The notes below the pieces were generated by a model. That model did no database searches, was not told the DNA's origin, and was given only the letters and a program-made list of their open reading frames with translations. Shown here piece by piece: positions 1 to 64,000 of a stretch of 64,000 nucleotides of DNA (positions are counted from its first letter, which is position 1; every line of letters starts with the position of its first letter). The DNA comes from Pseudoalteromonas undina (lineage in GTDB: Bacteria; Pseudomonadota; Gammaproteobacteria; Enterobacterales; Alteromonadaceae). The position numbers and the translations under genes were made by a program. The stretch covers positions 434,001 through 498,000 of the forward strand of contig NZ_AHCF03000003.1 in NCBI RefSeq assembly GCF_000238275.3, read 5' to 3'.

Positions 1-1151
1 GAAAATTGTAAACGATCTAGATCGCCATCTACGCCACTTTCAAGCTCTCGTTCTGCATGTTTAAATTCCGCACCAAAGGTTAGACGTTTAACCGGTGAGT
101 ATAAAATATTTGCACTGTAGCTTTGGCTTGATTCTGTAGGATCGCCATACATTGCAAGTAGGTTTTCATCGTTATCAGCAGGTAAGAACGAATATAGGAA
201 AGTAGAGCGCCACTGGCTATTCCACTTATGTTGATATGCAATAAAACCTGATGTTGAATCAATCGCATCTAGGTCATCACCATTGAGAACCGCACCACGA
301 GCTACGTTTAGACCAACATAACGACCTAGTCCTTTACCTTGGGTAAGCATAAATTTTAGATTGTCTTCACCAAGTTTCACCATACCCGATGCACTAACAC
401 CAAATGAGGTTTCATCGGCATCAACACCACCTACTTTGTAGGTCAGTTGACGAGCAAGGGCTGCTACTACAAAGTTACCCCAATCCGCTTTGTGAGTATA
501 GCGTGCGGTAAAGTCAGGTAATGAGGCATCATCAGTCACTGCCATACCACCACCTGCTGTAGTAATTGTGCTTTCTGGATTTTCTAAAGAGAAAGACCAT
601 GCACCTGTAGTGTATTTAATTTGAGATTGACGAACGAACACTGTGCCTTCTGCTGGGCCAACAAAATCAAGCGCTTCTGGTAATGCACCAACGTTTTGAA
701 AGTTTGACCACGTTTGACCAAATAACCATCCATCATATGAGATAAATGCATGGCGAATACGCGGCGAATATGAATTAGACACACGCTCGTTACCGCCTGG
801 GGCAGAAGCTAAAAAGTCTAGCTCTATTTTAGTTTTAACCGTTTTACCGTTATCTAATAAGGTAGCAGTTCCAAAATTGAAACGTGACTCACGAGCGTGC
901 ATATCAAATACAGCGTCTGAACTATCATCGCTACCGACTGTTAATGTACTTGGTACATAAAAGTCACGGCCAACACTGCTGCCTGCAGGAGCGCCTGCTG
1001 AGTAGTCACTCCACATTGCGTCGAGTTTAATGTATCCACCATAGGTGAATTCTGTATCACCTATTTTCGCAGCTGTAGCAGCATAAGCTGTGCTAGAAAG
1101 TGCACATAGTACAGCAGTCGCTGCCAGTGTTTTAATTGGAGTAAATTTCAT
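1..1151 (-). CDS. DcaP-like outer-membrane porin, 3' end cut off by window start
   Basis: A continuous minus-strand reading frame runs from an ATG at 1149-1151 to the left edge without a stop, so the C terminus is missing (about 383 residues visible). The start is supported by an AGGA ribosome-binding site just upstream. Residues 1-25 form a clear signal peptide ending STAYAA. The mature protein begins with alternating aromatic/polar residues and the GGYIKLDAMWSDYS element typical of DcaP porins; later segments such as RIRHAFISYDGWLFGQTW look like beta-strands. DcaP porins in Acinetobacter are trimeric channels for dicarboxylates and related acids; that substrate class is family knowledge, not visible here. 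The gene is divergent from acs, which suggests co-regulation during growth on organic acids. Confidence 0.85.
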   Translation of the reverse strand, partial: MKFTPIKTLAATAVLCALSSTAYAATAAKIGDTEFTYGGYIKLDAMWSDYSAGAPAGSSVGRDFYVPSTLTVGSDDSSDAVFDMHARESRFNFGTATLLDNGKTVKTKIELDFLASAPGGNERVSNSYSPRIRHAFISYDGWLFGQTWSNFQNVGALPEALDFVGPAEGTVFVRQSQIKYTTGAWSFSLENPESTITTAGGGMAVTDDASLPDFTARYTHKADWGNFVVAALARQLTYKVGGVDADETSFGVSASGMVKLGEDNLKFMLTQGKGLGRYVGLNVARGAVLNGDDLDAIDSTSGFIAYQHKWNSQWRSTFLYSFLPADNDENLLAMYGDPTESSQSYSANILYSPVKRLTFGAEFKHAERELESGVDGDLDRLQF

Positions 1152-1226
1152 TGTTGCGTCCTTTTATAGGCTACTTGTTGTATGTTGTTTGCTTATGATA
1201 TGCATTAATGTGTGTTACTTATATAG

Positions 1227-1271
1227 TACTAACAGATTGAATTTAATTATCTTTAATTTAATTTGTTAGTA
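1227..1271. repeat. Long inverted repeat upstream of the porin gene
   Basis: Arms 1227-1243 and 1255-1271 pair over 17 positions (15 Watson-Crick and 2 G-U pairs in one orientation), starting with TACTAACA and closing with TGTTAGTA, with an 11-base centre. It lies 76 bases before the porin ATG. It may be an operator or a 5' leader hairpin of the porin mRNA; there is no T-tract typical of a terminator. Confidence 0.6.
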
Positions 1272-1353
1272 AATACGAGTTATTAATAAACAATCAAGGT
1301 TTTTATATATTTAAGCTACTGTTGTATATGTACACAATTTACTCAATCAACTA

Positions 1354-1370
1354 TTAGTCTATTAGACTAA
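1354..1370. promoter_or_regulatory. Perfect 17-base palindrome, candidate operator
   Basis: TTAGTCTA and TAGACTAA are exact inverted copies around a single central T. The element sits between the divergent porin and acs genes, about 200 bases from each start. The size and symmetry fit a dimeric regulator; the LuxR-type response regulator encoded at 3602-4252 is the obvious local candidate, but that link is inference. Confidence 0.5.
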
Positions 1371-1568
1371 GGTTTAATAATTATTGAAGGCTCATATACT
1401 TTTATTTAATAGTATGTTTTTTATGTAAATAAGGTGTAGCCATGAGGATTATAGATAAGATAATCGTTGTTTGAACCCAGATACAACTAATGTCTAATAT
1501 TTAATAGTGCACTGCTGAGTAATCCTTGATGAAAAGCCTAAGGCAAGTAATATAAATTGGAGACTAAT

Positions 1569-3509
1569 ATGTCACAAAGTATCTATCCAGTTCCTGCGCA
1601 GATAAAAAACGCAGCGCTCGTCGATAATGAAAAATATAATACGATGTATAAACAGTCTATTGAAGACCCTGAAGGGTTTTGGGCTGAGCACGGTAAGCGT
1701 CTTGACTGGTTTACTCCATATTCAAAAGTAAAAAACACTTCATTTGACAAAGGCCATATCAATATTAAATGGTATGAAGATGGCTACCTGAATGCCTCTT
1801 ATAACTGTATTGATCGTCACTTAAAAACAAAAGCGGATAAAGTAGCATTAATTTGGGAAGGTGATGATCCTTCACAAAGCGAAAATATCACCTACCAACA
1901 GCTACATGATGAAGTGGCAAAGTTTGCCAATGGTTTAAAAAAATTAGGTGTTAAAAAAGGTGACCGTGTAGCCATTTATATGCCAATGAGCCCGCAAGCT
2001 ATATACGCAATGCAAGCTTGTGCCCGTATAGGTGCTATTCATTCAGTTATATTCGGTGGCTTTTCACCGTCAGCTATTGCGGATCGTATTAATGATTCGG
2101 GTGCTAAAGTGGTGATCACCTCAGATGAAGGCCGACGTGCAGGTAATTGTGTACCGCTAAAAGCCAATGTAGATGAAGCCGTATTACAAGATTCAGTCAC
2201 CACCGTTGAGCATGTAGTGGTACATAAACTAACTTCAGGCGATGTTGATTGGCACGACCATGATATTTGGTGGCATGACTTAGTTGCAGACCAAGCGCCA
2301 GATTGCGAACCTGAACACATGAATGCTGAAGACCCGCTGTTTATTTTATACACCTCAGGTTCTACCGGTCAGCCCAAGGGGGTGGTACACACCACTGGTG
2401 GCTATTTAGTGTATTCATCTATGACCCACGAATACATTTTTGATTTAAAAGACGATGATATTTTTTGGTGTAGTGCTGATGTTGGCTGGATCACAGGTCA
2501 CAGTTATATTGCTTATGGGCCGCTCGTTAATGGGTGTACACAAGTCGTATTTGAAGGCGTACCAACTTACCCAACTGCTGGTCGTATGGGCGAAGTGGTT
2601 GATAAACATAACGTGACAATTTTATACACAGCACCTACTGCCATTCGTGCATTGATGGCTAAAGGCGAAGAGCCGATTGCAAGCTCACATCGTGACAGCT
2701 TACGCATTTTAGGTTCTGTGGGGGAGCCGATCAATCCAGAAGCGTGGACTTGGTACTATGAAAAAATTGGTAAGTCGAATTGCCCAATTGTAGATACTTG
2801 GTGGCAAACCGAAACCGGTGGCATCATGATTGCTCCATTACCAGGTGCAACTGATATGAAACCTGGCTCTGCAACTCGTCCATTCTTTGGTATTGCACCG
2901 GCATTATTTGATGCTGAAGGTAATACATTAGAAGGTGCGGTTGATGGTAACCTTGTGATTTTAGATAGCTGGCCTTCACAAGCACGAACCGTTTATGGCG
3001 ACCATGAGCGCTTTGAACAAACCTACTTTAGCGCTTATCCTGGTGTGTACTTTACTGGTGACGGTTGTCGTCGTGATGAAGACGGTGATTATTGGATAAC
3101 AGGACGCGTTGATGACGTACTTAATGTGTCTGGGCACCGTTTAGGTACTGCGGAAATTGAAAGTGCGTTAGTTGCTCATGAAGCTGTAGCTGAAGCGGCA
3201 GTAGTAGGCTACCCGCATGATATTAAAGGCCAAGGTATTTACGTTTACATAACTCCTAACGAGGGTGTAACGGTGAGTGATGAGCTAACAAAAGAGATCC
3301 GTAATTGGGTACGTAAAGAGCTAAGCCCAATAGCATCACCAGATATGATTCAGTGGTCTCCAGGTTTACCAAAAACACGTTCTGGCAAAATTATGCGTCG
3401 TATTTTACGTAAAATCGCGGCAAATGAGCACCAACAGCTTGGTGATACTTCAACACTTGCGGATCCGTCAGTGGTTGATGAGCTAGTAGAAAATCGATTA
3501 AATCGTTAA
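1569..3509 (+). CDS. acs: Acetyl-CoA synthetase (AMP-forming)
   Basis: This 646-residue enzyme activates acetate to acetyl-CoA through an acetyl-adenylate, in the cytoplasm. The length equals the usual Acs size. The ANL-superfamily ATP loop [12 protein letters not shown] is at residues 261-272, the acetate/AMP pocket element [10 protein letters not shown] is near 409-418, and the C-terminal [11 protein letters not shown] holds the catalytic lysine (about K607), which is the target of acetylation control in relatives. An in-frame TTG lies 12 bases upstream, but ATG 1569 is preferred because GGAG at 1559-1562 is then an ideally spaced ribosome-binding site. The gene is divergent from a DcaP-like porin and followed by a LuxR-type response regulator, a context seen with acs control in Vibrio and Pseudomonas. 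Confidence 0.97.
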
Positions 3510-3555
3510 TTTCGCGTTAAAAGCTTGATTAGAAGTTGATTCTAAACGTAGTATA

Positions 3556-3590
3556 TCGGCTGTTGTCTATTGGATAGCAGCCGAATTTTT
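3556..3590 (+). terminator. Rho-independent terminator after acs
   Basis: TCGGCTG (3556-3562) pairs with CAGCCGA (3578-3584); the stem extends inward by further G-U-containing pairs to about 12 pairs around a TATTG loop, followed by ATTTTT. It ends just 11 bases before the start of the response-regulator gene, so it may also act as an attenuator between the two genes. Confidence 0.7.
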
Positions 3591-3601
3591 GGGAGTGAAC
3601 A

Positions 3602-4252
3602 ATGAGTCAGTTTTTAATAGCGGACGATCATCCGTTATTTCGTGAAGCACTAAAGGGCGCTTTGAGTGCAAAGTTTGCAGGTTTAGAAGTATTTGAATCA
3701 GCGGATTTTGATAGCACATTGCAGGTGTTAAGCGAACAAGAAGATCTTGATATATTACTACTAGATTTACACATGCCAGGTAACGGTGACTTATACGGCT
3801 TGATCCGTATACGTGAAGATTACCCAAGCTTACCTATTGCGGTGGTTTCGGGTAGTGAAGATGTAAATATTGTTTCGAAAGTTATGGGTTATGGGGCAAT
3901 GGGGTTTATTCCTAAGTCATCATCATCTGACGATATTGCCAACGCAATTAACCAAATACTCGAAGGCGATACTTGGCTGCCAACCGAACTAAAAAGTAAA
4001 GTGGCTGAAATAGAAGGCGCAGATAGAGAAATTGCTGCACAAGTAGCATCACTTACTCCACAGCAATACCGTGTATTACAATATTTGCACGAAGGGTTAC
4101 TGAATAAACAAATTGCGTACGAACTTCACATTTCAGAAGCCACAGTCAAAGCTCACATCACTGCCATATTTAGAAAACTCGGTGTTTATAATCGAACTCA
4201 AGCTGTTTTAATTGCTGCAAAACTACAACTAGAACCGATAGAGCAAGCTTAA
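3602..4252 (+). CDS. LuxR/NarL-type response regulator, CrbR/ErdR-like
   Basis: A 216-residue two-domain regulator. The receiver domain (about 1-125) has the acidic pair D8-D9 in the opening IADDHPLF, the phospho-acceptor D55 in LLLDLHMPG and the conserved K105 in IPKSS. The C-terminal LuxR helix-turn-helix (about 150-210) contains LTPQQYRVL and the recognition segment NKQIAYELHISEATVKAHI. GGGAG precedes the ATG at good spacing. Close relatives (CrbR of Vibrio cholerae, ErdR of Pseudomonas) activate acs, and this gene sits directly after acs; that assignment is inferred from context and overall similarity. The cognate sensor kinase is not in the window. Confidence 0.85.
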   Translation: MSQFLIADDHPLFREALKGALSAKFAGLEVFESADFDSTLQVLSEQEDLDILLLDLHMPGNGDLYGLIRIREDYPSLPIAVVSGSEDVNIVSKVMGYGAMGFIPKSSSSDDIANAINQILEGDTWLPTELKSKVAEIEGADREIAAQVASLTPQQYRVLQYLHEGLLNKQIAYELHISEATVKAHITAIFRKLGVYNRTQAVLIAAKLQLEPIEQA

Positions 4253-4263
4253 GCAGACTAAAT

Positions 4264-4286
4264 AAGAGGCGAGAGCCTCTTTTTTG
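4264..4286 (+). terminator. Rho-independent terminator
   Basis: AAGAGGC (4264-4270), loop GAGA, GCCTCTT (4275-4281), then a run of T to 4285. It ends the response-regulator transcript, 12 bases after the stop codon. Confidence 0.9.
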
Positions 4287-4411
4287 TAACCCCATCACAA
4301 TAAAACCCATCAGTTAATTACCATGACATAACAAGTCATTCATCTTTATTACATGACCTGCTCAGAAAATAATGCTAGGTTACGGGCATTTTGTAATTAA
4401 GAGAGCATGGT

Positions 4412-6019
4412 ATGTCAGACTCAATGGACTCACCACACACATCCCAAGATGAAAATCAGGCCGCAAAGGGCGGTTGGTTTAATCGATTTTTAGCCACGGT
4501 AGAATTTTTAGGGAATATGCTTCCCCATCCAATTACCTTATTCGCGCTGTTTTGTATTGCCATTATTTTATTTAGTGGCGTTGCTGATTGGTTTGGACTT
4601 AGTGCTATCGATCCTCGCCCTGAGGGCTCTGCTGGGCGCGATCCAGATGGTGTAATTGAAGTTGTTAGCTTACTCAGTGCCGAGGGCTTACAGCGTATTG
4701 TAACGGGATTGGTAACTAACTTTACCAGCTTTGCCCCATTAGGTACGGTGTTAGTGGCGCTATTAGGTGTAAGTGTTGCTGAACATTCTGGGCTATTGTC
4801 TGCGGCAATGCGTGGCATGGTTATGGGTGCATCTAAACGCTTAGTTACCTTTATGGTTGTATTCGCTGCTATTTTATCAAACACAGCATCTGAGCTGGGT
4901 TATGTCGTATTGATCCCCCTAGCGGCAATGATATTTCATAGTTTAGGTCGTCATCCGCTTGCAGGCCTTGCTGCAGCATTTGCTGGTGTATCGGGTGGCT
5001 ATAGCGCTAACTTATTACTGGGTACTATCGATCCGTTATTAGCGGGTATTACGACGCCTGCAGCACAAATGATTGATCTAACTTATCAAGTAGGCGCTGA
5101 AGCAAACTGGTATTTTATGATGATTTCAGTATTGCTAATTGCTGTTTTAGGTACACTTGTTACTGAGAAAATTGTTGAGCCACGTTTAGGTAAATATAAT
5201 CCAGATGAAGCCAGTGAAGATTTAGCTCAAAATAATATTGCCGGTTTAACTGCCAAAGAAAAATCAGGTTTAAAATGGGCTGGGGTTTCATTACTTCTGG
5301 TTTCATTGTTACTTGCTTGGACTATTGTTCCTGCCGACGGTATTTTACGTAACCCTGAAACGGGGCTGGTTGCTCACTCTCCGTTTTTAAAAGGGATTGT
5401 GGTGTTTATTTTTGTCACCTTTGGTATTCCTGGTTTTGTATATGGTCGCGTGGTTGGCACCATGAAAAATGATAAAGACGTGATCAATGCCATGAGCAAA
5501 AGTATGAGCTCTATGGGCATGTACATTGTATTAGTGTTTTTTGCTGCACAGTTTGTGGCATTTTTTAAATGGACTAACTTAGGTACGATTTTAGCGATTA
5601 ATGGTGCCGCATTACTACAAGCACTTAGCTTAACTGGACCGGAAGTATTTGTACTGTTTATTTTAATGTGTGCGTTAGTTAACTTAACTTTAGGCTCATC
5701 GTCAGCGCAGTGGGCAGTAACAGCACCTATATTTGTTCCTATGCTGATGCTTATAGGTTATGCCCCCGAGACAATTCAAGCGGCTTACCGTATTGGTGAT
5801 TCAGTAACTAACTTAATTACTCCGATGATGAGTTACTTTGGTTTAATCCTCGCGGTTGCCACTAAATACAAAAAAGACATGGGAATAGGTACTTTGGTAG
5901 CCACTATGTTGCCATACAGCTTAATTTTCTTTGTTGGCTGGGTGGTACTGTTTTATTTATGGGTATTTGTTTTAGGTATGCCAGTAGGTCCTGGGGCACC
6001 AACGTATTACACACCCTAA
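4412..6019 (+). CDS. AbgT-family transporter
   Basis: A 535-residue inner-membrane protein with about a dozen hydrophobic segments starting near residue 32 (HPITLFALFCIAIILFSG). The N-terminal FLATVEFLGNMLPHPITLF, the GGYSANLLLGTIDPLLAGIT element and the C-terminal GDSVTNLITPMMSYFGL segment match the AbgT family. Characterised members (E. coli AbgT, Neisseria MtrF) import p-aminobenzoyl-glutamate or export antimetabolites, so the substrate cannot be fixed from sequence. It has its own upstream terminator-bounded region and a strong terminator after it, so it is probably monocistronic. The E. coli partner hydrolase genes abgA and abgB are absent here. Confidence 0.9.
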   Translation: MSDSMDSPHTSQDENQAAKGGWFNRFLATVEFLGNMLPHPITLFALFCIAIILFSGVADWFGLSAIDPRPEGSAGRDPDGVIEVVSLLSAEGLQRIVTGLVTNFTSFAPLGTVLVALLGVSVAEHSGLLSAAMRGMVMGASKRLVTFMVVFAAILSNTASELGYVVLIPLAAMIFHSLGRHPLAGLAAAFAGVSGGYSANLLLGTIDPLLAGITTPAAQMIDLTYQVGAEANWYFMMISVLLIAVLGTLVTEKIVEPRLGKYNPDEASEDLAQNNIAGLTAKEKSGLKWAGVSLLLVSLLLAWTIVPADGILRNPETGLVAHSPFLKGIVVFIFVTFGIPGFVYGRVVGTMKNDKDVINAMSKSMSSMGMYIVLVFFAAQFVAFFKWTNLGTILAINGAALLQALSLTGPEVFVLFILMCALVNLTLGSSSAQWAVTAPIFVPMLMLIGYAPETIQAAYRIGDSVTNLITPMMSYFGLILAVATKYKKDMGIGTLVATMLPYSLIFFVGWVVLFYLWVFVLGMPVGPGAPTYYTP

Positions 6020-6047
6020 TTAGGTAAGGTTTAATATTTACTTATAA

Positions 6048-6076
6048 AAAATGCCAGCTTAGTAGCTGGCATTTTT
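6048..6076 (+). terminator. Rho-independent terminator after the AbgT gene (duplicated copy)
   Basis: AAAATGCCAGCT (6048-6059), loop TAGT, AGCTGGCATTTT (6064-6075) and a T-tract. A nearly identical hairpin occurs at 8872-8897 beside the intact purU, so this copy belongs to a duplicated segment. It can act in both directions. Confidence 0.9.
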
Positions 6077-6095
6077 AATTTTGATATAAAGCTAA

Positions 6096-6437
6096 TTATG
6101 AAAATACGACGGTTTTATTGCCATTAATAAACAGCTAGAGTATTACCAAATAGGTTTAATAACATGCCGCCTAAACAAAGGCTTCTTTTGGAGCTAATAA
6201 TACAACTTTGGTTTTTTCTTCGCCGTGCAGTACCACTTTTGCAATCCTTCGCAAAGTTATAATAAAAAATCGCTGCGGGATTAGCCTGTGAGTTCTGCTC
6301 TCATAAAAAGCGTTGTGCATCTTTATCAACAAGGCCTAATAATATCTAAATTATGCTGATTACAGAGTTTGGTAATTTTGGCTAAGCCTAATATCGTTTG
6401 CGTATTAGTTGGTTAGTGTATTACTTATTTTCCTCAT
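6096..6437 (-). pseudogene. purU: Decayed, internally deleted copy of purU
   Basis: On the minus strand this stretch reproduces the beginning and end of the intact purU at 8919-9758. The right part (about 6158-6437) follows the first third of the gene almost base for base: the start region, the segment around TTGTGCATCTTTATC, and the stretch near ATGCCGCC. The left part (6096-6133) matches the last dozen codons including the stop. About 500 bases of the middle are missing, and the remaining sequence has frameshifts and has lost the ACT-domain frame. The copy cannot encode a deformylase. The duplicated segment also carries the adjoining terminator hairpin. Confidence 0.88.
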
Positions 6438-6519
6438 TTCCCTCCCTGTCTTTACTGCGCTTGCAGGGGGGAATTACATTTACATCAATGTGTAGAGAGG
6501 GGGATTTTAGTGTGGAAAG

Positions 6520-6544
6520 ATGCCACCTAATAATAAGGTGGCAT
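6520..6544 (-). terminator. Hairpin downstream of the membrane-protein gene
   Basis: ATGCCACCT (6520-6528), loop of 7, AGGTGGCAT (6536-6544). It lies 12 bases beyond the stop of the minus-strand gene at 6556. In that direction the T-tract is short (CTTTCC), so it is a weak terminator or an RNA-end stabiliser. Confidence 0.55.
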
Positions 6545-6555
6545 ATATAGATAAG

Positions 6556-8442
6556 CTAGGTTTTTGGCTCAGACGCTAAATCGTCTTCCTGACGTAAAAA
6601 ACCAGCGGCTTCCTCATCATCTTTGGTTAAAGCTGGCTGCATAGGCATAGCCCGTGTTTGCTGGTTTAACTGGTGCAATTGAGATGCATTGCCTAAATCG
6701 CGTTCGCTAGTGATAGAGGCAATTGATTCTCGATCTTTCAAAAATGCAATTACATCTTTTTTGATTGCTTGTAATTGACCTTCATCTTTATGCATTTCCA
6801 TAATATGTCGAGGATGCTCGAGGTTTTTCATGCCTGTAGCTGCAAAGGTTGTAGAAACAATGCGCGAAACAATCACCCAAGGCGTTATGCTGCTACGTAC
6901 CAAGGTATTTTCCGAGCGTGTGCTATCATGAATACCGGTGCCCGTTGATATTTTTGACTCAGTAAATGTGCCCTCGCACTTGAAGTACACGAGTAAAGAT
7001 TCAAATTGCATTTCAGCAAAAAATAAATGGGCACTATTGCTCAGCAGCTGAGCAAATGCTTTAACTAATATGCCGATAAGCAATAAATGAACACTTGCCA
7101 TTAACAGCTCGCTAAACTCAATAATATTTTTATTATTAAAGGCTTGTTCAATACTATTTATATTAGCAGCGTCAATATAGTGGTAAATATTAATAAAAGA
7201 GTAAGCAAGCAACACAGTAAAGGTAAGCGCTACAATGTAGAGTAAGTTACCACTAATTAACGCAACTAAACGAGAAAGGTTAAAGTGCTTACCTAAATCC
7301 ATTGTGTGTAGTTTAGGCTGAATCTCTTGAATCATTTCGCCTTTAAACCCGCCTTTTCCTTCAATTTGCTCTTGTAGTTTAGGATCTAGCTCACGATAAA
7401 CCCTATTAGGTACTTCTTTATAACGGCGATTAGCCATTACTAAGTTATCAAGATTTATAAAAATTTCATCTGGATGAACAGACTCTTGCCAGTTTTCACG
7501 TAGTTCTGATACTTCAGCGCTTGGTGTCACTTCGTTTAAACGCGCTTTAATCATCACAAAAACAAGTGCACAACTAAGTGCAGCTAAAATAATAATGGCA
7601 GTTAAATAGAGGCCCGCGTTAAGATTGGGTAATTGCTCAAGCCAATTGTCTATTTGTTGTTTGCTTATGCGCTGTTCCTGCATTATCCACGACATAGACA
7701 GGCCTATAGCAATGGGCAATATAAAGGATAAAGAAATGATTTTAGCAAGAGCACCAGTACCTAAGGCTTCAATATTTTTCTCTGCATTACGTGAAATAGG
7801 TTTGCCAGAAGAGCGCCAAGAAAACAGCACATAAAACATTAATATGGCACTATATATTGGAAAAGCTAGTTCGCCAGCTTCACCGGTAAAACCAGACAGT
7901 GACACAAAGGCGACCAATGCGTAAGCGATAAGAGCAACCAGTGTGCTTATCCATGAGCCAAATAAACGTTGGGCAACATTACGTATTGGGTAGGGTAAAA
8001 ATAATAGTTTTGGTACTAAACTATGTAGCAAACGCGATAAAAAGCCATTCGGTTCTTTAAAAGTACTGTTTTTGCGACCAACAAGCATTTCTTCTAATGT
8101 TTGCGCAGTGTAGGCTACCTCGTTTTTTTCTTCTTGTGCAGTTGAGGTTTGCGACTTGCTAAAATTAAACGCCAGCGATGTTGGGTGGTTTCTACCTACG
8201 AAGTACTTAAGTGTTGCATAAATACCACCCGATAAAGTCCGAATGCCTAGGGCGAGTATTAACATGCCAAATATCATTAAGATCCAACCTGCTGTTGCAT
8301 CTTCTTTTACAGAGCTAGACGCGATAACAAGCAAGCTGACGCCAACAACAGATTCAATAAGCCCTCTTATTGCTTTTACTTTACCTTCCAGTTTGAAAGG
8401 GTTTTTTAGTCCAAGATCGATTGATCCGTAATCAAAAGCCAT
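6556..8442 (-). CDS. Multi-pass membrane protein of unknown function
   Basis: I do not recognise this 628-residue protein. Start ATG 8440-8442 (MAFDYGSIDLGLKNPFKLEG) is chosen over an upstream in-frame ATG because AGGAG lies just before it. It shows roughly eight to ten hydrophobic segments: two or three within the first 90 residues, others near 185-235, 245-265, 280-305, 400-425 and 445-475. The N-terminal block is followed by a charged loop of about 70 residues. The C-terminal 150 residues are soluble, with a Gln/Glu-rich tail. The gene stands alone between the purU relic and the intact purU, which suggests the region was rearranged around it. The function is unknown; a conserved Alteromonadales membrane protein is the safest description. 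Confidence 0.8.
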   Translation of the reverse strand: MAFDYGSIDLGLKNPFKLEGKVKAIRGLIESVVGVSLLVIASSSVKEDATAGWILMIFGMLILALGIRTLSGGIYATLKYFVGRNHPTSLAFNFSKSQTSTAQEEKNEVAYTAQTLEEMLVGRKNSTFKEPNGFLSRLLHSLVPKLLFLPYPIRNVAQRLFGSWISTLVALIAYALVAFVSLSGFTGEAGELAFPIYSAILMFYVLFSWRSSGKPISRNAEKNIEALGTGALAKIISLSFILPIAIGLSMSWIMQEQRISKQQIDNWLEQLPNLNAGLYLTAIIILAALSCALVFVMIKARLNEVTPSAEVSELRENWQESVHPDEIFINLDNLVMANRRYKEVPNRVYRELDPKLQEQIEGKGGFKGEMIQEIQPKLHTMDLGKHFNLSRLVALISGNLLYIVALTFTVLLAYSFINIYHYIDAANINSIEQAFNNKNIIEFSELLMASVHLLLIGILVKAFAQLLSNSAHLFFAEMQFESLLVYFKCEGTFTESKISTGTGIHDSTRSENTLVRSSITPWVIVSRIVSTTFAATGMKNLEHPRHIMEMHKDEGQLQAIKKDVIAFLKDRESIASITSERDLGNASQLHQLNQQTRAMPMQPALTKDDEEAAGFLRQEDDLASEPKT

Positions 8443-8918
8443 CAAATGCTCCTTATAAATAGTAAACCCTAAAAAGGGAATATCAGCATAGCTAAAATAA
8501 TGCATGCATTAAGACATTATTGCTTAATTTCTGATTATATATCAATAATATTGTTCAGCTTAAGGTTACTTGAATATGATAAGTTAAATCTCTTAAAAGT
8601 TGTTATTGCTTAAAAGGGAGTGTAGTAAATAACCTGATATTTCAGCTAATCCATAAAGTGAATGGTTTTGCCAAGAGGAAAATTGCATATTTTGGCCGTG
8701 GAAGTTGATAGTAAAGGCCGAGGAAAATAATGATATAAATCTAACAAAAGGCTCTATTTTCGGTTCTATTAGGTTGAATTTACTTGCAATAGAAAACAGC
8801 TGATACGTAAATTTACTTTGTTTTAATAAAGTCTCTTAATCAATGTTCAGGTTTAGTTATATTGGATAAACAAATGCCAGCTTATTAGCTGGCATTTTTA
8901 ATAGCTATATAAAGCTAA
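8443..8918. other. Intergenic region between the membrane protein gene and purU
   Basis: Apart from the hairpin at 8872-8897 I see no gene in these 476 bases. The part next to the membrane protein presumably holds its promoter. The last 50 bases (from about 8868) are nearly identical to 6043-6095 beside the purU relic. Confidence 0.5.
8872..8897 (-). terminator. Terminator hairpin downstream of purU
   Basis: AAATGCCAGCT (8872-8882), loop TATT, AGCTGGCATTT (8887-8897). It lies 22 bases past the purU stop and is almost the same as the hairpin at 6048-6076. Confidence 0.85.
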
Positions 8919-9758
8919 TTATGAAAATACGACGGTTTTATTGCCATTAATAAACAGCTTATGCTCTGATGCTAGTTGCAGTGCTTTACAAAACACCGTT
9001 TTTTCCACATCTTTACCCATTTTAGCCATCATCTCAGCTGTATTCGCATGAGTCACACTCGATACGTCTTGTAAAATAATAGGGCCTTCGTCTAGCTCAT
9101 TATTAACAAAGTGAGCCGTGGCACCAATAATTTTCACACCACGCTCAAACGCTTGATGATAAGGTTTTGCACCAATAAAAGCAGGTAAAAATGAGTGATG
9201 AATATTAATTATTTTACCCTCAAAACGACCTACAAATTCAGGGCTTAAAATACGCATATATTTAGCTAGGCCAATAATGTCAGGGTTATAGCTGGCAATT
9301 AAGTCACCGACTTTTTCGTCGTGCTCACTGCGCGTAAGTCCTTCATGAGAAACCACATGAAAAGGAATATCAAACCCTTTCACTAGAGGCTCTAAAGTAG
9401 GGTAATTGGCGATAACGGCGAGTATCTCTATGTTTAGGGCTTGTTCAAATTGCTTAAGTAACATGCCGCCCAAACAATGAGCTTCTTTTGTAGCTAATAG
9501 TACCACTTTGGTTTTTTCTTCACCGTGCAGTGCCACTTTTGCGCCAGCTGGTAATACGTCGCGAAGTTGTGACAAAAACTCAGCATGTGGTTCGCCTGTA
9601 AGCTCTGTGCGCATAAAAAAGCGTTGTGCATCTTTATCAACAAATTCGTTGTTACGAATAATATTTAAATTATGTTGATTACACAGTCCGGTAATTTTGG
9701 CGATTAAGCCTATATCGTCTGCGCATTGGGTGGTTAGTATATAACTCATTTTCCTCAT
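8919..9758 (-). CDS. purU: Formyltetrahydrofolate deformylase
   Basis: PurU hydrolyses 10-formyl-tetrahydrofolate to formate and tetrahydrofolate, balancing one-carbon pools and supplying formate for PurT. The 279-residue length is normal. An N-terminal ACT domain (about 5-85; DDIGLIAKITGLCNQHNLNI, then RFFMRTEL) precedes a formyl-transferase fold with the catalytic asparagine in IINIHHSFLPAFIG and the following GATAHFVN histidine and DEGPII aspartate. The start may be the ATG at 9758 or the ATG three codons later (MSYILT). The gene is followed by a terminator, and a broken second copy lies 2.5 kb away at 6096-6437. Confidence 0.96.
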   Translation of the reverse strand: MRKMSYILTTQCADDIGLIAKITGLCNQHNLNIIRNNEFVDKDAQRFFMRTELTGEPHAEFLSQLRDVLPAGAKVALHGEEKTKVVLLATKEAHCLGGMLLKQFEQALNIEILAVIANYPTLEPLVKGFDIPFHVVSHEGLTRSEHDEKVGDLIASYNPDIIGLAKYMRILSPEFVGRFEGKIINIHHSFLPAFIGAKPYHQAFERGVKIIGATAHFVNNELDEGPIILQDVSSVTHANTAEMMAKMGKDVEKTVFCKALQLASEHKLFINGNKTVVFS

Positions 9759-10155
9759 TCTTACCCAGTGGTTAGTTGCTTCATTATTTGTGTTTTAACT
9801 CAGAAAGCAAGACCTTTGTGTGATGGCCAATGTTTAATTTTAATTTACGCTAAGATAGCGTTAGTAAGGTTAATTTAGCTTTAAGTAAGTTTAACAAATT
9901 GTGTTCTAGTAAGGATTTAAAACAAGGAACTAAATCAGTTGTTTATTACTATATTTATACTATTGTCTAGTTAAAAAGTTGTTTTTAGTGTGCTTTACTA
10001 GCATACGAGTATATTAAATTGCGAATTAACTCTGTTTGTGCTTAATTTGTATACAAGTGTGGCGCTATTGTAAGTAATATAAACAATGGAAACTTAGCTG
10101 CTAAGCGGCTGAAAAATAAAAAGCTTAATGGCTTATAATGTTAATTGGAGAAATA
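9759..10155. other. Divergent intergenic region, purU / chemoreceptor
   Basis: About 397 A+T-rich bases carrying the two divergent promoters. A short perfect inverted repeat, ACGCTA-AGA-TAGCGT, is at 9847-9861. I see no RNA gene or further reading frame. Confidence 0.45.
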
Positions 10156-11823
10156 ATGGGTAATTTAAGCTTAAAAAACAAGTTGCTACTGTTGGCTGTT
10201 TTACCATTGATAGTATTACTAATCAGTTTTATGGCGGGCTCTTATTATTTAGAGAAGCAGAATCAACAGCAAAACTTTAATGAGTTCAAAACTAAATTAA
10301 TTGCTGATAAACAAACCTTGCTAAGAACAGAAATAGAAATCGGCTCTAAAGTAGTGCAATACCAATTAGCACAAGGAAATGAACAAGACGCTAAAAATGC
10401 GTTGCGAGATTTAACCTTTGGTGAAGATGGTTACTACTTTATTTATGATACCAATGGTATTAGTGTTTTTCATGCCTTATTGGGTGATGCAATAGAAGGT
10501 CAAAATAAAATAGGCATGACCGACCCAAACGGTAAAAAAATAGTGGTTGGCTTACTTGAGCAAGCGCGTAAAGGCGGTGGCTCGTTTACCTATCATTTTC
10601 AAAAGCCCAACACCACCGGCTTAGTCGAAAAAATTGGTTATGCTGCAATGATCCCAGGTACCAATTGGATGATAGGCACTGGCACATATATGGATGATAT
10701 TGAAGCTGAATTGGTAAAGTATCAAGCAACTATGGAACGCCATTTAAGTGAAAAAATGACCACTTTGGTTTTAATATCACTTCTACTTCTTGGTTTAGCA
10801 GCAGCCGGTGCGTTGTATGCTTCTAATAATATGCTAAAACCGATTAAACGTATGGTGCAAAGCTTAGATGATATTGCCAAAGGGGAGGGGGATTTAACCC
10901 GACGCTTAGAAATAGATACTCATGATGAAATTGGTCAGTTAGGTGAATCTTTCAATGTATTTGTGAGCAAGCTACACAGTATTATTGCCGGTGTGGTTGA
11001 TGTAACAAGTGACGTTAAAACAGCTTCTTCAGATATTAATACGCAAACATTACTCATAGAAGACAAGTTATTAAAGCATAACCATGAAACCGATTTAGTG
11101 GCAACGGCGATTACCGAAATGTCAGCAACCTCGCATGAAGTTGCGCAAAATACCACACAAGTTGCAGTGTCAACGCAGGCGGCAACAAAAGAAGTGGCTA
11201 ACGCGCAAGATTGTGTGGATGTTTCACTGAGCGAAGTATCAAACTTAATGGGCGAAATTAATCAAGCAGCAGAGCAGGTTAACTCGTTAAGTGAGCAATC
11301 TAAAAAAATTAATAGCGTATTGAGTGTAATTGGTGGCATTGCTGAACAAACAAACTTATTGGCATTAAATGCGGCAATTGAAGCGGCACGCGCAGGTGAG
11401 CAAGGTCGGGGGTTTGCGGTGGTGGCTGATGAAGTTAGAAGCTTAGCGAGCAGAACCCAAGACAGCACATTAGAAATTAACGAAATGCTAAGTGAGTTAC
11501 ATAATTTAGTAACGGCAGCTGTTGATGCTATGCATGCGAGTCAACAAAGCTGTAATCGTTCAGTTGAGTCTTCTCGCGCTATTTCTGAAAGCTTAGGTGC
11601 GGTAACCACGTCTGTGACTACCATTAATGATATGAGTACACAAATTGCTACAGCGGCAACAGAGCAAAGCAGTGTAACAGAAGAAATTAATCGTAACGTG
11701 TATGCGATTCAAGAAATAGTTAATGAATTAACACAGTCGAGTAAAACCACTTCTTCAGTAAGTCAGCACCTAGCAGGGCGAGGTGAAAACTTGGGTGACC
11801 TAGTAGGACAATTTAAAATATAG
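10156..11823 (+). CDS. Methyl-accepting chemotaxis protein with Cache sensor
   Basis: A 555-residue chemoreceptor. An N-terminal transmembrane segment (about 10-30) is followed by a periplasmic single-Cache-type domain containing [18 protein letters not shown] and, near its end, [20 protein letters not shown] second membrane segment (about 200-220), a HAMP domain and a long coiled signalling region follow. The highly conserved hairpin tip reads [20 protein letters not shown] and continues into [15 protein letters not shown] 10156 is preferred to the ATG 18 bases upstream because GGAG at 10147-10150 then has proper spacing. The ligand is unknown; this Cache type often binds small organic acids. 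No CheW-binding C-terminal pentapeptide is present. Confidence 0.93.
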
Positions 11824-11852
11824 ATAGCGTGATTTAAATTGCTAACTACGCT

Positions 11853-11883
11853 AAGCCGTAACATTATTTGTTACGGCTTTTTT
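11853..11883 (+). terminator. Rho-independent terminator after the chemoreceptor gene
   Basis: AAGCCGTAAC (11853-11862), loop of 7, GTTACGGCTT (11870-11879), then a T-run. Confidence 0.92.
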
Positions 11884-12046
11884 ATTGGTTGGCGCTGAGT
11901 GGGTGATAGCGGCTATAAATATCTAACGACACAGAGATTTTTTAATATTTTTATTCGTCTCTAATGTACACTATTAGCTATTCTTATTAATAAGTGCTTA
12001 CTTATTACAGTAAATTTATAGTGAAAGACTATTTTAGGGTTTTGAA

Positions 12047-13399
12047 ATGATAGAGTATCCGGTTGATCAGTTACCACAACTCATAAACGACTTATTGCAG
12101 TGTGATACCACAGAGCGCAAAAATAAATTACTTATAGATGCTCAGCAAACCTTATCAACCGAACATTTATCTTTGTTGTTTGAAGCTATTCCTAAAGAGC
12201 AACGCCTTGAAATTTGGCATTTATTAGATGAAGACACGCAACACGAAATTTTCGTTAATTTAAGTGAAGATAGCTGTTTGTGGTTATTGCAGACTCTAGA
12301 TGACAGCGACGGTTTTAAATTATTGGACGAAGTTAATGTTGAAGAGCTGCTTGAATTAGAAGAGGTTATTCCACAACGTTTTATTGATTATGCAAAAAAG
12401 CAGCTAGATGAAGCACAAACCAAACAATACGAACTGGCGCAACAATATACACCTGAGCAGTTAGGTCACTGGATTGGCTTTGACTTTTTAAAGGTGTCTG
12501 ACAAGCTCACTGCTGGTGGCGCTAAAAAGCTGCTACATAAAGGGTTACCGCAGTACAGCGAAGTGATTTATTTAGTGAGCCGTAAAGGTAGCTTAATCGG
12601 CGAAGTGGCAGTTAATGACCTAATAAAAGCAAATGATAACGAGAGCTTAATGACTCTTGCTAATCATGACTTTACTTCACTGCACGCAGACCATGATTTA
12701 TATGAAGCCGCCGAGGTGGTTATTCACAGCGAGCAAATGGCTATGCCTGTGGTTAATGCCGATAACAAACTAATAGGACGTTTAACCATTGCATCGGCTT
12801 ACGAGTTACGTCAAGAAATCGCTGACGAAGCAGCAGCAAAAGCCGGTGGTTTACGTGAAGACGAAGATTTATTTGCCAGTGTTCGCAAAAGTGCTAAAAA
12901 CCGTGGTATTTGGTTAGGTATAAACTTAGCAACCGCATTTTTAGCCTCTTGGTTTATAGGTTTGTTTGGCGCCACCATAGAACAAGTGGTGGCTCTTGCG
13001 GTATTAATGCCAGTAGTGGCGTCAATGGGCGGAATTGCCGGTAGTCAAACCTTAACAGTTATAGTACGCGGTCTTGCGCTTGGTCAAGTTACCGACTCGA
13101 ACCGTAACGCTCTACTCAAAAAAGAGCTGCGAGTAGGGGCGGTAAATGGCTTGGTGTGGGCTTTAGTGATTGGTTTGCTAACGTATCTATGGTTTAACGA
13201 TATTATGCTTAGTATAACCATTACCGTGGCAATACTGCTGAATTTAGTGGCTGCATCGTTGGCGGGCGTAGTGATCCCGTCTATTTTAGATAAAATGAAA
13301 ATTGACCCTGCATTATCAGGCTCAGTTATTTTAACCACAGTGACTGATATTGTCGGCTTTGTAACCTTTTTAGGGTTAGGTAGTTTATTGTTACTTTAA
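12047..13399 (+). CDS. mgtE: MgtE-type magnesium channel/transporter
   Basis: A 450-residue protein with the three expected parts. The acidic N domain (about 1-125) contains EIWHLLDEDTQHEIFVNLSE. Two CBS motifs follow (about 135-255), including SEQMAMPVVNADNKLIGR. The C-terminal domain has five membrane segments (about 285-450), with the family element MPVVASMGGIAGSQTLTVIV that lines the Mg2+ pathway. MgtE proteins are gated by cytosolic Mg2+ through the N/CBS domains and import Mg2+ (sometimes Co2+). The start is an ATG with AGGG upstream. It is flanked by terminators on both sides and so is probably a single-gene unit. Confidence 0.95.
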   Translation: MIEYPVDQLPQLINDLLQCDTTERKNKLLIDAQQTLSTEHLSLLFEAIPKEQRLEIWHLLDEDTQHEIFVNLSEDSCLWLLQTLDDSDGFKLLDEVNVEELLELEEVIPQRFIDYAKKQLDEAQTKQYELAQQYTPEQLGHWIGFDFLKVSDKLTAGGAKKLLHKGLPQYSEVIYLVSRKGSLIGEVAVNDLIKANDNESLMTLANHDFTSLHADHDLYEAAEVVIHSEQMAMPVVNADNKLIGRLTIASAYELRQEIADEAAAKAGGLREDEDLFASVRKSAKNRGIWLGINLATAFLASWFIGLFGATIEQVVALAVLMPVVASMGGIAGSQTLTVIVRGLALGQVTDSNRNALLKKELRVGAVNGLVWALVIGLLTYLWFNDIMLSITITVAILLNLVAASLAGVVIPSILDKMKIDPALSGSVILTTVTDIVGFVTFLGLGSLLLL

Positions 13400-13417
13400 A
13401 ATCGGCTGTTATTTAAC

Positions 13418-13446
13418 TAAACGCCACCTCCATGAAGTGGCGTTTA
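13418..13446. terminator. Hairpin between convergent mgtE and the GGDEF gene
   Basis: TAAACGCCAC (13418-13427), loop of 9, GTGGCGTTTA (13437-13446). It is a perfect 10-pair stem with A/T flanks, probably serving the two convergent genes. Confidence 0.7.
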
Positions 13447-13486
13447 ATATGGATATAGCGTCATGAAAAGGTCTTTAATTTAAACT

Positions 13487-14482
13487 TTAAACAATCGTAC
13501 TTATTTTATTTCTGCCTTCCGTTTTTGCCCGGTATAAAGCCGTGTCTGCGGCATATAACAGCGCCTCGTAGGTGCGGTACTGGTTATTATTTTCACAGGC
13601 AATTCCTTGGCTTACCGTAATTTTAACCTCTGGCGGCAAACCTAAGTCGGTAAAGCTCATTTGTGCAATTTGTTGTTGTATATGGTTGGCCACAACGGTG
13701 GCGGTTTTTATATCGCAACGGGGTAAAATAATGGCAAACTCTTCACCGCCATACCTAGCAGCTAAACACTCTCTAGATGGAATGCATTGTAATAGCATTT
13801 TTGCTATTTTCTGTAAGCATTTATCGCCTTTAATATGCCCATAGGTATCGTTGAATTTTTTAAAGTGATCAACATCAATTAATATACTGGTTAAAGGTTG
13901 TTGGCTTTGAATACTCTCTTGCCAGTATTTTTTTAACGACTCATCTAAAGCTAAACGGTTAGCAAGCCCAGTTAAATGATCGGTTGAGGCCTGTATTTTT
14001 AAACGGTTATACATGGCTTTATGAGTACTAAGATCGTGAAGTATACATACGTACAACTTTTGTGCCGATGTGATACTTTTTGGCATACTTGATATTGATA
14101 AGTCAGCTTCAATCACATCGCCATTGGCTTTGTTTATAGCAACTTCATTTGGGCCAATGCTAAGAGGGGTGTCCTTAATACCAATCCAATTTAATAAGGT
14201 CTGTTTATATTTATCAAGGTCTGAACCGTGTAAAAACGACAGTAAATTTTCGCCTATCAGCGACTGTTGAGAGTAACCAAGTAATTGAGCAGCTTTTGGG
14301 TTGGCAAATTCAAAACCACCCTGTTCATTCAGTACAAAAATACCTTCGGCGGTGCCATTAAATAATTCAATTAATGCATCAAATTGAGTATGAGAAAAAG
14401 AGGATGATAAAGCGCTATCGAAGAGCAATGCTTTATCGTTATCAGTTGCTGCAGTCTTTTTATTGTTAATTTGTTTCGACAC
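13487..14482 (-). CDS. PAS-GGDEF diguanylate cyclase
   Basis: A 331-residue protein that should make cyclic-di-GMP. The PAS domain (about 30-145) includes GIFVLNEQGGFEFANPKAAQ. The GGDEF domain (about 165-331) contains STDHLTGLANRLAL, DVDHFKKFNDTYGHIKGD and the active-site variant YGGEEF, which keeps the catalytic glutamates. No upstream RxxD inhibitory site is obvious. There is no membrane segment, so it is probably cytoplasmic. The start codon is GTG, with AAGG seven bases before it. It sits alone, with no linked EAL gene. Confidence 0.92.
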   Translation of the reverse strand: MSKQINNKKTAATDNDKALLFDSALSSSFSHTQFDALIELFNGTAEGIFVLNEQGGFEFANPKAAQLLGYSQQSLIGENLLSFLHGSDLDKYKQTLLNWIGIKDTPLSIGPNEVAINKANGDVIEADLSISSMPKSITSAQKLYVCILHDLSTHKAMYNRLKIQASTDHLTGLANRLALDESLKKYWQESIQSQQPLTSILIDVDHFKKFNDTYGHIKGDKCLQKIAKMLLQCIPSRECLAARYGGEEFAIILPRCDIKTATVVANHIQQQIAQMSFTDLGLPPEVKITVSQGIACENNNQYRTYEALLYAADTALYRAKTEGRNKISTIV

Positions 14483-14599
14483 GTTTTAGCCTTAGCATGG
14501 TACAGACGTTTTTGATGTCTACAAATTTACTTAAAAAAGTGCAATTAAACCTTTCGGTAATCTTCTGAATTTAATTGTTTGATTTTTAATGTCTTTTTT

Positions 14600-14626
14600 G
14601 TGTTTGTGTTTGTGTTTGTGTTTGTG
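14600..14626 (+). repeat. GTGTTT hexanucleotide tandem repeat
   Basis: Four exact copies of GTGTTT (14600-14623) followed by a partial GTG. It lies about 118 bases upstream of the diguanylate cyclase start on the other strand, in position to alter promoter spacing if copy number varies. Confidence 0.85.
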
Positions 14627-14789
14627 GTTTGGTTTTATTTGCGGTTTAAATAGCAGTTAGTGTGTTAAAATTTATTGTTAATTAAAATATTCATTTAAAT
14701 TTGTTGTTGGTTATACAACATTTAAAACTAATTAGTAATAATATGAACAACTTTTAAAGTTATGTATGTTTGAACTTTCTAAATAAAAG

Positions 14790-14820
14790 ACGCTCATTTA
14801 GTTCACAGCTAAATGAGCGT
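14790..14820 (-). terminator. Terminator hairpin after the DP-EP gene
   Basis: ACGCTCATTTAG (14790-14801), loop of 7, CTAAATGAGCGT (14809-14820): a perfect 12-pair stem. Read on the minus strand it follows the DP-EP gene stop by 15 bases and is trailed by TCTTTTATTT. Confidence 0.85.
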
Positions 14821-14835
14821 TTTGAGTTCTAAATA

Positions 14836-15213
14836 TTAACGAGGTTCATTTCTAACTTGTGGATCTGCGCTAATGTATTTTTGGATTGTTGGGATTGCAA
14901 CAATAAACTGCAAGCATAAATCACCTGCATTTTTATTTGAATCAACAACCACTATAGATTGACCACCGTTGATTATTTTAAAACTAAAATCTTCTACTAT
15001 CGGTCCACTCAGCTCTGCACCAACAAAATAAAAACCACGTTTAAGTGTTTCTTCATCTAAAGTATAGACACCATGAGTGTTTGGAACTGTTACCTCTCCA
15101 CCACCTGATACCTCATGACCATTTTCTGTGTATTTGAATACAGCCTCGTCGTTCTCATTAATTGTTACGTTAACACTAAACTTTATAAGTTGATTGTTAT
15201 CTACTGTAGTCAT
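14836..15213 (-). CDS. Small DP-EP family protein
   Basis: A 125-residue protein without a signal peptide or membrane segment; the predicted character is mostly beta (FSVNVTINENDEAVFKYTENG). It ends in SADPQVRNEPR, with the Asp-Pro and Glu-Pro pairs that name the DP-EP family known mainly from Shewanella-type bacteria. The family has no established function. It lies 54 bases downstream of, and on the same strand as, the large winged-helix/STAND regulator, followed by a strong terminator. It is therefore probably the last gene of that unit and may be an effector or accessory of it. The family call rests on the motif and size only. Confidence 0.6.
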   Translation of the reverse strand: MTTVDNNQLIKFSVNVTINENDEAVFKYTENGHEVSGGGEVTVPNTHGVYTLDEETLKRGFYFVGAELSGPIVEDFSFKIINGGQSIVVVDSNKNAGDLCLQFIVAIPTIQKYISADPQVRNEPR

Positions 15214-15267
15214 TGTTTACATCTCTTTTTTAATAAGTAGTAGGATACTACTGAATATATTTTTAGT

Positions 15268-18200
15268 TTATAAGTCGAAATTATTGATACCAAATTCTTT
15301 AAGTATCTTTATTTTTTCGGGAGCTTCAGACAAGCGATCTAAGCAACTATATGTCTGTAATAGGGGAAAAAGAATATCAATATCATTTGTTTTTTTAGCT
15401 ATATTTAAGATTGATTTTAGAGCCTTGTGGCAAAATAATTTTCGCTTCTCATTATTCTCTTTAGATGCTGCTAATTTTGCTTGCGCCAAATATATGCTGG
15501 CTATATGAATGCTATTATTAATGCCTGAGTTTTCTTCAATTCCTAGTGAAGTTGTATATCTGTTTAACTCATCCATGAATTTCTCTGCCAAGGTCGATTG
15601 TTTGACTTTGACAAAGTAGCGAATCAAATTGACATAGATACCCGTGATATTACGATTTTTCTCTGATGTATGTAAGAAGTTTATAATGCTTTCAATTAAA
15701 GAAATATTAGCGAGCTCAGCGTAAATTAAGGTTTGGTTAGTTAAAAACTGAAAATATTTTTCTTGGAATTTCTTATTTTTTGGATCCTGTTTTAATGCTT
15801 TTTTTTCAGCCTCTAATGCTTTTATTGTATGCAAAAAAGCTGGCTGTTTATCTGGCAGGTAACTTAGTAGATTGGCTTGATGGGAGTGCGTATAGGCCAG
15901 CATCTCTAATAAGTTTGCATCATTAGGATATAATGAGGTTAAAGTATTTAAAACTTTTTCTGCTTGTTCATAAGAATTTAGCGCATTTCTGTAGTTACCT
16001 AAGTGTACTTCTGTGCTAGCAATCCAGCTAAGAGTATCAGCTCTATCAATTAATAAGTTTTTATCGTTTGGAATTAAATTAAGCGCTTCATTTTTAAGGG
16101 CGAGCGACTTTGTAAAGCGTTGTTTCGCGGCAGTGTAGTTAAATTGCTTTAAATACAAAGAGCCCAGCGAATTATGCGAATACGATAGCTCCATAATCGA
16201 GTTAAAATCATTCGGTGCTAATGAATACATTTTCTCGCTGTAGGCATGATATTTTTTAAATAATGGCTCAGTAGCAGCGTAATTACTTTTATCATAATGA
16301 AGCTGACCGAGCCAAAAGGCATTGGCACCGGCAAGCGTTAGTAACTCTAAGTTGCTTGGCTGAATTTTTAATAATGCTTCAAGGCGAATGCGGGCGTTTT
16401 CAAAGGCAGTGAAGGCCTCAATGGTTTTACCGCGAGAATAGGCCACTTCCCCCATGGCTTCTAGGGTTTGTGCGTACTGAAAGCGACTTTTAAACTCGGC
16501 TTGTTGACTGCTAAAGTTAAATAGCGAGCTTGGCTCCTCTACTTGATTGGTAAAATACTCAAGTGCTTTATTACTAATGCCATCAAGTAAGTCCATACGC
16601 TTTACGCTGCGTAATTTATCGGCAAAATCACCTACCATAAACCCTAGTAAGCTTTCGGCCTCTTGGCGTTTTTGCTGTGCAAGTTGCTGCGCTTGAAAGC
16701 TGGTAACACTCATAAATAGGGCAACACAGGTAAGTAAACAAAGCAGAGCGACGGTGCCGCGTTTTATGGTTGTTTTTGTTTTACTGTGTTTAAGAGAGCT
16801 GGTTATAAGCGCGCGTTCGTCATCGTCTAGTTTAAATATGTTGTCGTTTAATAAGGTAACGGCCTCTTGCAGCGGTTTACCCGGTGCTAACAGGTAGGCG
16901 TTACTTTTATGCTCATTAAGCCATTGTTGCGTGTGGTGGTGTAAGCGGCTTTTTATAGCAAGGGCATCTTTATGGTCATTAATCCACTGTTTGGCACGTG
17001 GCCATTGGCGTAATAATGCCTCATGGGCAAGGCTAAAGTAGGCTTCTTGGTTTTGTAAATGCGATACAAATAAGCGGCTATCGACCATGGCTTGAACCAG
17101 CTCTTTTTGGCTGGTGTTGGTTAATGCTTGCAAGCGGGCTGCGCGGCTAGTAATGGTTTTACCATCTGGGTTTAGCGTTACTAATTGCGATAACACGCTT
17201 TTTAGTTGCTGTTGTTGCGCTTGAGAAAGCCCTATAAATATCTCTTCGGCTTTTTTACCAATGGCACCCTCAATACCGCCGAGTTTTTCATATACACTGT
17301 GCAATAACTCATTATTATCACTGCGCTGTAAATACAGCTCTTGCAGTGTATATTGTAGCATGGGCAGTGCATCTGGATTATTGGCGGTATCGGCGCAAAG
17401 TATTTCATCCAGCGGGGTTTGGGTTTGCGGGTCGTGTGAGAACGTTAAATTAGCGGTTAACGCTGGCAAACGAATAATTTGTTGTAGTTCATGGCGATTT
17501 GGCGGGGTTAAATCGTAATGCGCGCCATGAGCTTTGCCCACCATAAGGCTTGGCTGCTCAACCACTAAAGGGTAAAAATCGTTACGACAGGCACTAAATA
17601 CAATCACCGCTTTAGAGGTCGCTAAACGCTCAATAACAGATAAAAAATGACTTCGGGTGTCGTTACTAAATAGCGGTGAGGAGAGAAGCACTTCTAAGCG
17701 GTCTATAAACAAAAACAATTGCGGCGTTTTTGCAGCTGTTTGGGTATTCGCAACTGTATTTTTTAAGCAACTAATAACATTGTCTATGTCATGTTCTAGC
17801 TGCTGCGCCAGCGTTTGTGCGCTTAACCCTGTAAATACTGGAATGTCGTTAATATCCCAATCGAGCATGGCTGAGGCGAGATCTAAATACAGCCTATTTT
17901 GAGCTACATCTGCAAAGTCGAGTTGGGTGTACGACATTACTCTAATGCCGTTATAGCCTCGCTCGTCGAGTAGCTTTGGCAGTATACCCGCATTAACTAA
18001 TGATGATTTACCCGTACCACTAGGGCCAAGGATTAAACAAAATGCGCGCTGCAATGTTACTTGGTTTGATACGCTCTCTAATAACGTGCTGATGGCATGA
18101 TTACGACCAAAAAATAAGTGGGTATCGGTTGGGTTATATGCACTCAAACCTAAAAAAGGGGAGCCGCCTTGCCATGTGTTAACTTGGTTGGGGAGGTCAT

Positions 18201-18525
18201 CAGCTAATGGAAACTCAACCGATGCAATAACCCTATAACCACGTTTACGTATGGTTTCTATGTATTGCGGCGCGCTTGCCTTATCACCCAGAGCCTTTCG
18301 AAGTTGAGTGATAGTTTTATGCAGAGGATTATCGCCGGTTTCTGTGTTTGCCCAGCAGTGAGTTAATAACGCTTCGCTACTCACAATCTCTGCTTGATTT
18401 TGACACAAGTATACCAGTACATCCATGGCTTTAGGTTCTAGCTGTTTTTGTTCCTCAGCGCGTTGAATGGTGTTACTGGCAGGGGTTATTTGCCATTCAC
18501 CTAAATAAAAGGGAGGTTGATGCAT
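15268..18525 (-). CDS. Winged-helix / STAND-type ATPase / TPR membrane regulator
   Basis: A 1085-residue protein of unusual architecture. Residues 1-105 are an OmpR/CadC-type winged helix (EPKAMDVLVYLCQNQ, then YIETIRKRGYRVIA). A STAND-like P-loop ATPase follows, with Walker A GPSGTGKSSLVNAGI near 166 and Walker B LFLFIDRLEVLL near 268. One membrane segment is at about 590-610 (VALLCLLTCVALFMSV). The rest, about 640-1085, is a TPR-like helical array. ATG 18523-18525 is preferred; an upstream in-frame ATG at 18612 would overlap the neighbouring mscS gene. Such one-component membrane regulators couple a sensor domain to DNA binding. The inducing signal and targets are unknown; the downstream DP-EP gene is a candidate target or partner. 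Confidence 0.85.
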   Translation of the reverse strand: MHQPPFYLGEWQITPASNTIQRAEEQKQLEPKAMDVLVYLCQNQAEIVSSEALLTHCWANTETGDNPLHKTITQLRKALGDKASAPQYIETIRKRGYRVIASVEFPLADDLPNQVNTWQGGSPFLGLSAYNPTDTHLFFGRNHAISTLLESVSNQVTLQRAFCLILGPSGTGKSSLVNAGILPKLLDERGYNGIRVMSYTQLDFADVAQNRLYLDLASAMLDWDINDIPVFTGLSAQTLAQQLEHDIDNVISCLKNTVANTQTAAKTPQLFLFIDRLEVLLSSPLFSNDTRSHFLSVIERLATSKAVIVFSACRNDFYPLVVEQPSLMVGKAHGAHYDLTPPNRHELQQIIRLPALTANLTFSHDPQTQTPLDEILCADTANNPDALPMLQYTLQELYLQRSDNNELLHSVYEKLGGIEGAIGKKAEEIFIGLSQAQQQQLKSVLSQLVTLNPDGKTITSRAARLQALTNTSQKELVQAMVDSRLFVSHLQNQEAYFSLAHEALLRQWPRAKQWINDHKDALAIKSRLHHHTQQWLNEHKSNAYLLAPGKPLQEAVTLLNDNIFKLDDDERALITSSLKHSKTKTTIKRGTVALLCLLTCVALFMSVTSFQAQQLAQQKRQEAESLLGFMVGDFADKLRSVKRMDLLDGISNKALEYFTNQVEEPSSLFNFSSQQAEFKSRFQYAQTLEAMGEVAYSRGKTIEAFTAFENARIRLEALLKIQPSNLELLTLAGANAFWLGQLHYDKSNYAATEPLFKKYHAYSEKMYSLAPNDFNSIMELSYSHNSLGSLYLKQFNYTAAKQRFTKSLALKNEALNLIPNDKNLLIDRADTLSWIASTEVHLGNYRNALNSYEQAEKVLNTLTSLYPNDANLLEMLAYTHSHQANLLSYLPDKQPAFLHTIKALEAEKKALKQDPKNKKFQEKYFQFLTNQTLIYAELANISLIESIINFLHTSEKNRNITGIYVNLIRYFVKVKQSTLAEKFMDELNRYTTSLGIEENSGINNSIHIASIYLAQAKLAASKENNEKRKLFCHKALKSILNIAKKTNDIDILFPLLQTYSCLDRLSEAPEKIKILKEFGINNFDL

Positions 18526-18586
18526 AATAGGCTCATTTTTATAGTTATAAGTGCACTTAGTTTTTGCTTTATTTATATTAGTAGTA

Positions 18587-19414
18587 CTAGTTATTTTTAT
18601 TAAGTGTAACAATGCGCTGTGGAAACGGAATTTCTATATTGGCATCATTAATTGCTTTATATACGCCGCCATTAATAGCGAGCTTAGTTTCAATAATTTT
18701 AGTGGTAGGAACCCAGTATCGATAGCTAATAGTAACGCCGCTATCAGCAAAGCGCTCTATGCCAATTTGTGCATTAGGTTGTTTAGCAACCAGTTCGTGA
18801 TTAGCTAATACGTTTTCGATAAGGTTGATCGCAGTATCACTAGAGGCGCTGTAGGCTATGTCTATTTCACCTTTTACTAAAGAGTAGTTAAATGAGTTAT
18901 GTAGGATTTCGCCAACGATATGCTTATTGGGAATGGTTATTTCTACTTTTTCTTCATTAATTAACACGGTGTGGCCCAGTTCAATTACTTTTACTTGGCC
19001 ACTAACCCCTTTTACTTCTATGGTATCGCCTACCACAAATGGCCGCGTGGCAATAATAGCAAGTCCCGCGCCATAATTAGAAAGCATGCCTTGTAATGCT
19101 AAGCCAGCACCTAAAGAAGCGGCACCTATTGCAGCAACAAACGGGGTAACACTAATACCAATTTTACCCAACGCAATTATGATCACCATAATGATCAGCA
19201 GTACTTTAACTACATTACTAACAAAGTTAGTTAAGGTGATATCAATGTTATGTCGAGTCATCAAATTGGCAACTACTTCGGCAAGCTTTTTCGCCACCCA
19301 AAGACCAACCAGTAGAATAAAAATAGCACCGACTATTTGCATACTATAGGTGACTAAATACTCGGTAAGTAGGGCGTAGTACTTTTCAAATTGTTGAATT
19401 TCGGAACTGATCAT
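18587..19414 (-). CDS. mscS: MscS-family mechanosensitive channel
   Basis: A 275-residue small-conductance mechanosensitive channel subunit of the inner membrane. Three N-terminal membrane segments are visible (about 25-45, 65-85, 90-110). The pore helix AAIGAASLGAGLALQGMLSN is rich in Gly and Ala as in E. coli MscS. The cytoplasmic beta domain follows, with RPFVVGDTIEVKGVSGQV and IPNKHIVGEILHN. The length is close to the E. coli protein (286). It opens under membrane tension to release solutes on hypo-osmotic shock. It lies upstream of the STAND regulator on the same strand but with a 61-base gap, so co-transcription is possible but unproven. Confidence 0.94.
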   Translation of the reverse strand: MISSEIQQFEKYYALLTEYLVTYSMQIVGAIFILLVGLWVAKKLAEVVANLMTRHNIDITLTNFVSNVVKVLLIIMVIIIALGKIGISVTPFVAAIGAASLGAGLALQGMLSNYGAGLAIIATRPFVVGDTIEVKGVSGQVKVIELGHTVLINEEKVEITIPNKHIVGEILHNSFNYSLVKGEIDIAYSASSDTAINLIENVLANHELVAKQPNAQIGIERFADSGVTISYRYWVPTTKIIETKLAINGGVYKAINDANIEIPFPQRIVTLNKNN

Positions 19415-19451
19415 GGTGAGCTCTAGTTTTAGTTATATTGGTATCAACTTA

Positions 19452-20183
19452 CTATAACAAAGTGCTCACTAAAATTGGATATAATAGTGGTACTATCACA
19501 GCAGTTAATAGCGCACTCAATGCCATAGCCACCGATGAAAATGCCCCTATTTTTGGATGTTCGGCAATTGCAGCCGCTGTACCTATAGCGTGACAGGCCG
19601 TTCCCATTGCAATGCCTTGTGCCTCAAAGTTAAATATTTTAATTAATTTTAGTAGCAAAAAGCCAAACAAAGCCCCAAGCAAACCAATAAAAATAACCAT
19701 AGCAGCGGCTAGCGAGCTGATCCCGCCAAGTGAGTCGGTGACAAGTAATGCAATAGGTGTAGTAACGCTAAGTGCCGCAACTGAAGCGCTGAGCTGCGAT
19801 GGGACAGCAAATAAAACACTTAATACAAAAGCCACCAGTGTGGCGTTAATAATGCCAATACTGCAGGTGACTAAAATGAGTAAAAAGTTTTTTCGAATAT
19901 GCATAAACTGCTGATACAAGGGGAGGGCTAACGCGACTATGGCCGGCTCTAATAACCACGTTAACAACCGACTATGCGATGCAAATTGTGAATAGGGTAA
20001 TTTAAGGTTAACGAGTAATAAGGCAACAATGCCGATACTTAAAAATACGGGGTTCGTGAGGGATTTTAAAATGCTGTGACTTACTCTCACATTGAGCATT
20101 TTTAGTCCAAAAAAAAGAGTAATTATAAAAGGGATGGTCAACCACCAAAGGCTTGGCGTTATTGCACTGATTTGCTCATTCAT
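19452..20183 (-). CDS. lrgB: LrgB/CidB-family membrane protein
   Basis: A 243-residue polytopic inner-membrane protein. The family signature EAQGIAMGTACHAIGTAAA is at about residues 190-208, and most of the chain is hydrophobic. The start ATG overlaps the end of the lrgA homologue (ATGAATGA), so translation is coupled; a longer in-frame start exists but lacks support. LrgAB/CidAB pairs were described as antiholin/holin-like modulators of murein hydrolase activity and more recently as pyruvate or other small-acid transporters. Either role could apply here. Confidence 0.9.
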   Translation of the reverse strand: MNEQISAITPSLWWLTIPFIITLFFGLKMLNVRVSHSILKSLTNPVFLSIGIVALLLVNLKLPYSQFASHSRLLTWLLEPAIVALALPLYQQFMHIRKNFLLILVTCSIGIINATLVAFVLSVLFAVPSQLSASVAALSVTTPIALLVTDSLGGISSLAAAMVIFIGLLGALFGFLLLKLIKIFNFEAQGIAMGTACHAIGTAAAIAEHPKIGAFSSVAMALSALLTAVIVPLLYPILVSTLL

Positions 20184-20529
20184 TGTTTTCAGTGCCCTTA
20201 AAGTGGCCAACCACACTGGCTACTAAAATTAAGCTACTCAAGGGCACTATAATCATCACAGTGGTTAAAAATGGCCAATGTGTTTTTATAAGTCCCAAGT
20301 GTTCAATAAAACCAACGCCTGCAGGAATAAAGAAAATAGGCATTACATTTAAAATAGGCGAGGCGCATGGAGTAAGTTGCTGCTCTTTAACAATGCCTGA
20401 TAAAAGTAGTAGCAGTAAAATAACCATTGCTAATAGTGGCGCAGGAAAACTGGCATCAATAAAGTGCATAATAAGTTTGCCCGCTGCCAAGCAAAGCAAA
20501 ATGATAGCGCTACTTAAAAAGTATTTCAT
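20176..20529 (-). CDS. lrgA: LrgA/CidA-family membrane protein
   Basis: A 117-residue protein with four hydrophobic segments; the motifs AAGKLIMHFIDASFPAPLLA and PIFFIPAGVGFIEHLGLI are characteristic of the CidA/LrgA family. It is the first gene of a two-gene unit with lrgB, overlapping it by 8 bases. Family members form holin-like assemblies and act with LrgB. The usual LytSR-type regulator is not adjacent. Confidence 0.9.
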   Translation of the reverse strand: MKYFLSSAIILLCLAAGKLIMHFIDASFPAPLLAMVILLLLLLSGIVKEQQLTPCASPILNVMPIFFIPAGVGFIEHLGLIKTHWPFLTTVMIIVPLSSLILVASVVGHFKGTENNE

Positions 20530-20612
20530 GACGACGACTCAATACAATAGAGGGTTATCACTTTAACAAATAACGCTGTTTTGTGCATTGTGCCTTAGTA
20601 TTACCATCAATG

Positions 20613-21404
20613 TTACCAGCGCTTGGCGTTTGAAAACTCAATACCAGTTTTACCTTTTGCTTTAGCAATGGCTTTTTTAGTATTGGGGTTGCTTAATAAG
20701 CGAATTTGGCTCCATGTTTCTTTAGCGAGTATTTTTCGAGCTTGGGCTTTATAGCTTTGTTGAGTTACTCGTTTTATTGCCGCCAATGTGTCAGGTGAAC
20801 GCGCTTGTAATGTTTCAAGCATTTCTTTAGTTGCTTTATCTGTATCGTCGGTTGTTTTTGTTACTAAACCGAGTTCAAAAGCGTTTTGTGCGTTTATTGG
20901 TTCGGCATGGCTTGCTAGCCAAAGTGCTTGGTCGCGTTTTACTAAGCCTGAAATCATAACATTAGCGCCCATGTCTGGGCATAACCCCCAGCGCGCTTCC
21001 ATAATGGCGAGTTTGGCATCGTGGTGAACAATTCGGTAATCGGCACCCAGTGCTATTTGCAACCCTCCACCAAGGCAATTTCCATTAATTTTAGCAATTA
21101 CAGGCACACTCAATGACTGCCAGCCTAGTACAACTTTTTGCGCTAGGTTTTGATTACCAGGAAGCCATTTGAATAGGAGCTTTATGATATTAAATGGCGA
21201 GGCCATAACCGCATTAATATCGAGCCCCGCACAAAAGTGTTCGCCCTCACCGGTTAATACAACCGCACGAATACTGGCATCTCTTTTTATATTTTTAATC
21301 ACCTTGTTAAGCTCAACAAACATAGTAAAGCTTAAGGCATTTTGTTTTTCTACGCGATTTAATGTAACGGTAGCAATACCCTGTTTTTTTTCTAATTTTA
21401 TCAT
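20613..21404 (-). CDS. Enoyl-CoA hydratase/isomerase (crotonase) family protein
   Basis: A 263-residue cytoplasmic crotonase. The oxyanion-hole elements are EGEHFCAGLDINAV (about 52-65) and NGNCLGGGLQIALGADYRI (about 107-125); a conserved acidic patch, MEARWGLCPDMGANVMI, follows near 135. In crotonases the catalytic acidic residues lie in this last region, but which reaction is catalysed (hydration, double-bond shift, or other) cannot be read from sequence. The C-terminal basic tail is ordinary. The gene is upstream of lrgAB on the same strand with an 83-base gap. It is not linked to other beta-oxidation genes. Confidence 0.9.
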   Translation of the reverse strand: MIKLEKKQGIATVTLNRVEKQNALSFTMFVELNKVIKNIKRDASIRAVVLTGEGEHFCAGLDINAVMASPFNIIKLLFKWLPGNQNLAQKVVLGWQSLSVPVIAKINGNCLGGGLQIALGADYRIVHHDAKLAIMEARWGLCPDMGANVMISGLVKRDQALWLASHAEPINAQNAFELGLVTKTTDDTDKATKEMLETLQARSPDTLAAIKRVTQQSYKAQARKILAKETWSQIRLLSNPNTKKAIAKAKGKTGIEFSNAKRW

Positions 21405-21692
21405 TATGCACTCCTCTGACCTGTTGTTTGAGCTTATGTTTTTATTGATGTTAAGTAAAGTGGATGAAGATGAATAAAAACAAAGTGAATTTTTTAATGT
21501 AAGTTGGGTCTATTCCCTTTAAAGGAAAATTTAATTTAAAAGGTCAGCAGACCTTAATACAAACCCATCCAACAATATCTATAAGTATTAGGTAAAAGTA
21601 AAAAAGCCAGTATTTAACGTGTTTTTTTTATCAAAACCCTAGCAACTTTTGATATTATGATTGCCACTTAAAAGCTCAGAGGTTAACCATTC

Positions 21693-22013
21693 ATGTCAGA
21701 TCCACGTTTATTTACGGTAGAAGAAGCAACTCATCAAGCTTATGATATTTTTTTAGAGCTGGCTCCCAATAATTTAAGCGACAAAGATATTGAAGAATTT
21801 AACCTACACCGTGAAGAACTAGGCTTTATTGAAGAAGATGAGCCCGATGAACAGTGGCAAGACTTTGTTGCCCTAGAAATTGAACCTGAGCATTTTATTC
21901 AAGTATTAGTTGGCCTTGAGTTTGATAACGAAGACGTATTATTTGCGAAAATTTTAATTAGCCGTGATAAAGACGCGCCTTTTTGTCATATTTTGTGGAA
22001 AGAAAGTGAATAA
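21693..22013 (+). CDS. yciU: YciU-family double-stranded-DNA-mimic-like protein
   Basis: A 106-residue strongly acidic protein matching E. coli YciU and Haemophilus HI1450 (DUF440): the opening EEATHQAYDIFLELAPNNL, the middle EQWQDFVALEIEPEHFIQV and the end VLFAKILISRDKD plus CHILWKE all align. HI1450 was proposed, from structure and charge, to mimic double-stranded DNA and to interact with HU-like protein. The biological role is otherwise unsettled. The stop overlaps the start region of the following outer-membrane protein gene. Confidence 0.9.
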   Translation: MSDPRLFTVEEATHQAYDIFLELAPNNLSDKDIEEFNLHREELGFIEEDEPDEQWQDFVALEIEPEHFIQVLVGLEFDNEDVLFAKILISRDKDAPFCHILWKESE

Positions 22014-22872
22014 CCATTTCTCTGCTTTTTTGTTATTGCCATTTGTAAGAGAACGTATTTTGCGAAACTCCTTTGTATTACTGCTTTTATTATTTAGCTG
22101 CTTTAGCTGGGCAGTTGATCCCTTTGAAGATTTTCATGAGTATGGGGAGCTCTCTGATGAAGAAATTCATGAGTTACACAAAGGCGAAGTATTGTATGGT
22201 GATACCGAATTTGGTTTTATTTTAAGTAAAGGTAACACTAATTCCATCAGTTTTAAGCTTAAAGGGAACCTTTATCAAGATTTTGAAAACTGGCGAAATC
22301 AATTCAAAATAGACTCTTTGTACAAACGTGACGAAAACGAAGAAACGGGTGAGTCGGATGTTACTGCTAATCGCGTGTTTTTCTCTGCACAGGGTAACTA
22401 TAAAATAGGTGTTAAAAACTCGTCTTTCTTTATTTACGGGGATTATGAAGAAGATCAATTTAGCGGCCTTGATTTTAAAAGTACGGTAGCAACCGGTTAT
22501 GGCGCACGTGTTTATCAAGGGGTTAAAAATAAGGTAGATATAGATATTGGCCCAGGTCTATACCGCTCAGTTGCTGATGATGAGTCAACAGCACTTGAAG
22601 ACGATAAAGACAAAATGGGTTATTTACTTCGTATTGCAATGCAGTGGGAACGGTTGGTATCTAAGCGTACCCGATTTAATCAAGATATCAGTATAGAACA
22701 GTCTTTGTCTGGGCTTAACTCACGGTTAAAGTCAGAAACGGCATTAATTAGCCAAGTGGTTGGCGCGGTATCGTTAAAGTTTGCTTATATGTATCGTTAT
22801 AATTCTAAGCCTGAAGAAGATAAACTAAAATACGATTCAGAGCTCAGTGCCACCTTAGTGTACAGTTTTTAA
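22006..22872 (+). CDS. DUF481 (YdiY-like) outer-membrane protein
   Basis: An outer-membrane beta-barrel candidate of about 270-288 residues. After a signal peptide (RNSFVLLLLLFSCFSWAVD) come alternating polar/apolar strands (GDTEFGFILSKGNTNSISFK, FFIYGDYEEDQFSGLDFKST, GARVYQGVKNKVDIDIGPGL) and a C-terminal aromatic residue in ATLVYSF, as in barrels inserted by BAM. The start is uncertain: GTG 22006 has GGAA upstream and overlaps yciU; TTG 22060 would give a compact, ideal signal peptide. DUF481 members include YdiY, described as salt-induced; the function is unknown. Confidence 0.85.
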   Translation: MNNHFSAFLLLPFVRERILRNSFVLLLLLFSCFSWAVDPFEDFHEYGELSDEEIHELHKGEVLYGDTEFGFILSKGNTNSISFKLKGNLYQDFENWRNQFKIDSLYKRDENEETGESDVTANRVFFSAQGNYKIGVKNSSFFIYGDYEEDQFSGLDFKSTVATGYGARVYQGVKNKVDIDIGPGLYRSVADDESTALEDDKDKMGYLLRIAMQWERLVSKRTRFNQDISIEQSLSGLNSRLKSETALISQVVGAVSLKFAYMYRYNSKPEEDKLKYDSELSATLVYSF

Positions 22873-22899
22873 TTTTTTAACTTTTTAATAGAGAGTGTT

Positions 22900-23385
22900 A
22901 TGTATCAGCATAAGCAGTATGCGGTATTTATATTTGTAGTATTAGCGTGGATCAGTGGTTTTGTTGCGCTTGCATGGAATTTAATTGGTGCCGATGCCCC
23001 GTTAATCGTATTTGCTGGTATTTTAGTGCTGGTGGGTTTTTTGTTCCACGGTTTAACCATTAAAGTTGACGAAACTCATGTTAGCTGGGCATTTGGCCCT
23101 GGGGTTGCAGGCCAAAAATTAGCATTAGAAGACATAGTGGACGTAAAGCCAGTACAAAATTCATACCGCCATGGTATTGGTATTCGCATTACACACGATG
23201 GGTGGATTTATTCGGTATCAGGCTTTAGTGCGGTGCAATTAACGCTTCAAGATGGCACTCAGTATCGCTTAGGCACGAATGACCAAGCAGGATTAGTTGC
23301 TGCGCTTGAAGATAAAATAACCCCTGCTGAAATGCCAGCAGCAGAGCCTCAAGCCAAATTACGAACACAGAATAATATGCTATAA
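22900..23385 (+). CDS. Small membrane protein with a PH-like C-terminal region
   Basis: A 161-residue protein with two N-terminal membrane segments (about 8-28 and 34-52) and a cytoplasmic C-terminal half. That half contains ETHVSWAFGPGVAGQKLALE and IVDVKPVQNSYRHGIGIRI, resembling bacterial PH-like domains that follow paired membrane helices. I do not recognise a named family. GAGAG precedes the ATG. It lies 27 bases after the DUF481 gene and ends just before a terminator, so it is probably co-transcribed with yciU and the DUF481 gene. Confidence 0.75.
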   Translation: MYQHKQYAVFIFVVLAWISGFVALAWNLIGADAPLIVFAGILVLVGFLFHGLTIKVDETHVSWAFGPGVAGQKLALEDIVDVKPVQNSYRHGIGIRITHDGWIYSVSGFSAVQLTLQDGTQYRLGTNDQAGLVAALEDKITPAEMPAAEPQAKLRTQNNML

Positions 23386-23410
23386 AAAAAGCGCCTTAGG
23401 CGCTTTTTTA
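23386..23410. terminator. Bidirectional terminator between convergent genes
   Basis: AGCGCC (23391-23396), short loop TTA, GGCGCT (23400-23405), with A-run before and T-run after, so it can end both the plus-strand membrane protein gene and minus-strand slyD. Confidence 0.88.
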
Positions 23411-23440
23411 TAAACTTATAGTAATTTTATTTAGCGGGTT

Positions 23441-23926
23441 TTAGTGCTCGTGGCCACAGCCGCCTTCACCATGTACGTGGCCATGCTCAAGCTCTTCGGC
23501 TGTTGCATCGCGTACCTCTAAAATTTCTACATCAAAGTTAAGTGTAATACCGGCAAGTGGATTATTACCATCAACAATCACTTCTTCGTCTTGAATGTCG
23601 ATGATCATTACTGACTGGTCGCCGTCATCTGTGGTTGCACGAAATTGCATGCCCACTTCAATTTCCATACCTTCAAACATTGATTTTGGTACGGCTTGCA
23701 TTAGGTGATCATGACGCTCACCGTAACCTTCTTCAGGCTCTACTTTTACGCTTAGTGTATCGCCAGCTTGCTTGCCTTGCAGCGCGTTTTCAAGCCCTGA
23801 GATCAGGTATCCTGTACCAACGATAAAAATTAATGGCTCACCGCCAAATGAGTTATCAATGGTATTGCCGTCATTATCTAAAACAGAGTAATGCATTTTT
23901 ACCACTTTATTTGCTGCAACGATCAT
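23441..23926 (-). CDS. slyD: FKBP-type peptidyl-prolyl isomerase SlyD
   Basis: A 161-residue cytoplasmic prolyl isomerase/chaperone. The FKBP domain (about 1-65 and 125-145) is interrupted by the insert-in-flap chaperone domain (about 70-125), and GTGYLISGLENALQGKQAGD is the family signature. The C-terminal tail HGHVHGEGGCGHEH is a short His-rich metal-binding tail, much shorter than that of E. coli SlyD. AGGA spaced six bases before the second in-frame ATG decides the start at 23926. SlyD delivers nickel to hydrogenases in E. coli; hydrogenase genes are not present here. It forms a minus-strand pair with ygfZ (11-base gap). Confidence 0.95.
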   Translation of the reverse strand: MIVAANKVVKMHYSVLDNDGNTIDNSFGGEPLIFIVGTGYLISGLENALQGKQAGDTLSVKVEPEEGYGERHDHLMQAVPKSMFEGMEIEVGMQFRATTDDGDQSVMIIDIQDEEVIVDGNNPLAGITLNFDVEILEVRDATAEELEHGHVHGEGGCGHEH

Positions 23927-23937
23927 AGTCATTCCTA

Positions 23938-24849
23938 TTATTCATCTTCAAGAGAGTAAGGTAGAGGCAGAATGTTTAGCTCTACCGAAGGGGTGTGTTT
24001 TGCACGAAGAGTCTGATCGATATCAGTATCGTTTGGCAACACGACCAAACCAGTTAAAGTCTGTGTTTGTTCATTATAGCTTTGCGCAATAAGTTTACCT
24101 GCGCGGCGCCAGTTTTCACCTAATTGAGTTTCAATGTCGGGTGCTTCGAGTAACCCCTCACTTTGCCCAGAAACGATATACATAGCACGTTTGTTTTTGC
24201 CTAGGTACTTCATACGTGCAACGGTTTCTTGGCCTGTGTAGCAACCCTTTTTAAAGCTAATGCCGTTAATGGCTTGCAGATTAACCATTTGCGGTACGTA
24301 TTCATCAATCGCATCGACACTTAATTGCGGTTCACCAGCGAGTATAGACGCTTGTTGCCATAGGGCATCGTTGTCGAGGGTCGATACGTCGTCAGGTAGG
24401 CAAAATTGGCTATCAACCATCAATAAAACGCGGTTTGATGCAAGTTTAAGGGCTTTACCGTGAGCGAAGTCACAAGCCGTTGCGTCATCGCTGAAGTGAA
24501 TATCGAGTTGTACGAGTATGTCTGTTAAGTTATCGCCAAGTAGACCAATTAATCGCTCTGATGCTTTATTAATTTCAACTTTTGCAAATACAGCGTATTT
24601 TTTTAATTCAGCTAGTGAACGTTCGACTTCAGCACTTGAACCAGCTAAAAAGTAACTTTGTTGATAAGAAAATAGCTTAAATACACCCCATAACTTACCT
24701 TTTGCACTGCAGTGACCTGCCCACAAAAAGTTATCGTTGTTAAGTTTATTTAGATCTTGAGTGATTTGTCCGTGGAGGTACGATAATTTATCTGCGCCTG
24801 AGAGGCTAATAACCTGATGTGATAAAGGACATGCATAAACCTGAGACAT
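23938..24849 (-). CDS. ygfZ: Folate-binding Fe-S cluster protein YgfZ
   Basis: A 303-residue member of the YgfZ/GcvT-like family, which uses folate to help make or repair certain Fe-S enzymes such as MiaB. The defining K-G-C-Y-T-G-Q-E motif (ISFKKGCYTGQETVARM) is present near residue 215. The N-terminal ISLSGADKLSYLHGQITQDL is the usual family opening. AAGG before ATG 24847-24849 (MSQVYACPLS) decides the start against an upstream in-frame ATG. It is divergent from sdhE, the usual neighbour. Confidence 0.94.
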   Translation of the reverse strand: MSQVYACPLSHQVISLSGADKLSYLHGQITQDLNKLNNDNFLWAGHCSAKGKLWGVFKLFSYQQSYFLAGSSAEVERSLAELKKYAVFAKVEINKASERLIGLLGDNLTDILVQLDIHFSDDATACDFAHGKALKLASNRVLLMVDSQFCLPDDVSTLDNDALWQQASILAGEPQLSVDAIDEYVPQMVNLQAINGISFKKGCYTGQETVARMKYLGKNKRAMYIVSGQSEGLLEAPDIETQLGENWRRAGKLIAQSYNEQTQTLTGLVVLPNDTDIDQTLRAKHTPSVELNILPLPYSLEDE

Positions 24850-24999
24850 AAACACCTTCTTTGCAATAACAAATGAGGTCACATAATAACGTAGTTAAAG
24901 CGTATGGTACAGCGACTAACAGACGATGTTTTTATAACTTAGTGCTGTTAAATTAACGCGTATTTGGTAAACTCGAGTTAATTAAATATGAGGTTTAAA

Positions 25000-25251
25000 A
25001 TGGTTGAAATACATAGTAAAGCACGTATCCGTTGGGCTTGTCGCCGTGGCATGTTAGAGCTAGATGTTTTGTTTATGCCGTTTGTTGAAGAAGCTTATGA
25101 TTCGTTAGATGCTAAACAGCAAGCGATTTTTCAGCGTCTATTAACGCAAGAAGACCCAGATTTATTCGCTTGGTTTATGGGCCATGAAGAATGTAAAGAC
25201 GCAGAGCTAAACAGCATGGTTCAGCTAATTTTAGACCGAGTTCGTGTATAG
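25000..25251 (+). CDS. sdhE: FAD assembly factor SdhE
   Basis: An 83-residue protein required for covalent flavinylation of the flavoprotein subunits of succinate dehydrogenase and fumarate reductase. The conserved R-G-M motif is in RWACRRGMLELDVL, and DPDLFAWFMGHEEC is the second family signature. AGG six bases before ATG 25000 (MVEIHSKAR) supports this start over an ATG four codons upstream. The last codons overlap the GTG start of ygfX by eight bases, so the two are translationally coupled. Confidence 0.94.
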   Translation: MVEIHSKARIRWACRRGMLELDVLFMPFVEEAYDSLDAKQQAIFQRLLTQEDPDLFAWFMGHEECKDAELNSMVQLILDRVRV

Positions 25252-25663
25252 ATTTACCGTTACAGATAATAAAACAGACCACAAACCGATTGTGGTCTTT
25301 TTTTGTGTGCTGACTTTAGTGTTGTGCCTATTTATGAACTCGGTGGTGGCAACTCTTTTTTGTATTGCACTTAATACACTTGCTGGCATTATTGTTTGGC
25401 GAAAAATCGTGGCTGCTCAACCACAGCAAGGCATTATACTCTTAGAGCCGAATCAATTTCGTTTTGAAGGATCAGGCAGGCAAATTCAAGGGGTAATTAG
25501 TAAGCAAAGCCGGTTACTTGGTCAGAGTGTGTGGCTGTATATTAATGGCTTTAGTAAAAACTATTGGCTGATTATCTCAGCCAATAGTGTTGATGAGCAA
25601 AGCTATGCGCGCTTAAAACGGGCAACGCTTGAAGCAATTAATTACGTAGCGGAGTCAAAATAG
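25244..25663 (+). CDS. ygfX: YgfX (CptA-like) membrane protein
   Basis: A 139-residue protein in the position of E. coli ygfX, downstream of and overlapping sdhE. Two membrane segments (about 16-50; [14 protein letters not shown] and [17 protein letters not shown]) are followed by a soluble domain with [18 protein letters not shown], then [20 protein letters not shown], matching YgfX organisation. In E. coli YgfX was reported as a toxin-like inhibitor of cytoskeletal proteins, with SdhE as its partner; that role is debated. The start is GTG. A perfect intrinsic-terminator structure lies inside codons 11-20 (25276-25304). The 3' end overlaps the convergent nadB by 26 bases. Confidence 0.82.
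25276..25304 (+). terminator. Terminator-like hairpin inside the start of ygfX
   Basis: AGACCACAA (25276-25284), loop ACCGA, TTGTGGTCT (25290-25298), then T to 25304. It is a textbook Rho-independent terminator 25 bases after the sdhE stop, yet it lies within the ygfX reading frame. It would end most sdhE transcripts and attenuate ygfX. Confidence 0.8.
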
Positions 25664-27248
25664 TGGGCGTTGGGTTCTCATTTTGCTCTGGATAATCAAT
25701 AGTAAAGTGTAGTCCACGACTTTCTTTACGTTCCATTGCGCTTCTAATTATAAGCTCGGCAACTTGTACCAAATTACGTAACTCAAGTAAGTTATTACTC
25801 ACTCTAAAGTTTGCGTAATAATCGTGTATTTCCTGTTGTAGCAGTTCAACACGATGCAGCGCACGTTCAAGGCGTTTTGTTGAGCGTACAATCCCCACAT
25901 AATCCCACATAAATAATCGTAGCTCATGCCAGTTATGGGTGATCACGATTTCTTCATCTGAGTTAGATACACGGCTTTCATCCCAACTAGGTAAATCTAC
26001 CAGCGCGGGTGCGGTCTCTATTTTACTTAAAATGTCTTTTGCTGCTGCATGGGCAAATACAATGCACTCTAATAATGAGTTACTTGCCATGCGGTTAGCA
26101 CCATGTAAGCCGGTATAAGCCACTTCACCCACAGCGTATAAATTTGCTAAATCCGTTTTGCCATTAAAGTCGGTCATTACGCCACCACAGGTGTAATGTG
26201 CCGCAGGAACGACAGGGATTGCTTCTTTGGTTATATCAAGGCCTACGCTCAAGCATTTAGCGTAAATAGTAGGGAAGTGTTCAATAATAAAATCTTTGTC
26301 TTTATGGCTAATATCTAAATATACGCAATTTGCGCCAAGGCGTTTCATTTCAAAGTCGATAGCGCGCGCGACTATGTCGCGCGGGGCGAGTTCTTCTCGC
26401 TCATCAAACTCTTTCATGAATCGCGTGCCATCTGGGCGTTTTAAATAGGCCCCTTCACCACGCATTGCTTCGGTAATTAAAAAGTTTTGTAATTCCGGGT
26501 GGTAAAGACTGGTTGGATGAAATTGATTAAATTCCATGTTAGCAACGCGACACCCTGCACGCCATGCCATTGCTATGCCATCACCGCTAGAAACATCAGG
26601 GTTAGAGGTGTAAAGGTACACTTTACTTGCGCCACCGGTTGCTAAGGCAACAAATTTTGCGCCAATGGTTTCTACTTTTTTGGCTTTTTTATTCCACACA
26701 TGCATACCGTGAACATGTGACCCCGTTTTACCGATATTTTTATCAGTAATTAAATCAATCGCATTATAATGCTCTAACAAGGTGATATTACTGTGCGCTT
26801 GAACTTGGCTAATCAGCGTTGTTTGCACTGCTTTGCCAGTGGCATCGGCAGCATGCAAAATGCGTCGATGGCTATGACCCCCTTCACGGGTTAAATGAAA
26901 GCGCTCTTTACCTTTACTATCAAATTCCATATCAAAAGGCACGCCTTGATCAATCAACCATTGTAGGCAGTCATGCGCATTACTGGCAGTGTAATGAACA
27001 GCTTCTCTGTCACATAAACCGCCACCTGCATCTAAGGTATCTTCAACGTGAGATTCTATACTGTCATTTTTTTTATCAAAAACAGCGGCAATTCCGCCTT
27101 GGGCATAAAGAGTAGAACCTTCGGTTAATTCACCTTTACTGATCACGGTAACGTTACAGTAATTAGCCAAAGATAAAGCAAGTGATAAGCCTGCTGCGCC
27201 GCTACCAATAATAGCGACATCGGTAATGTGATGTTTATTTTGGTTCAT
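25638..27248 (-). CDS. nadB: L-aspartate oxidase
   Basis: A 536-residue FAD enzyme that oxidises L-aspartate to iminoaspartate, the first step of de novo NAD synthesis, working with NadA. The dinucleotide-binding motif is at the N terminus ([18 protein letters not shown]), followed by [13 protein letters not shown]. The active-site region HPTSLY and the C-terminal helical domain with [11 protein letters not shown] are also present. The length is as in E. coli (540). It is divergent from rpoE, as in many gammaproteobacteria, and its last 26 bases overlap ygfX on the other strand. Confidence 0.97.
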
Positions 27249-27399
27249 CTGTGAGGTACTTTGCGGTTACAATGCTCAGATAGAGCAATATTTATTTTTA
27301 ATACTTACAGTTGTACCATATTTGTTGAACTACTACTAAGTGGTTTTAGCGTATAAACGCGTAATTTGTAGCTATTTTATAAAAAAACAATATGAGTCA

Positions 27400-27426
27400 G
27401 AACTTTTTATTCATCTAAGGGTCAGA
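27400..27426 (+). promoter_or_regulatory. Predicted sigma-E promoter of rpoE
   Basis: GAACTT (27400-27405) and TCAGA (27422-27426) are spaced by 16 bases, matching the sigma-E consensus (AACTT, 16-17 bases, TCnnA). It lies 67 bases upstream of the rpoE ATG, as expected for autoregulation. Confidence 0.7.
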
Positions 27427-27492
27427 GTAGGTGTGAACAATGGCGACACTATGAATAATAAGCAAGAATCAATCAGAGGAGTACCGGCTCGA

Positions 27493-28074
27493 ATGAGCGA
27501 GCAGGAATTAGATTTAGCGTTAGTGAAAAGGGTCCAGCAGGGAGATAAAAACGCCTTTAACCTATTAGTTAAGAAGTATCAGAACAAAATAGCCGGTTTG
27601 ATCTCACGTTATGTATCAAATCAAGGTGACATTGCTGATGTAGCACAAGAAGCGTTTATTAAAGCGTATCGTGCCCTTCCAAACTTTCGTGGTGATAGTG
27701 CTTTTTATACTTGGCTTTACCGTATCGCCGTTAATTGTGCTAAAAATTATTTAGTGGCTCAAGGGCGTAAACCGCCAGCAAATGATATAGATGCTGACGA
27801 TGCCGAGTTTTATGAAGGTGCAGATTCAATGCGTTCTAACGCGTCACCTGAAAATTTACTATTAAGCGAAGAAGTACGCGCTGTTATTTTTAATACGATT
27901 GATAGTTTGCCTGAAGATCTTAAAACCGCGATTACTCTTAGAGAAATTGAGGGTATGAGCTATGAAGAAATAGCCGTGGTGATGGATTGCCCAGTCGGGA
28001 CGGTACGTTCGCGTATTTTTCGTGCCCGTGAAGCAATTGATAATAAATTAAACCCATTAATAGGCGAGTCTTAG
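27493..28074 (+). CDS. rpoE: RNA polymerase sigma factor RpoE (sigma-E)
   Basis: A 193-residue ECF sigma factor controlling the envelope-stress response. Region 2 (DIADVAQEAFIKAYRALPNF, GDSAFYTWLYRIAVNCAKNY) and region 4 (LREIEGMSYEEIAVVMDCPV, GTVRSRIFRAREAID) are almost those of E. coli RpoE. ATG 27493 (MSEQELDL) matches the E. coli start and follows AGAGGAG by 11 bases; longer in-frame extensions are unlikely to be used. It is first in the rpoE-rseA-rseB-rseC operon and has a predicted self-activated promoter at 27400-27426. Confidence 0.97.
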   Translation: MSEQELDLALVKRVQQGDKNAFNLLVKKYQNKIAGLISRYVSNQGDIADVAQEAFIKAYRALPNFRGDSAFYTWLYRIAVNCAKNYLVAQGRKPPANDIDADDAEFYEGADSMRSNASPENLLLSEEVRAVIFNTIDSLPEDLKTAITLREIEGMSYEEIAVVMDCPVGTVRSRIFRAREAIDNKLNPLIGES

Positions 28075-28075
28075 T

Positions 28076-28690
28076 ATGACAAAAGCACACGTTAACCGCT
28101 TAGATAGCGAATCGTTATCAGCATTACTTGACGGTGAACAAACATTAAATGATGCAACTATTGCATCGGATGATGTTGCTACGTTTGGCCGTTACGCGTT
28201 AATCGGTGATGCAATGCGAGCTAAAGAAAATAACAATAATATGGATTTTGATATTAGTGATCGCATTTCGTTAGCACTTGAGAGTGAGCCCGTTTATGCA
28301 GACTTTAGCCAGTCTGATAAGTTGGCAACCCCTTCAAATACCGAAACAGAAAATAAAGTAGTGGCGTTTAATTGGCGTAAACCAGTTGCTCAATTAGCGA
28401 TTGCAGCGAGCGTAGCAATGTTTACTATTGTTGGTGTGAACACCTTACCGCAAGGTGAAGATGCTGTGCAAAACGAAATTCCATTATTGCAAACCACGCC
28501 GTTAACCGGCATGGCGTCGCCAGTAAGCTACTCATCGGCACCTGCACTTGATAACGCAGAGCAAGGTTTGCGAGAGCTTCAGCAGCAACGCATTGGCGCA
28601 TTAGTACTTGAACATCAACGTCAAGCGCGTGTAGCTCATTCGTTAAAAACAGCTAAAACAGATGAAACATCCCCAGAGGAAAAAAACTAA
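28076..28690 (+). CDS. rseA: Anti-sigma-E factor RseA
   Basis: A 204-residue single-pass inner-membrane anti-sigma factor. The cytoplasmic N domain opens with LDSESLSALLDGEQ and contains FGRYALIGDAMRA, which holds RpoE. A membrane segment lies near 108-125 (LAIAASVAMFTIVGV), followed by a periplasmic tail rich in Gln and Ala that would be cut by DegS and bound by RseB. It starts one base after the rpoE stop. The C terminus is a little longer and less conserved than in E. coli (216). Confidence 0.93.
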   Translation: MTKAHVNRLDSESLSALLDGEQTLNDATIASDDVATFGRYALIGDAMRAKENNNNMDFDISDRISLALESEPVYADFSQSDKLATPSNTETENKVVAFNWRKPVAQLAIAASVAMFTIVGVNTLPQGEDAVQNEIPLLQTTPLTGMASPVSYSSAPALDNAEQGLRELQQQRIGALVLEHQRQARVAHSLKTAKTDETSPEEKN

Positions 28691-28694
28691 TTAG

Positions 28695-29648
28695 ATGAAA
28701 GTAATTACTTTTATTATGTCATTGGTGCTGAGTTTTAATACTTTTGCCAATGACACAAACCCTGCTAAAGATTTACTGCTTGAAATGGCCAGTGCAGTTC
28801 ACACTCGTAATTTCGACGCCTCTTTTGTTGTTGTTAAGGGTAAAAGTATGGAGCCCTACCGTTGGGTGCATGCTAAACAAGGTGATATAGAGCTTGAACA
28901 TTTAAGTTTGCTTAATGGTGCAGGCCTTGAAATGATCCGCATTGACGATCAAGTTACCTACTTTGAGCCACAATCAGAACCTTACTCGTTAACAACTGAC
29001 TCGATTGCAGGCCCCATCCCAGAAGTCTTATTTAAAGATATTAACCGCTTAAGTGCACATTATGACTTTGTGCTTGGTGGTAAAGGCCGTATTGCGGGGC
29101 GTCCTGCTCAGCTGGTTCGAATTGAATCTAAAAACGATGACAAATATAACTATTGGATTTGGATTGATACTGAGTCGTCTTTATTGTTGAAAGCCGCCTA
29201 TGTGAATCACCAAGGCGAAGCGCTTGAGCAATTACAACTTACCCACATTAGCGTAACTGAGCAACCGGCAAGCTTATTATTAGAAGTACTTAATCGTAAT
29301 TTCCCAACACCATTACCCGCTAATTCAATTGATGAACAAAGCAAAGCGAATGCTATGAATTGGACTATTGGATGGCTACCTGAAGGGTTTGAATTACTTA
29401 AGTCCGATAGACATAAGCTCGACTTAAACAATGAATTAACAGATTACTATTTATTCTCTGATGGATTTGTTGAGGTATCAGTATTTGTGCAACGGCCACT
29501 ACCAGGTAAGCGCTTAAGCGGAGCTCTCACCTCAGGAGCAACCACTATTTATGTGCACAACGGCGGAAATTTTGATGTGTCTGTGGTGGGAAACATTCCA
29601 ACCATGAGCGCTAAAGCGATTGCTGAGTCTGTTTCACGGGCATTATAG
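28695..29648 (+). CDS. rseB: Periplasmic sigma-E regulator RseB (MucB)
   Basis: A 317-residue secreted protein with signal peptide MKVITFIMSLVLSFNTFAND. The MucB/RseB large domain (about 20-200, including MEPYRWVHAKQGDIELEHL and GRIAGRPAQLVRIE) resembles lipoprotein carriers of the LolA fold. The small C-terminal domain follows (about 215-317). RseB binds RseA and shields it from DegS until lipopolysaccharide or misfolded lipoproteins displace it. It is in the operon four bases after rseA and abuts rseC. Confidence 0.94.
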   Translation: MKVITFIMSLVLSFNTFANDTNPAKDLLLEMASAVHTRNFDASFVVVKGKSMEPYRWVHAKQGDIELEHLSLLNGAGLEMIRIDDQVTYFEPQSEPYSLTTDSIAGPIPEVLFKDINRLSAHYDFVLGGKGRIAGRPAQLVRIESKNDDKYNYWIWIDTESSLLLKAAYVNHQGEALEQLQLTHISVTEQPASLLLEVLNRNFPTPLPANSIDEQSKANAMNWTIGWLPEGFELLKSDRHKLDLNNELTDYYLFSDGFVEVSVFVQRPLPGKRLSGALTSGATTIYVHNGGNFDVSVVGNIPTMSAKAIAESVSRAL

Positions 29649-30098
29649 ATGATAGAACAAACGTTAACCGTCGTGGCCCTTAGTGGCCACGTTGCGCATT
29701 TAGAAGCCCAACAAAAGCAGGCCTGCGAAGGCTGTAATGGTCGTTGTGGCTCTCAAGTGTTTAGTAAGTTATTTGGTACAGCAAAGAAAACCTTACCCTA
29801 TAAATTCGAAACGCAATTAGAAGTTGGACAAAAAGTGACTATGTCACTGGATGACAGCCATGTTGTAAAACATGCCTTTGCCGTTTACATGCTGCCCTTA
29901 TTTTTGAGTTTAATCTTCGCCTTAATAACTAGTGAATTAATACTATTGGCTGAAGGTTGGCAAATTTTAGCAGCGATATTGGGTGGCATCACCGGCTTCT
30001 TAATTGCTAAAACATGGGTAAAATCACTTAGGCATGAGATTAAAGTGATAAAAATTCATCCAATTAGTCTTCCTTTAACTCAAATAGATGGTGATTGA
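29649..30098 (+). CDS. rseC: SoxR-reducing-system/sigma-E operon protein RseC
   Basis: A 149-residue inner-membrane protein. The Cys-rich N-terminal motif CEGCNGRCGSQVF (about 25-37) and two central membrane segments (about 78-98 and 102-120) define the RseC/MucC family. RseC modulates the sigma-E response, and a Salmonella/E. coli relative is linked to SoxR reduction with the Rsx complex. The start codon directly follows the rseB stop. It is the last gene of the rpoE operon. Confidence 0.92.
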   Translation: MIEQTLTVVALSGHVAHLEAQQKQACEGCNGRCGSQVFSKLFGTAKKTLPYKFETQLEVGQKVTMSLDDSHVVKHAFAVYMLPLFLSLIFALITSELILLAEGWQILAAILGGITGFLIAKTWVKSLRHEIKVIKIHPISLPLTQIDGD

Positions 30099-30135
30099 CG
30101 CCAATTAAATGTAAAATTGCGTTTTTATGCCACAG

Positions 30136-30170
30136 TAACTTGAAAATGCACAGCAAGTATTTTCAAGTTA
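30136..30170 (+). repeat. Perfect 12-pair inverted repeat between rseC and lepA
   Basis: TAACTTGAAAAT (30136-30147) and ATTTTCAAGTTA (30159-30170) are exact inverted copies around an 11-base centre. It sits in the 122-base gap before lepA. No long T-tract follows, so it is more likely a regulatory or mRNA-end structure than a strong terminator. Confidence 0.6.
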
Positions 30171-30220
30171 TTTAGGCATGCGACCTTAGTCCTTTAAAAT
30201 AGAAGTTTAGAATCCAGTTT

Positions 30221-32008
30221 ATGAAGCATATCCGTAATTTTTCGATCATCGCCCACATTGACCATGGTAAATCGACCCTTTCTGACCGTTTGATCCAAGT
30301 TTGTGGTGGTTTAACCGACCGTGAAATGCAGAAGCAGGTTCTGGATTCAATGGATATTGAACGTGAGCGTGGCATTACCATCAAGGCGCAAAGTGTAACG
30401 TTAAACTACAAAGCAAACGATGGTGAAACCTACCAGCTCAACTTTATCGACACTCCAGGTCACGTTGACTTTACTTATGAAGTATCACGTTCATTAGCCG
30501 CGTGTGAAGGTGCATTATTGGTTGTTGATGCTGGCCAAGGTGTTGAAGCACAAACATTGGCTAATTGTTATACCGCCATCGAAATGGACTTAGAAGTTAT
30601 ACCGGTTCTAAATAAAATTGATTTACCGCAAGCTGACCCATTACGTGTAGCCGAAGAAATTGAAGACATCATTGGTATTGATGCCCTTGATGCCGTGCAA
30701 TGTAGTGCTAAAACAGGTGTGGGTATTGCCGAAGTACTTGAAATGATCGTTAAAGATGTACCGCCACCAGTTGGTGATAAAGACGAGCCATTACAAGCGC
30801 TAATTATCGATTCTTGGTTTGACCCGTACCAAGGCGTTGTATCGCTGGTGCGTATTAAGCATGGTGAACTTCGCGCGGGCGACAAAATTAAAATTATGTC
30901 GAATGAGCATATTCATACTGCAGATCATGTGGGTATTTTCACACCTAAACAAACTAATACCGGTATTTTACGTACAGGTGAAGTAGGGTTTGTTATTGCC
31001 GGTATTAAAGAAATACACGGTGCACCGGTGGGCGATACTATTACTCATCAAAAAAATGCGGCACCAGAGCGCTTACCTGGTTTTCAAAAAATTAAACCAC
31101 AAGTCTACGCGGGCATGTTCCCAATTGCGTCAGATGATTACGAGTCGTTCCGTGATGCACTTAACAAACTAAGCTTAAACGATGCGTCGTTATTCTTTGA
31201 ACCAGAAAATTCAACCGCATTAGGGTTTGGTTTCCGTTGTGGCTTCTTAGGTATGCTGCACATGGAAATTATTCAAGAGCGTTTAGAGCGTGAATACAAC
31301 ATTGACTTAATAACCACAGCACCAACGGTTATTTATGAGGTAGTGACTAAAGAGGGCACTACACAAATTGATAATCCATCTGACTTACCAGCCGTAAACG
31401 ATATTTTAGAAATACGTGAGCCAGTAGTAGAGGCTAATATTTTAGTACCGCAAGAGTACTTAGGTAGCGTAATCACTTTATGTGTTGATAAGCGCGGTAT
31501 GCAAACTAAAATGAGCTACCATGGTAAGCAAGTTGCAGTAACGTACGAACTGCCAATGGCCGAAGTGGTAATGGACTTCTTTGATAAGTTAAAATCAACC
31601 AGTCGTGGTTTTGCGTCGCTTGATTATAACTTTAAGCACTTCCAAACCTCAGACATGGTACGTGTAGATATACTCATTAATGGCGAGCGTGTTGATGCCC
31701 TTGCTATTATTGTACACCGTGAAAGCGCGCAGTCTCGTGGTCGTCAGCTTGCTGATGCGTTAAAAGAGCTTATACCACGTCAAATGTTTGATATTGCGAT
31801 TCAAGCAGCAATTGGTCAGCATGTAATCGCGCGCACAACCGTGAAGCAACTTCGTAAAAACGTAATCGCTAAATGTTACGGCGGTGACGTGAGTCGTAAG
31901 AAAAAATTACTTCAAAAACAAAAAGATGGTAAAAAGCGAATGAAGCAACTTGGTAACGTTGAAGTGCCTCAAGAAGCGTTCTTAGCCATTTTAAAAGTTG
32001 GTAAATAA
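30221..32008 (+). CDS. lepA: Elongation factor 4 (LepA)
   Basis: A 595-residue ribosome-dependent GTPase that acts on stalled or mispositioned ribosomes and influences initiation. The P-loop [11 protein letters not shown] is at residues 9-19, with IDTPGHVDF as G3 and NKIDL as G4. EF-G-like domains II, III and V follow, and the LepA-specific C-terminal domain has [20 protein letters not shown]. It is normal in length and lacks EF-G domain IV, as expected. It begins the conserved lepA-lepB-rnc-era-recO-pdxJ string. Confidence 0.97.
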
Positions 32009-32026
32009 AAAATAAAGGGATAATAA

Positions 32027-32962
32027 ATGGCTGGCTACTTTTCAGTTTTATTGGTGTTATTAACCTTAGGCTCAGGCTTAATATGGTTAATAGATCACTT
32101 AATGTTTGCCCCTAAAAGGCAAGAGCGTTTGGCAATTGCACAAACTTCTGCCGGTGGCCAACTTGACGAAGAAACAGCAGCATTGATTGCGCCTGAGCCA
32201 GTCATTACTGAAACAGCAAAGTCGATTTTTCCGATGATTGCTGCTATCACTATTTTTAGATCGTTTATTTTTGAGCCGTTTCAGATCCCATCGGGTTCAA
32301 TGATGCCAACCTTATTAGTAGGCGATTTTATTTTAGTGCAAAAGTATTCTTATGGAATTAAAGACCCTGTATGGCGCAGCCAGTTAGTGGATGTAAGCGA
32401 ACCAGAGCGTGGCGATATTGTTGTTTTTAAATACCCATTAGATGAGAGAGTTGATTATATTAAACGCGCTATAGGCTTACCTGGCGATAAAATTGTTTAT
32501 CGCGACAAGCGTTTATATATTCAACCAAAGTGTGAAGAAGGCGAAGTTCAAAAAGGCGCGCTTCTTTGCAACGAATTCAATAAAATTGATTTTAAATTAA
32601 TTAATGATGATGAATTTATGCAAGGCCCAATGGCTTTAGCGCGTTTAAATGAAGATTTAACGACCTCTAGCCATGATATTTTAATCAACCCAAAATCGCC
32701 TGAACGTAAAGGGCGTTACTACCAGCAATTGGGCACTCCTGCAGATGAATGGGTGGTGCCTGCTGATCATTACTTTATGATGGGTGACAATCGCGATAAC
32801 AGCCAAGATAGTCGCTTTTGGGGCTTTGTACCAAAAGAAAACTTGGTGGGTAAAGCTGTCTTTATATGGATGAGTTTTGAATTTGATAATGGCCCAGATG
32901 ACATTTTACCAGGATGGGTTCCAACTGGTGTTCGTTTTGAACGCCTAGGTAATATTCAGTAA
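32027..32962 (+). CDS. lepB: Signal peptidase I
   Basis: A 311-residue inner-membrane serine protease that removes signal peptides from exported proteins. Membrane segments lie at about 4-26 and 66-84. The catalytic Ser91 ([12 protein letters not shown]) and general-base Lys146 ([15 protein letters not shown]) fall at the E. coli positions, and box E is [14 protein letters not shown]. It lies 18 bases after lepA and 2 bases before rnc, in one operon. Confidence 0.97.
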
Positions 32963-32964
32963 CA

Positions 32965-33642
32965 ATGAAAAAAAATGTAACAGAGTTATACAAAAGAATT
33001 GGCTACACATTTGCTGATCAAGGCCTACTTGAGCAAGCAATGACGCACCGCAGCCACAAAGGTCAACACAACGAGCGACTCGAATTTTTGGGCGACTCGA
33101 TTTTGAGTTTTGTAATTGCCAATGCCTTGTACGCTAAATTTCCTAAAGCACGTGAAGGCGATTTAAGCCGCATGCGTTCGACTTTAGTTCGCGGCCAGAC
33201 GTTAGCTGAATTTGGTCTTGAGTTTGAGCTAGGTGATTACCTGCGTTTAGGCCCTGGCGAGCTAAAAAGTGGCGGGTTTAGACGCGAGTCGACCCTAGCA
33301 GATGCAGTGGAAGCTATAATTGGCGCTGTATTTTTAGATTCAGACATTGATCGTTGCGGCGAGCTTATTTTAGCGTGGTATGAATCACGTTTAGATGCTA
33401 TTTCACCAGGGCTTAACCAAAAAGATCCTAAGACCCTGCTGCAAGAGTATTTGCAAGCTCGTAAGCTATCATTACCTGGTTATACTGTAGTAGACACTAA
33501 AGGTCAGGCACACAATCAAACATTCACGGTTGAATGTATCGTTGATGGAATGGATAGCATTATTTCTGTTGGCAGCTCAAGGCGTAAAGCCGAACAAAAA
33601 GCGGCCGAAAAAGCATTGAAGATACTTAAAAATGAATCTTGA
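32965..33642 (+). CDS. rnc: Ribonuclease III
   Basis: A 225-residue double-strand-specific endoribonuclease that processes rRNA precursors and structured mRNAs. The signature [17 protein letters not shown] (about 36-52) supplies Mg2+-binding acidic residues, with a second acidic site in [16 protein letters not shown] (about 111-126). The double-stranded-RNA-binding domain occupies about 155-225 ([20 protein letters not shown], then [17 protein letters not shown]). Its 3' end overlaps era by 11 bases, indicating coupled translation. Confidence 0.97.
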
Positions 33643-34564
33643 TACCTTAATACAGCCTCATGAAGGCGAAATAGACACATTTTGTGGCATGGTTGCGATT
33701 GTTGGCCGTCCTAATGTGGGTAAATCAACCTTGCTCAATGAAATTATTGAGCAAAAAGTCAGTATTACCTCACGTAAGCCACAAACCACGCGCCATCGTA
33801 TTATGGGTATTCATACTGAGGGTAAACACCAAGCGGTTTACGTAGATACCCCAGGTCTGCATGTTGAAGAAAAGCGCGCAATTAACCGTTTAATGAACCG
33901 CGCAGCGTCGAGCTCAATTGGCGATGTTGAACTGATTATTTTTGTTGTTGAAGGCACCCATTGGAATGCCGATGACGAGATGGTACTAAACAAAGTGAGC
34001 CAAAGCGGCAAGCCGGTATTGTTAGTTATTAACAAAATTGATCAAGTGAAAGATCGCGATCTTGTACTGCCACACATGAAATTTTTAGGCGATAAGTTTG
34101 ACTTTATAGGCATTATGCCTGTATCTGCGACTCAGGGTAAAAACATTGACCTGATCAAAGAAGAAGTGACTAAACGTTTACCGCCGTGCGAATTTTATTT
34201 TCCGGATGACTACGTTACTGACCGCTCAATGCGCTTTATGGCTGCTGAAGTGATCCGTGAAAAGCTTATGCGCTTTATGGGTGAAGAACTACCTTACTCA
34301 GTGACTGTGGAAATAGAGCAGTTTAAATGGCAAGAAAACGGTGTTTGGCACATCAATGGCCTTATTTTAGTTGAGCGTGAAACGCAAAAACGTATGGTTA
34401 TCGGTAACAAAGGCGAAAAGCTAAAAGTGATCGGCCGTGAAGCGCGTAAAGACCTAGAAGAAATGCTTGAAAATAAAGTATTTTTAGAACTATGGGTTAA
34501 AGTAAAATCGGGCTGGGCTGACGATGAACGTGCCTTAAGAAGCTTAGGCTACGGTGAAGATTAA
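33632..34564 (+). CDS. era: GTPase Era
   Basis: A 310-residue essential GTPase for 30S ribosome assembly. G1 is [10 protein letters not shown] (about 26-35), G3 is DTPGL, G4 is NKID, and the switch [10 protein letters not shown] is visible. The C-terminal KH domain ([20 protein letters not shown]) binds the 3' end of 16S rRNA. It overlaps rnc by 11 bases and is followed by recO after a 20-base gap. The N terminus carries a short 20-residue extension relative to some homologues. Confidence 0.97.
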
Positions 34565-34584
34565 TAAGTATCGAATAGCCTAAT

Positions 34585-35277
34585 ATGGACAGCGACTTTT
34601 ACAAAGCCTATTTATTACATCGACGTCCCTATAGTGACTCGCAAGTAATGTTAGATATGCTGGTAGAAGGCGTTGGCCAGCTTAGAATGCTCGCACGAGT
34701 TAGTGGCCGCCAGGCCACTAAACATAAAGCCCAATTGCAACCATTTCAATCCTTACTCGTCCATTACAATGGCAAATACGATTTAAAATATATTAATAAA
34801 TTTGAGCTCTACGGCAACCCGTTATTTCTAACTGGTGATAAGCTTTATTGTGGCTTTTATTTAAATGAGCTAACTAATCGCATTGTGCCGATTAATGAAC
34901 CCATTGATCAAGTTTTTCAACTTTATAAAACACACCTAGAAAACCTTAATAGCGGTACTGACATGCAAGCAGTATTGCGCTCTTATGAATTTCAATTGTT
35001 AGAGCTGCTAGGATATGGAGTTGATTTTAGTTTTGATGCGGACGGTGAGCCAATTGACGAGGCACAAACGTATAGCTATTTTGCAGAAGTAGGGTTTTCG
35101 GTGCAACATGACACGCGTTCTGGATTTACCGGTTCACAACTTAATGCCATAGCAAATCATGACTTTAGCCAAGCGGATGTGTTATATATGGCAAAGCAAT
35201 TAAGTCGTTATTTATTAAAGCCATTATTGGGCAATAAGCCATTAAAAAGTCGTGAGTTATTTATTAGCTCTCAATAA
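34585..35277 (+). CDS. recO: DNA repair protein RecO
   Basis: A 230-residue mediator that, with RecR and RecF, loads RecA onto SSB-coated single-stranded DNA. The N-terminal OB fold (about 1-80) includes FYKAYLLHRRPYSDSQVMLD, and a helical domain follows. The zinc-binding Cys of some RecO proteins are absent, as in other gammaproteobacteria. The length is close to E. coli RecO (242). It lies in the usual place between era and pdxJ. Confidence 0.94.
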   Translation: MDSDFYKAYLLHRRPYSDSQVMLDMLVEGVGQLRMLARVSGRQATKHKAQLQPFQSLLVHYNGKYDLKYINKFELYGNPLFLTGDKLYCGFYLNELTNRIVPINEPIDQVFQLYKTHLENLNSGTDMQAVLRSYEFQLLELLGYGVDFSFDADGEPIDEAQTYSYFAEVGFSVQHDTRSGFTGSQLNAIANHDFSQADVLYMAKQLSRYLLKPLLGNKPLKSRELFISSQ

Positions 35278-35298
35278 ACAAATTTCACAGGTACAAAC

Positions 35299-36030
35299 AT
35301 GAAAGATATTCTTCTAGGCGTGAATGTAGATCATATTGCAACGCTTCGCCAAGCTCGAGGTACTTCTTACCCAGATCCAGCCCATGCAGCCAGTGTTGCA
35401 GAGCATGCCGGTGCTGATGGCATTACGATTCATTTACGCGAAGACCGCAGACACATTCAAGACCGCGATGTGTATGTGATGGCTAAAACCATTCAAACAC
35501 GTATGAACCTTGAAACCGCAGTAACCGATGAAATGATTGCGATTGCACTTGAGGTTAAACCTGAATATGTTTGCTTAGTACCTGAAAAACGTGAAGAGCT
35601 TACTACCGAAGGCGGCTTAGATGTAGCGGGTAATATTGATAAAATCGCCGCAGCGACTAAAACTTTAACGCAAGCCGGTATTAAAGTGTCACTGTTTATA
35701 GATGCCGATAAAGCGCAGTTAGACGCTGCAAAAGCCTGTGGTGCGCCTTATGTTGAAATTCATACCGGAGCCTATGCTGATGCCACCAACGATGAAGATA
35801 CAGCAAAAGAGCTTGAACACATCCGCCAAGGCGTTAAGTATGCAGCGAGTATTGGCTTAATTGTTAATGCCGGCCATGGTTTGCATTATCACAACGTGAA
35901 GCCAATTGCAGCGATGCCAGAGATTTACGAGCTTAACATTGGTCACGCTATTATTGCCCGTGCAGCGATTGATGGTTTAGATAAAGCAGTGCGTGATATG
36001 AAACGCTTAATGCTTGAAGCTCGCGCTTAG
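35299..36030 (+). CDS. pdxJ: Pyridoxine 5'-phosphate synthase
   Basis: A 243-residue TIM-barrel enzyme that joins 1-deoxyxylulose 5-phosphate and 3-amino-2-oxopropyl phosphate to form pyridoxine 5'-phosphate in the vitamin B6 pathway. The opening [17 protein letters not shown], the HLREDRRHI loop and the [11 protein letters not shown] phosphate region match the family throughout. AGG before the ATG supports the start. The usual next gene, acpS, is missing here: pdxJ is followed directly by a terminator and convergent barA. Confidence 0.97.
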
Positions 36031-36050
36031 AATCATAAATAGCAATAGAC

Positions 36051-36076
36051 AAGACGAGCTATAGCTCGTCTTTTTT
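36051..36076. terminator. Bidirectional terminator between pdxJ and barA
   Basis: AAGACGAGC (36051-36059), loop TATA, GCTCGTCTT (36064-36072) and a T-run. The stem overlaps the barA stop codon, so it can end both convergent transcripts. Confidence 0.92.
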
Positions 36077-38845
36077 ATTGTTGTTATCAATGTTGGCATC
36101 AACAAGTAAGTTTTCCAGCTCGTCTTGAAGTTCAAACAGTTCGGGCTCTATATTATCAAGTACGCACTCATTTTTAAGTGATGTTTCGATCGTTTCAGCT
36201 AAGGTTTTAAGTTTTGGTACACCTGTATAGCAACACGCTCCATGAAATTTGTGGATCACGCTGAGTACTTGAGGGCAATCATTGCTGACTATTGCTTGAT
36301 TTAATAAGTTTAGGGTTTCAGGCACGCTTAATAACAACATGTTAAGCATTTCATTGGCTAATTCAGGCTTACCGCCTGCACGTTGCAGTGCCAACGTCCA
36401 ATCAAGCCGAGTGCTATCAAAAGGCGCTGTGCTATGTTCAAATGTGCTTTTTGACTTATCACGGCTTACAGGTAATTGCGGGCTATGATCGCAAATAATT
36501 TGATTGAGCATATCTTCGTCAATTGGCTTAGTTAAATAGCCTTCAAAACCATCTTTTAATAATTGTTCTTTTTCACTATTAAGTGCATGCGCAGTTACGG
36601 CAATAATAGGTGTATCTTCATTTAAAGATGACTCTTTAATGAGTTTACAGGCTGTAATGCCGTCCATTATCGGCATTTGAATATCCATAAAAATCACATC
36701 ATATTTATGACTTTTACTTAAGCTGTAAGCTTGTGAACCATTATGGGCAGTATCAATCAATTCCACCTGTTCATTGAGTAGGGTGTATATTAATTTTAAA
36801 TTAGCGTCGTTATCATCTACCACTAATACTTTTAATGGCAGTAGAGTTTGTTCATGCTGATCTATGTTATGTGCCGGGTGATCAAGTCGGTATGGTGCGG
36901 CTAATAACTCACATAATTTACGATGGTTGAGCGGTTTACTTAAACAGGCATCTGCACCGCTGCCTATAAAGGCTTCACGCATATTGTGTGATACAGTATT
37001 AAGCATTAAATATAAATAATCGGTTGATTCCCTAACCGCTTTTACATAGCTTTTTAAGCGCTGCATATCATCAACCGATGCCATGTGACCAATAAGGCAT
37101 ATATCAAAATTAATCTCTGATTTCTCGATACACTCTAAAAATTCACTTTCGCTATGACATCGAGTGACGCTAATTTTCCACTCTTGTAATAATGAAACAA
37201 CGGCATGATGGGTATGCTTATGTGGCTCTAGGTAAAGCACACGTTTACCAATTAATGACTGGGTAGGCAAATCGTTGATAAATACATGATTTGGTAATCT
37301 AAATACGCCATTAAAAGTAAAGCATGTGCCACTACCTGGAGCTGAATTTAAGGTAATACGGCCATTCATTGCTTCAACAATATGTTTAGTAATAATAAGC
37401 CCTAAGCCAGTGCCACCAAATTTACGGGTGATACTGGAGTCGGCTTGGCCAAAGGCGGTAAATAACGCGTCTTGTTTATCGGCAGGAATACCCACCCCAG
37501 TGTCAGCCACCGACACTAAAATGGAAGTACGCTCCTCATCCAACAAACGATGGCTAATATCGACTTTAATGGCGCCTTTTTCAGTAAATTTTATAGCGTT
37601 ACTTAACAAGTTAATAAGCACTTGTTTAAATCGAGTGGGGTCGCCGGTTAAGTGATCGGGCACCTGAGGGTTTATATAAATAGAGAGCTCAAGTTGTTTG
37701 TCGTGAGCGCTAGGTGCCAGTAATGTCATCACTTCGTTTACGCTATCGCGTAATTGAAATTGAATCGATTCAAGCTCCATAGCACCCGCTTCTAATTTGG
37801 AGAAGTCTAATATATCGCTAATAATGGTCAGTAAGCTGTTTGCTGAAAGCTCAATGGTATCAAGGTAATCTTTTTGGTTTTTATTTAGCGGTGTTTTATA
37901 AAGCTGGCGAGTAAAGCCAATAACCCCATTAAGTGGTGTGCGCAATTCATGACTCATTTTTGCTAAAAAGTCAGACTTAACGCGATTAGCATCTTGGGCT
38001 TCTTTTTTAGCCATAGTGAGCTGTATATTTTGTGTTTCGTATTGCTCAAGCGTTTCGCGGTAATCACTAGTTGCTTGATCAATATTTTTTTGCATTTCGT
38101 CTTTTTGCATCACCATAGAGTGGGATATGGTATTGAGTCCTTCACGCAATAGTTCAAACTCACCATTCATGGGCTCAGTTAACCCTGTTTGTCTTTTCCC
38201 TTCAATCAACCTGTCGGTAGCAAGTACTAACTTATTTAGCGGTGTCATAAACATACGGCTAAGTTTTAGTGCTAAAATAGCTGCTAATACTAAGGCAAGA
38301 ATAATAATAATACCGCTGACTAATAATGCGCGTTGCTGACCAATAACAGCTTTGTCGCGATTAAGTTGGATCACTACGGTACCTAATGTGGTCTGAAACT
38401 CAGAGGTATTCCAATCGCTATTAGGTGTTGTGTGATTAATAATAGGGGTAAAAAAAGTTACTAACTCTTCAGTTTGCTGAACATGTGTGGCTTTAAAACT
38501 GTCTATTTGTGTTTGCTCAATTAAGGTATCGAACGAGCGATGATAGTTACTAGTTATAATAAGTTGGTTGTTATCATTAAAAATAGCAATTGATTTAATC
38601 GCCGGTGAGTGTTTGTTATGTGTATAACGAATCACGCGATTAAGTAGTTTTTTATTTTTTTCCAGTAAAGGTTGTTCAAGAGCAATCGCTAAAGGCTCAG
38701 AAATTGTTGTGCCTTGTTGATATAAAATTTCATCAAGCTCAATGTAACGATTTATTGTAAAATAACCACCTAGTAATAGCCCAATGATCACTGTGGGGAT
38801 CAGGGTGAGTGTTAAAACAGAATCGCGCAAGCCTAGTTTGGTCAT
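36059..38845 (-). CDS. barA: Hybrid sensor histidine kinase BarA
   Basis: A 928-residue tripartite kinase that feeds the UvrY/GacA response regulator and thus the Csr small-RNA system. From the N terminus: membrane segment (LTLIPTVIIGLLLGGYF), periplasmic sensor, second membrane segment and HAMP. HisKA (FLAKMSHELRTPLNGVIGF) and HATPase_c (VADTGVGIPADKQ, FGGTGLGL) follow. Next come a degenerate receiver lacking an obvious phospho-Asp (CLIGHM at that position), an intact receiver (VDDNDANLKL, MDIQMPIMDG) and a C-terminal HPt (HKFHGACCYTG). ATG 38843-38845 (MTKLGLRDS) aligns with E. coli BarA; a longer start with AAGG upstream near 38926 is possible. It is divergent from rlmD. Confidence 0.93.
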   Translation of the reverse strand: MTKLGLRDSVLTLTLIPTVIIGLLLGGYFTINRYIELDEILYQQGTTISEPLAIALEQPLLEKNKKLLNRVIRYTHNKHSPAIKSIAIFNDNNQLIITSNYHRSFDTLIEQTQIDSFKATHVQQTEELVTFFTPIINHTTPNSDWNTSEFQTTLGTVVIQLNRDKAVIGQQRALLVSGIIIILALVLAAILALKLSRMFMTPLNKLVLATDRLIEGKRQTGLTEPMNGEFELLREGLNTISHSMVMQKDEMQKNIDQATSDYRETLEQYETQNIQLTMAKKEAQDANRVKSDFLAKMSHELRTPLNGVIGFTRQLYKTPLNKNQKDYLDTIELSANSLLTIISDILDFSKLEAGAMELESIQFQLRDSVNEVMTLLAPSAHDKQLELSIYINPQVPDHLTGDPTRFKQVLINLLSNAIKFTEKGAIKVDISHRLLDEERTSILVSVADTGVGIPADKQDALFTAFGQADSSITRKFGGTGLGLIITKHIVEAMNGRITLNSAPGSGTCFTFNGVFRLPNHVFINDLPTQSLIGKRVLYLEPHKHTHHAVVSLLQEWKISVTRCHSESEFLECIEKSEINFDICLIGHMASVDDMQRLKSYVKAVRESTDYLYLMLNTVSHNMREAFIGSGADACLSKPLNHRKLCELLAAPYRLDHPAHNIDQHEQTLLPLKVLVVDDNDANLKLIYTLLNEQVELIDTAHNGSQAYSLSKSHKYDVIFMDIQMPIMDGITACKLIKESSLNEDTPIIAVTAHALNSEKEQLLKDGFEGYLTKPIDEDMLNQIICDHSPQLPVSRDKSKSTFEHSTAPFDSTRLDWTLALQRAGGKPELANEMLNMLLLSVPETLNLLNQAIVSNDCPQVLSVIHKFHGACCYTGVPKLKTLAETIETSLKNECVLDNIEPELFELQDELENLLVDANIDNNNKKDEL

Positions 38846-38947
38846 AATCTGAGCATTATTATCATTTTTATTAAATGTGAGTATATACATACTCATAGCT
38901 ATTCTCAAAGTAGAGACGTAATTCATCAACCTTTAAGGTAATGCCTC

Positions 38948-40273
38948 ATGGCACAAATATTTAAAGCAAAGAAAAAACCACTACAACAGCAATCGCTAGA
39001 ACTCGATATTACAGCAATGGATCACCATGGCCGTGGTATTGCTAAGTACAATAATAAAGTGTGTTTTGTTAGTGGTGCATTACCTGGTGAGCGAGTAAAA
39101 GCCAAGTTGGTTGATGATAAAGCACGTTACAGCCAAGCTGATACGCTTAAAATAATTAAAGCTAGTGAATATCGCACAGCGCCTATTTGTGAACATTACA
39201 GTCAGTGTGGTGGTTGCCAGCTACAGCATTTAGATACCACACAACAGGTAATTGAAAAGCAAGCTGCGGTGAATCAATTATTTGCCAAGTTTGCAAAATT
39301 AACCGATTTAAACTGGCAAGCCCCGCTGCAAAGCCAAGCAACTCATTATCGACGCAGTGCTCGAATTGCTGTTATGCTCGACAAGGCTGCAAAAAAAATG
39401 CGGGTAGGCTACAGAGCACGTGGCTCTAAAAGTATTGTTAGTATTAATCAGTGCCCAGTTTTAAGTGATGTATTTGCCGATGTATTTAATGTATTTGATA
39501 AAGTCATTAATCAAAACAAGACGCTACACAGTATCAGTCATTTACAATTATGTGCCGCTGATGAACAATCTTTTATTGTTATCCGCCATACCAAAGCGAT
39601 TTCACCTCATGATAAGGCGTTTGTTGAGCAAAGTGTGGCAGCTCATAATTGGCAGTTAGTGTGGCAAAGTGACAGTGATACTATTGATCATTCACATTTA
39701 GCTATGCCATTTTATAAACTTGAACAGTTAAATATAATGTTTGAGTTTGGGCTCAGTAACTTTATTCAGGTTAACGCGAGTGTAAATCAAGCGATGCTGA
39801 TCCAAGCTGCAAACTGGTTAGCACTTCAAGGCGATGAAAATGTTCTGGATTTATTTTGTGGTATTGGTAACTTCTCTTTAGTGTTAGCCAAACAAGCTAA
39901 AACAGTAACAGGAATTGAGGGCGTAACTTCGGCGGTTGCATTAGCAACACAAAATGCGCACACTAACTCTATTACTAATACCCAGTTTCATTGTTTTGAT
40001 TTAACCACGAGCATTAAAAAAGCGCCGTGGTTTAATAAAGAATTAGATGTTTTAGTACTCGACCCCTCACGCACTGGTGCGATGGCAGTTTTAGAACAGC
40101 TTCCATTAACGCAGTTTAAAGCGATTTTATACGTTTCTTGCGACCCTGTTACTTTAGCCCGTGACAGCGCTATTATTTCGCAAGCCGGCTTTGAGCTGAA
40201 CAAGATAGGGCTAATGAATATGTTTCCTCACACGGGGCATATCGAAACTATGGCGTTATTTCAACGGAGGTAA
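38948..40273 (+). CDS. rlmD: 23S rRNA m5U1939 methyltransferase RlmD
   Basis: A 441-residue SAM-dependent enzyme. The N-terminal TRAM domain (about 15-75) is followed by an Fe-S cluster site with CEHYSQCGGCQLQH. The Rossmann domain contains VLDLFCGIGNFSLVLA, and the catalytic Cys is in VSCDPVTLARD. This combination separates RlmD from TrmA, which lacks the TRAM/cluster part. It is divergent from barA and begins the rlmD-relA-mazG string; its last codons contain the GGAGG ribosome-binding site of relA. Confidence 0.95.
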   Translation: MAQIFKAKKKPLQQQSLELDITAMDHHGRGIAKYNNKVCFVSGALPGERVKAKLVDDKARYSQADTLKIIKASEYRTAPICEHYSQCGGCQLQHLDTTQQVIEKQAAVNQLFAKFAKLTDLNWQAPLQSQATHYRRSARIAVMLDKAAKKMRVGYRARGSKSIVSINQCPVLSDVFADVFNVFDKVINQNKTLHSISHLQLCAADEQSFIVIRHTKAISPHDKAFVEQSVAAHNWQLVWQSDSDTIDHSHLAMPFYKLEQLNIMFEFGLSNFIQVNASVNQAMLIQAANWLALQGDENVLDLFCGIGNFSLVLAKQAKTVTGIEGVTSAVALATQNAHTNSITNTQFHCFDLTTSIKKAPWFNKELDVLVLDPSRTGAMAVLEQLPLTQFKAILYVSCDPVTLARDSAIISQAGFELNKIGLMNMFPHTGHIETMALFQRR

Positions 40274-40281
40274 AGCGCATT

Positions 40282-42438
40282 ATGGTAGCGACACGTCAAT
40301 CTCATCAACATGATAAAGCGGGTGACTTTTTTTCACGCGTAGAATCTCTTGATTTGTCTCAAGAAAAAATCAGCTTACTCAACAAAGCGCAGCAGCTTTG
40401 CCAAACGTGCGATAACAGCGAGCGACAAAATACCGCTATAGAAATGGTGGAGATTTTAGTTGAGTTAAATTTAGATGCTGACTCTTTAGCCACAGCCTAT
40501 TTAACCCCTTATTATTTAAATGATGTAGTGAGCATTGATGCGGTAGAAGAGCATTTAGGCAATCATGTTGCAGTGCTGCTTACAGGTGTGTCACAAATGG
40601 CTACCATAAGTACCTTAGCTCATCAAGGCAACGGCACTGTGCAAGTCGATAATATTCGCCGGATGCTGCTTGCTATGGTGGAAGATGTGCGCGCTGTGGT
40701 GATTAAATTAGCCGAACAGGTTTGCCATTTACGCAATGTCAAAGATGCCGCAGAAGAAGAGCGAGTAGTTGCCGCCAAAGAGACCGCTGATATATTTGCA
40801 CCGCTTGCCAATCGTCTTGGTATTGGTCAATTAAAATGGGAGCTTGAGGATTTAGCTTTTCGTTATTTGCACCCCGATATTTATAAAAACATTGCCAAGC
40901 AGCTCGATGATAAGCGCCTTGCCCGTGAAGCGTATATGGTTGATATGGTTGAACAGGTCAAACAACGCCTCCATGAAGCGGGTATTAAAGCTGAGGTGTA
41001 CGGCAGGCCAAAACATATCTACAGCATTTATAAAAAAATGGCGAAAAAGAACTACGAGTTTGATCAGCTATTTGATATACGTGCCATGCGAATTGTGGTT
41101 GAACGATTACAAGATTGCTACGGCGCCCTAGGTATAGTGCACACTAATTGGCGTCATTTAAATAAAGAGTTTGACGATTACGTTGCGACCCCAAAACAAA
41201 ATGGCTATCAATCTATTCATACGGTTGTGTTTGGTCCTGAGGGTAAAACCGTTGAAATTCAAATACGAACACACGACATGCATCAAGATGCAGAGCTGGG
41301 TGTCGCCGCGCATTGGATGTACAAAGAAGGCGCATTGCCAGGGCGTGGTTCAGGCTATGAGCAAAAAATTAGCTGGTTGCGTAAATTACTGCAATGGCAA
41401 GAAGAAGTGGTTGATGGCAGCGATTTAGCACAAGAGCTTAAAAACCAAGTGGTTGAAGATCGTGTGTATGTGTTTACCCCTCGAGGCGATATTTTTGACT
41501 TACCACTGGGGGCAACGCCTCTTGATTTTGCTTACTACATTCACTCCAATGTAGGGCATCGATGTATTGGCGCAAAAATATTTGGCAAAATAGTGCCATT
41601 TACTCATCAGTTAAGCACTGGTGACCAAGTTGAAATACTAACCCAAAAGCAGCCAAACCCAAGCCGTGATTGGTTAAACCCGTCGCTGGGATATATTAAA
41701 TCGTCTCGCGCTAGAGCCAAAATCCACCATTGGTTTAAACAGCTCGACCGCGATAAAAATTTAAGTGCGGGTAAAGAAATCCTTGATAACGAATTACAAA
41801 AATTAGAGCTAACTTATAAAGATTTAGATCCTGCTATAAAGCGTTTTAATTTTAGAGAACTTGATGACTTAATGGTCGCCATTGGCGCAGGCGATATTCG
41901 TCTTAACCAAATGCTTAACTTTATTACCGACAGAACAGAGCATGAGCCGGTAATTCGTTTCAAATCGCCTAGTAAAGTGACTGGTGACAAAAACGGTATT
42001 GTGGTGGATGGGGTCGGTAGTTTAATGAGCCATGTTGCTCGTTGTTGTCGCCCAGTACCTGGGGATGAAATTATTGGGTATATTACTCAAGGGCGCGGTA
42101 TTGCGGTGCACCGAGAGGATTGTGATTCGTTTAGTAATTTAAAAAACAAGCACCCCGAGCGTGTTATTTCAGTGAGTTGGTCAGACGATATTAGTAGCTC
42201 TTACGCCTTAACTATTCGTATTGAAGCCAGTGATCGTTCTGGCTTAATTCGTGACATCAGTTCTGCACTTGCCAATGAAAAAGTTAATGTGCTCAATATG
42301 AACGTAAACACGGTTGATAGCACTCAAACTGCTATTTTTGTGATGCAAATTGAAGTGCATGACTTACAAGGCACAAACAAAGTGCTGTCTAAGCTACATC
42401 AGATCGAAGGGGTACACAGTGCAAAACGAGGGCAGTAA
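40282..42438 (+). CDS. relA: GTP pyrophosphokinase RelA
   Basis: A 718-residue ribosome-associated (p)ppGpp synthetase of the stringent response. The N-terminal hydrolase-like domain lacks the HD active-site motif, so this is the monofunctional RelA rather than SpoT. The synthetase domain (about 210-370) has YGRPKHIYSIYKKM, FDIRAMRIVV and NGYQSIHTVV. A TGS domain (VYVFTPRGDIFDLPLGATPL), a zinc-finger-like region with ARCCRPVPGD and an ACT domain at the end (RIEASDRSGLIRDISS) follow. It overlaps mazG by 20 bases, as in E. coli where the two are linked. Confidence 0.97.
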   Translation: MVATRQSHQHDKAGDFFSRVESLDLSQEKISLLNKAQQLCQTCDNSERQNTAIEMVEILVELNLDADSLATAYLTPYYLNDVVSIDAVEEHLGNHVAVLLTGVSQMATISTLAHQGNGTVQVDNIRRMLLAMVEDVRAVVIKLAEQVCHLRNVKDAAEEERVVAAKETADIFAPLANRLGIGQLKWELEDLAFRYLHPDIYKNIAKQLDDKRLAREAYMVDMVEQVKQRLHEAGIKAEVYGRPKHIYSIYKKMAKKNYEFDQLFDIRAMRIVVERLQDCYGALGIVHTNWRHLNKEFDDYVATPKQNGYQSIHTVVFGPEGKTVEIQIRTHDMHQDAELGVAAHWMYKEGALPGRGSGYEQKISWLRKLLQWQEEVVDGSDLAQELKNQVVEDRVYVFTPRGDIFDLPLGATPLDFAYYIHSNVGHRCIGAKIFGKIVPFTHQLSTGDQVEILTQKQPNPSRDWLNPSLGYIKSSRARAKIHHWFKQLDRDKNLSAGKEILDNELQKLELTYKDLDPAIKRFNFRELDDLMVAIGAGDIRLNQMLNFITDRTEHEPVIRFKSPSKVTGDKNGIVVDGVGSLMSHVARCCRPVPGDEIIGYITQGRGIAVHREDCDSFSNLKNKHPERVISVSWSDDISSSYALTIRIEASDRSGLIRDISSALANEKVNVLNMNVNTVDSTQTAIFVMQIEVHDLQGTNKVLSKLHQIEGVHSAKRGQ

Positions 42439-43243
42439 TCAGGCTAACAATGAGGCTTTAAGCCAACTGCTGGAAATAATGCAAACACTGAGAAACCCTG
42501 AGGGCGGATGCCCTTGGGATCTCAAGCAAACGTTTGCGTCAATCGTACATCACACTCTTGAAGAAGCCTATGAAGTGGCTGATTGTATTGAGCGCGACGA
42601 TTTAAATGAACTTAAAGGTGAACTAGGTGATCTGTTATTTCAAATCGTGTTTTATGCGCAACTAGCGCAAGAGCAGCAATTATTTGATTTTAATGATGTG
42701 GTGGCTCAGTTAAATGAGAAGCTGATACGTCGTCATCCGCATGTATTTTCATCGCAAGACACACCCACAACTGATGCCGAATTAGCCGCGCAGTGGCAAG
42801 CAATAAAAGCACAAGAGCGCGCAGCTAAACCCCAAGATGACAGCTCAACACTTTGGCAAGATATACCAAATAGTTTACCTAGCTTAACAAAAGCTAAAAA
42901 AATTCAACAACGTGTAGCCGCTTTAGGCTTTGATTGGCCTACTTATCATGGAGCTATAGATAAAGTGAGTGAAGAGGTTGAGGAAGTGAAAGAAGCTTTA
43001 GCTCATAACCCGTACTCAGCGCATACAGCAGAAGAGCTAGGTGATTTGTTGTTTGCTACCGTGAATGTAGCGCGCCATGTTAAACGTGATCCAGAGCAAT
43101 TGCTTCGTAGTGCCAACGATAAGTTTTCTGCACGATTTGAAAAGGTGCAAAATTACTTAATTGCCCAGGGTAAATGTATTGAGTCAGCGTCTTTAGAGGA
43201 AATGGATGCGGCATGGGATGCAATAAAAAAATTAAATAAATAG
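42419..43243 (+). CDS. mazG: Nucleoside triphosphate pyrophosphohydrolase MazG
   Basis: A 274-residue all-alpha NTP pyrophosphatase with two MazG domains. The first includes RNPEGGCPWDLKQTFASI and EEAYEVADCIERDDLNELKG; the second includes EEVEEVKEALA and EELGDLLFATVNVARH, each with the acidic ExxE/ExxD metal sites. The start is GTG 42419, with AAGGGG at good spacing, inside the end of relA; longer in-frame starts would lie deep in relA. In E. coli MazG lowers (p)ppGpp and cleans nucleotide pools. It is followed by a weak terminator hairpin. Confidence 0.93.
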   Translation: MQNEGSNQANNEALSQLLEIMQTLRNPEGGCPWDLKQTFASIVHHTLEEAYEVADCIERDDLNELKGELGDLLFQIVFYAQLAQEQQLFDFNDVVAQLNEKLIRRHPHVFSSQDTPTTDAELAAQWQAIKAQERAAKPQDDSSTLWQDIPNSLPSLTKAKKIQQRVAALGFDWPTYHGAIDKVSEEVEEVKEALAHNPYSAHTAEELGDLLFATVNVARHVKRDPEQLLRSANDKFSARFEKVQNYLIAQGKCIESASLEEMDAAWDAIKKLNK

Positions 43244-43267
43244 GGACATAAAAAATGTCTGTTTTTT
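43244..43267 (+). terminator. Weak terminator after mazG
   Basis: GGACAT (43244-43249) pairs with ATGTCT (43255-43260) around AAAAA, followed by GTTTTTT. The short stem makes it modest; some read-through into pyrG is possible. Confidence 0.5.
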
Positions 43268-43311
43268 GTGCACAGATTTGCTATTTATAGCTGGATTGCT
43301 TAGCTATGTTT

Positions 43312-43320
43312 TGGTATAAT
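43312..43320 (+). promoter_or_regulatory. Extended -10 promoter element for pyrG
   Basis: TGGTATAAT is an extended -10 (TGn plus a perfect TATAAT), which can work without a good -35. It lies about 80 bases upstream of the pyrG ATG. Confidence 0.6.
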
Positions 43321-43385
43321 TTCGCCCCGTCTTGTTTATATTCCAAAATCACTTGTTTGGGTATTATATTCCTTTTAATTCCTGA

Positions 43386-45035
<1,650 letters not shown>

Positions 45036-45038
45036 TAT

Positions 45039-45070
45039 AAAAAGGCTGTGCATGATGCGCGGCCTTTTTT
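45039..45070 (+). terminator. Terminator between pyrG and eno
   Basis: AAAAGGCTGTGC pairs with GCGCGGCCTTTT (12 pairs including two G-U) around ATGAT, followed by a T-run. Confidence 0.88.
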
Positions 45071-45099
45071 GTTTCTAAGGCTAGCCAAACTCAGGTTAG

Positions 45100-46434
<1,335 letters not shown>

Positions 46435-46469
46435 TTCTCTAATCAGAATCTGATATTTAAGATTATAAA

Positions 46470-46495
46470 AATCCTCGCTTATGCGGGGATTTTTT
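46470..46495 (+). terminator. Terminator after eno
   Basis: AATCCTCGC (46470-46478), loop TTAT, GCGGGGATT (46483-46491), then T-run. Confidence 0.92.
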
Positions 46496-46612
46496 GTAAA
46501 AAATAGCAAAAAAGGGACAAAGAAACGGGCTACGAGCACCGAGCTACGGGCGTTAAGCAAGCAGTGCGAATATCTAGGTTAAACAAGCCTAACGTTAGTT
46601 ACTTTTCATCAA

Positions 46613-47284
46613 TTAAAGCTGAAATTGCTTTTTTAAAATATCACCCGTAAAACTGGTTTTTAAGTAAAAGCCACGTGGCAGAGTTTTTATAATTTGTCCG
46701 TTTGGGCCTATTGCATCGGTAACAATATGGCTATTGGCTGCTTTTGGTCGTATTTGCATTACATCCCCTAAATGACCTGAGATTTCATCAATTCTACCAA
46801 GAGCTATAAGCTCCATTTGTTCTTCCCAGTCTCGCTGCAATTGTGCATCTTGCGCGGGGGAAGGTTGCCACAAAAAGCCACTGCCTATGGTTCTATCAAA
46901 AGGAGCGATATCGCGCTCACTTAAAATAGGTAACCATAAAACATGATTCAACTTTTTACGTACGCTACTTGTGTGCCACGTCATGCCAGTTACATTCATT
47001 AGCGGGGTGACCGACACAAATGTGGTTTCTAGCGGTTTACCTTTATATGAAATAGGCAATGTTTTAAGCTCTATGCCTAAATCTTCAAAGTCGGGGAGCG
47101 GTTTTGAACCAGCGGTTGCGCCTAATACATACTCAATCAGTTGACCTGTCCAGCCTTTTTCACGCAATAAATCATCTGGCGTTTTAAAGTGGTACTGCTG
47201 TGCTAGTTGTCCAAGTGTGAGCCCTGCAATATTATTGACACGTTGCATTAGTTGATTAATTGAATGAGGTTTTAAAGGTTGCAT
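46613..47284 (-). CDS. mutH: DNA mismatch repair endonuclease MutH
   Basis: A 223-residue endonuclease that nicks the unmethylated strand at hemimethylated GATC sites when activated by MutL. The catalytic D65, E72 and K74 (PDFEDLGIELKT) have the exact D-x6-E-x-K spacing of E. coli MutH. The rest aligns over the full length (WTGQLIEYVLGATAG; HLGDVMQIRPKA). MutH is limited to gammaproteobacteria with Dam methylation, which supports the taxonomic call. It is divergent from rppH, as in E. coli. Confidence 0.96.
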   Translation of the reverse strand: MQPLKPHSINQLMQRVNNIAGLTLGQLAQQYHFKTPDDLLREKGWTGQLIEYVLGATAGSKPLPDFEDLGIELKTLPISYKGKPLETTFVSVTPLMNVTGMTWHTSSVRKKLNHVLWLPILSERDIAPFDRTIGSGFLWQPSPAQDAQLQRDWEEQMELIALGRIDEISGHLGDVMQIRPKAANSHIVTDAIGPNGQIIKTLPRGFYLKTSFTGDILKKQFQL

Positions 47285-47520
47285 ACTGTTAATTTAGTTG
47301 AATAAATACCAACGCCATGATAGCAAATTAGCTTGATAGTGGATATCTTTAGCGGTTGGTTGATTTTTATACGTGTCGTGGTTGGTGCAATTTTATGCAC
47401 TGCTTTAAAACGCTAAAATTAACTAAGTAACTGAACTACATTGTTTTTTTTGTTTTTGGTGTTCAGTTTTAATTAAGGTCTATAATTGTTGTAAGGATAA
47501 ATACAGATGTATAAACATGT

Positions 47521-47529
47521 TTATCCACA
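47521..47529 (+). promoter_or_regulatory. DnaA box (perfect consensus) within an inverted repeat
   Basis: TTATCCACA matches the strongest DnaA-binding 9-mer. Its second half is part of TCCACAGA-T-TCTGTGGA (47524-47540), a perfect 8-base inverted repeat around one T. A further TTATNCACA box is at 47604-47612. Confidence 0.55.
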
Positions 47530-47603
47530 GATTCTGTGGAGAACATCACTTTTTTGATCTTGTATTGTGGATTTGTTTGCTAAATGAGCGTGTTTTACAA
47601 AAG

Positions 47604-47612
47604 TTATGCACA
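47604..47612 (+). promoter_or_regulatory. DnaA box, variant
   Basis: TTATGCACA fits the TTATNCACA DnaA consensus and lies 83 bases downstream of the perfect box at 47521, in the same orientation, upstream of rppH. Confidence 0.45.
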
Positions 47613-47811
47613 AGCTGTGAGTAACCAGCACAAACAGTGTGGTTTTTATGTATTTACGTATGGCAGTGTTGTTTGTTATTCACATGAATGGATTTCGCCA
47701 TTAATTTGCCTTAAGCGAAGGTGTTAACGAGGCTTGCACGTAATAGTATTTGCCGTATTGCAGCTAATGTGGAACAATCATAAAAAATCGACTTACAAAT
47801 GAGGCACTAAG

Positions 47812-48330
47812 GTGATTGATGCCGAAGGTTTTCGTGCCAATGTCGGAATTGTAATTTGCAATAATCAGGGGCAAGTGTTTTGGGCCAGACGCTATGGTCA
47901 ACATTCTTGGCAATTTCCCCAAGGTGGTGTTGATGATGGTGAAACACCAGAACAAACTATGTACCGTGAATTACACGAAGAAGTAGGTTTGCGACCAGAA
48001 GATGTAGAAATAGTTGCAAGCTCAAAACATTGGTTACGCTATAAATTACCCAAACGATTAATCCGCCGAGATTCAAGTCCGGTGTGTATTGGGCAAAAAC
48101 AAAAATGGTTTTTACTAAAACTGCGCTGTAAAGATGAAGATGTTAACTTACTGAAAACCCATCATCCGGAATTTGATGATTGGCGATGGGTAAGTTATTG
48201 GTACCCGGTTAGACAGGTTGTGTCGTTTAAACGGGACGTTTATCGACGTGTTATGAAAGAGTTTGCTCCCTTTGCTATGCCCTTTAATAAGCGAGAGCAA
48301 CAAAAAGATCACTGGCGAAATAAAAGGTAG
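47812..48330 (+). CDS. rppH: RNA pyrophosphohydrolase RppH
   Basis: A 172-residue Nudix hydrolase that removes pyrophosphate from the 5' end of mRNAs and so opens them to RNase E. The Nudix box runs from G38 to L60 with E44, R52-E53, E56-E57 and G59 in the exact consensus order. The start is GTG, with GAGG seven bases upstream. The N-terminal [17 protein letters not shown] is almost the E. coli sequence. It is directly upstream of ptsP as in E. coli. Confidence 0.97.
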
Positions 48331-48353
48331 TTTTACATAAAAAGGAGCAGTGT

Positions 48354-50618
48354 ATGCTGGCAACACTCAGAGCGATAGCTGAGTCTGTTTCGCAACAAGC
48401 GAATTTAGACGACGCGTTAGTGTGCTTTGTGAAAATGGTAAAAGATGCCATGAATACCCAGTGCTGCTCCATTTATTTTGCAGATTACAGCCAAGATAAT
48501 TTTGTACTGATGGCTACCGAAGGGTTAAACCCTGATGCGGTGGGCAAATTTAGAATTGGCTTTACCGAGGGTTTAGTTGGGCTTGTTGCTCAGCGTGAAG
48601 AAGCAATTAACATTGCCTTTGCCAAGTCGCATCCTCGTTTTAAACTCTCCCCAGAAGTTAACGAAGAAGGTTATAACGCCTTTTTGTCTGTGCCTGTTGT
48701 TCATCAAAAAAAAGTGTTAGGTGTTATTGTTGTTCAACAGAAAATGGCGCGGGTATTTTCTCAAGATGAGGAGTCTTTTTTAATTACGCTTTCTGCGCAG
48801 TTAGCTTCGCAATTAGCCCACGCTGAAATAAAAGAAGTATTACGCCAAGATGAGTCTTCCCATCAAACATCGGTATTAAAAGGGGTTTCTAGCGCACCTG
48901 GTATAAGTATTGGTAAAGCTTTTGTTGTTATTCCTAAACTTAATTTTAAATCCATAGAACTTACTAAAAATAACGATGTTATTGAACAGCGTCGTTTATT
49001 CACCCAAGCAGTTGCTGCTACGCGCAAAGAATTTAGCACCTTATCGATGACGTTAAGTGACAGCATACCGCAAGAGGCGTTGGCTGTATTTGATGTATAT
49101 CAGCAATTACTAGATGCTAAAAGTTTAGGTCATAATGTAGAGACACAATTACAAGAAGGGTGGTGTGCAAAAAGTGCATTAAAAATTGTGATTGAACGTT
49201 TAGTTGCACAGTTCAACGAAATGCAAGACCCTTACATTAAAGAGCGTGCGGTTGATGTTAAAGACATTGGCTTACGAGTGCTGCATCACTTAGTGAATAC
49301 CGAACACGCAATAAAAGACTACCCTGAAAACACCATTTTAATAGCGCACACACTAACGCCAGCTATGTTAGCTGAGGTGCCCAATGAGCGTTTAGCGGGG
49401 GTTGTGAGTATTAATGGTTCAGCCAATAGCCATGCCTCTATTTTAACCCGTGCTATGGGCGTGCCTGCGATTTGGGGTATTGAAGATTTACCGCTATTGC
49501 AGTTTGATAGTAAAGAAATGATTTTAGATGCTTTTGCTGGGCGTTTATATATTTCGCCTTCGCAAATGCTTATTGATGAGTATACCGAATTACAACACCA
49601 AGATAACTTACTCAATAATCGGTTTTTAGAAGAACAAGCACTGCCTGCAATCACGTTAGACGGTGAGCATATTAGTTTATTACTTAATGCAGGGCTTGAG
49701 CTTAATACCCAACAAAATAGTGCCCATATTTGTGATGGTGTTGGCCTTTACAGAACCGAAGCATGGTTTATGCAAAAGGGGCAGTTTCCATCGCAACAAG
49801 AACAAGAAAACTGGTACCGAGAAGTACTAAGTAGCTATTACCCTAACCCCGTTGTTATGCGAACGTTAGATATAGGTGGCGACAAAGTTTTAGATTATTT
49901 TAACATTACCGAAGAAAACCCATTTTTAGGATGGCGAGGTATTAGAATTAGCTTAGATCATCCTGAGCTTTTTTTAGATCAACTCAAAGCGATGCTAAAA
50001 GCGAATATTGGCTTAGGTAATTTAAAAATAATGCTGCCGATGATCAGTGGCACTGATGAGGTTGAAGAGTCACTGGCATTGTTTAACCAAGCTTATTATG
50101 AGTTAAGTGAAGCGTTTCCTGAGCAACTAATAGAAAGGCCCGATATTGGCATTATGCTTGAGGTGCCTTCAAGTGTATTTATGCTGCCAGAGTGGTCTAG
50201 AAAAGTCGATTTTTGCTCAGTAGGTAGTAACGACTTAACTCAGTATTTATTAGCCGTAGACAGAGCAAATGCACGCGTAGCCGATTTATTTAATCCCTAC
50301 CATCCAGCCGTGTTGCGTGTATTAAATAATATTGCCAGCGAGTGTGAGCACTATGAATTGCCCTTTAGTTTATGTGGGGAGCTTGGTGGCGACCCCGAGG
50401 GCGCAATATTACTAATTGCTATGGGTTATAGGCGTTTAAGCATGAACTTATCGTCACTAAACAAAGTGAAGTGGGTGCTAAGGCGCTTAAATGTAAGCGA
50501 CATGGAACAATTACTGAGCGAATGTTTGGCACAGCCCAACGCTAAACAAGTACTGCGGTTAACTCGTAGTTTTATGATAGAGCATCAGCTAGGTAATTTA
50601 TTTTATACACCAAAATGA
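48354..50618 (+). CDS. ptsP: Phosphoenolpyruvate-protein phosphotransferase PtsP (EI-Ntr)
   Basis: A 754-residue enzyme I of the nitrogen phosphotransferase system, which passes phosphate from PEP to NPr and EIIA-Ntr. The N-terminal GAF domain (about 1-150) opens LATLRAIAESVSQQANLDDA. The swivelling phospho-His domain has NGSANSHASILTRAMGVPAI with the active His. The PEP-binding barrel has YRTEAWF, MRTLDIGGDK and SLCGELGGDP. AGGAG precedes the ATG. In E. coli GAF senses glutamine. It lies between rppH and yfcA/lgt. Confidence 0.96.
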   Translation: MLATLRAIAESVSQQANLDDALVCFVKMVKDAMNTQCCSIYFADYSQDNFVLMATEGLNPDAVGKFRIGFTEGLVGLVAQREEAINIAFAKSHPRFKLSPEVNEEGYNAFLSVPVVHQKKVLGVIVVQQKMARVFSQDEESFLITLSAQLASQLAHAEIKEVLRQDESSHQTSVLKGVSSAPGISIGKAFVVIPKLNFKSIELTKNNDVIEQRRLFTQAVAATRKEFSTLSMTLSDSIPQEALAVFDVYQQLLDAKSLGHNVETQLQEGWCAKSALKIVIERLVAQFNEMQDPYIKERAVDVKDIGLRVLHHLVNTEHAIKDYPENTILIAHTLTPAMLAEVPNERLAGVVSINGSANSHASILTRAMGVPAIWGIEDLPLLQFDSKEMILDAFAGRLYISPSQMLIDEYTELQHQDNLLNNRFLEEQALPAITLDGEHISLLLNAGLELNTQQNSAHICDGVGLYRTEAWFMQKGQFPSQQEQENWYREVLSSYYPNPVVMRTLDIGGDKVLDYFNITEENPFLGWRGIRISLDHPELFLDQLKAMLKANIGLGNLKIMLPMISGTDEVEESLALFNQAYYELSEAFPEQLIERPDIGIMLEVPSSVFMLPEWSRKVDFCSVGSNDLTQYLLAVDRANARVADLFNPYHPAVLRVLNNIASECEHYELPFSLCGELGGDPEGAILLIAMGYRRLSMNLSSLNKVKWVLRRLNVSDMEQLLSECLAQPNAKQVLRLTRSFMIEHQLGNLFYTPK

Positions 50619-50683
50619 TAGAACTGTAATTGTTTATATAATCAATTAAAATATACTTATAATTAAATGTATTAGAGATAACT

Positions 50684-51493
50684 ATGTATGAACTAGGACT
50701 TCTAGTTGCAAGTTGTGCGCTGTTAGGCTGCATTGTTGGTTTTTTAGCAGGGTTACTAGGCATAGGCGGTGGTTTAATCATTGTGCCAGTGCTAAGTAGT
50801 TTGCTACTTAGTTTTGACGTTGCCGCTGCCGATCATGTGTTAGTTATCGCCATTGCAACATCTTTAGCCTCTATTTTATTTACTTCTACCTCTTCAGCGT
50901 TGGCTCATCATAAAAATGATAATGTGCCTTGGAAAATTGCTCCTTGGGTTATGTCGGGCGTGGCCATTGGTGCATTGGTAAGTGGCTTTGCTGCCAGCTT
51001 TATCCCTGAGAAAATGTTAAGAACGGTGTTTGCCGTCAGTGTAGTTTTTATTGCAATGAGAATGGTACTTTCTGCTCGTAATAAAGTGAGCGCAGAACAC
51101 CCTTTGCCCGCAGGCCCCGTGCTAGCTAGTGTTAGTTCGGTAATGGGGGCTTTGTCTGGATTAATTGGCATTGGTGGCGGTGCATTACTTGTGCCTATGT
51201 TGCATTATTTTTCGGTTGATATTAAAAAGGCAATTGGTTGCGCTGCTGCATGTGGTATTGTAATTGCCTTTTTTGGGTCTATCGGTTACATCAGCGCTGG
51301 GTGGCATGTAACGGACTTAGCGCATGGTTTTATGGGGTTTGTATATCTACCTGCTTTATTTGGGATTGTTGTTACCTCATGGTTTATAGCGCCTATTGGG
51401 GCTAAGGCAACACATTACTTACCTGTGAATACAATTAAGAAAGTTTTCGCGATGTTACTGGTTTTCATCGCTATTAAAATGGTTTTTAGCTAA
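50684..51493 (+). CDS. TauE/SafE-family membrane exporter (YfcA-like)
   Basis: A 269-residue polytopic protein with two repeated halves, each opening with the family motif GFLAGLLGIGGGLIIVPVL (about 19-37) or GALSGLIGIGGGALLVPML (about 152-170). About eight membrane segments are visible. The family exports sulfite, sulfoacetate or related anions; no specific substrate can be assigned. In many gammaproteobacteria a member lies between ptsP and lgt, as here. It is 12 bases from lgt, so co-transcription is likely. Confidence 0.92.
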   Translation: MYELGLLVASCALLGCIVGFLAGLLGIGGGLIIVPVLSSLLLSFDVAAADHVLVIAIATSLASILFTSTSSALAHHKNDNVPWKIAPWVMSGVAIGALVSGFAASFIPEKMLRTVFAVSVVFIAMRMVLSARNKVSAEHPLPAGPVLASVSSVMGALSGLIGIGGGALLVPMLHYFSVDIKKAIGCAAACGIVIAFFGSIGYISAGWHVTDLAHGFMGFVYLPALFGIVVTSWFIAPIGAKATHYLPVNTIKKVFAMLLVFIAIKMVFS

Positions 51494-51505
51494 AGGTTTA
51501 TTTTT

Positions 51506-52309
51506 ATGGCACTGGAGTTTCCTCAAATTGATCCAATAATATTTTCTGTTGGACCACTTAGCGTTCGTTGGTATGGGTTAATGTACTTAATTGGTTTTGC
51601 GTTTGCGATGTGGTTTGCTAATCGTCAAGCTAAAAAACCAGGGTCGGGTTGGACTAAAGACGAAGTCAGTGATTTACTCTTTTACGGCATGCTGGGCGTT
51701 ATATTAGGTGGACGTATTGGTTATGTTCTGTTTTATCAATTTAGTTATTTTATCGAAAACCCCTTATATTTATTTAGAATCGATCAAGGTGGCATGTCGT
51801 TTCATGGTGGCACACTTGGGGTGATCACTGCGATTGCTATTTTTGCTTATAAGCGTAAAAAGTCCTTATTGCAAGTCGGTGACTTTGTAGCACCTTTAGT
51901 GCCAGTTGGTTTACTTGCCGGGCGTATAGGTAACTTTATTAACGGCGAATTATGGGGCCGCACTACCGATGTTCCATGGGCAATGGTATTTCCAACTGGA
52001 GGCCCGCTTGCACGCCACCCATCACAACTTTACGAAGCTTTTTTTGAAGGTCTAGTATTGTTTGTCATATTATTGTGGTTTATTAAGCGTCCTCGTCCTG
52101 CGGGAAGTGTGTCAGGTTTGTTTTTACTGGGTTACGGCGTATTTAGGTTTGGTATTGAGTATTTTCGCCAACCCGATGCGCAATTGGGGTTATTTGCCGA
52201 CTTCATTTCAATGGGGCAAATTCTATCGTTACCTATGATCATTGGCGGGTTAGGCTTACTTATTTGGGCCTATAAACAACCACAATCGCAAACAGCGGCA
52301 AAAGTTTAA
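51506..52309 (+). CDS. lgt: Prolipoprotein diacylglyceryl transferase
   Basis: A 267-residue inner-membrane enzyme that transfers diacylglycerol from phosphatidylglycerol to the lipobox cysteine of prolipoproteins. Seven membrane segments are visible. The family signature [14 protein letters not shown] (about 135-148), the MSFHGGTLG loop with the essential His, and the [10 protein letters not shown] and [12 protein letters not shown] elements are present. It serves the many lipoproteins seen later in the window. It is directly upstream of thyA as in E. coli. Confidence 0.97.
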
Positions 52310-52322
52310 AAGAAGAAGTTAG

Positions 52323-53174
52323 ATGAAACAATATTTAGAATTATGTCAGCGCATTGTTGACCAAGGACAGTGGGTTGAAAATAAACGCACCGGTACACGT
52401 TGTTTAACGGTTATAAACGCTGATTTAGAATACGATGTGGCGAATAATCAGTTCCCTATGATCACCACTCGAAAGAGCTATTACAAAGCGGCTATTGCTG
52501 AATTGTTAGGTTATTTAAGAGGCTATGACAGTGCTGAGCAGTTTCGTAGTATAGGCTGTAAAACCTGGGATGCTAACGCCAATGAAAATAGTGCCTGGCT
52601 CAATAATCCTAACCGTAAAGGTGAGGATGATATGGGGCGCGTTTATGGCGTTCAAGGACGTGGCTGGCAACGCCCTGATGGTTCAACATTGGATCAACTG
52701 GCAAAGGTCATTAATAATTTAAAAAATGGCATAGATGATCGCGGCGAAATTATTACATTTTACAACCCTGGTGAATTTGAACTTGGTTGCTTGCGCCCAT
52801 GTATGCACACACATACCTTTTCATTATTGGGCGATACCCTGTATTTAACCTCATATCAACGCAGTTGTGATGTTCCACTAGGACTTAATTTTAATCAAAT
52901 TCAATGTTTTGTATTACTTGCATTAGTTGCCCAAATTACCGGCCATAAAGCGGGTAAGGCATATCATAAAATTACCAATGCTCATATTTATGAAAACCAG
53001 CTCGATTTAATGCGAGATGTGCAGTTAAAGCGTGAGCCATTTGCTTCTCCCCAATTAAAAATCAACCCAGAGATTAAATCACTCGAAGATATAGAAACAT
53101 GGGTAACACGTGATGACTTTGAGGTGGTTGGCTATCAATGCCATGAAGCGATTCAGTACCCATTTTCAGTTTAA
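52323..53174 (+). CDS. thyA: Thymidylate synthase ThyA, longer variant
   Basis: A 283-residue enzyme converting dUMP to dTMP with methylene-tetrahydrofolate. The catalytic Cys160 is in LRPCMHTHT and the dUMP-binding [15 protein letters not shown] is conserved. The usual E. coli sequence at the active site is PCH; here it is PCM, and the loop that follows differs. The protein is longer than E. coli ThyA (264) and resembles the 283-residue form found in Vibrio and relatives. It starts 13 bases after lgt. It is a genuine ThyA by overall layout, with a divergent active-site neighbourhood. Confidence 0.93.
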
Positions 53175-53191
53175 AAAATAAGGAGAGCATA

Positions 53192-54070
53192 ATGAAAGCA
53201 GTGATCCCTGTAGCGGGCCTTGGAACACGTATGTTACCGGCCACTAAAGCAATTCCAAAAGAAATGCTGCCAGTTGTAGACCGTCCACTAATTCAATACG
53301 TTGTGAGCGAAGCCGTTGCCGCTGGCATCAAAGAGATAGTGTTAGTAACCCATTCGAGTAAAAACTCAATTGAAAACCATTTCGATACTAGCTTTGAATT
53401 AGAGGCTACGTTAGAGAAACGTGTAAAGCGGCAATTACTTGCCGAAATACAGTCTATTTGCCCTAACGACGTGACGATTATTCATGTGCGTCAAGGTGAG
53501 GCAAAAGGGTTAGGTCATGCTATTAACTGTGCTGCCCCTATTATAGGGGATGAACCTTTTGTGGTTATTTTACCTGACGTTATTATCGATGAAGTGGAAA
53601 GTGATTTAACAAAAGATAATTTAGCGGAAATGATCACTCGTTTTGAGCAAAGTAAACACAGTCAAATTATGGTTGAACCAGTTCCTAAAGATGACGTAGA
53701 TAAATTTGGTGTTGTTGATTTAGGTGATGTTGAGTTAAACCAAGGTGAAAGCTCACCCATTAAGAGTATGGTAGAAAAGCCACCCGTTGACGAGGCACCT
53801 TCAAACCTTGCTGTGGTTGGTCGTTACGTGTTGAGTAAAAATATTTGGCCATTATTAGCTAAAACACCACAAGGTGCTGGTGATGAGATTCAGCTAACAG
53901 ATGCAATTGCGATGCTTATGCAAAACGAAAAAGTAGACGCTTATGCTATCAAAGGCCGAAGCCATGATTGTGGTAGTAAAATTGGTTATTTGAAGGCGAC
54001 GATTGAATTTGCCTTACGCCGCGATGAATTTGCTGATGAGCTTAAGACCTTTATTAAAACGTTAATCTAA
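53192..54070 (+). CDS. galU: UTP-glucose-1-phosphate uridylyltransferase
   Basis: A 292-residue enzyme making UDP-glucose for surface polysaccharides and galactose metabolism. The nucleotidyltransferase signature [20 protein letters not shown] is at residues 4-23, with the downstream [16 protein letters not shown]. The sugar-binding segments [12 protein letters not shown] and [12 protein letters not shown] are typical. AGGAGAG precedes the ATG. It may be co-transcribed with thyA (17-base gap) and is followed by a strong terminator that closes the housekeeping section. Confidence 0.96.
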
Positions 54071-54088
54071 TCAGTTCTTTATTTATTT

Positions 54089-54115
54089 AAAGCGCCTATA
54101 TGGCGCTTTTTTTTT
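54089..54115 (+). terminator. Terminator after galU
   Basis: AAAGCGCC (54089-54096), loop TATAT, GGCGCTTT (54102-54109), T-run to 54115. It marks the boundary before the envelope-fibre cluster. Confidence 0.94.
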
Positions 54116-54201
54116 GATTGTAAAGTCGCTTTTTCAGGACTTTAATTATAACTATTTTTGCAGTTATACAGACAGATCTGGGTTTGTAATGTAAGCTTTA
54201 T

Positions 54202-54257
54202 GTTAACTAAAGTTGTTTTGTAGTTAACGTTCTTTATTAGGCCAATTGTAAATTGGC
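54202..54257 (+). promoter_or_regulatory. Two perfect inverted repeats upstream of the SPOR/fibre cluster
   Basis: GTTAACTA (54202-54209) is an exact inverted copy of TAGTTAAC (54221-54228). GCCAATT (54241-54247) is an exact inverted copy of AATTGGC (54251-54257). Both lie in the 180 bases between the galU terminator and the first cluster gene, where its promoter must be. They are candidate operators. Confidence 0.5.
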
Positions 54258-54296
54258 TCAATTTAGCGATCTAAACTGTTGAAAGAGAAACAATCA

Positions 54297-55199
54297 ATGT
54301 GTGAATGCAGCATAAAGTATCACCGATATTTAGTTATAGCGTTACTCATGTTAATTGGGAGTGGCTGTACTATATCGCCAGATAAAACTACGTTAAATGA
54401 ACAAGTTAAAGATTCTCCTGAATATGTAACCATTACCGCACTTGAGCTTGCACAGCTAAAAGATGCCGCTTTGCAATGGCAACAGGCGCGCTCTGGTATT
54501 GAGCGGCTATTAAAATTAGAACGCGAGCTTACATATTTAGTTGATAATTTAGATATTATTAATAGTAAAGCAATAGCGCAATCAAATCAGGCTGTTAGCA
54601 ATCGCTATGCACGCTCATCAATTAAGGCTAATACATCGCCAAACCTCAGGTATGGTAATAACTACGCAAGCACGTCAGATAAAGTTGAGCGCCCAAAGCA
54701 AAGATATAGTAATCGCTACGCAAAACCAACTAATAGGGACGCTCTACAAAATCAGCGATACAACAGTCGCCATGCAAGTGTGCCTAAAAAAATGATTACA
54801 GCCCCTCCAAAAAGTTACAGTAACCGCTCTGTTCGTTCGTCAGTAAAAGCTATTAATCCAAGGATGAATAAAAAGGTCGCTTCTAAAATATCGAAGGCAA
54901 CAAAAGTGGCAATGGTTGATACTAATAGAAAGGTATTTGCTTTGCAGGTAGCTTCGCTTGATTCAGAAGAGAGTGTTGCTAAGCAGTGGAAGAAAATTAA
55001 TAGAAAAGCGGCGCCTCTATTCAGAGATAAAATTACTACTAACGTGGAAAAAGCCAAGGTCAATAATAAAACCTATTACCGATTAAAGTTAGGTGAATAC
55101 TATAACTTTAAGAGCGCCGAGGATGATTGTGAGGTATTTAAATTTTATAAAGTTGATTGCTTTGTGAGTAACTACACTGACAAACCAATTAGATTATAA
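54297..55199 (+). CDS. SPOR-domain lipoprotein with Tyr/Asn/Arg repeats
   Basis: A 300-residue predicted lipoprotein. The N terminus ends in the lipobox LIGSGC with Thr after the Cys, so outer-membrane sorting is likely. A helical segment with QWQQARSGIERLLKLEREL (about 55-85) is shared with the lipoprotein at 60934. The middle (about 95-185) is a basic low-complexity stretch with four or five degenerate repeats around YSNRYA/YGNNYA/YNSRHA. The C terminus (about 215-300) is a SPOR domain (FALQVASL, YYRLKLGEYYNFKSAEDD) ending in a C-x9-C pair. SPOR domains bind denuded glycan strands of peptidoglycan. AAAGAG precedes ATG 54297. It is first in the fibre cluster. Confidence 0.82.
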   Translation: MCECSIKYHRYLVIALLMLIGSGCTISPDKTTLNEQVKDSPEYVTITALELAQLKDAALQWQQARSGIERLLKLERELTYLVDNLDIINSKAIAQSNQAVSNRYARSSIKANTSPNLRYGNNYASTSDKVERPKQRYSNRYAKPTNRDALQNQRYNSRHASVPKKMITAPPKSYSNRSVRSSVKAINPRMNKKVASKISKATKVAMVDTNRKVFALQVASLDSEESVAKQWKKINRKAAPLFRDKITTNVEKAKVNNKTYYRLKLGEYYNFKSAEDDCEVFKFYKVDCFVSNYTDKPIRL

Positions 55200-55264
55200 A
55201 TTATTTATTTGGCGCTTTTATTGCATAATAGCTAGAGCTAGTTTTTTGTAATAGGTGCTTTAAA

Positions 55265-55861
55265 GTGAAACTTCGTTTAATAATATTACTAATACCCTTT
55301 GCATTAGCTGGTTGTAGCAACCAGCTAATGCCCGCCGACTCACAAAGCGACAAGCTTGTGCGTGAAAAAGATATAAAACCTTACTTAGAGCAATGGGATA
55401 ACAACAAAGAGCAAATAGCGCGTTTAAGCACCATGGAAGAGGACTTATCATTACTGATTCAAGCTCTTTCTGCACAAACAGATATTGATACCGTACCAGA
55501 GCCGTTGAAAGAGAAGGTAAAACGTGTTGAATATGGCTCTAAGCAATCTTTACAACTCTCATCAGAAACTGCCTTAGCCGATAACACTATCAGTACAAAC
55601 AAAGCAATTTACGGTGTGCAAATTGGACGTTATTTAGTTTCTAACGGAGCCAAAAGGCAAGTACAGCGACTAAAAGAGCAATATCCTCAATTGAACAGTA
55701 TTTTACAATACCGCATTAATGAGCAACAAAAGGAATCAACAACGTTTTATAGTGTTGTAGCAGGCCCGCTAAAAAATCAACAGCAAGCAGCGCAGCTGTG
55801 TTTATTTTTTTATAAGATGGGTAATAAATGTACCTTAGCGGCATTTTTAGAGGATGTTTAA
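55265..55861 (+). CDS. Short SPOR-like lipoprotein
   Basis: A 198-residue predicted lipoprotein starting at GTG with AGGTGC upstream. The signal peptide ends in the lipobox ALAGC followed by Ser. A helical region with EQWDNNKEQIARLSTMEEDL (about 40-65) mirrors the helical module of the neighbouring SPOR lipoproteins. The C terminus (about 115-195) is a divergent SPOR domain (YGVQIGRYL, FYSVVAGPLKNQQQAAQL) with the same C-x9-C spacing. A 14-base perfect inverted repeat lies inside codons 13-23. No function is known; context suggests a partner of the usher-like system. Confidence 0.78.
   Translation: MKLRLIILLIPFALAGCSNQLMPADSQSDKLVREKDIKPYLEQWDNNKEQIARLSTMEEDLSLLIQALSAQTDIDTVPEPLKEKVKRVEYGSKQSLQLSSETALADNTISTNKAIYGVQIGRYLVSNGAKRQVQRLKEQYPQLNSILQYRINEQQKESTTFYSVVAGPLKNQQQAAQLCLFFYKMGNKCTLAAFLEDV
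55301..55331 (+). repeat. Perfect 14-base inverted repeat inside the lipobox codons
   Basis: GCATTAGCTGGTTG (55301-55314), 3-base loop TAG, CAACCAGCTAATGC (55318-55331). The hairpin covers codons 13-23 of the short SPOR lipoprotein, 36 bases after its start. It should form a very stable mRNA structure. Confidence 0.9.
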
Positions 55862-55997
55862 GGTTTTTTACGTTTATTTTTGCATCCTGTTATTATAAAT
55901 CAAAATAAAGTAAATATTTTCTAACTTTTTAGTGATTTTGGCCGATACTTAACATAACCTGACTGACAGGTTTATACTTTATATCTAAGGGAAAACT

Positions 55998-56588
55998 ATG
56001 AACAAAATATTTACTAAAGCAGCATTAGCTGCATCAATGGCTGTTCTTTCTTTCGGCGCTGCAGCTGAATCAGTTTCGTTTCAAGCAGGTGTTACAGTTC
56101 AAAATGCTTTTACCTTGACTAACGATTCTGCACTAGATTTTGGAACAATTCGTGCCTCAGCAGATTTAGCAGCAGCTGAGACGGCTACCCTTGTTTTAGC
56201 CGCAAATCCAGCGACCTCACCTACAACTGCTTCTACATCGATTGCCGATGCTGAAATCGCAATTTTAGTACCAGGTGCACCAGCTTCTTTTTCTGTTTCT
56301 GGCGTGTCTCCTTTCGGTTCACTGACAATTACAAATCCGACAGAAACTGCAATTTCACCTGATGCAGCACCTGCTGGTACTGCAGCATTTACTTTGGGTA
56401 CTCCAACGTATTATGTGCTAACTGGCGCGACGCCTAACAGTGCTGCTACAACGACCATTCAGGTAGACGCAAATGGTGAAGCGACATTTAATGTTGGTGC
56501 CACATTAACGACAGATGCCACTACTCCTACGAGTGATTACATTGATGGCACTTACAGTGGCTCATTCACATTAGAATTAAACTATTAA
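55998..56588 (+). CDS. DUF4402 secreted protein, probable major fibre subunit
   Basis: A 196-residue protein with signal peptide (AALAASMAVLSFGAAAES, cleavage near 23). The mature part is low in charge and rich in Thr/Ala. It has the DUF4402 features: an N-terminal SALDFGTI strand, FNVGATLTTDA near 165, and the C-terminal DGTYSGSFTLELNY. The terminal alternating strand ending in Tyr resembles pilin subunits that need a chaperone. It is followed at once by a strong hairpin, a second DUF4402 gene and a PapD-like chaperone, as expected of a highly expressed major subunit. The subunit role is inferred from layout. Confidence 0.8.
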   Translation: MNKIFTKAALAASMAVLSFGAAAESVSFQAGVTVQNAFTLTNDSALDFGTIRASADLAAAETATLVLAANPATSPTTASTSIADAEIAILVPGAPASFSVSGVSPFGSLTITNPTETAISPDAAPAGTAAFTLGTPTYYVLTGATPNSAATTTIQVDANGEATFNVGATLTTDATTPTSDYIDGTYSGSFTLELNY

Positions 56589-56595
56589 TGAGCAA

Positions 56596-56620
56596 AGCCT
56601 GCTTTATTATAAAGCAGGCT
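56596..56620 (+). terminator. Intercistronic hairpin covering the next gene's ribosome-binding site
   Basis: AGCCTGCTTTA (56596-56606), loop TTA, TAAAGCAGGCT (56610-56620), followed by ATTTT. The 3' arm holds AGCAGG, the likely ribosome-binding site of ATG 56626. It may partly terminate transcription, protect the major-subunit mRNA, and hold back translation of the minor subunit. Confidence 0.75.
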
Positions 56621-56625
56621 ATTTT

Positions 56626-57075
56626 ATGAAATTAATTTTATTCATACTAGCAGCTTCCTTAACTCCAGGTTTGTGCGCGCAGGTAACACCGCTTGAGCCA
56701 TTGAGTTTTGGTAAAATTGTTATAAGTGATAATCAAAGCATTAGCTCCATAACTTTGTTGCCTAGTAATACAAATACCTTAACCAATAAGATATATTTAC
56801 TTGAAAAAGGCCATGCAGCTGAATTGCTGCTTGAAGGATACCCTGCACGTATTCAAGTAAATGTAAGTGACTTTGTAAGCAACCAACCTTTAAATAACAT
56901 TTTCGGTGGTGCATCTCTGATTTTAAATCAACTCATATACAATGCGACCATTACAACCGATACCACAGGGACTGCGTTATTGAGAGTTGGGGGGCAATTG
57001 AGTACCTCAGGTGACGGTAATACTTATAAAGATGGCATCTTTGATACTACAATTGAAGTGACGCTAAATTATTAG
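56626..57075 (+). CDS. DUF4402 secreted protein, probable minor subunit
   Basis: A 149-residue protein with signal peptide LILFILAASLTPGLCA. It shares the DUF4402 pattern with its upstream neighbour: PLSFGKIVI at the mature N terminus, LLRVGGQLSTSG near the end, and a final strand GIFDTTIEVTLNY. It is shorter than the major subunit. A hairpin that covers its ribosome-binding site would keep expression below that of the major subunit. A tip, adaptor or terminator role is plausible but is inference. Confidence 0.75.
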   Translation: MKLILFILAASLTPGLCAQVTPLEPLSFGKIVISDNQSISSITLLPSNTNTLTNKIYLLEKGHAAELLLEGYPARIQVNVSDFVSNQPLNNIFGGASLILNQLIYNATITTDTTGTALLRVGGQLSTSGDGNTYKDGIFDTTIEVTLNY

Positions 57076-57096
57076 ACAACTAGAGATGTTGATTAA

Positions 57097-57921
57097 ATGA
57101 CAATAATAAAAACTTTTTTTATCTTAGTAAGCTTTATTTTAATTAGCTTTCATTCTTATGCAAACTTACTTATTTCTCCAACAAGAATCAATTTTGATGA
57201 GCGCCAACGTGTTGCTAAAGTCATTGTTGTTAATAACTCTAATGAACCCAAAACTTATAGGTTGGAGTGGCAAGACAAAGTTGCACTAGCTGGCGGAGGG
57301 TATGCTAATTTAGCGGCTGATCAAAAAATTTCATCTTCACTTAAAAACATGGTTAGGATCAGCCCATCGCAAGTTAGATTAGCACCAGGAGAAAGGCAGA
57401 TTGTTAAGCTTGCTATTAGAAAACCGAAAGGTTTAACAGAGCAGGAATACCGATCTCATCTAGCCTTTAAAGCACTCCCTAATGAAGCTCAAAGTCAGCA
57501 ACAGAGACTAGGCATTAAGGTAAACTTACTCTTAAGCTACACTATTCCTGTTATTTTGCGAAAAGGCGCTGAAAAACCTAATGTTAATATTAGCAATTTA
57601 CAGCTTATACATAGCCCAGAAAAAAAGGCGCTTGAGATTGAAATTAAGCGAGAGGGTGACTTTAGTTCTTTTGGCAAGTTAGAAGTTTTCTTTAAGCAAA
57701 AAGGAGCGGATACAGAGAAAAAGATCGCAATGTTAAACGATTTTAGTATTTACCCTGAGCTAAAAACAACAACGGCGACGATACCAATTTTTGCAGATCA
57801 AAATATCCCGAAAAATGGCGAAGTTCGCGTCATTTATACAGGGCTTAAAGAATATCGCGATACTATTTTTAGTGAAAAGTTTGCGCCAATCAATAATGCA
57901 ATTATCGGTAATTTGAAATAG
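57097..57921 (+). CDS. PapD-like periplasmic pilus chaperone
   Basis: A 274-residue secreted protein (signal peptide to about residue 22, SFHSYAN). The first Ig-like domain starts LLISPTRINFDERQRVAKVI. It contains a G1-type segment, NMVRISPSQVRLAPGERQIV, followed by KLAIRKP, the pattern of fimbrial chaperones that lend a strand to subunits. A second Ig-like domain follows (about 150-270). It is a little longer than classical PapD. It lies between the DUF4402 subunits and the usher-like gene, with a 3-base gap to the latter. Confidence 0.88.
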   Translation: MTIIKTFFILVSFILISFHSYANLLISPTRINFDERQRVAKVIVVNNSNEPKTYRLEWQDKVALAGGGYANLAADQKISSSLKNMVRISPSQVRLAPGERQIVKLAIRKPKGLTEQEYRSHLAFKALPNEAQSQQQRLGIKVNLLLSYTIPVILRKGAEKPNVNISNLQLIHSPEKKALEIEIKREGDFSSFGKLEVFFKQKGADTEKKIAMLNDFSIYPELKTTTATIPIFADQNIPKNGEVRVIYTGLKEYRDTIFSEKFAPINNAIIGNLK

Positions 57922-57924
57922 GCG

Positions 57925-60915
57925 ATGTATTACTTTAAGCACTTAAAGTGGTTGTTGATCATTTTTTTATCAATTGATCCATTATTAGCAGCAGAGCCTG
58001 ACACTCAGGCCATTCTTGCTAGCATAAAAAAAATAGATAAAAAATGGCAGCAATACAACACTGAACAAGCTGTAAATGAGAGAGCCGAGTCTAAGCTTAA
58101 TGTGCAGCAAGGTGAGGGCATCCCCGAAGGGGAGTTATTATTTTTTTCATCGTTCGTGAAAAAAAATTACTTGGGTGAAATGCTCGGGGTGAAAAGTAAA
58201 ACAGGTGTATTAATAGATTTATTAAGTTTTTCAGAAAGCCTGGATTTTGCTATCGATATAAATAGCGATGACCTTATTGCTCAAGGGTGGTTTATTCGTG
58301 AAGATAATCAGTTTTATCTAGACCTAAATACAAACACAGCACAAATTAACGGCGCTAGATATTCATTTAACAGCCAACAAGCTTATGCTGATAACGGCGA
58401 TATGTTTGTTGATAGTAACTTGCTAGCGCAGTGGTTTTCGTTAGATATTGATATTGAATATTCAGCACTTGAGCTATATGTAAGCTCCCCTACCAAATTA
58501 CCTATAGAATTAAAACGCGAAAGAGAGCAGCGAGAAACTGTAACTAATAGAGAGTCACGTCAAGCAATATTACCGTGGAAGGCCAGTCCATACAGTGCAA
58601 TTTCATCTCCTCTTGCTGATGTGCAGCTTAGTGCAACCAAGAGTAATACGGATTCAGCGATAGGGTACTCTGTATTAGGGTCAAATGACTTAGCCTATTT
58701 TAATGCTCAGTATTTTTTTGCAGGGCGAAAACAAGATTTACTATCAGATTCAAGATTATCATTTAGCCGTCAAAGTAAAGATGCACGGTTATTAGGTCCT
58801 TTAAATGCGACAACTGTTCAATTTGGAGATGTATTAGCAACTCAAGTCGGTAAACAATTTAATAGTAGTTACGCCAGAGGAGTAAAAGTTGATAACAAAC
58901 CACTTTTTAAACAGGTTAATAGTAATCAAATTAATTTAACGGGTGCTATTCAACCAGGGTGGGATGTTGAGTTATACCGTAATGATGTACTGCTAGCGCA
59001 GCAGTTTAGTTTAGCTGATGGGCGTTATTTATTTGAGGATATTGATTTATTGTTTGGTGCTAATAATTTTGAGCTGATCTTTTATGGCCCACAAGGGCAA
59101 GTAGAGCGAAAAACAGAGCAATATTTTATAGATGGTAATAGTTTGTCAGCAGATGAGTCGTTCTATGAGTTGTCAATTACTGAGCAAGGTGAGCAGTTAT
59201 TTAATCAATCACTTTATTCGACAGAGGGCAAAGGTTGGCAGCTAGCAGGCCGTTATGAAACGGGGTTAACTGATTATTTATCGGTTTATGCTGGTACATC
59301 AATATTAAATAGTAATTCGGGTGATAATGTTAACAATTATGCTTTTGGTTCGAACCTAAGTATATTTGATAAAGTATTACTTAATCTAGATTATGAAAAA
59401 AATAATAACGATGAAGACAAGCTAGAGGTAGCTGCTAGAGGTGAGTTAATTGGTCAATCGGTACGTTTAAGCCTGTCTCAAAACAATGAAAAGATAGTTG
59501 GTGATTCGCAGACAGCGAAAGTTGAAAGTTATCAACTATATGCGGCAGGAAAGTTGTTTGATAAATCGTTTGGAAGCTTGAGCTATCAAAATACGCTCGC
59601 ATATAACAACAGAGAGTTTAGCGACTCATATTTAAGTGTTGATAATACCTTATCGTATAATTTAGGCGGTACCGTTGTTAGTAACAACTTAATTTGGCGA
59701 AAATTTGATTCTTTAGATGATGCAACAACACTTGGCAGCATGCGTCTTCAACATCGATTTGGTAAAACATACACTCGTTTTAGTGTTGACTATAGCGCAG
59801 ACTCTGGTTCAACTATACTGGGTTACCAAGCTGAATTAAGCCGTAGTTTATCTCAGAATTTGCAATCTGAATTCACACTGAGAAACTCCCGTATAAATGA
59901 TTTAGTTTCTATGGAGTTGGGTCTAAATTGGCAAAGCGATAGTTTTAGCTTAAATAGCACAATGAGTTACGATGATGATGATAACTGGCGACTAGGTTTA
60001 TTTAGTCGTTTTAGTATTGGTTTTGATACGAACACTGACGAGTACTTTTTAAGTAAAAGAAGCCTCGCAAACTCTGGCACTTTAATGGTTAGAGTCTTTC
60101 TTGATTCAAATAATAACAATATTCAAGATGACGGAGAAAAGGGAATTGAAGGCGTTAAGGTAAAAGGAGTTCAAAACTATCGCCGAGCGGTAACTAACGA
60201 AAATGGTTTAGCGATTCTTAAAGGAATGCCAGCAAATAGAACCACCGACATAGTGATTGAGTCTGGTAGTATTAGTGAGCCTTTTTTAGTTGCCGCCAAT
60301 GATGGCTTTTCTATTACACCGCGTGCCGGCTTTGTTGAATATATGGAAATCCCACTTAATAACAGTAGTGAATTAGAGGGAACTGTTTACAAACAAGATG
60401 AGCAAGGCAGTAGTGAAGTACAGCCTTTTGCTACCGTAAAATTACTCGACAAACAAGGCAAGCAAGTGGCGCAAACACAGGCTGCTTATGATGGTTATTA
60501 TTTGTTTACCGATTTACGCCCTGGCGAATATAAAGCGGTTATAGATGATGAATTTAAGCAACGTAAATCTTTAAAAGATACGCAACAGGTGGTGGTTAAA
60601 TTACCAGCGCAAGGTGAAGTAGTAATGGGCGTTGACTTTGAGCTTAAAGAAAAAACACAAACTCCAGCGTATATTGCTAATGCAGGTGGGTTTTCATCAT
60701 TGCCAATTATGAAAGCGTATTATCAATTAATTAAACGTCATTTAAATGAGCAATCAAAGCGTGATGCTTTTTATATTAAAGACGAAAAACAAAAACGGTA
60801 TATTTTAGCCGTCGCTTATGCCGAGTCTGCGCAAGGGGAACTTGAACAAGTATGTGCAGAATTAAAAGTAAAAGGCTTGAACTGCCAAGTCCAAGCGCAA
60901 CTTATTAGCCACTAA
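57925..60915 (+). CDS. Usher-like outer-membrane protein with SdrD-B-like modules and C-terminal SPOR-like domain
   Basis: A 996-residue secreted protein. In order: signal peptide (to about 22); a short helical stretch with KKWQQYN; an N-terminal domain (about 65-200) ending SPTKLPIELKREREQR; and a long region rich in beta-strands (about 215-700). Its GAIQPGWDVELYRNDVLLAQ and DGRYLFEDIDLLFGANNFEL elements recall the plug/middle region of fimbrial ushers. An SdrD-B-like module (about 713-810) has the Ca-binding-type loop FLDSNNNNIQDDGEKGIEGV. A second carboxypeptidase-regulatory-like module (about 830-905) follows. The C-terminal domain (about 925-996) is SPOR-like, with RYILAVAYAE and the C-x9-C pair. 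Classical ushers lack a SPOR-type end. Confidence 0.78.
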   Translation: MYYFKHLKWLLIIFLSIDPLLAAEPDTQAILASIKKIDKKWQQYNTEQAVNERAESKLNVQQGEGIPEGELLFFSSFVKKNYLGEMLGVKSKTGVLIDLLSFSESLDFAIDINSDDLIAQGWFIREDNQFYLDLNTNTAQINGARYSFNSQQAYADNGDMFVDSNLLAQWFSLDIDIEYSALELYVSSPTKLPIELKREREQRETVTNRESRQAILPWKASPYSAISSPLADVQLSATKSNTDSAIGYSVLGSNDLAYFNAQYFFAGRKQDLLSDSRLSFSRQSKDARLLGPLNATTVQFGDVLATQVGKQFNSSYARGVKVDNKPLFKQVNSNQINLTGAIQPGWDVELYRNDVLLAQQFSLADGRYLFEDIDLLFGANNFELIFYGPQGQVERKTEQYFIDGNSLSADESFYELSITEQGEQLFNQSLYSTEGKGWQLAGRYETGLTDYLSVYAGTSILNSNSGDNVNNYAFGSNLSIFDKVLLNLDYEKNNNDEDKLEVAARGELIGQSVRLSLSQNNEKIVGDSQTAKVESYQLYAAGKLFDKSFGSLSYQNTLAYNNREFSDSYLSVDNTLSYNLGGTVVSNNLIWRKFDSLDDATTLGSMRLQHRFGKTYTRFSVDYSADSGSTILGYQAELSRSLSQNLQSEFTLRNSRINDLVSMELGLNWQSDSFSLNSTMSYDDDDNWRLGLFSRFSIGFDTNTDEYFLSKRSLANSGTLMVRVFLDSNNNNIQDDGEKGIEGVKVKGVQNYRRAVTNENGLAILKGMPANRTTDIVIESGSISEPFLVAANDGFSITPRAGFVEYMEIPLNNSSELEGTVYKQDEQGSSEVQPFATVKLLDKQGKQVAQTQAAYDGYYLFTDLRPGEYKAVIDDEFKQRKSLKDTQQVVVKLPAQGEVVMGVDFELKEKTQTPAYIANAGGFSSLPIMKAYYQLIKRHLNEQSKRDAFYIKDEKQKRYILAVAYAESAQGELEQVCAELKVKGLNCQVQAQLISH

Positions 60916-60933
60916 TAACAATAAGGTTTAACC

Positions 60934-61593
60934 ATGCAACATGCTAATTTATATAAACGCTACTCAATACTAATTGCCTGTATTGCTGCTCTTTTTATAT
61001 CAGGATGCAGCACCACCAAAACTGCAGAATCTCCTCAGCCAATGCAAGCGAGTGCCAGCCTTTCTGAGGAAGAGTTGGCGCAGCTAAAAGCATCGTCTCA
61101 GCAGTGGCAAGCAGCCAAAGCCGGTGTTGAGCGTTTATTAGTGATTGAACAAGACTTAAAGTTATTAATAAGCCAATTAAATGCAGTGGCAAAACAAGGC
61201 TCTGCATCAACAAATACGCCTGAAGTACCAACAGCTAAAGCTTCGGCTGAAACGGTAGCACCCACAAAAGTTGCACAAAAAGCTAAAGTAGCAATGAATA
61301 CAGCTGATGAAAAACAAGCCGTTAAAGCCTTATTTTCCTTGCAAGTTGCAGCCGTTACCGACAAAGAGCGACTTAGCCAAAGCTTAAATCAAATAAAAGC
61401 CAGCGCATCTTCGTTATTTCAGGGCGAATTCGTGGCGAATGTAGAAACTATTAACGTGAGTGGCATGACTTATTACCGTTTAAAGCTTGGAGCTTATCAA
61501 AATCAAGCCAATGCCGCTGCTGATTGCGATAGACTTAAACAGCGCCAAATCAACTGCATTGTGAGCCATTACACCCAACAGCCATTAAAATAA
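60934..61593 (+). CDS. SPOR-domain lipoprotein
   Basis: A 219-residue predicted lipoprotein with lipobox LFISGC then Ser. Residues 45-80 (LAQLKASSQQWQAAKAGVER) repeat the helical module of the first cluster lipoprotein, so the two are paralogues. An Ala/Thr/Lys-rich linker (about 85-130) leads to a C-terminal SPOR domain (FSLQVAAV, YYRLKLGAYQNQANAAAD) with the C-x9-C pair. It sits 18 bases after the usher-like gene and is probably in the same operon. It probably tethers the outer-membrane apparatus to peptidoglycan; this is inferred from SPOR behaviour in other proteins. Confidence 0.85.
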   Translation: MQHANLYKRYSILIACIAALFISGCSTTKTAESPQPMQASASLSEEELAQLKASSQQWQAAKAGVERLLVIEQDLKLLISQLNAVAKQGSASTNTPEVPTAKASAETVAPTKVAQKAKVAMNTADEKQAVKALFSLQVAAVTDKERLSQSLNQIKASASSLFQGEFVANVETINVSGMTYYRLKLGAYQNQANAAADCDRLKQRQINCIVSHYTQQPLK

Positions 61594-61660
61594 ATATGCA
61601 TCTAGGGTATTAGGCATAATAATTGCTTTGTAACTATTATGTTTTTAGAGGATGGCAACT

Positions 61661-62254
61661 ATGCGCCTTTTGTTACCCTTACTATTATTAAATTTAGCGG
61701 GCTGTAGCTTAACACCCCAGCCAAAGCCAAGTATAAGCACTGATGCGCCTAAAGCGGTCATGGCACCCTATACGCTCAACCAGTATGTAAATAGCTTGAG
61801 TGCTCAGCTTAGCCATATCAAAGAGCCTTTTAAAAGCACCGCTTCAATCGCGGTCAGCAGCTTTTATTTAGCCAATGCTTTGGATTCACAAATTGCCCAA
61901 GGGCAGGGGACAGGGCTTAGTCAGCAAGTTCAAGAAAGCTTAATAACCCAATTTACTCAGTTAGGGTACAACACGGTTGAATATCGGCTTGAAAACCAAC
62001 TTAACTTATCAGCAAGGGCTGATTCAGTGTTAAGCCGCAGTACCAGTAACTTAAAGCAGCGTCAGATTATTGACTTTGTGATCACTGGTACTTTAACCCG
62101 TCAAGAACATGCTTATATTGTTAATGCTCGCATGGTAAATATGCAAACTAATCAGATTGTATCTGCCGCAAGTACTGAAATTCCCATCAATGTGATGTGG
62201 AGTAATGAAAAAATACAGCAGCGCGGTGACTATATTTACCGCAGTGAATATTAA
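61661..62254 (+). CDS. FlgO-domain lipoprotein 1
   Basis: A 197-residue predicted lipoprotein: LLLLNLAGC lipobox with Ser next. The body matches the FlgO domain of Vibrio outer-membrane lipoproteins: ASIAVSSFYLANALDSQIAQ, LSQQVQESLITQFTQLGYNT, DFVITGTLTRQEHAYIVNAR and MVNMQTNQIVSAAST. AGAGG nine bases before ATG 61661 favours this start over the ATG nine bases upstream. FlgO helps build the flagellar H-ring in Vibrio, but no flagellar gene is nearby. Here it is first of three FlgO-like genes behind the usher cluster. Confidence 0.85.
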   Translation: MRLLLPLLLLNLAGCSLTPQPKPSISTDAPKAVMAPYTLNQYVNSLSAQLSHIKEPFKSTASIAVSSFYLANALDSQIAQGQGTGLSQQVQESLITQFTQLGYNTVEYRLENQLNLSARADSVLSRSTSNLKQRQIIDFVITGTLTRQEHAYIVNARMVNMQTNQIVSAASTEIPINVMWSNEKIQQRGDYIYRSEY

Positions 62255-62266
62255 TTAGGAGCACAC

Positions 62267-62944
62267 ATGAAACGCCTACTATTAACTTTATGTTTGCCAC
62301 TGGGCTTTGGTTGTTCACAAATGACAAACCATAGTGACACGCAAATTACCGACGATGCGCCTATGTTTTTTGAGCAACGCCCTGTAGCTGCACCAACAAA
62401 TACTGATTCGCTTTATCAAAATAAAGCCGCAGTGATGAATAAAAACAAACAAGTAAATACGCCAACCCGTAAAAATATTAATCATTATGTGCGTGGCATC
62501 ATGCAAGACATGGCTGAAAACTTACAGTATGTAAATACTAAAACGCCATTGGCGGTATCAAGCTTTGTTTTTTTAGACCGTGACTACAACAATGCTGACT
62601 TAGTGGGTAACCAAATCGCAGAGAGCTTTATGCATGAGCTGCATAATTTTGGTGTGCCGGTCATTGATTTTAAAACCACCGATTATATGCGCGTAACGCC
62701 TGGCGGCGATTTTGTTTTTAGTCGCGACTACTTAGAGCTTAACCAAGAACAAAACTTTAGTTACGTATTAGCCGGCACGCTAGTAAACCACCAAGGCGGC
62801 ATATTAGTAAACGCACGTATTGTTGGCTTAGCGAGTAAAGCGGTTGTAGGCTCTGCACAGGGCTTTATTCCACAATCAGTTATTGATGCGCTAAATAGCA
62901 GTAACAGTGCTGATGGCGTTATGCTAAAACAAGCGAGTAAGTGA
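62267..62944 (+). CDS. FlgO-domain protein 2
   Basis: A 225-residue secreted protein. The signal peptide ends GFGC, an unusual lipobox with Phe at -2, so lipidation is probable but less sure than for its neighbours. An Asn/Gln-rich linker (about 25-70) precedes the FlgO domain (TPLAVSSFVFLDRDYNNADL, NQIAESFMHELHNFGVPVID, YVLAGTLVNHQGGILVNARI). It shares the ...DFKT..Y..V...GDF.FSR pattern with the next gene, so these two are closer paralogues. It lies 12 bases after gene 1. Confidence 0.82.
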   Translation: MKRLLLTLCLPLGFGCSQMTNHSDTQITDDAPMFFEQRPVAAPTNTDSLYQNKAAVMNKNKQVNTPTRKNINHYVRGIMQDMAENLQYVNTKTPLAVSSFVFLDRDYNNADLVGNQIAESFMHELHNFGVPVIDFKTTDYMRVTPGGDFVFSRDYLELNQEQNFSYVLAGTLVNHQGGILVNARIVGLASKAVVGSAQGFIPQSVIDALNSSNSADGVMLKQASK

Positions 62945-62952
62945 GGTTTATC

Positions 62953-63630
62953 ATGGCTAACTTAGCTAAGCGCTCAGCTTTAATTAGCATAAGTGCATTA
63001 TCACTATTACTTTCAGGCTGTAATTTACTTGGTGGATCTAACATGGCTGAACCCGCCAAATCTGAGCCAGAGCAAACAGTGGTAAGCAATCTTGATTTTA
63101 ACCAGATCATGGCGCAAATGCAGCAAAATGACGAGCAAGAACAATACGCCGATACAACGCAGTTTAACCCAAACAAGCATCATAAAAGCTTAGTTAACTA
63201 CGTAGAGCAAATGGCACTTGATTTAACCGACACCATGCAAGTAGCCCCGCAAGATGCAGCGATTGCAGTCACCTCGTTCGTTGATTTAGACGCAAGTTTA
63301 ACTACAGCAAGCCAGTTAGGTAATCAGTTATCAGAAACCTTCATACATCAGCTGCAAAAATTTGGTTATAGCGCGGTTGATTTTAAAACAGCCAATTTAA
63401 TTACCGTTAATGATCAAGGCGACTTTGCATTTACCCGCAACACTCGCAAGCTTGCAGGTACGAATATAGCCAGCCATGTTTTATCGGGTACATTAATTTA
63501 CCGTGCAGATGGGGTTGTTATTAACGCTCGCGTGATAAATATTGAAAATAAACGCCTTGCCGCCAGCAGCCGAACATTTATACCGCTTTACGTATTAAAT
63601 AAAGAAGATATATATTTATCAAGTAATTAA
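62953..63630 (+). CDS. FlgO-domain lipoprotein 3
   Basis: A 225-residue predicted lipoprotein with lipobox LLLSGC followed by Asn. The FlgO domain includes AAIAVTSFVDLDASLTTASQ, NQLSETFIHQLQKFGYSAVD and HVLSGTLIYRADGVVINARV. GAGG six bases before ATG 62953 decides the start; the GAGG overlaps the stop of the previous gene. It is the last gene of the cluster; I see no clear terminator before the tRNA promoter at 63644. Confidence 0.84.
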   Translation: MANLAKRSALISISALSLLLSGCNLLGGSNMAEPAKSEPEQTVVSNLDFNQIMAQMQQNDEQEQYADTTQFNPNKHHKSLVNYVEQMALDLTDTMQVAPQDAAIAVTSFVDLDASLTTASQLGNQLSETFIHQLQKFGYSAVDFKTANLITVNDQGDFAFTRNTRKLAGTNIASHVLSGTLIYRADGVVINARVINIENKRLAASSRTFIPLYVLNKEDIYLSSN

Positions 63631-63643
63631 CTTAATTTGATGC

Positions 63644-63673
63644 TTGATATAAAAAACCAGATGCCGTTATAAT
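63644..63673 (+). promoter_or_regulatory. Sigma-70 promoter of the tRNA-Arg gene
   Basis: TTGATA (63644-63649) and TATAAT (63668-63673) spaced by 18 bases, about 30 bases before the mature tRNA. Confidence 0.75.
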
Positions 63674-63704
63674 TTCCAAACACTTAGTACTTAGCACCCA
63701 ACGT

Positions 63705-63779
63705 GGCCTCTTAGTTAAATGGATATAACGGCCCCCTCCTAAGGGGCAGTTGCAGGTTCGATTCCTGCAGGGGCTACCA
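63705..63779 (+). tRNA. tRNA-Arg (anticodon CCU)
   Basis: A 75-base cloverleaf with encoded CCA. The acceptor arm GGCCTCT (63705-63711) pairs with AGGGGCT (63769-63775), giving one G-U at the end. The anticodon stem GCCCC/GGGGC encloses loop CTCCTAA with anticodon CCT (63738-63740), reading AGG. The T arm is GCAGG TTCGATT CCTGC. The sequence is very close to E. coli tRNA-Arg(CCU). This tRNA is a frequent integration site for mobile elements in other bacteria. Confidence 0.95.
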
Positions 63780-63953
63780 ATTAAATCAATGAGTTATGTT
63801 TTTATTTTCACTGTTTTTAATTTCCGTGTAGCACATATGTAGCGGCCTTTCCAACTAGTCTCCCGATGGTAATTATTTTGTAATCTTTCTTAATATCGGT
63901 TAGTTTAATTGCTTATTCAGTACAAGTTCACTTTGTTAAATAATGGATTAAGA
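63780..63953. other. Intergenic region after tRNA-Arg
   Basis: A+T-rich, 174 bases between the tRNA and the last start codon. No terminator with a strong stem, repeat of the tRNA 3' end, or other gene was identified within the visible part. Confidence 0.4.
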
Positions 63954-64000
63954 ATGGCGATTAAAAAGAATAAACCGGTAAACCGCTTTTATACTAATAT
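63954..64000 (+). CDS. Start of an unidentified gene, cut by window end
   Basis: An ATG at 63954 with GGA upstream opens a frame MAIKKNKPVNRFYTN that runs off the right edge after 15 codons. The basic N terminus and the position just downstream of a tRNA would fit a tyrosine recombinase of an integrated element, but 15 residues are far too few to tell. It could equally be an ordinary gene. Confidence 0.3.
   Translation, partial: MAIKKNKPVNRFYTN

Follow-up and report, generated by a model that had tools for sequence, protein, structure and literature searches.

A putative chaperone-usher fibre system with a SPOR-like usher tail, adjoining a set of FlgO genes, in Pseudoalteromonas undina

Ten genes of Pseudoalteromonas undina place pilin-like, chaperone and usher-like proteins beside SPOR lipoproteins and FlgO-domain proteins, which raises the question of whether they encode a single machine. 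They lie in the window, i.e. the whole stretch of 64,000 nucleotides that was analysed. The original prediction was of a fibre secretion system whose outer-membrane channel is anchored to the cell wall by SPOR modules and surrounded by FlgO-type lipoproteins, perhaps as a basal ring. As it had stated, all ten open reading frames run in one direction on the + strand (54297-63630), from the galU terminator to tRNA-Arg, and its domain calls (SPOR three times, DUF4402 twice, PapD-like once and FlgO three times) were each matched by Pfam. The features are as follows.

54089..54109, +, upstream border: galU intrinsic terminator (hairpin, RNA z -3.96)
54297..55199, +, SPOR1 lipoprotein (PF05036, E 2.6e-7; signal peptide with the end ...LIGSGC; ATG start)
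55265..55861, +, SPOR2 lipoprotein (PF05036, E 7.2e-7; lipobox LAGC)
55949..55978, +, promoter-like site 5' of D4402a (consensus match only)
55998..56588, +, D4402a, probable major pilin (DUF4402; Ig-like sandwich in the model)
56596..56620, +, stem-loop directly 3' of D4402a (z -3.73)
56626..57075, +, D4402b, second pilin-like subunit (PF14352, E 8.7e-7)
57097..57921, +, PapD-like periplasmic chaperone (PF00345, E 1.9e-7, 31.5 bits, cut-off 23)
57925..60915, +, usher, 996 residues (predicted structure)
60646..60912, +, SPOR-like tail of the usher, residues 908-996 (model fold; profile-profile comparison)
60934..61593, +, SPOR3 lipoprotein (PF05036, E 6e-9; lipobox ISGC)
61652..62254, +, FlgOa lipoprotein (PF17680, E 1.9e-32)
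62267..62944, +, FlgOb lipoprotein (PF17680, E 5.6e-42)
62941..63630, +, FlgOc lipoprotein (PF17680, E 1.7e-39)
63705-63779, downstream border: tRNA-Arg(CCT)

The PF05036 scores of SPOR1-3 are all above the Pfam cut-off of 21 bits, and the two pilin-like proteins match DUF4402 with E 1.4e-7 and 8.7e-7. Promoter-like sites in the region of 55949..55978 are not enriched relative to shuffled sequence. In the Pseudoalteromonas loci, lipoprotein signals, scored with a PROSITE-like pattern, were seen in 20/25 upstream SPOR, 11/14 downstream SPOR, 16/21 FlgOa, 21/21 FlgOb and 20/21 FlgOc proteins, and in 1/40 DUF4402 proteins, 0/21 PapD-like proteins and 0/21 ushers. The scripted gene calls use the first start codon, and gene lengths and gaps may be inexact; SPOR1 has an alternative open TTG start at 54279. 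The SPOR-like tail of the usher, the stem-loop after D4402a and a flgT-flgP locus 7-8 kb beyond the window had not been part of the original prediction. PADLOC gave no match for two genes beyond tRNA-Arg.

In chaperone-usher pili it is the usher that holds the fibre in the outer membrane (review, PMC7616799). The 996-residue protein had been called usher-like, and its predicted structure is that of an usher. From N- to C-terminus the model shows a signal peptide, a helix (residues 27-58), an N-terminal domain, a plugged beta barrel and C-terminal beta domains, i.e. the architecture of an outer-membrane usher with its large barrel, plug and periplasmic terminal domains. Pfam sees only SdrD_B/CarboxypepD_reg, close to the C-terminus. 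The Pfam usher model, PF00577, had no match in the window usher or in the whole of its genome; sub-threshold matches (E 7e-4 to 6e-3) were found at the related loci L185, L186 and L192, and single relatives gave faint matches to TcfC (E 0.007) and Fimbrial_CS1 (E 0.009). Comparison of the usher profile with E. coli K-12 FimD and EcpC by hhalign gave 0.6% and 0.2%, respectively, i.e. no link, and a 59-row usher profile found no usher among the PDB sequences, the best match being SdrD (E 1.2e-4). As PF00577 is not matched, the protein was not filed under a described usher clade; such a match was not treated as defining membership of the chaperone-usher pathway.

Beside the usher, a PapD-like chaperone gene was present in 51/51 loci read, in one of them (L041) as an 87-aa fragment. 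D4402a, the probable major pilin, is predicted to form an Ig-like sandwich with an N-terminal segment (residues 21-38) outside the sheet, which could possibly serve as the donor strand in donor-strand exchange. The top Foldseek match of this model was CfaB (E 0.016), and Caf1 entries were among the matches listed; a D4402a profile gave no match to the PDB sequences. A folded stem-loop lies 3' of the longest DUF4402 gene in 28/50 loci and 3' of the shortest in 0/50, and that at 56596..56620 is possibly an attenuator or mRNA stabiliser. No two-domain tip adhesin was recognisable in the cluster from the ORF translations or Pfam.

The usher continues beyond its C-terminal beta domains. The model of the last 85 residues (elements in 912-995) has the order beta-alpha-(alpha)-beta-beta-alpha-beta, which corresponds to the RNP-like SPOR fold, an antiparallel sheet with two flanking helices, as far as a predicted structure can indicate. 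Profile-profile comparison of the usher tails with the SPOR domains of the lipoproteins, using a non-iterated SPOR HMM, scored 97.5% (E 8e-12); none of the controls (FlgO, PapD, DUF4402, ThyA and five column-shuffled profiles) exceeded 6.2%. Single-sequence detection was patchier: PF05036 at E <=0.01 matched 11/41 members of the usher alignment, and an HMM built from the SPOR lipoproteins alone matched 34/59 tails, the window tail being in neither set. Cys 977 and Cys 987 of the tail are invariant in 59/59. Separate SPOR proteins were found close to the usher in 49/51 loci read; the SPOR HMM used for reading loci was iterated and may take in usher tails. Together with the SPOR-like end of the usher, this bears out the proposal that the channel of the fibre system is tied to SPOR modules.

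A glutamine contacts denuded glycan in known SPOR domains, Q351 in DamX and Q270 in RlpA (PMC6895207). The equivalent residue is present in only 3/59 tails of the usher class found here (class I) vs 60/91 separate SPOR proteins, and in all ten class II or distant usher sequences inspected by eye. From these sequences, wall anchoring can be read as having shifted from the usher tail to the lipoproteins.

Two usher classes can be told apart. The P. undina genome itself has a paralogous class II usher on contig C4 (L136), beside DUF4402-like and PapD-like genes that gave no Pfam match to those families. Three groups separate in a quick tree of the usher core: class II with two short ushers (99), class I (97) and an outside group (89). 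Tail matches to PF05036 were obtained for the class II ushers of L131, L132, L133, L136, L137, L138 and both of L097, and also for two ushers that do not belong to the family, L186 and L187 (two SPOR domains, E 3.6e-17). PF05036 did not match the tails of L135, L185, L188, L190, L191, L192, L194 and the short L130 and L139; the L134 tail, unmatched at first, gave E 0.006 in a whole-genome scan. The class II/distant sample comprised 28 of 33 mid-scoring rows (180-415 bits), both ushers of G033 and two from outside the family. At E <=0.01 and uncorrected for kinship, a SPOR tail was detected by PF05036 in 2/17 class I vs 26/32 class II/distant ushers, and a separate SPOR gene within 10 kb in 17/17 vs 3/32. 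The three exceptions have their SPOR gene 6 kb (G192), 7 kb (G126) and 3.5 kb (G271) away. As such genes were near 0/12 ushers in the first class II/distant sample and then 3/20 in the second, the complementarity of tail and lipoprotein is strong but not strict, and it rests on PF05036 because the SPOR HMM built for this analysis misses class II tails.

A full-length usher was found in 21/36 Pseudoalteromonas genomes; in the one named locus given by a scan of genome contigs, that of Pseudoalteromonas sp. MMG007, the usher is 92% identical. Of the Pseudoalteromonas loci other than that of the window, 20/20 have thyA, PapD, the usher and three FlgO genes; two DUF4402 genes were present in 19/20 (none was found in L041), an upstream SPOR gene in 19/20 (not L049), a downstream one in 13/20 and galU in 12/20. 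In the host family a class I usher (score >640 bits) was found in 50/246 sampled genomes and 16/52 genera. Of 42 class I loci found, 30 from outside Pseudoalteromonas, covering all 15 genera, were read, and L177 was read separately. PapD with at least two DUF4402 genes was present in 30/30, a separate SPOR protein in 28/30 (exceptions L118, on an 8.3 kb contig, and L121), an HMM-detected usher tail in 26/30 and FlgO within the stretch in 12/30. Among the matches listed (120 of 900) were Thalassomonas, Shewanella, Paraglaciecola, Psychromonas, Marinomonas and Catenovulum. A single-protein query found no usher in 24 genomes from other families of the order, and class-wide 10/369 genomes, the own genome excluded, had long distant usher matches. 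The gene set is thus kept well outside the source strain; restriction to that strain had been named as an outcome that would count against the original prediction.

FlgOa-c are, as judged by sequence, signal-peptide lipoproteins with a PF17680 domain, as expected of flagellar FlgO, which has a role in the flagellar H ring (PMC6504787). The flgT gene of this genome (PF16539, E 1.4e-44; FlgT_N, _M and _C), 7-8 kb beyond the window, shares its locus with an LPP20/FlgP-like gene (25.0 bits, just under cut-off), and the region also holds flgN, flgM, flgA, a CheV-like gene and rod genes; no FlgO gene was found between flgT and flgP. In other genera the order is often flgT-FlgO-flgP, at times with a second FlgO, and many loci have stand-alone FlgO sets, whose neighbours (EpmC, NAD kinase, methyltransferase-oxidoreductase and beta-ketoacyl synthase) gave no functional clue. 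The presence of FlgO and FlgT agrees in 52/53 chosen genomes, both being absent in five, and the single disagreement is G200, with FlgO and no FlgT; this accords with FlgO accompanying polar-type flagellar genes. Of the 15 Pseudoalteromonas without a class I usher, 14 keep the FlgO genes: seven have SPOR genes directly 5' of the FlgO triplet, with no pilins, chaperone or usher, six have no SPOR genes there and in one (G033) a pair of class II ushers adjoins the FlgO genes. In the remaining genome, G011, FlgO and FlgT are both absent. FlgO is separable from the usher in this genus, and FlgOa probably belongs to a functional unit separate from the fibre genes.

The locus is best explained, with good probability, as two adjoining units, a SPOR-anchored chaperone-usher fibre system and a relocated FlgO set of flagellar type. 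The first, a divergent chaperone-usher system, would comprise SPOR1, SPOR2, D4402a, D4402b, the PapD-like chaperone, the SPOR-tailed usher and SPOR3. The chaperone would bring the DUF4402 pilins to the usher, which would assemble them across the outer membrane. As the class I tail mostly lacks the glycan-contact glutamine, it would act as a dock, the SPOR lipoproteins probably making the contact with the wall. The second unit, FlgOa-c, would most likely be the relocated flagellar-type FlgO set of the genome, a neighbour of the fibre system and not a part of it.

Of the joint model originally put forward, the SPOR-tied fibre channel is supported and, for Pseudoalteromonas, the FlgO ring is not. 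A single fibre machine, with SPOR modules anchoring the usher and FlgO lipoproteins encircling it as an H-ring-like basal ring, was demoted to a rival by the usher-less genomes, the concordance with FlgT and the trees, and is now considered unlikely. A more careful FlgOb tree (65 rows chosen from the 173 in a quick tree, with long-branch rows and three others excluded and L103, L115 and L097 absent) contains a flagellar-locus group of 13 rows (96/94), a stand-alone group of 23 rows (95/88) and a weakly supported third group of 29 rows (86/77). This last group favours a single machine in that it holds all 22 usher-locus rows, alongside those of usher-less Pseudoalteromonas and G079, and includes a clade of seven rows from five genera (100/98; eight rows and six genera in the quick tree) seen only beside ushers, and four of the five genera also have other FlgO copies. 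In 10/16 genera, moreover, FlgO genes are no more than 12 kb from a class I usher, in varied arrangements (g49, on short contigs, could not be judged), and in one Pseudoalteromonas (L097) they are interspersed among class II ushers. However, g74 (Catenovulum), g57, g59, g27 and g31 have the usher with no FlgO nearby, and a Thalassomonas FlgO set 11 kb from an usher (L144) falls in the stand-alone group. A fibre-linked FlgO subfamily in other genera is plausible.

The seven Pseudoalteromonas with SPOR genes before the FlgO triplet, along with usher-SPOR-FlgO-FlgO-SPOR blocks in five genera and a variant in g48, could instead mean that SPOR lipoproteins and FlgO form one outer-membrane-to-peptidoglycan module, perhaps flagellar, with the pilin-chaperone-usher cassette as a passenger. 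This is improbable, as the five usher genera just listed without FlgO nearby do pair SPOR genes with the usher, the SPOR HMM gives no match next to those stand-alone FlgO sets that were read, and the usher tail is itself SPOR-like. It is also unlikely that the DUF4402 proteins are secreted in non-fibrous form, as a capsule-like coat or as single adhesins. Some chaperone-usher systems produce capsule-like coats, and the lack of a recognisable tip adhesin and the Caf1 entries matched by D4402a agree with this; but pili are favoured by two features typical of stoichiometric fibres, the stem-loop that follows the first pilin gene and the unequal size of the two subunit genes. A bolder proposal, rather unlikely as a whole, is that SPOR-tailed ushers are a distinct peptidoglycan-clamped chaperone-usher machine: the ancestral tail would have bound denuded glycans, the class I tail would have become a dock as satellite SPOR lipoproteins took over, and a dedicated FlgO pair would have been recruited from the H ring as a basal collar in several genera. 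Since SPOR domains target the septum, the fibres might sit at new poles or division sites.

The two-unit reading can be set against known systems. The classical pathway of type 1 and P pili (FimD, PapC) shares with the fibre unit the predicted plugged barrel with terminal domains, a PapD_N chaperone, pilin-like Ig subunits and the gene order pilin-chaperone-usher. It differs in that the window usher has no PF00577 or profile-profile match and carries a SPOR-like tail after its C-terminal beta domains, with SPOR lipoproteins alongside and no recognised adhesin. The alternate (alpha/class 5) pili CFA/I and CS1 are approached by the CfaB, TcfC and Fimbrial_CS1 matches; however, these signals are under cut-offs, DUF4402 is a separate Pfam family and no CfaE-like adhesin was seen here. 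The CFA/I and CS1 systems are not known to have SPOR parts. With FtsN, DamX and RlpA the lipoproteins share PF05036 and, in most cases, the glutamine, but they adjoin an usher and not division genes, and the class I tails have largely lost that residue. The FlgO proteins resemble that of the Vibrio H ring in domain, in lipoprotein signal and in the presence of flgT and an LPP20/FlgP-like gene in the genome, but there are three copies, and they are not at flgT-flgP, the locus at which FlgO is encoded in many other genera.

Searches of the openly licensed literature by title found no description of a SPOR-tailed usher or a FlgO/SPOR/usher system and nothing relevant on chaperone-usher systems in Pseudoalteromonas; no paper on DUF4402 was found within the same licence scope. 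The chaperone-usher pathway is known and, on this evidence, an usher with a SPOR tail and satellite SPOR lipoproteins represents a new variant. If correct, an usher family with a SPOR-like domain or SPOR partners would show how, in marine gammaproteobacteria, long fibres could gain a cell-wall anchor and possibly also a division-site address. The present automatic names of these proteins, 'carboxypeptidase-like regulatory domain-containing protein', 'MSCRAMM family protein' and 'sporulation protein', mask the usher function.

Between tRNA-Arg and the DHH gene, which lies beyond the cluster, are two further genes (locus L141, 2910-5347). One encodes a NACHT-domain NTPase of 605 residues, in which Pfam finds a match to PF05729 (E = 1.8e-7), and the other a protein of 206 residues. 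The pair has this position in the window:

63954: an ATG of the first gene of the pair (L141:2910-5347).

A search of the two genes past tRNA-Arg with PADLOC gave no match. Both are missing from the corresponding locus of P. translucida (L142), which suggests that the pair is a tRNA-linked insertion.

The same genome (G000) also holds a second DUF4402-type system, of class II, on contig C4 (L136:7981-12658). It consists of a pilin-like gene, a chaperone-like gene and a gene for a 1072-residue usher with a PF05036 (SPOR) tail; a second SPOR-like repeat was visible in this usher by eye.

Two of the genera that have a class I usher and no FlgO nearby, g27 and g31, share the gene order usher-SPOR-DUF4402-PapD-DUF4402, in which about 1 kb separates the larger pilin gene from the smaller (L117, L119, L122-L126, L128). 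In one Pseudoalteromonas locus (L041, genome G034) the usher, SPOR and FlgO genes are present, PapD is seen only as an 87-residue fragment and a search of the locus for DUF4402 genes found none, a state that may reflect decay, divergence or an assembly gap. In a Pseudoalteromonas relative (L077, G275:C3:65618-68562) the usher frame is broken into two pieces, with one stop codon within the match.

FlgO genes also occur in other settings. One Pseudoalteromonas (L097, G033:C39) has six, interleaved with two class II usher systems of opposite directions. In L101, L108, L116 and L120 a long N-terminal region is fused to the third FlgO (372-475 residues in total), and DUF4402 genes lie directly downstream. 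Four Pseudoalteromonas loci without a class I usher (L091, L096, L098 and L099) have an additional FlgO gene downstream of a gene for 551-563 residues. Of these loci, L091 was searched with Pfam; there the gene ahead of the additional FlgO encodes an amidohydrolase, and a gene for a cNMP-binding protein follows.
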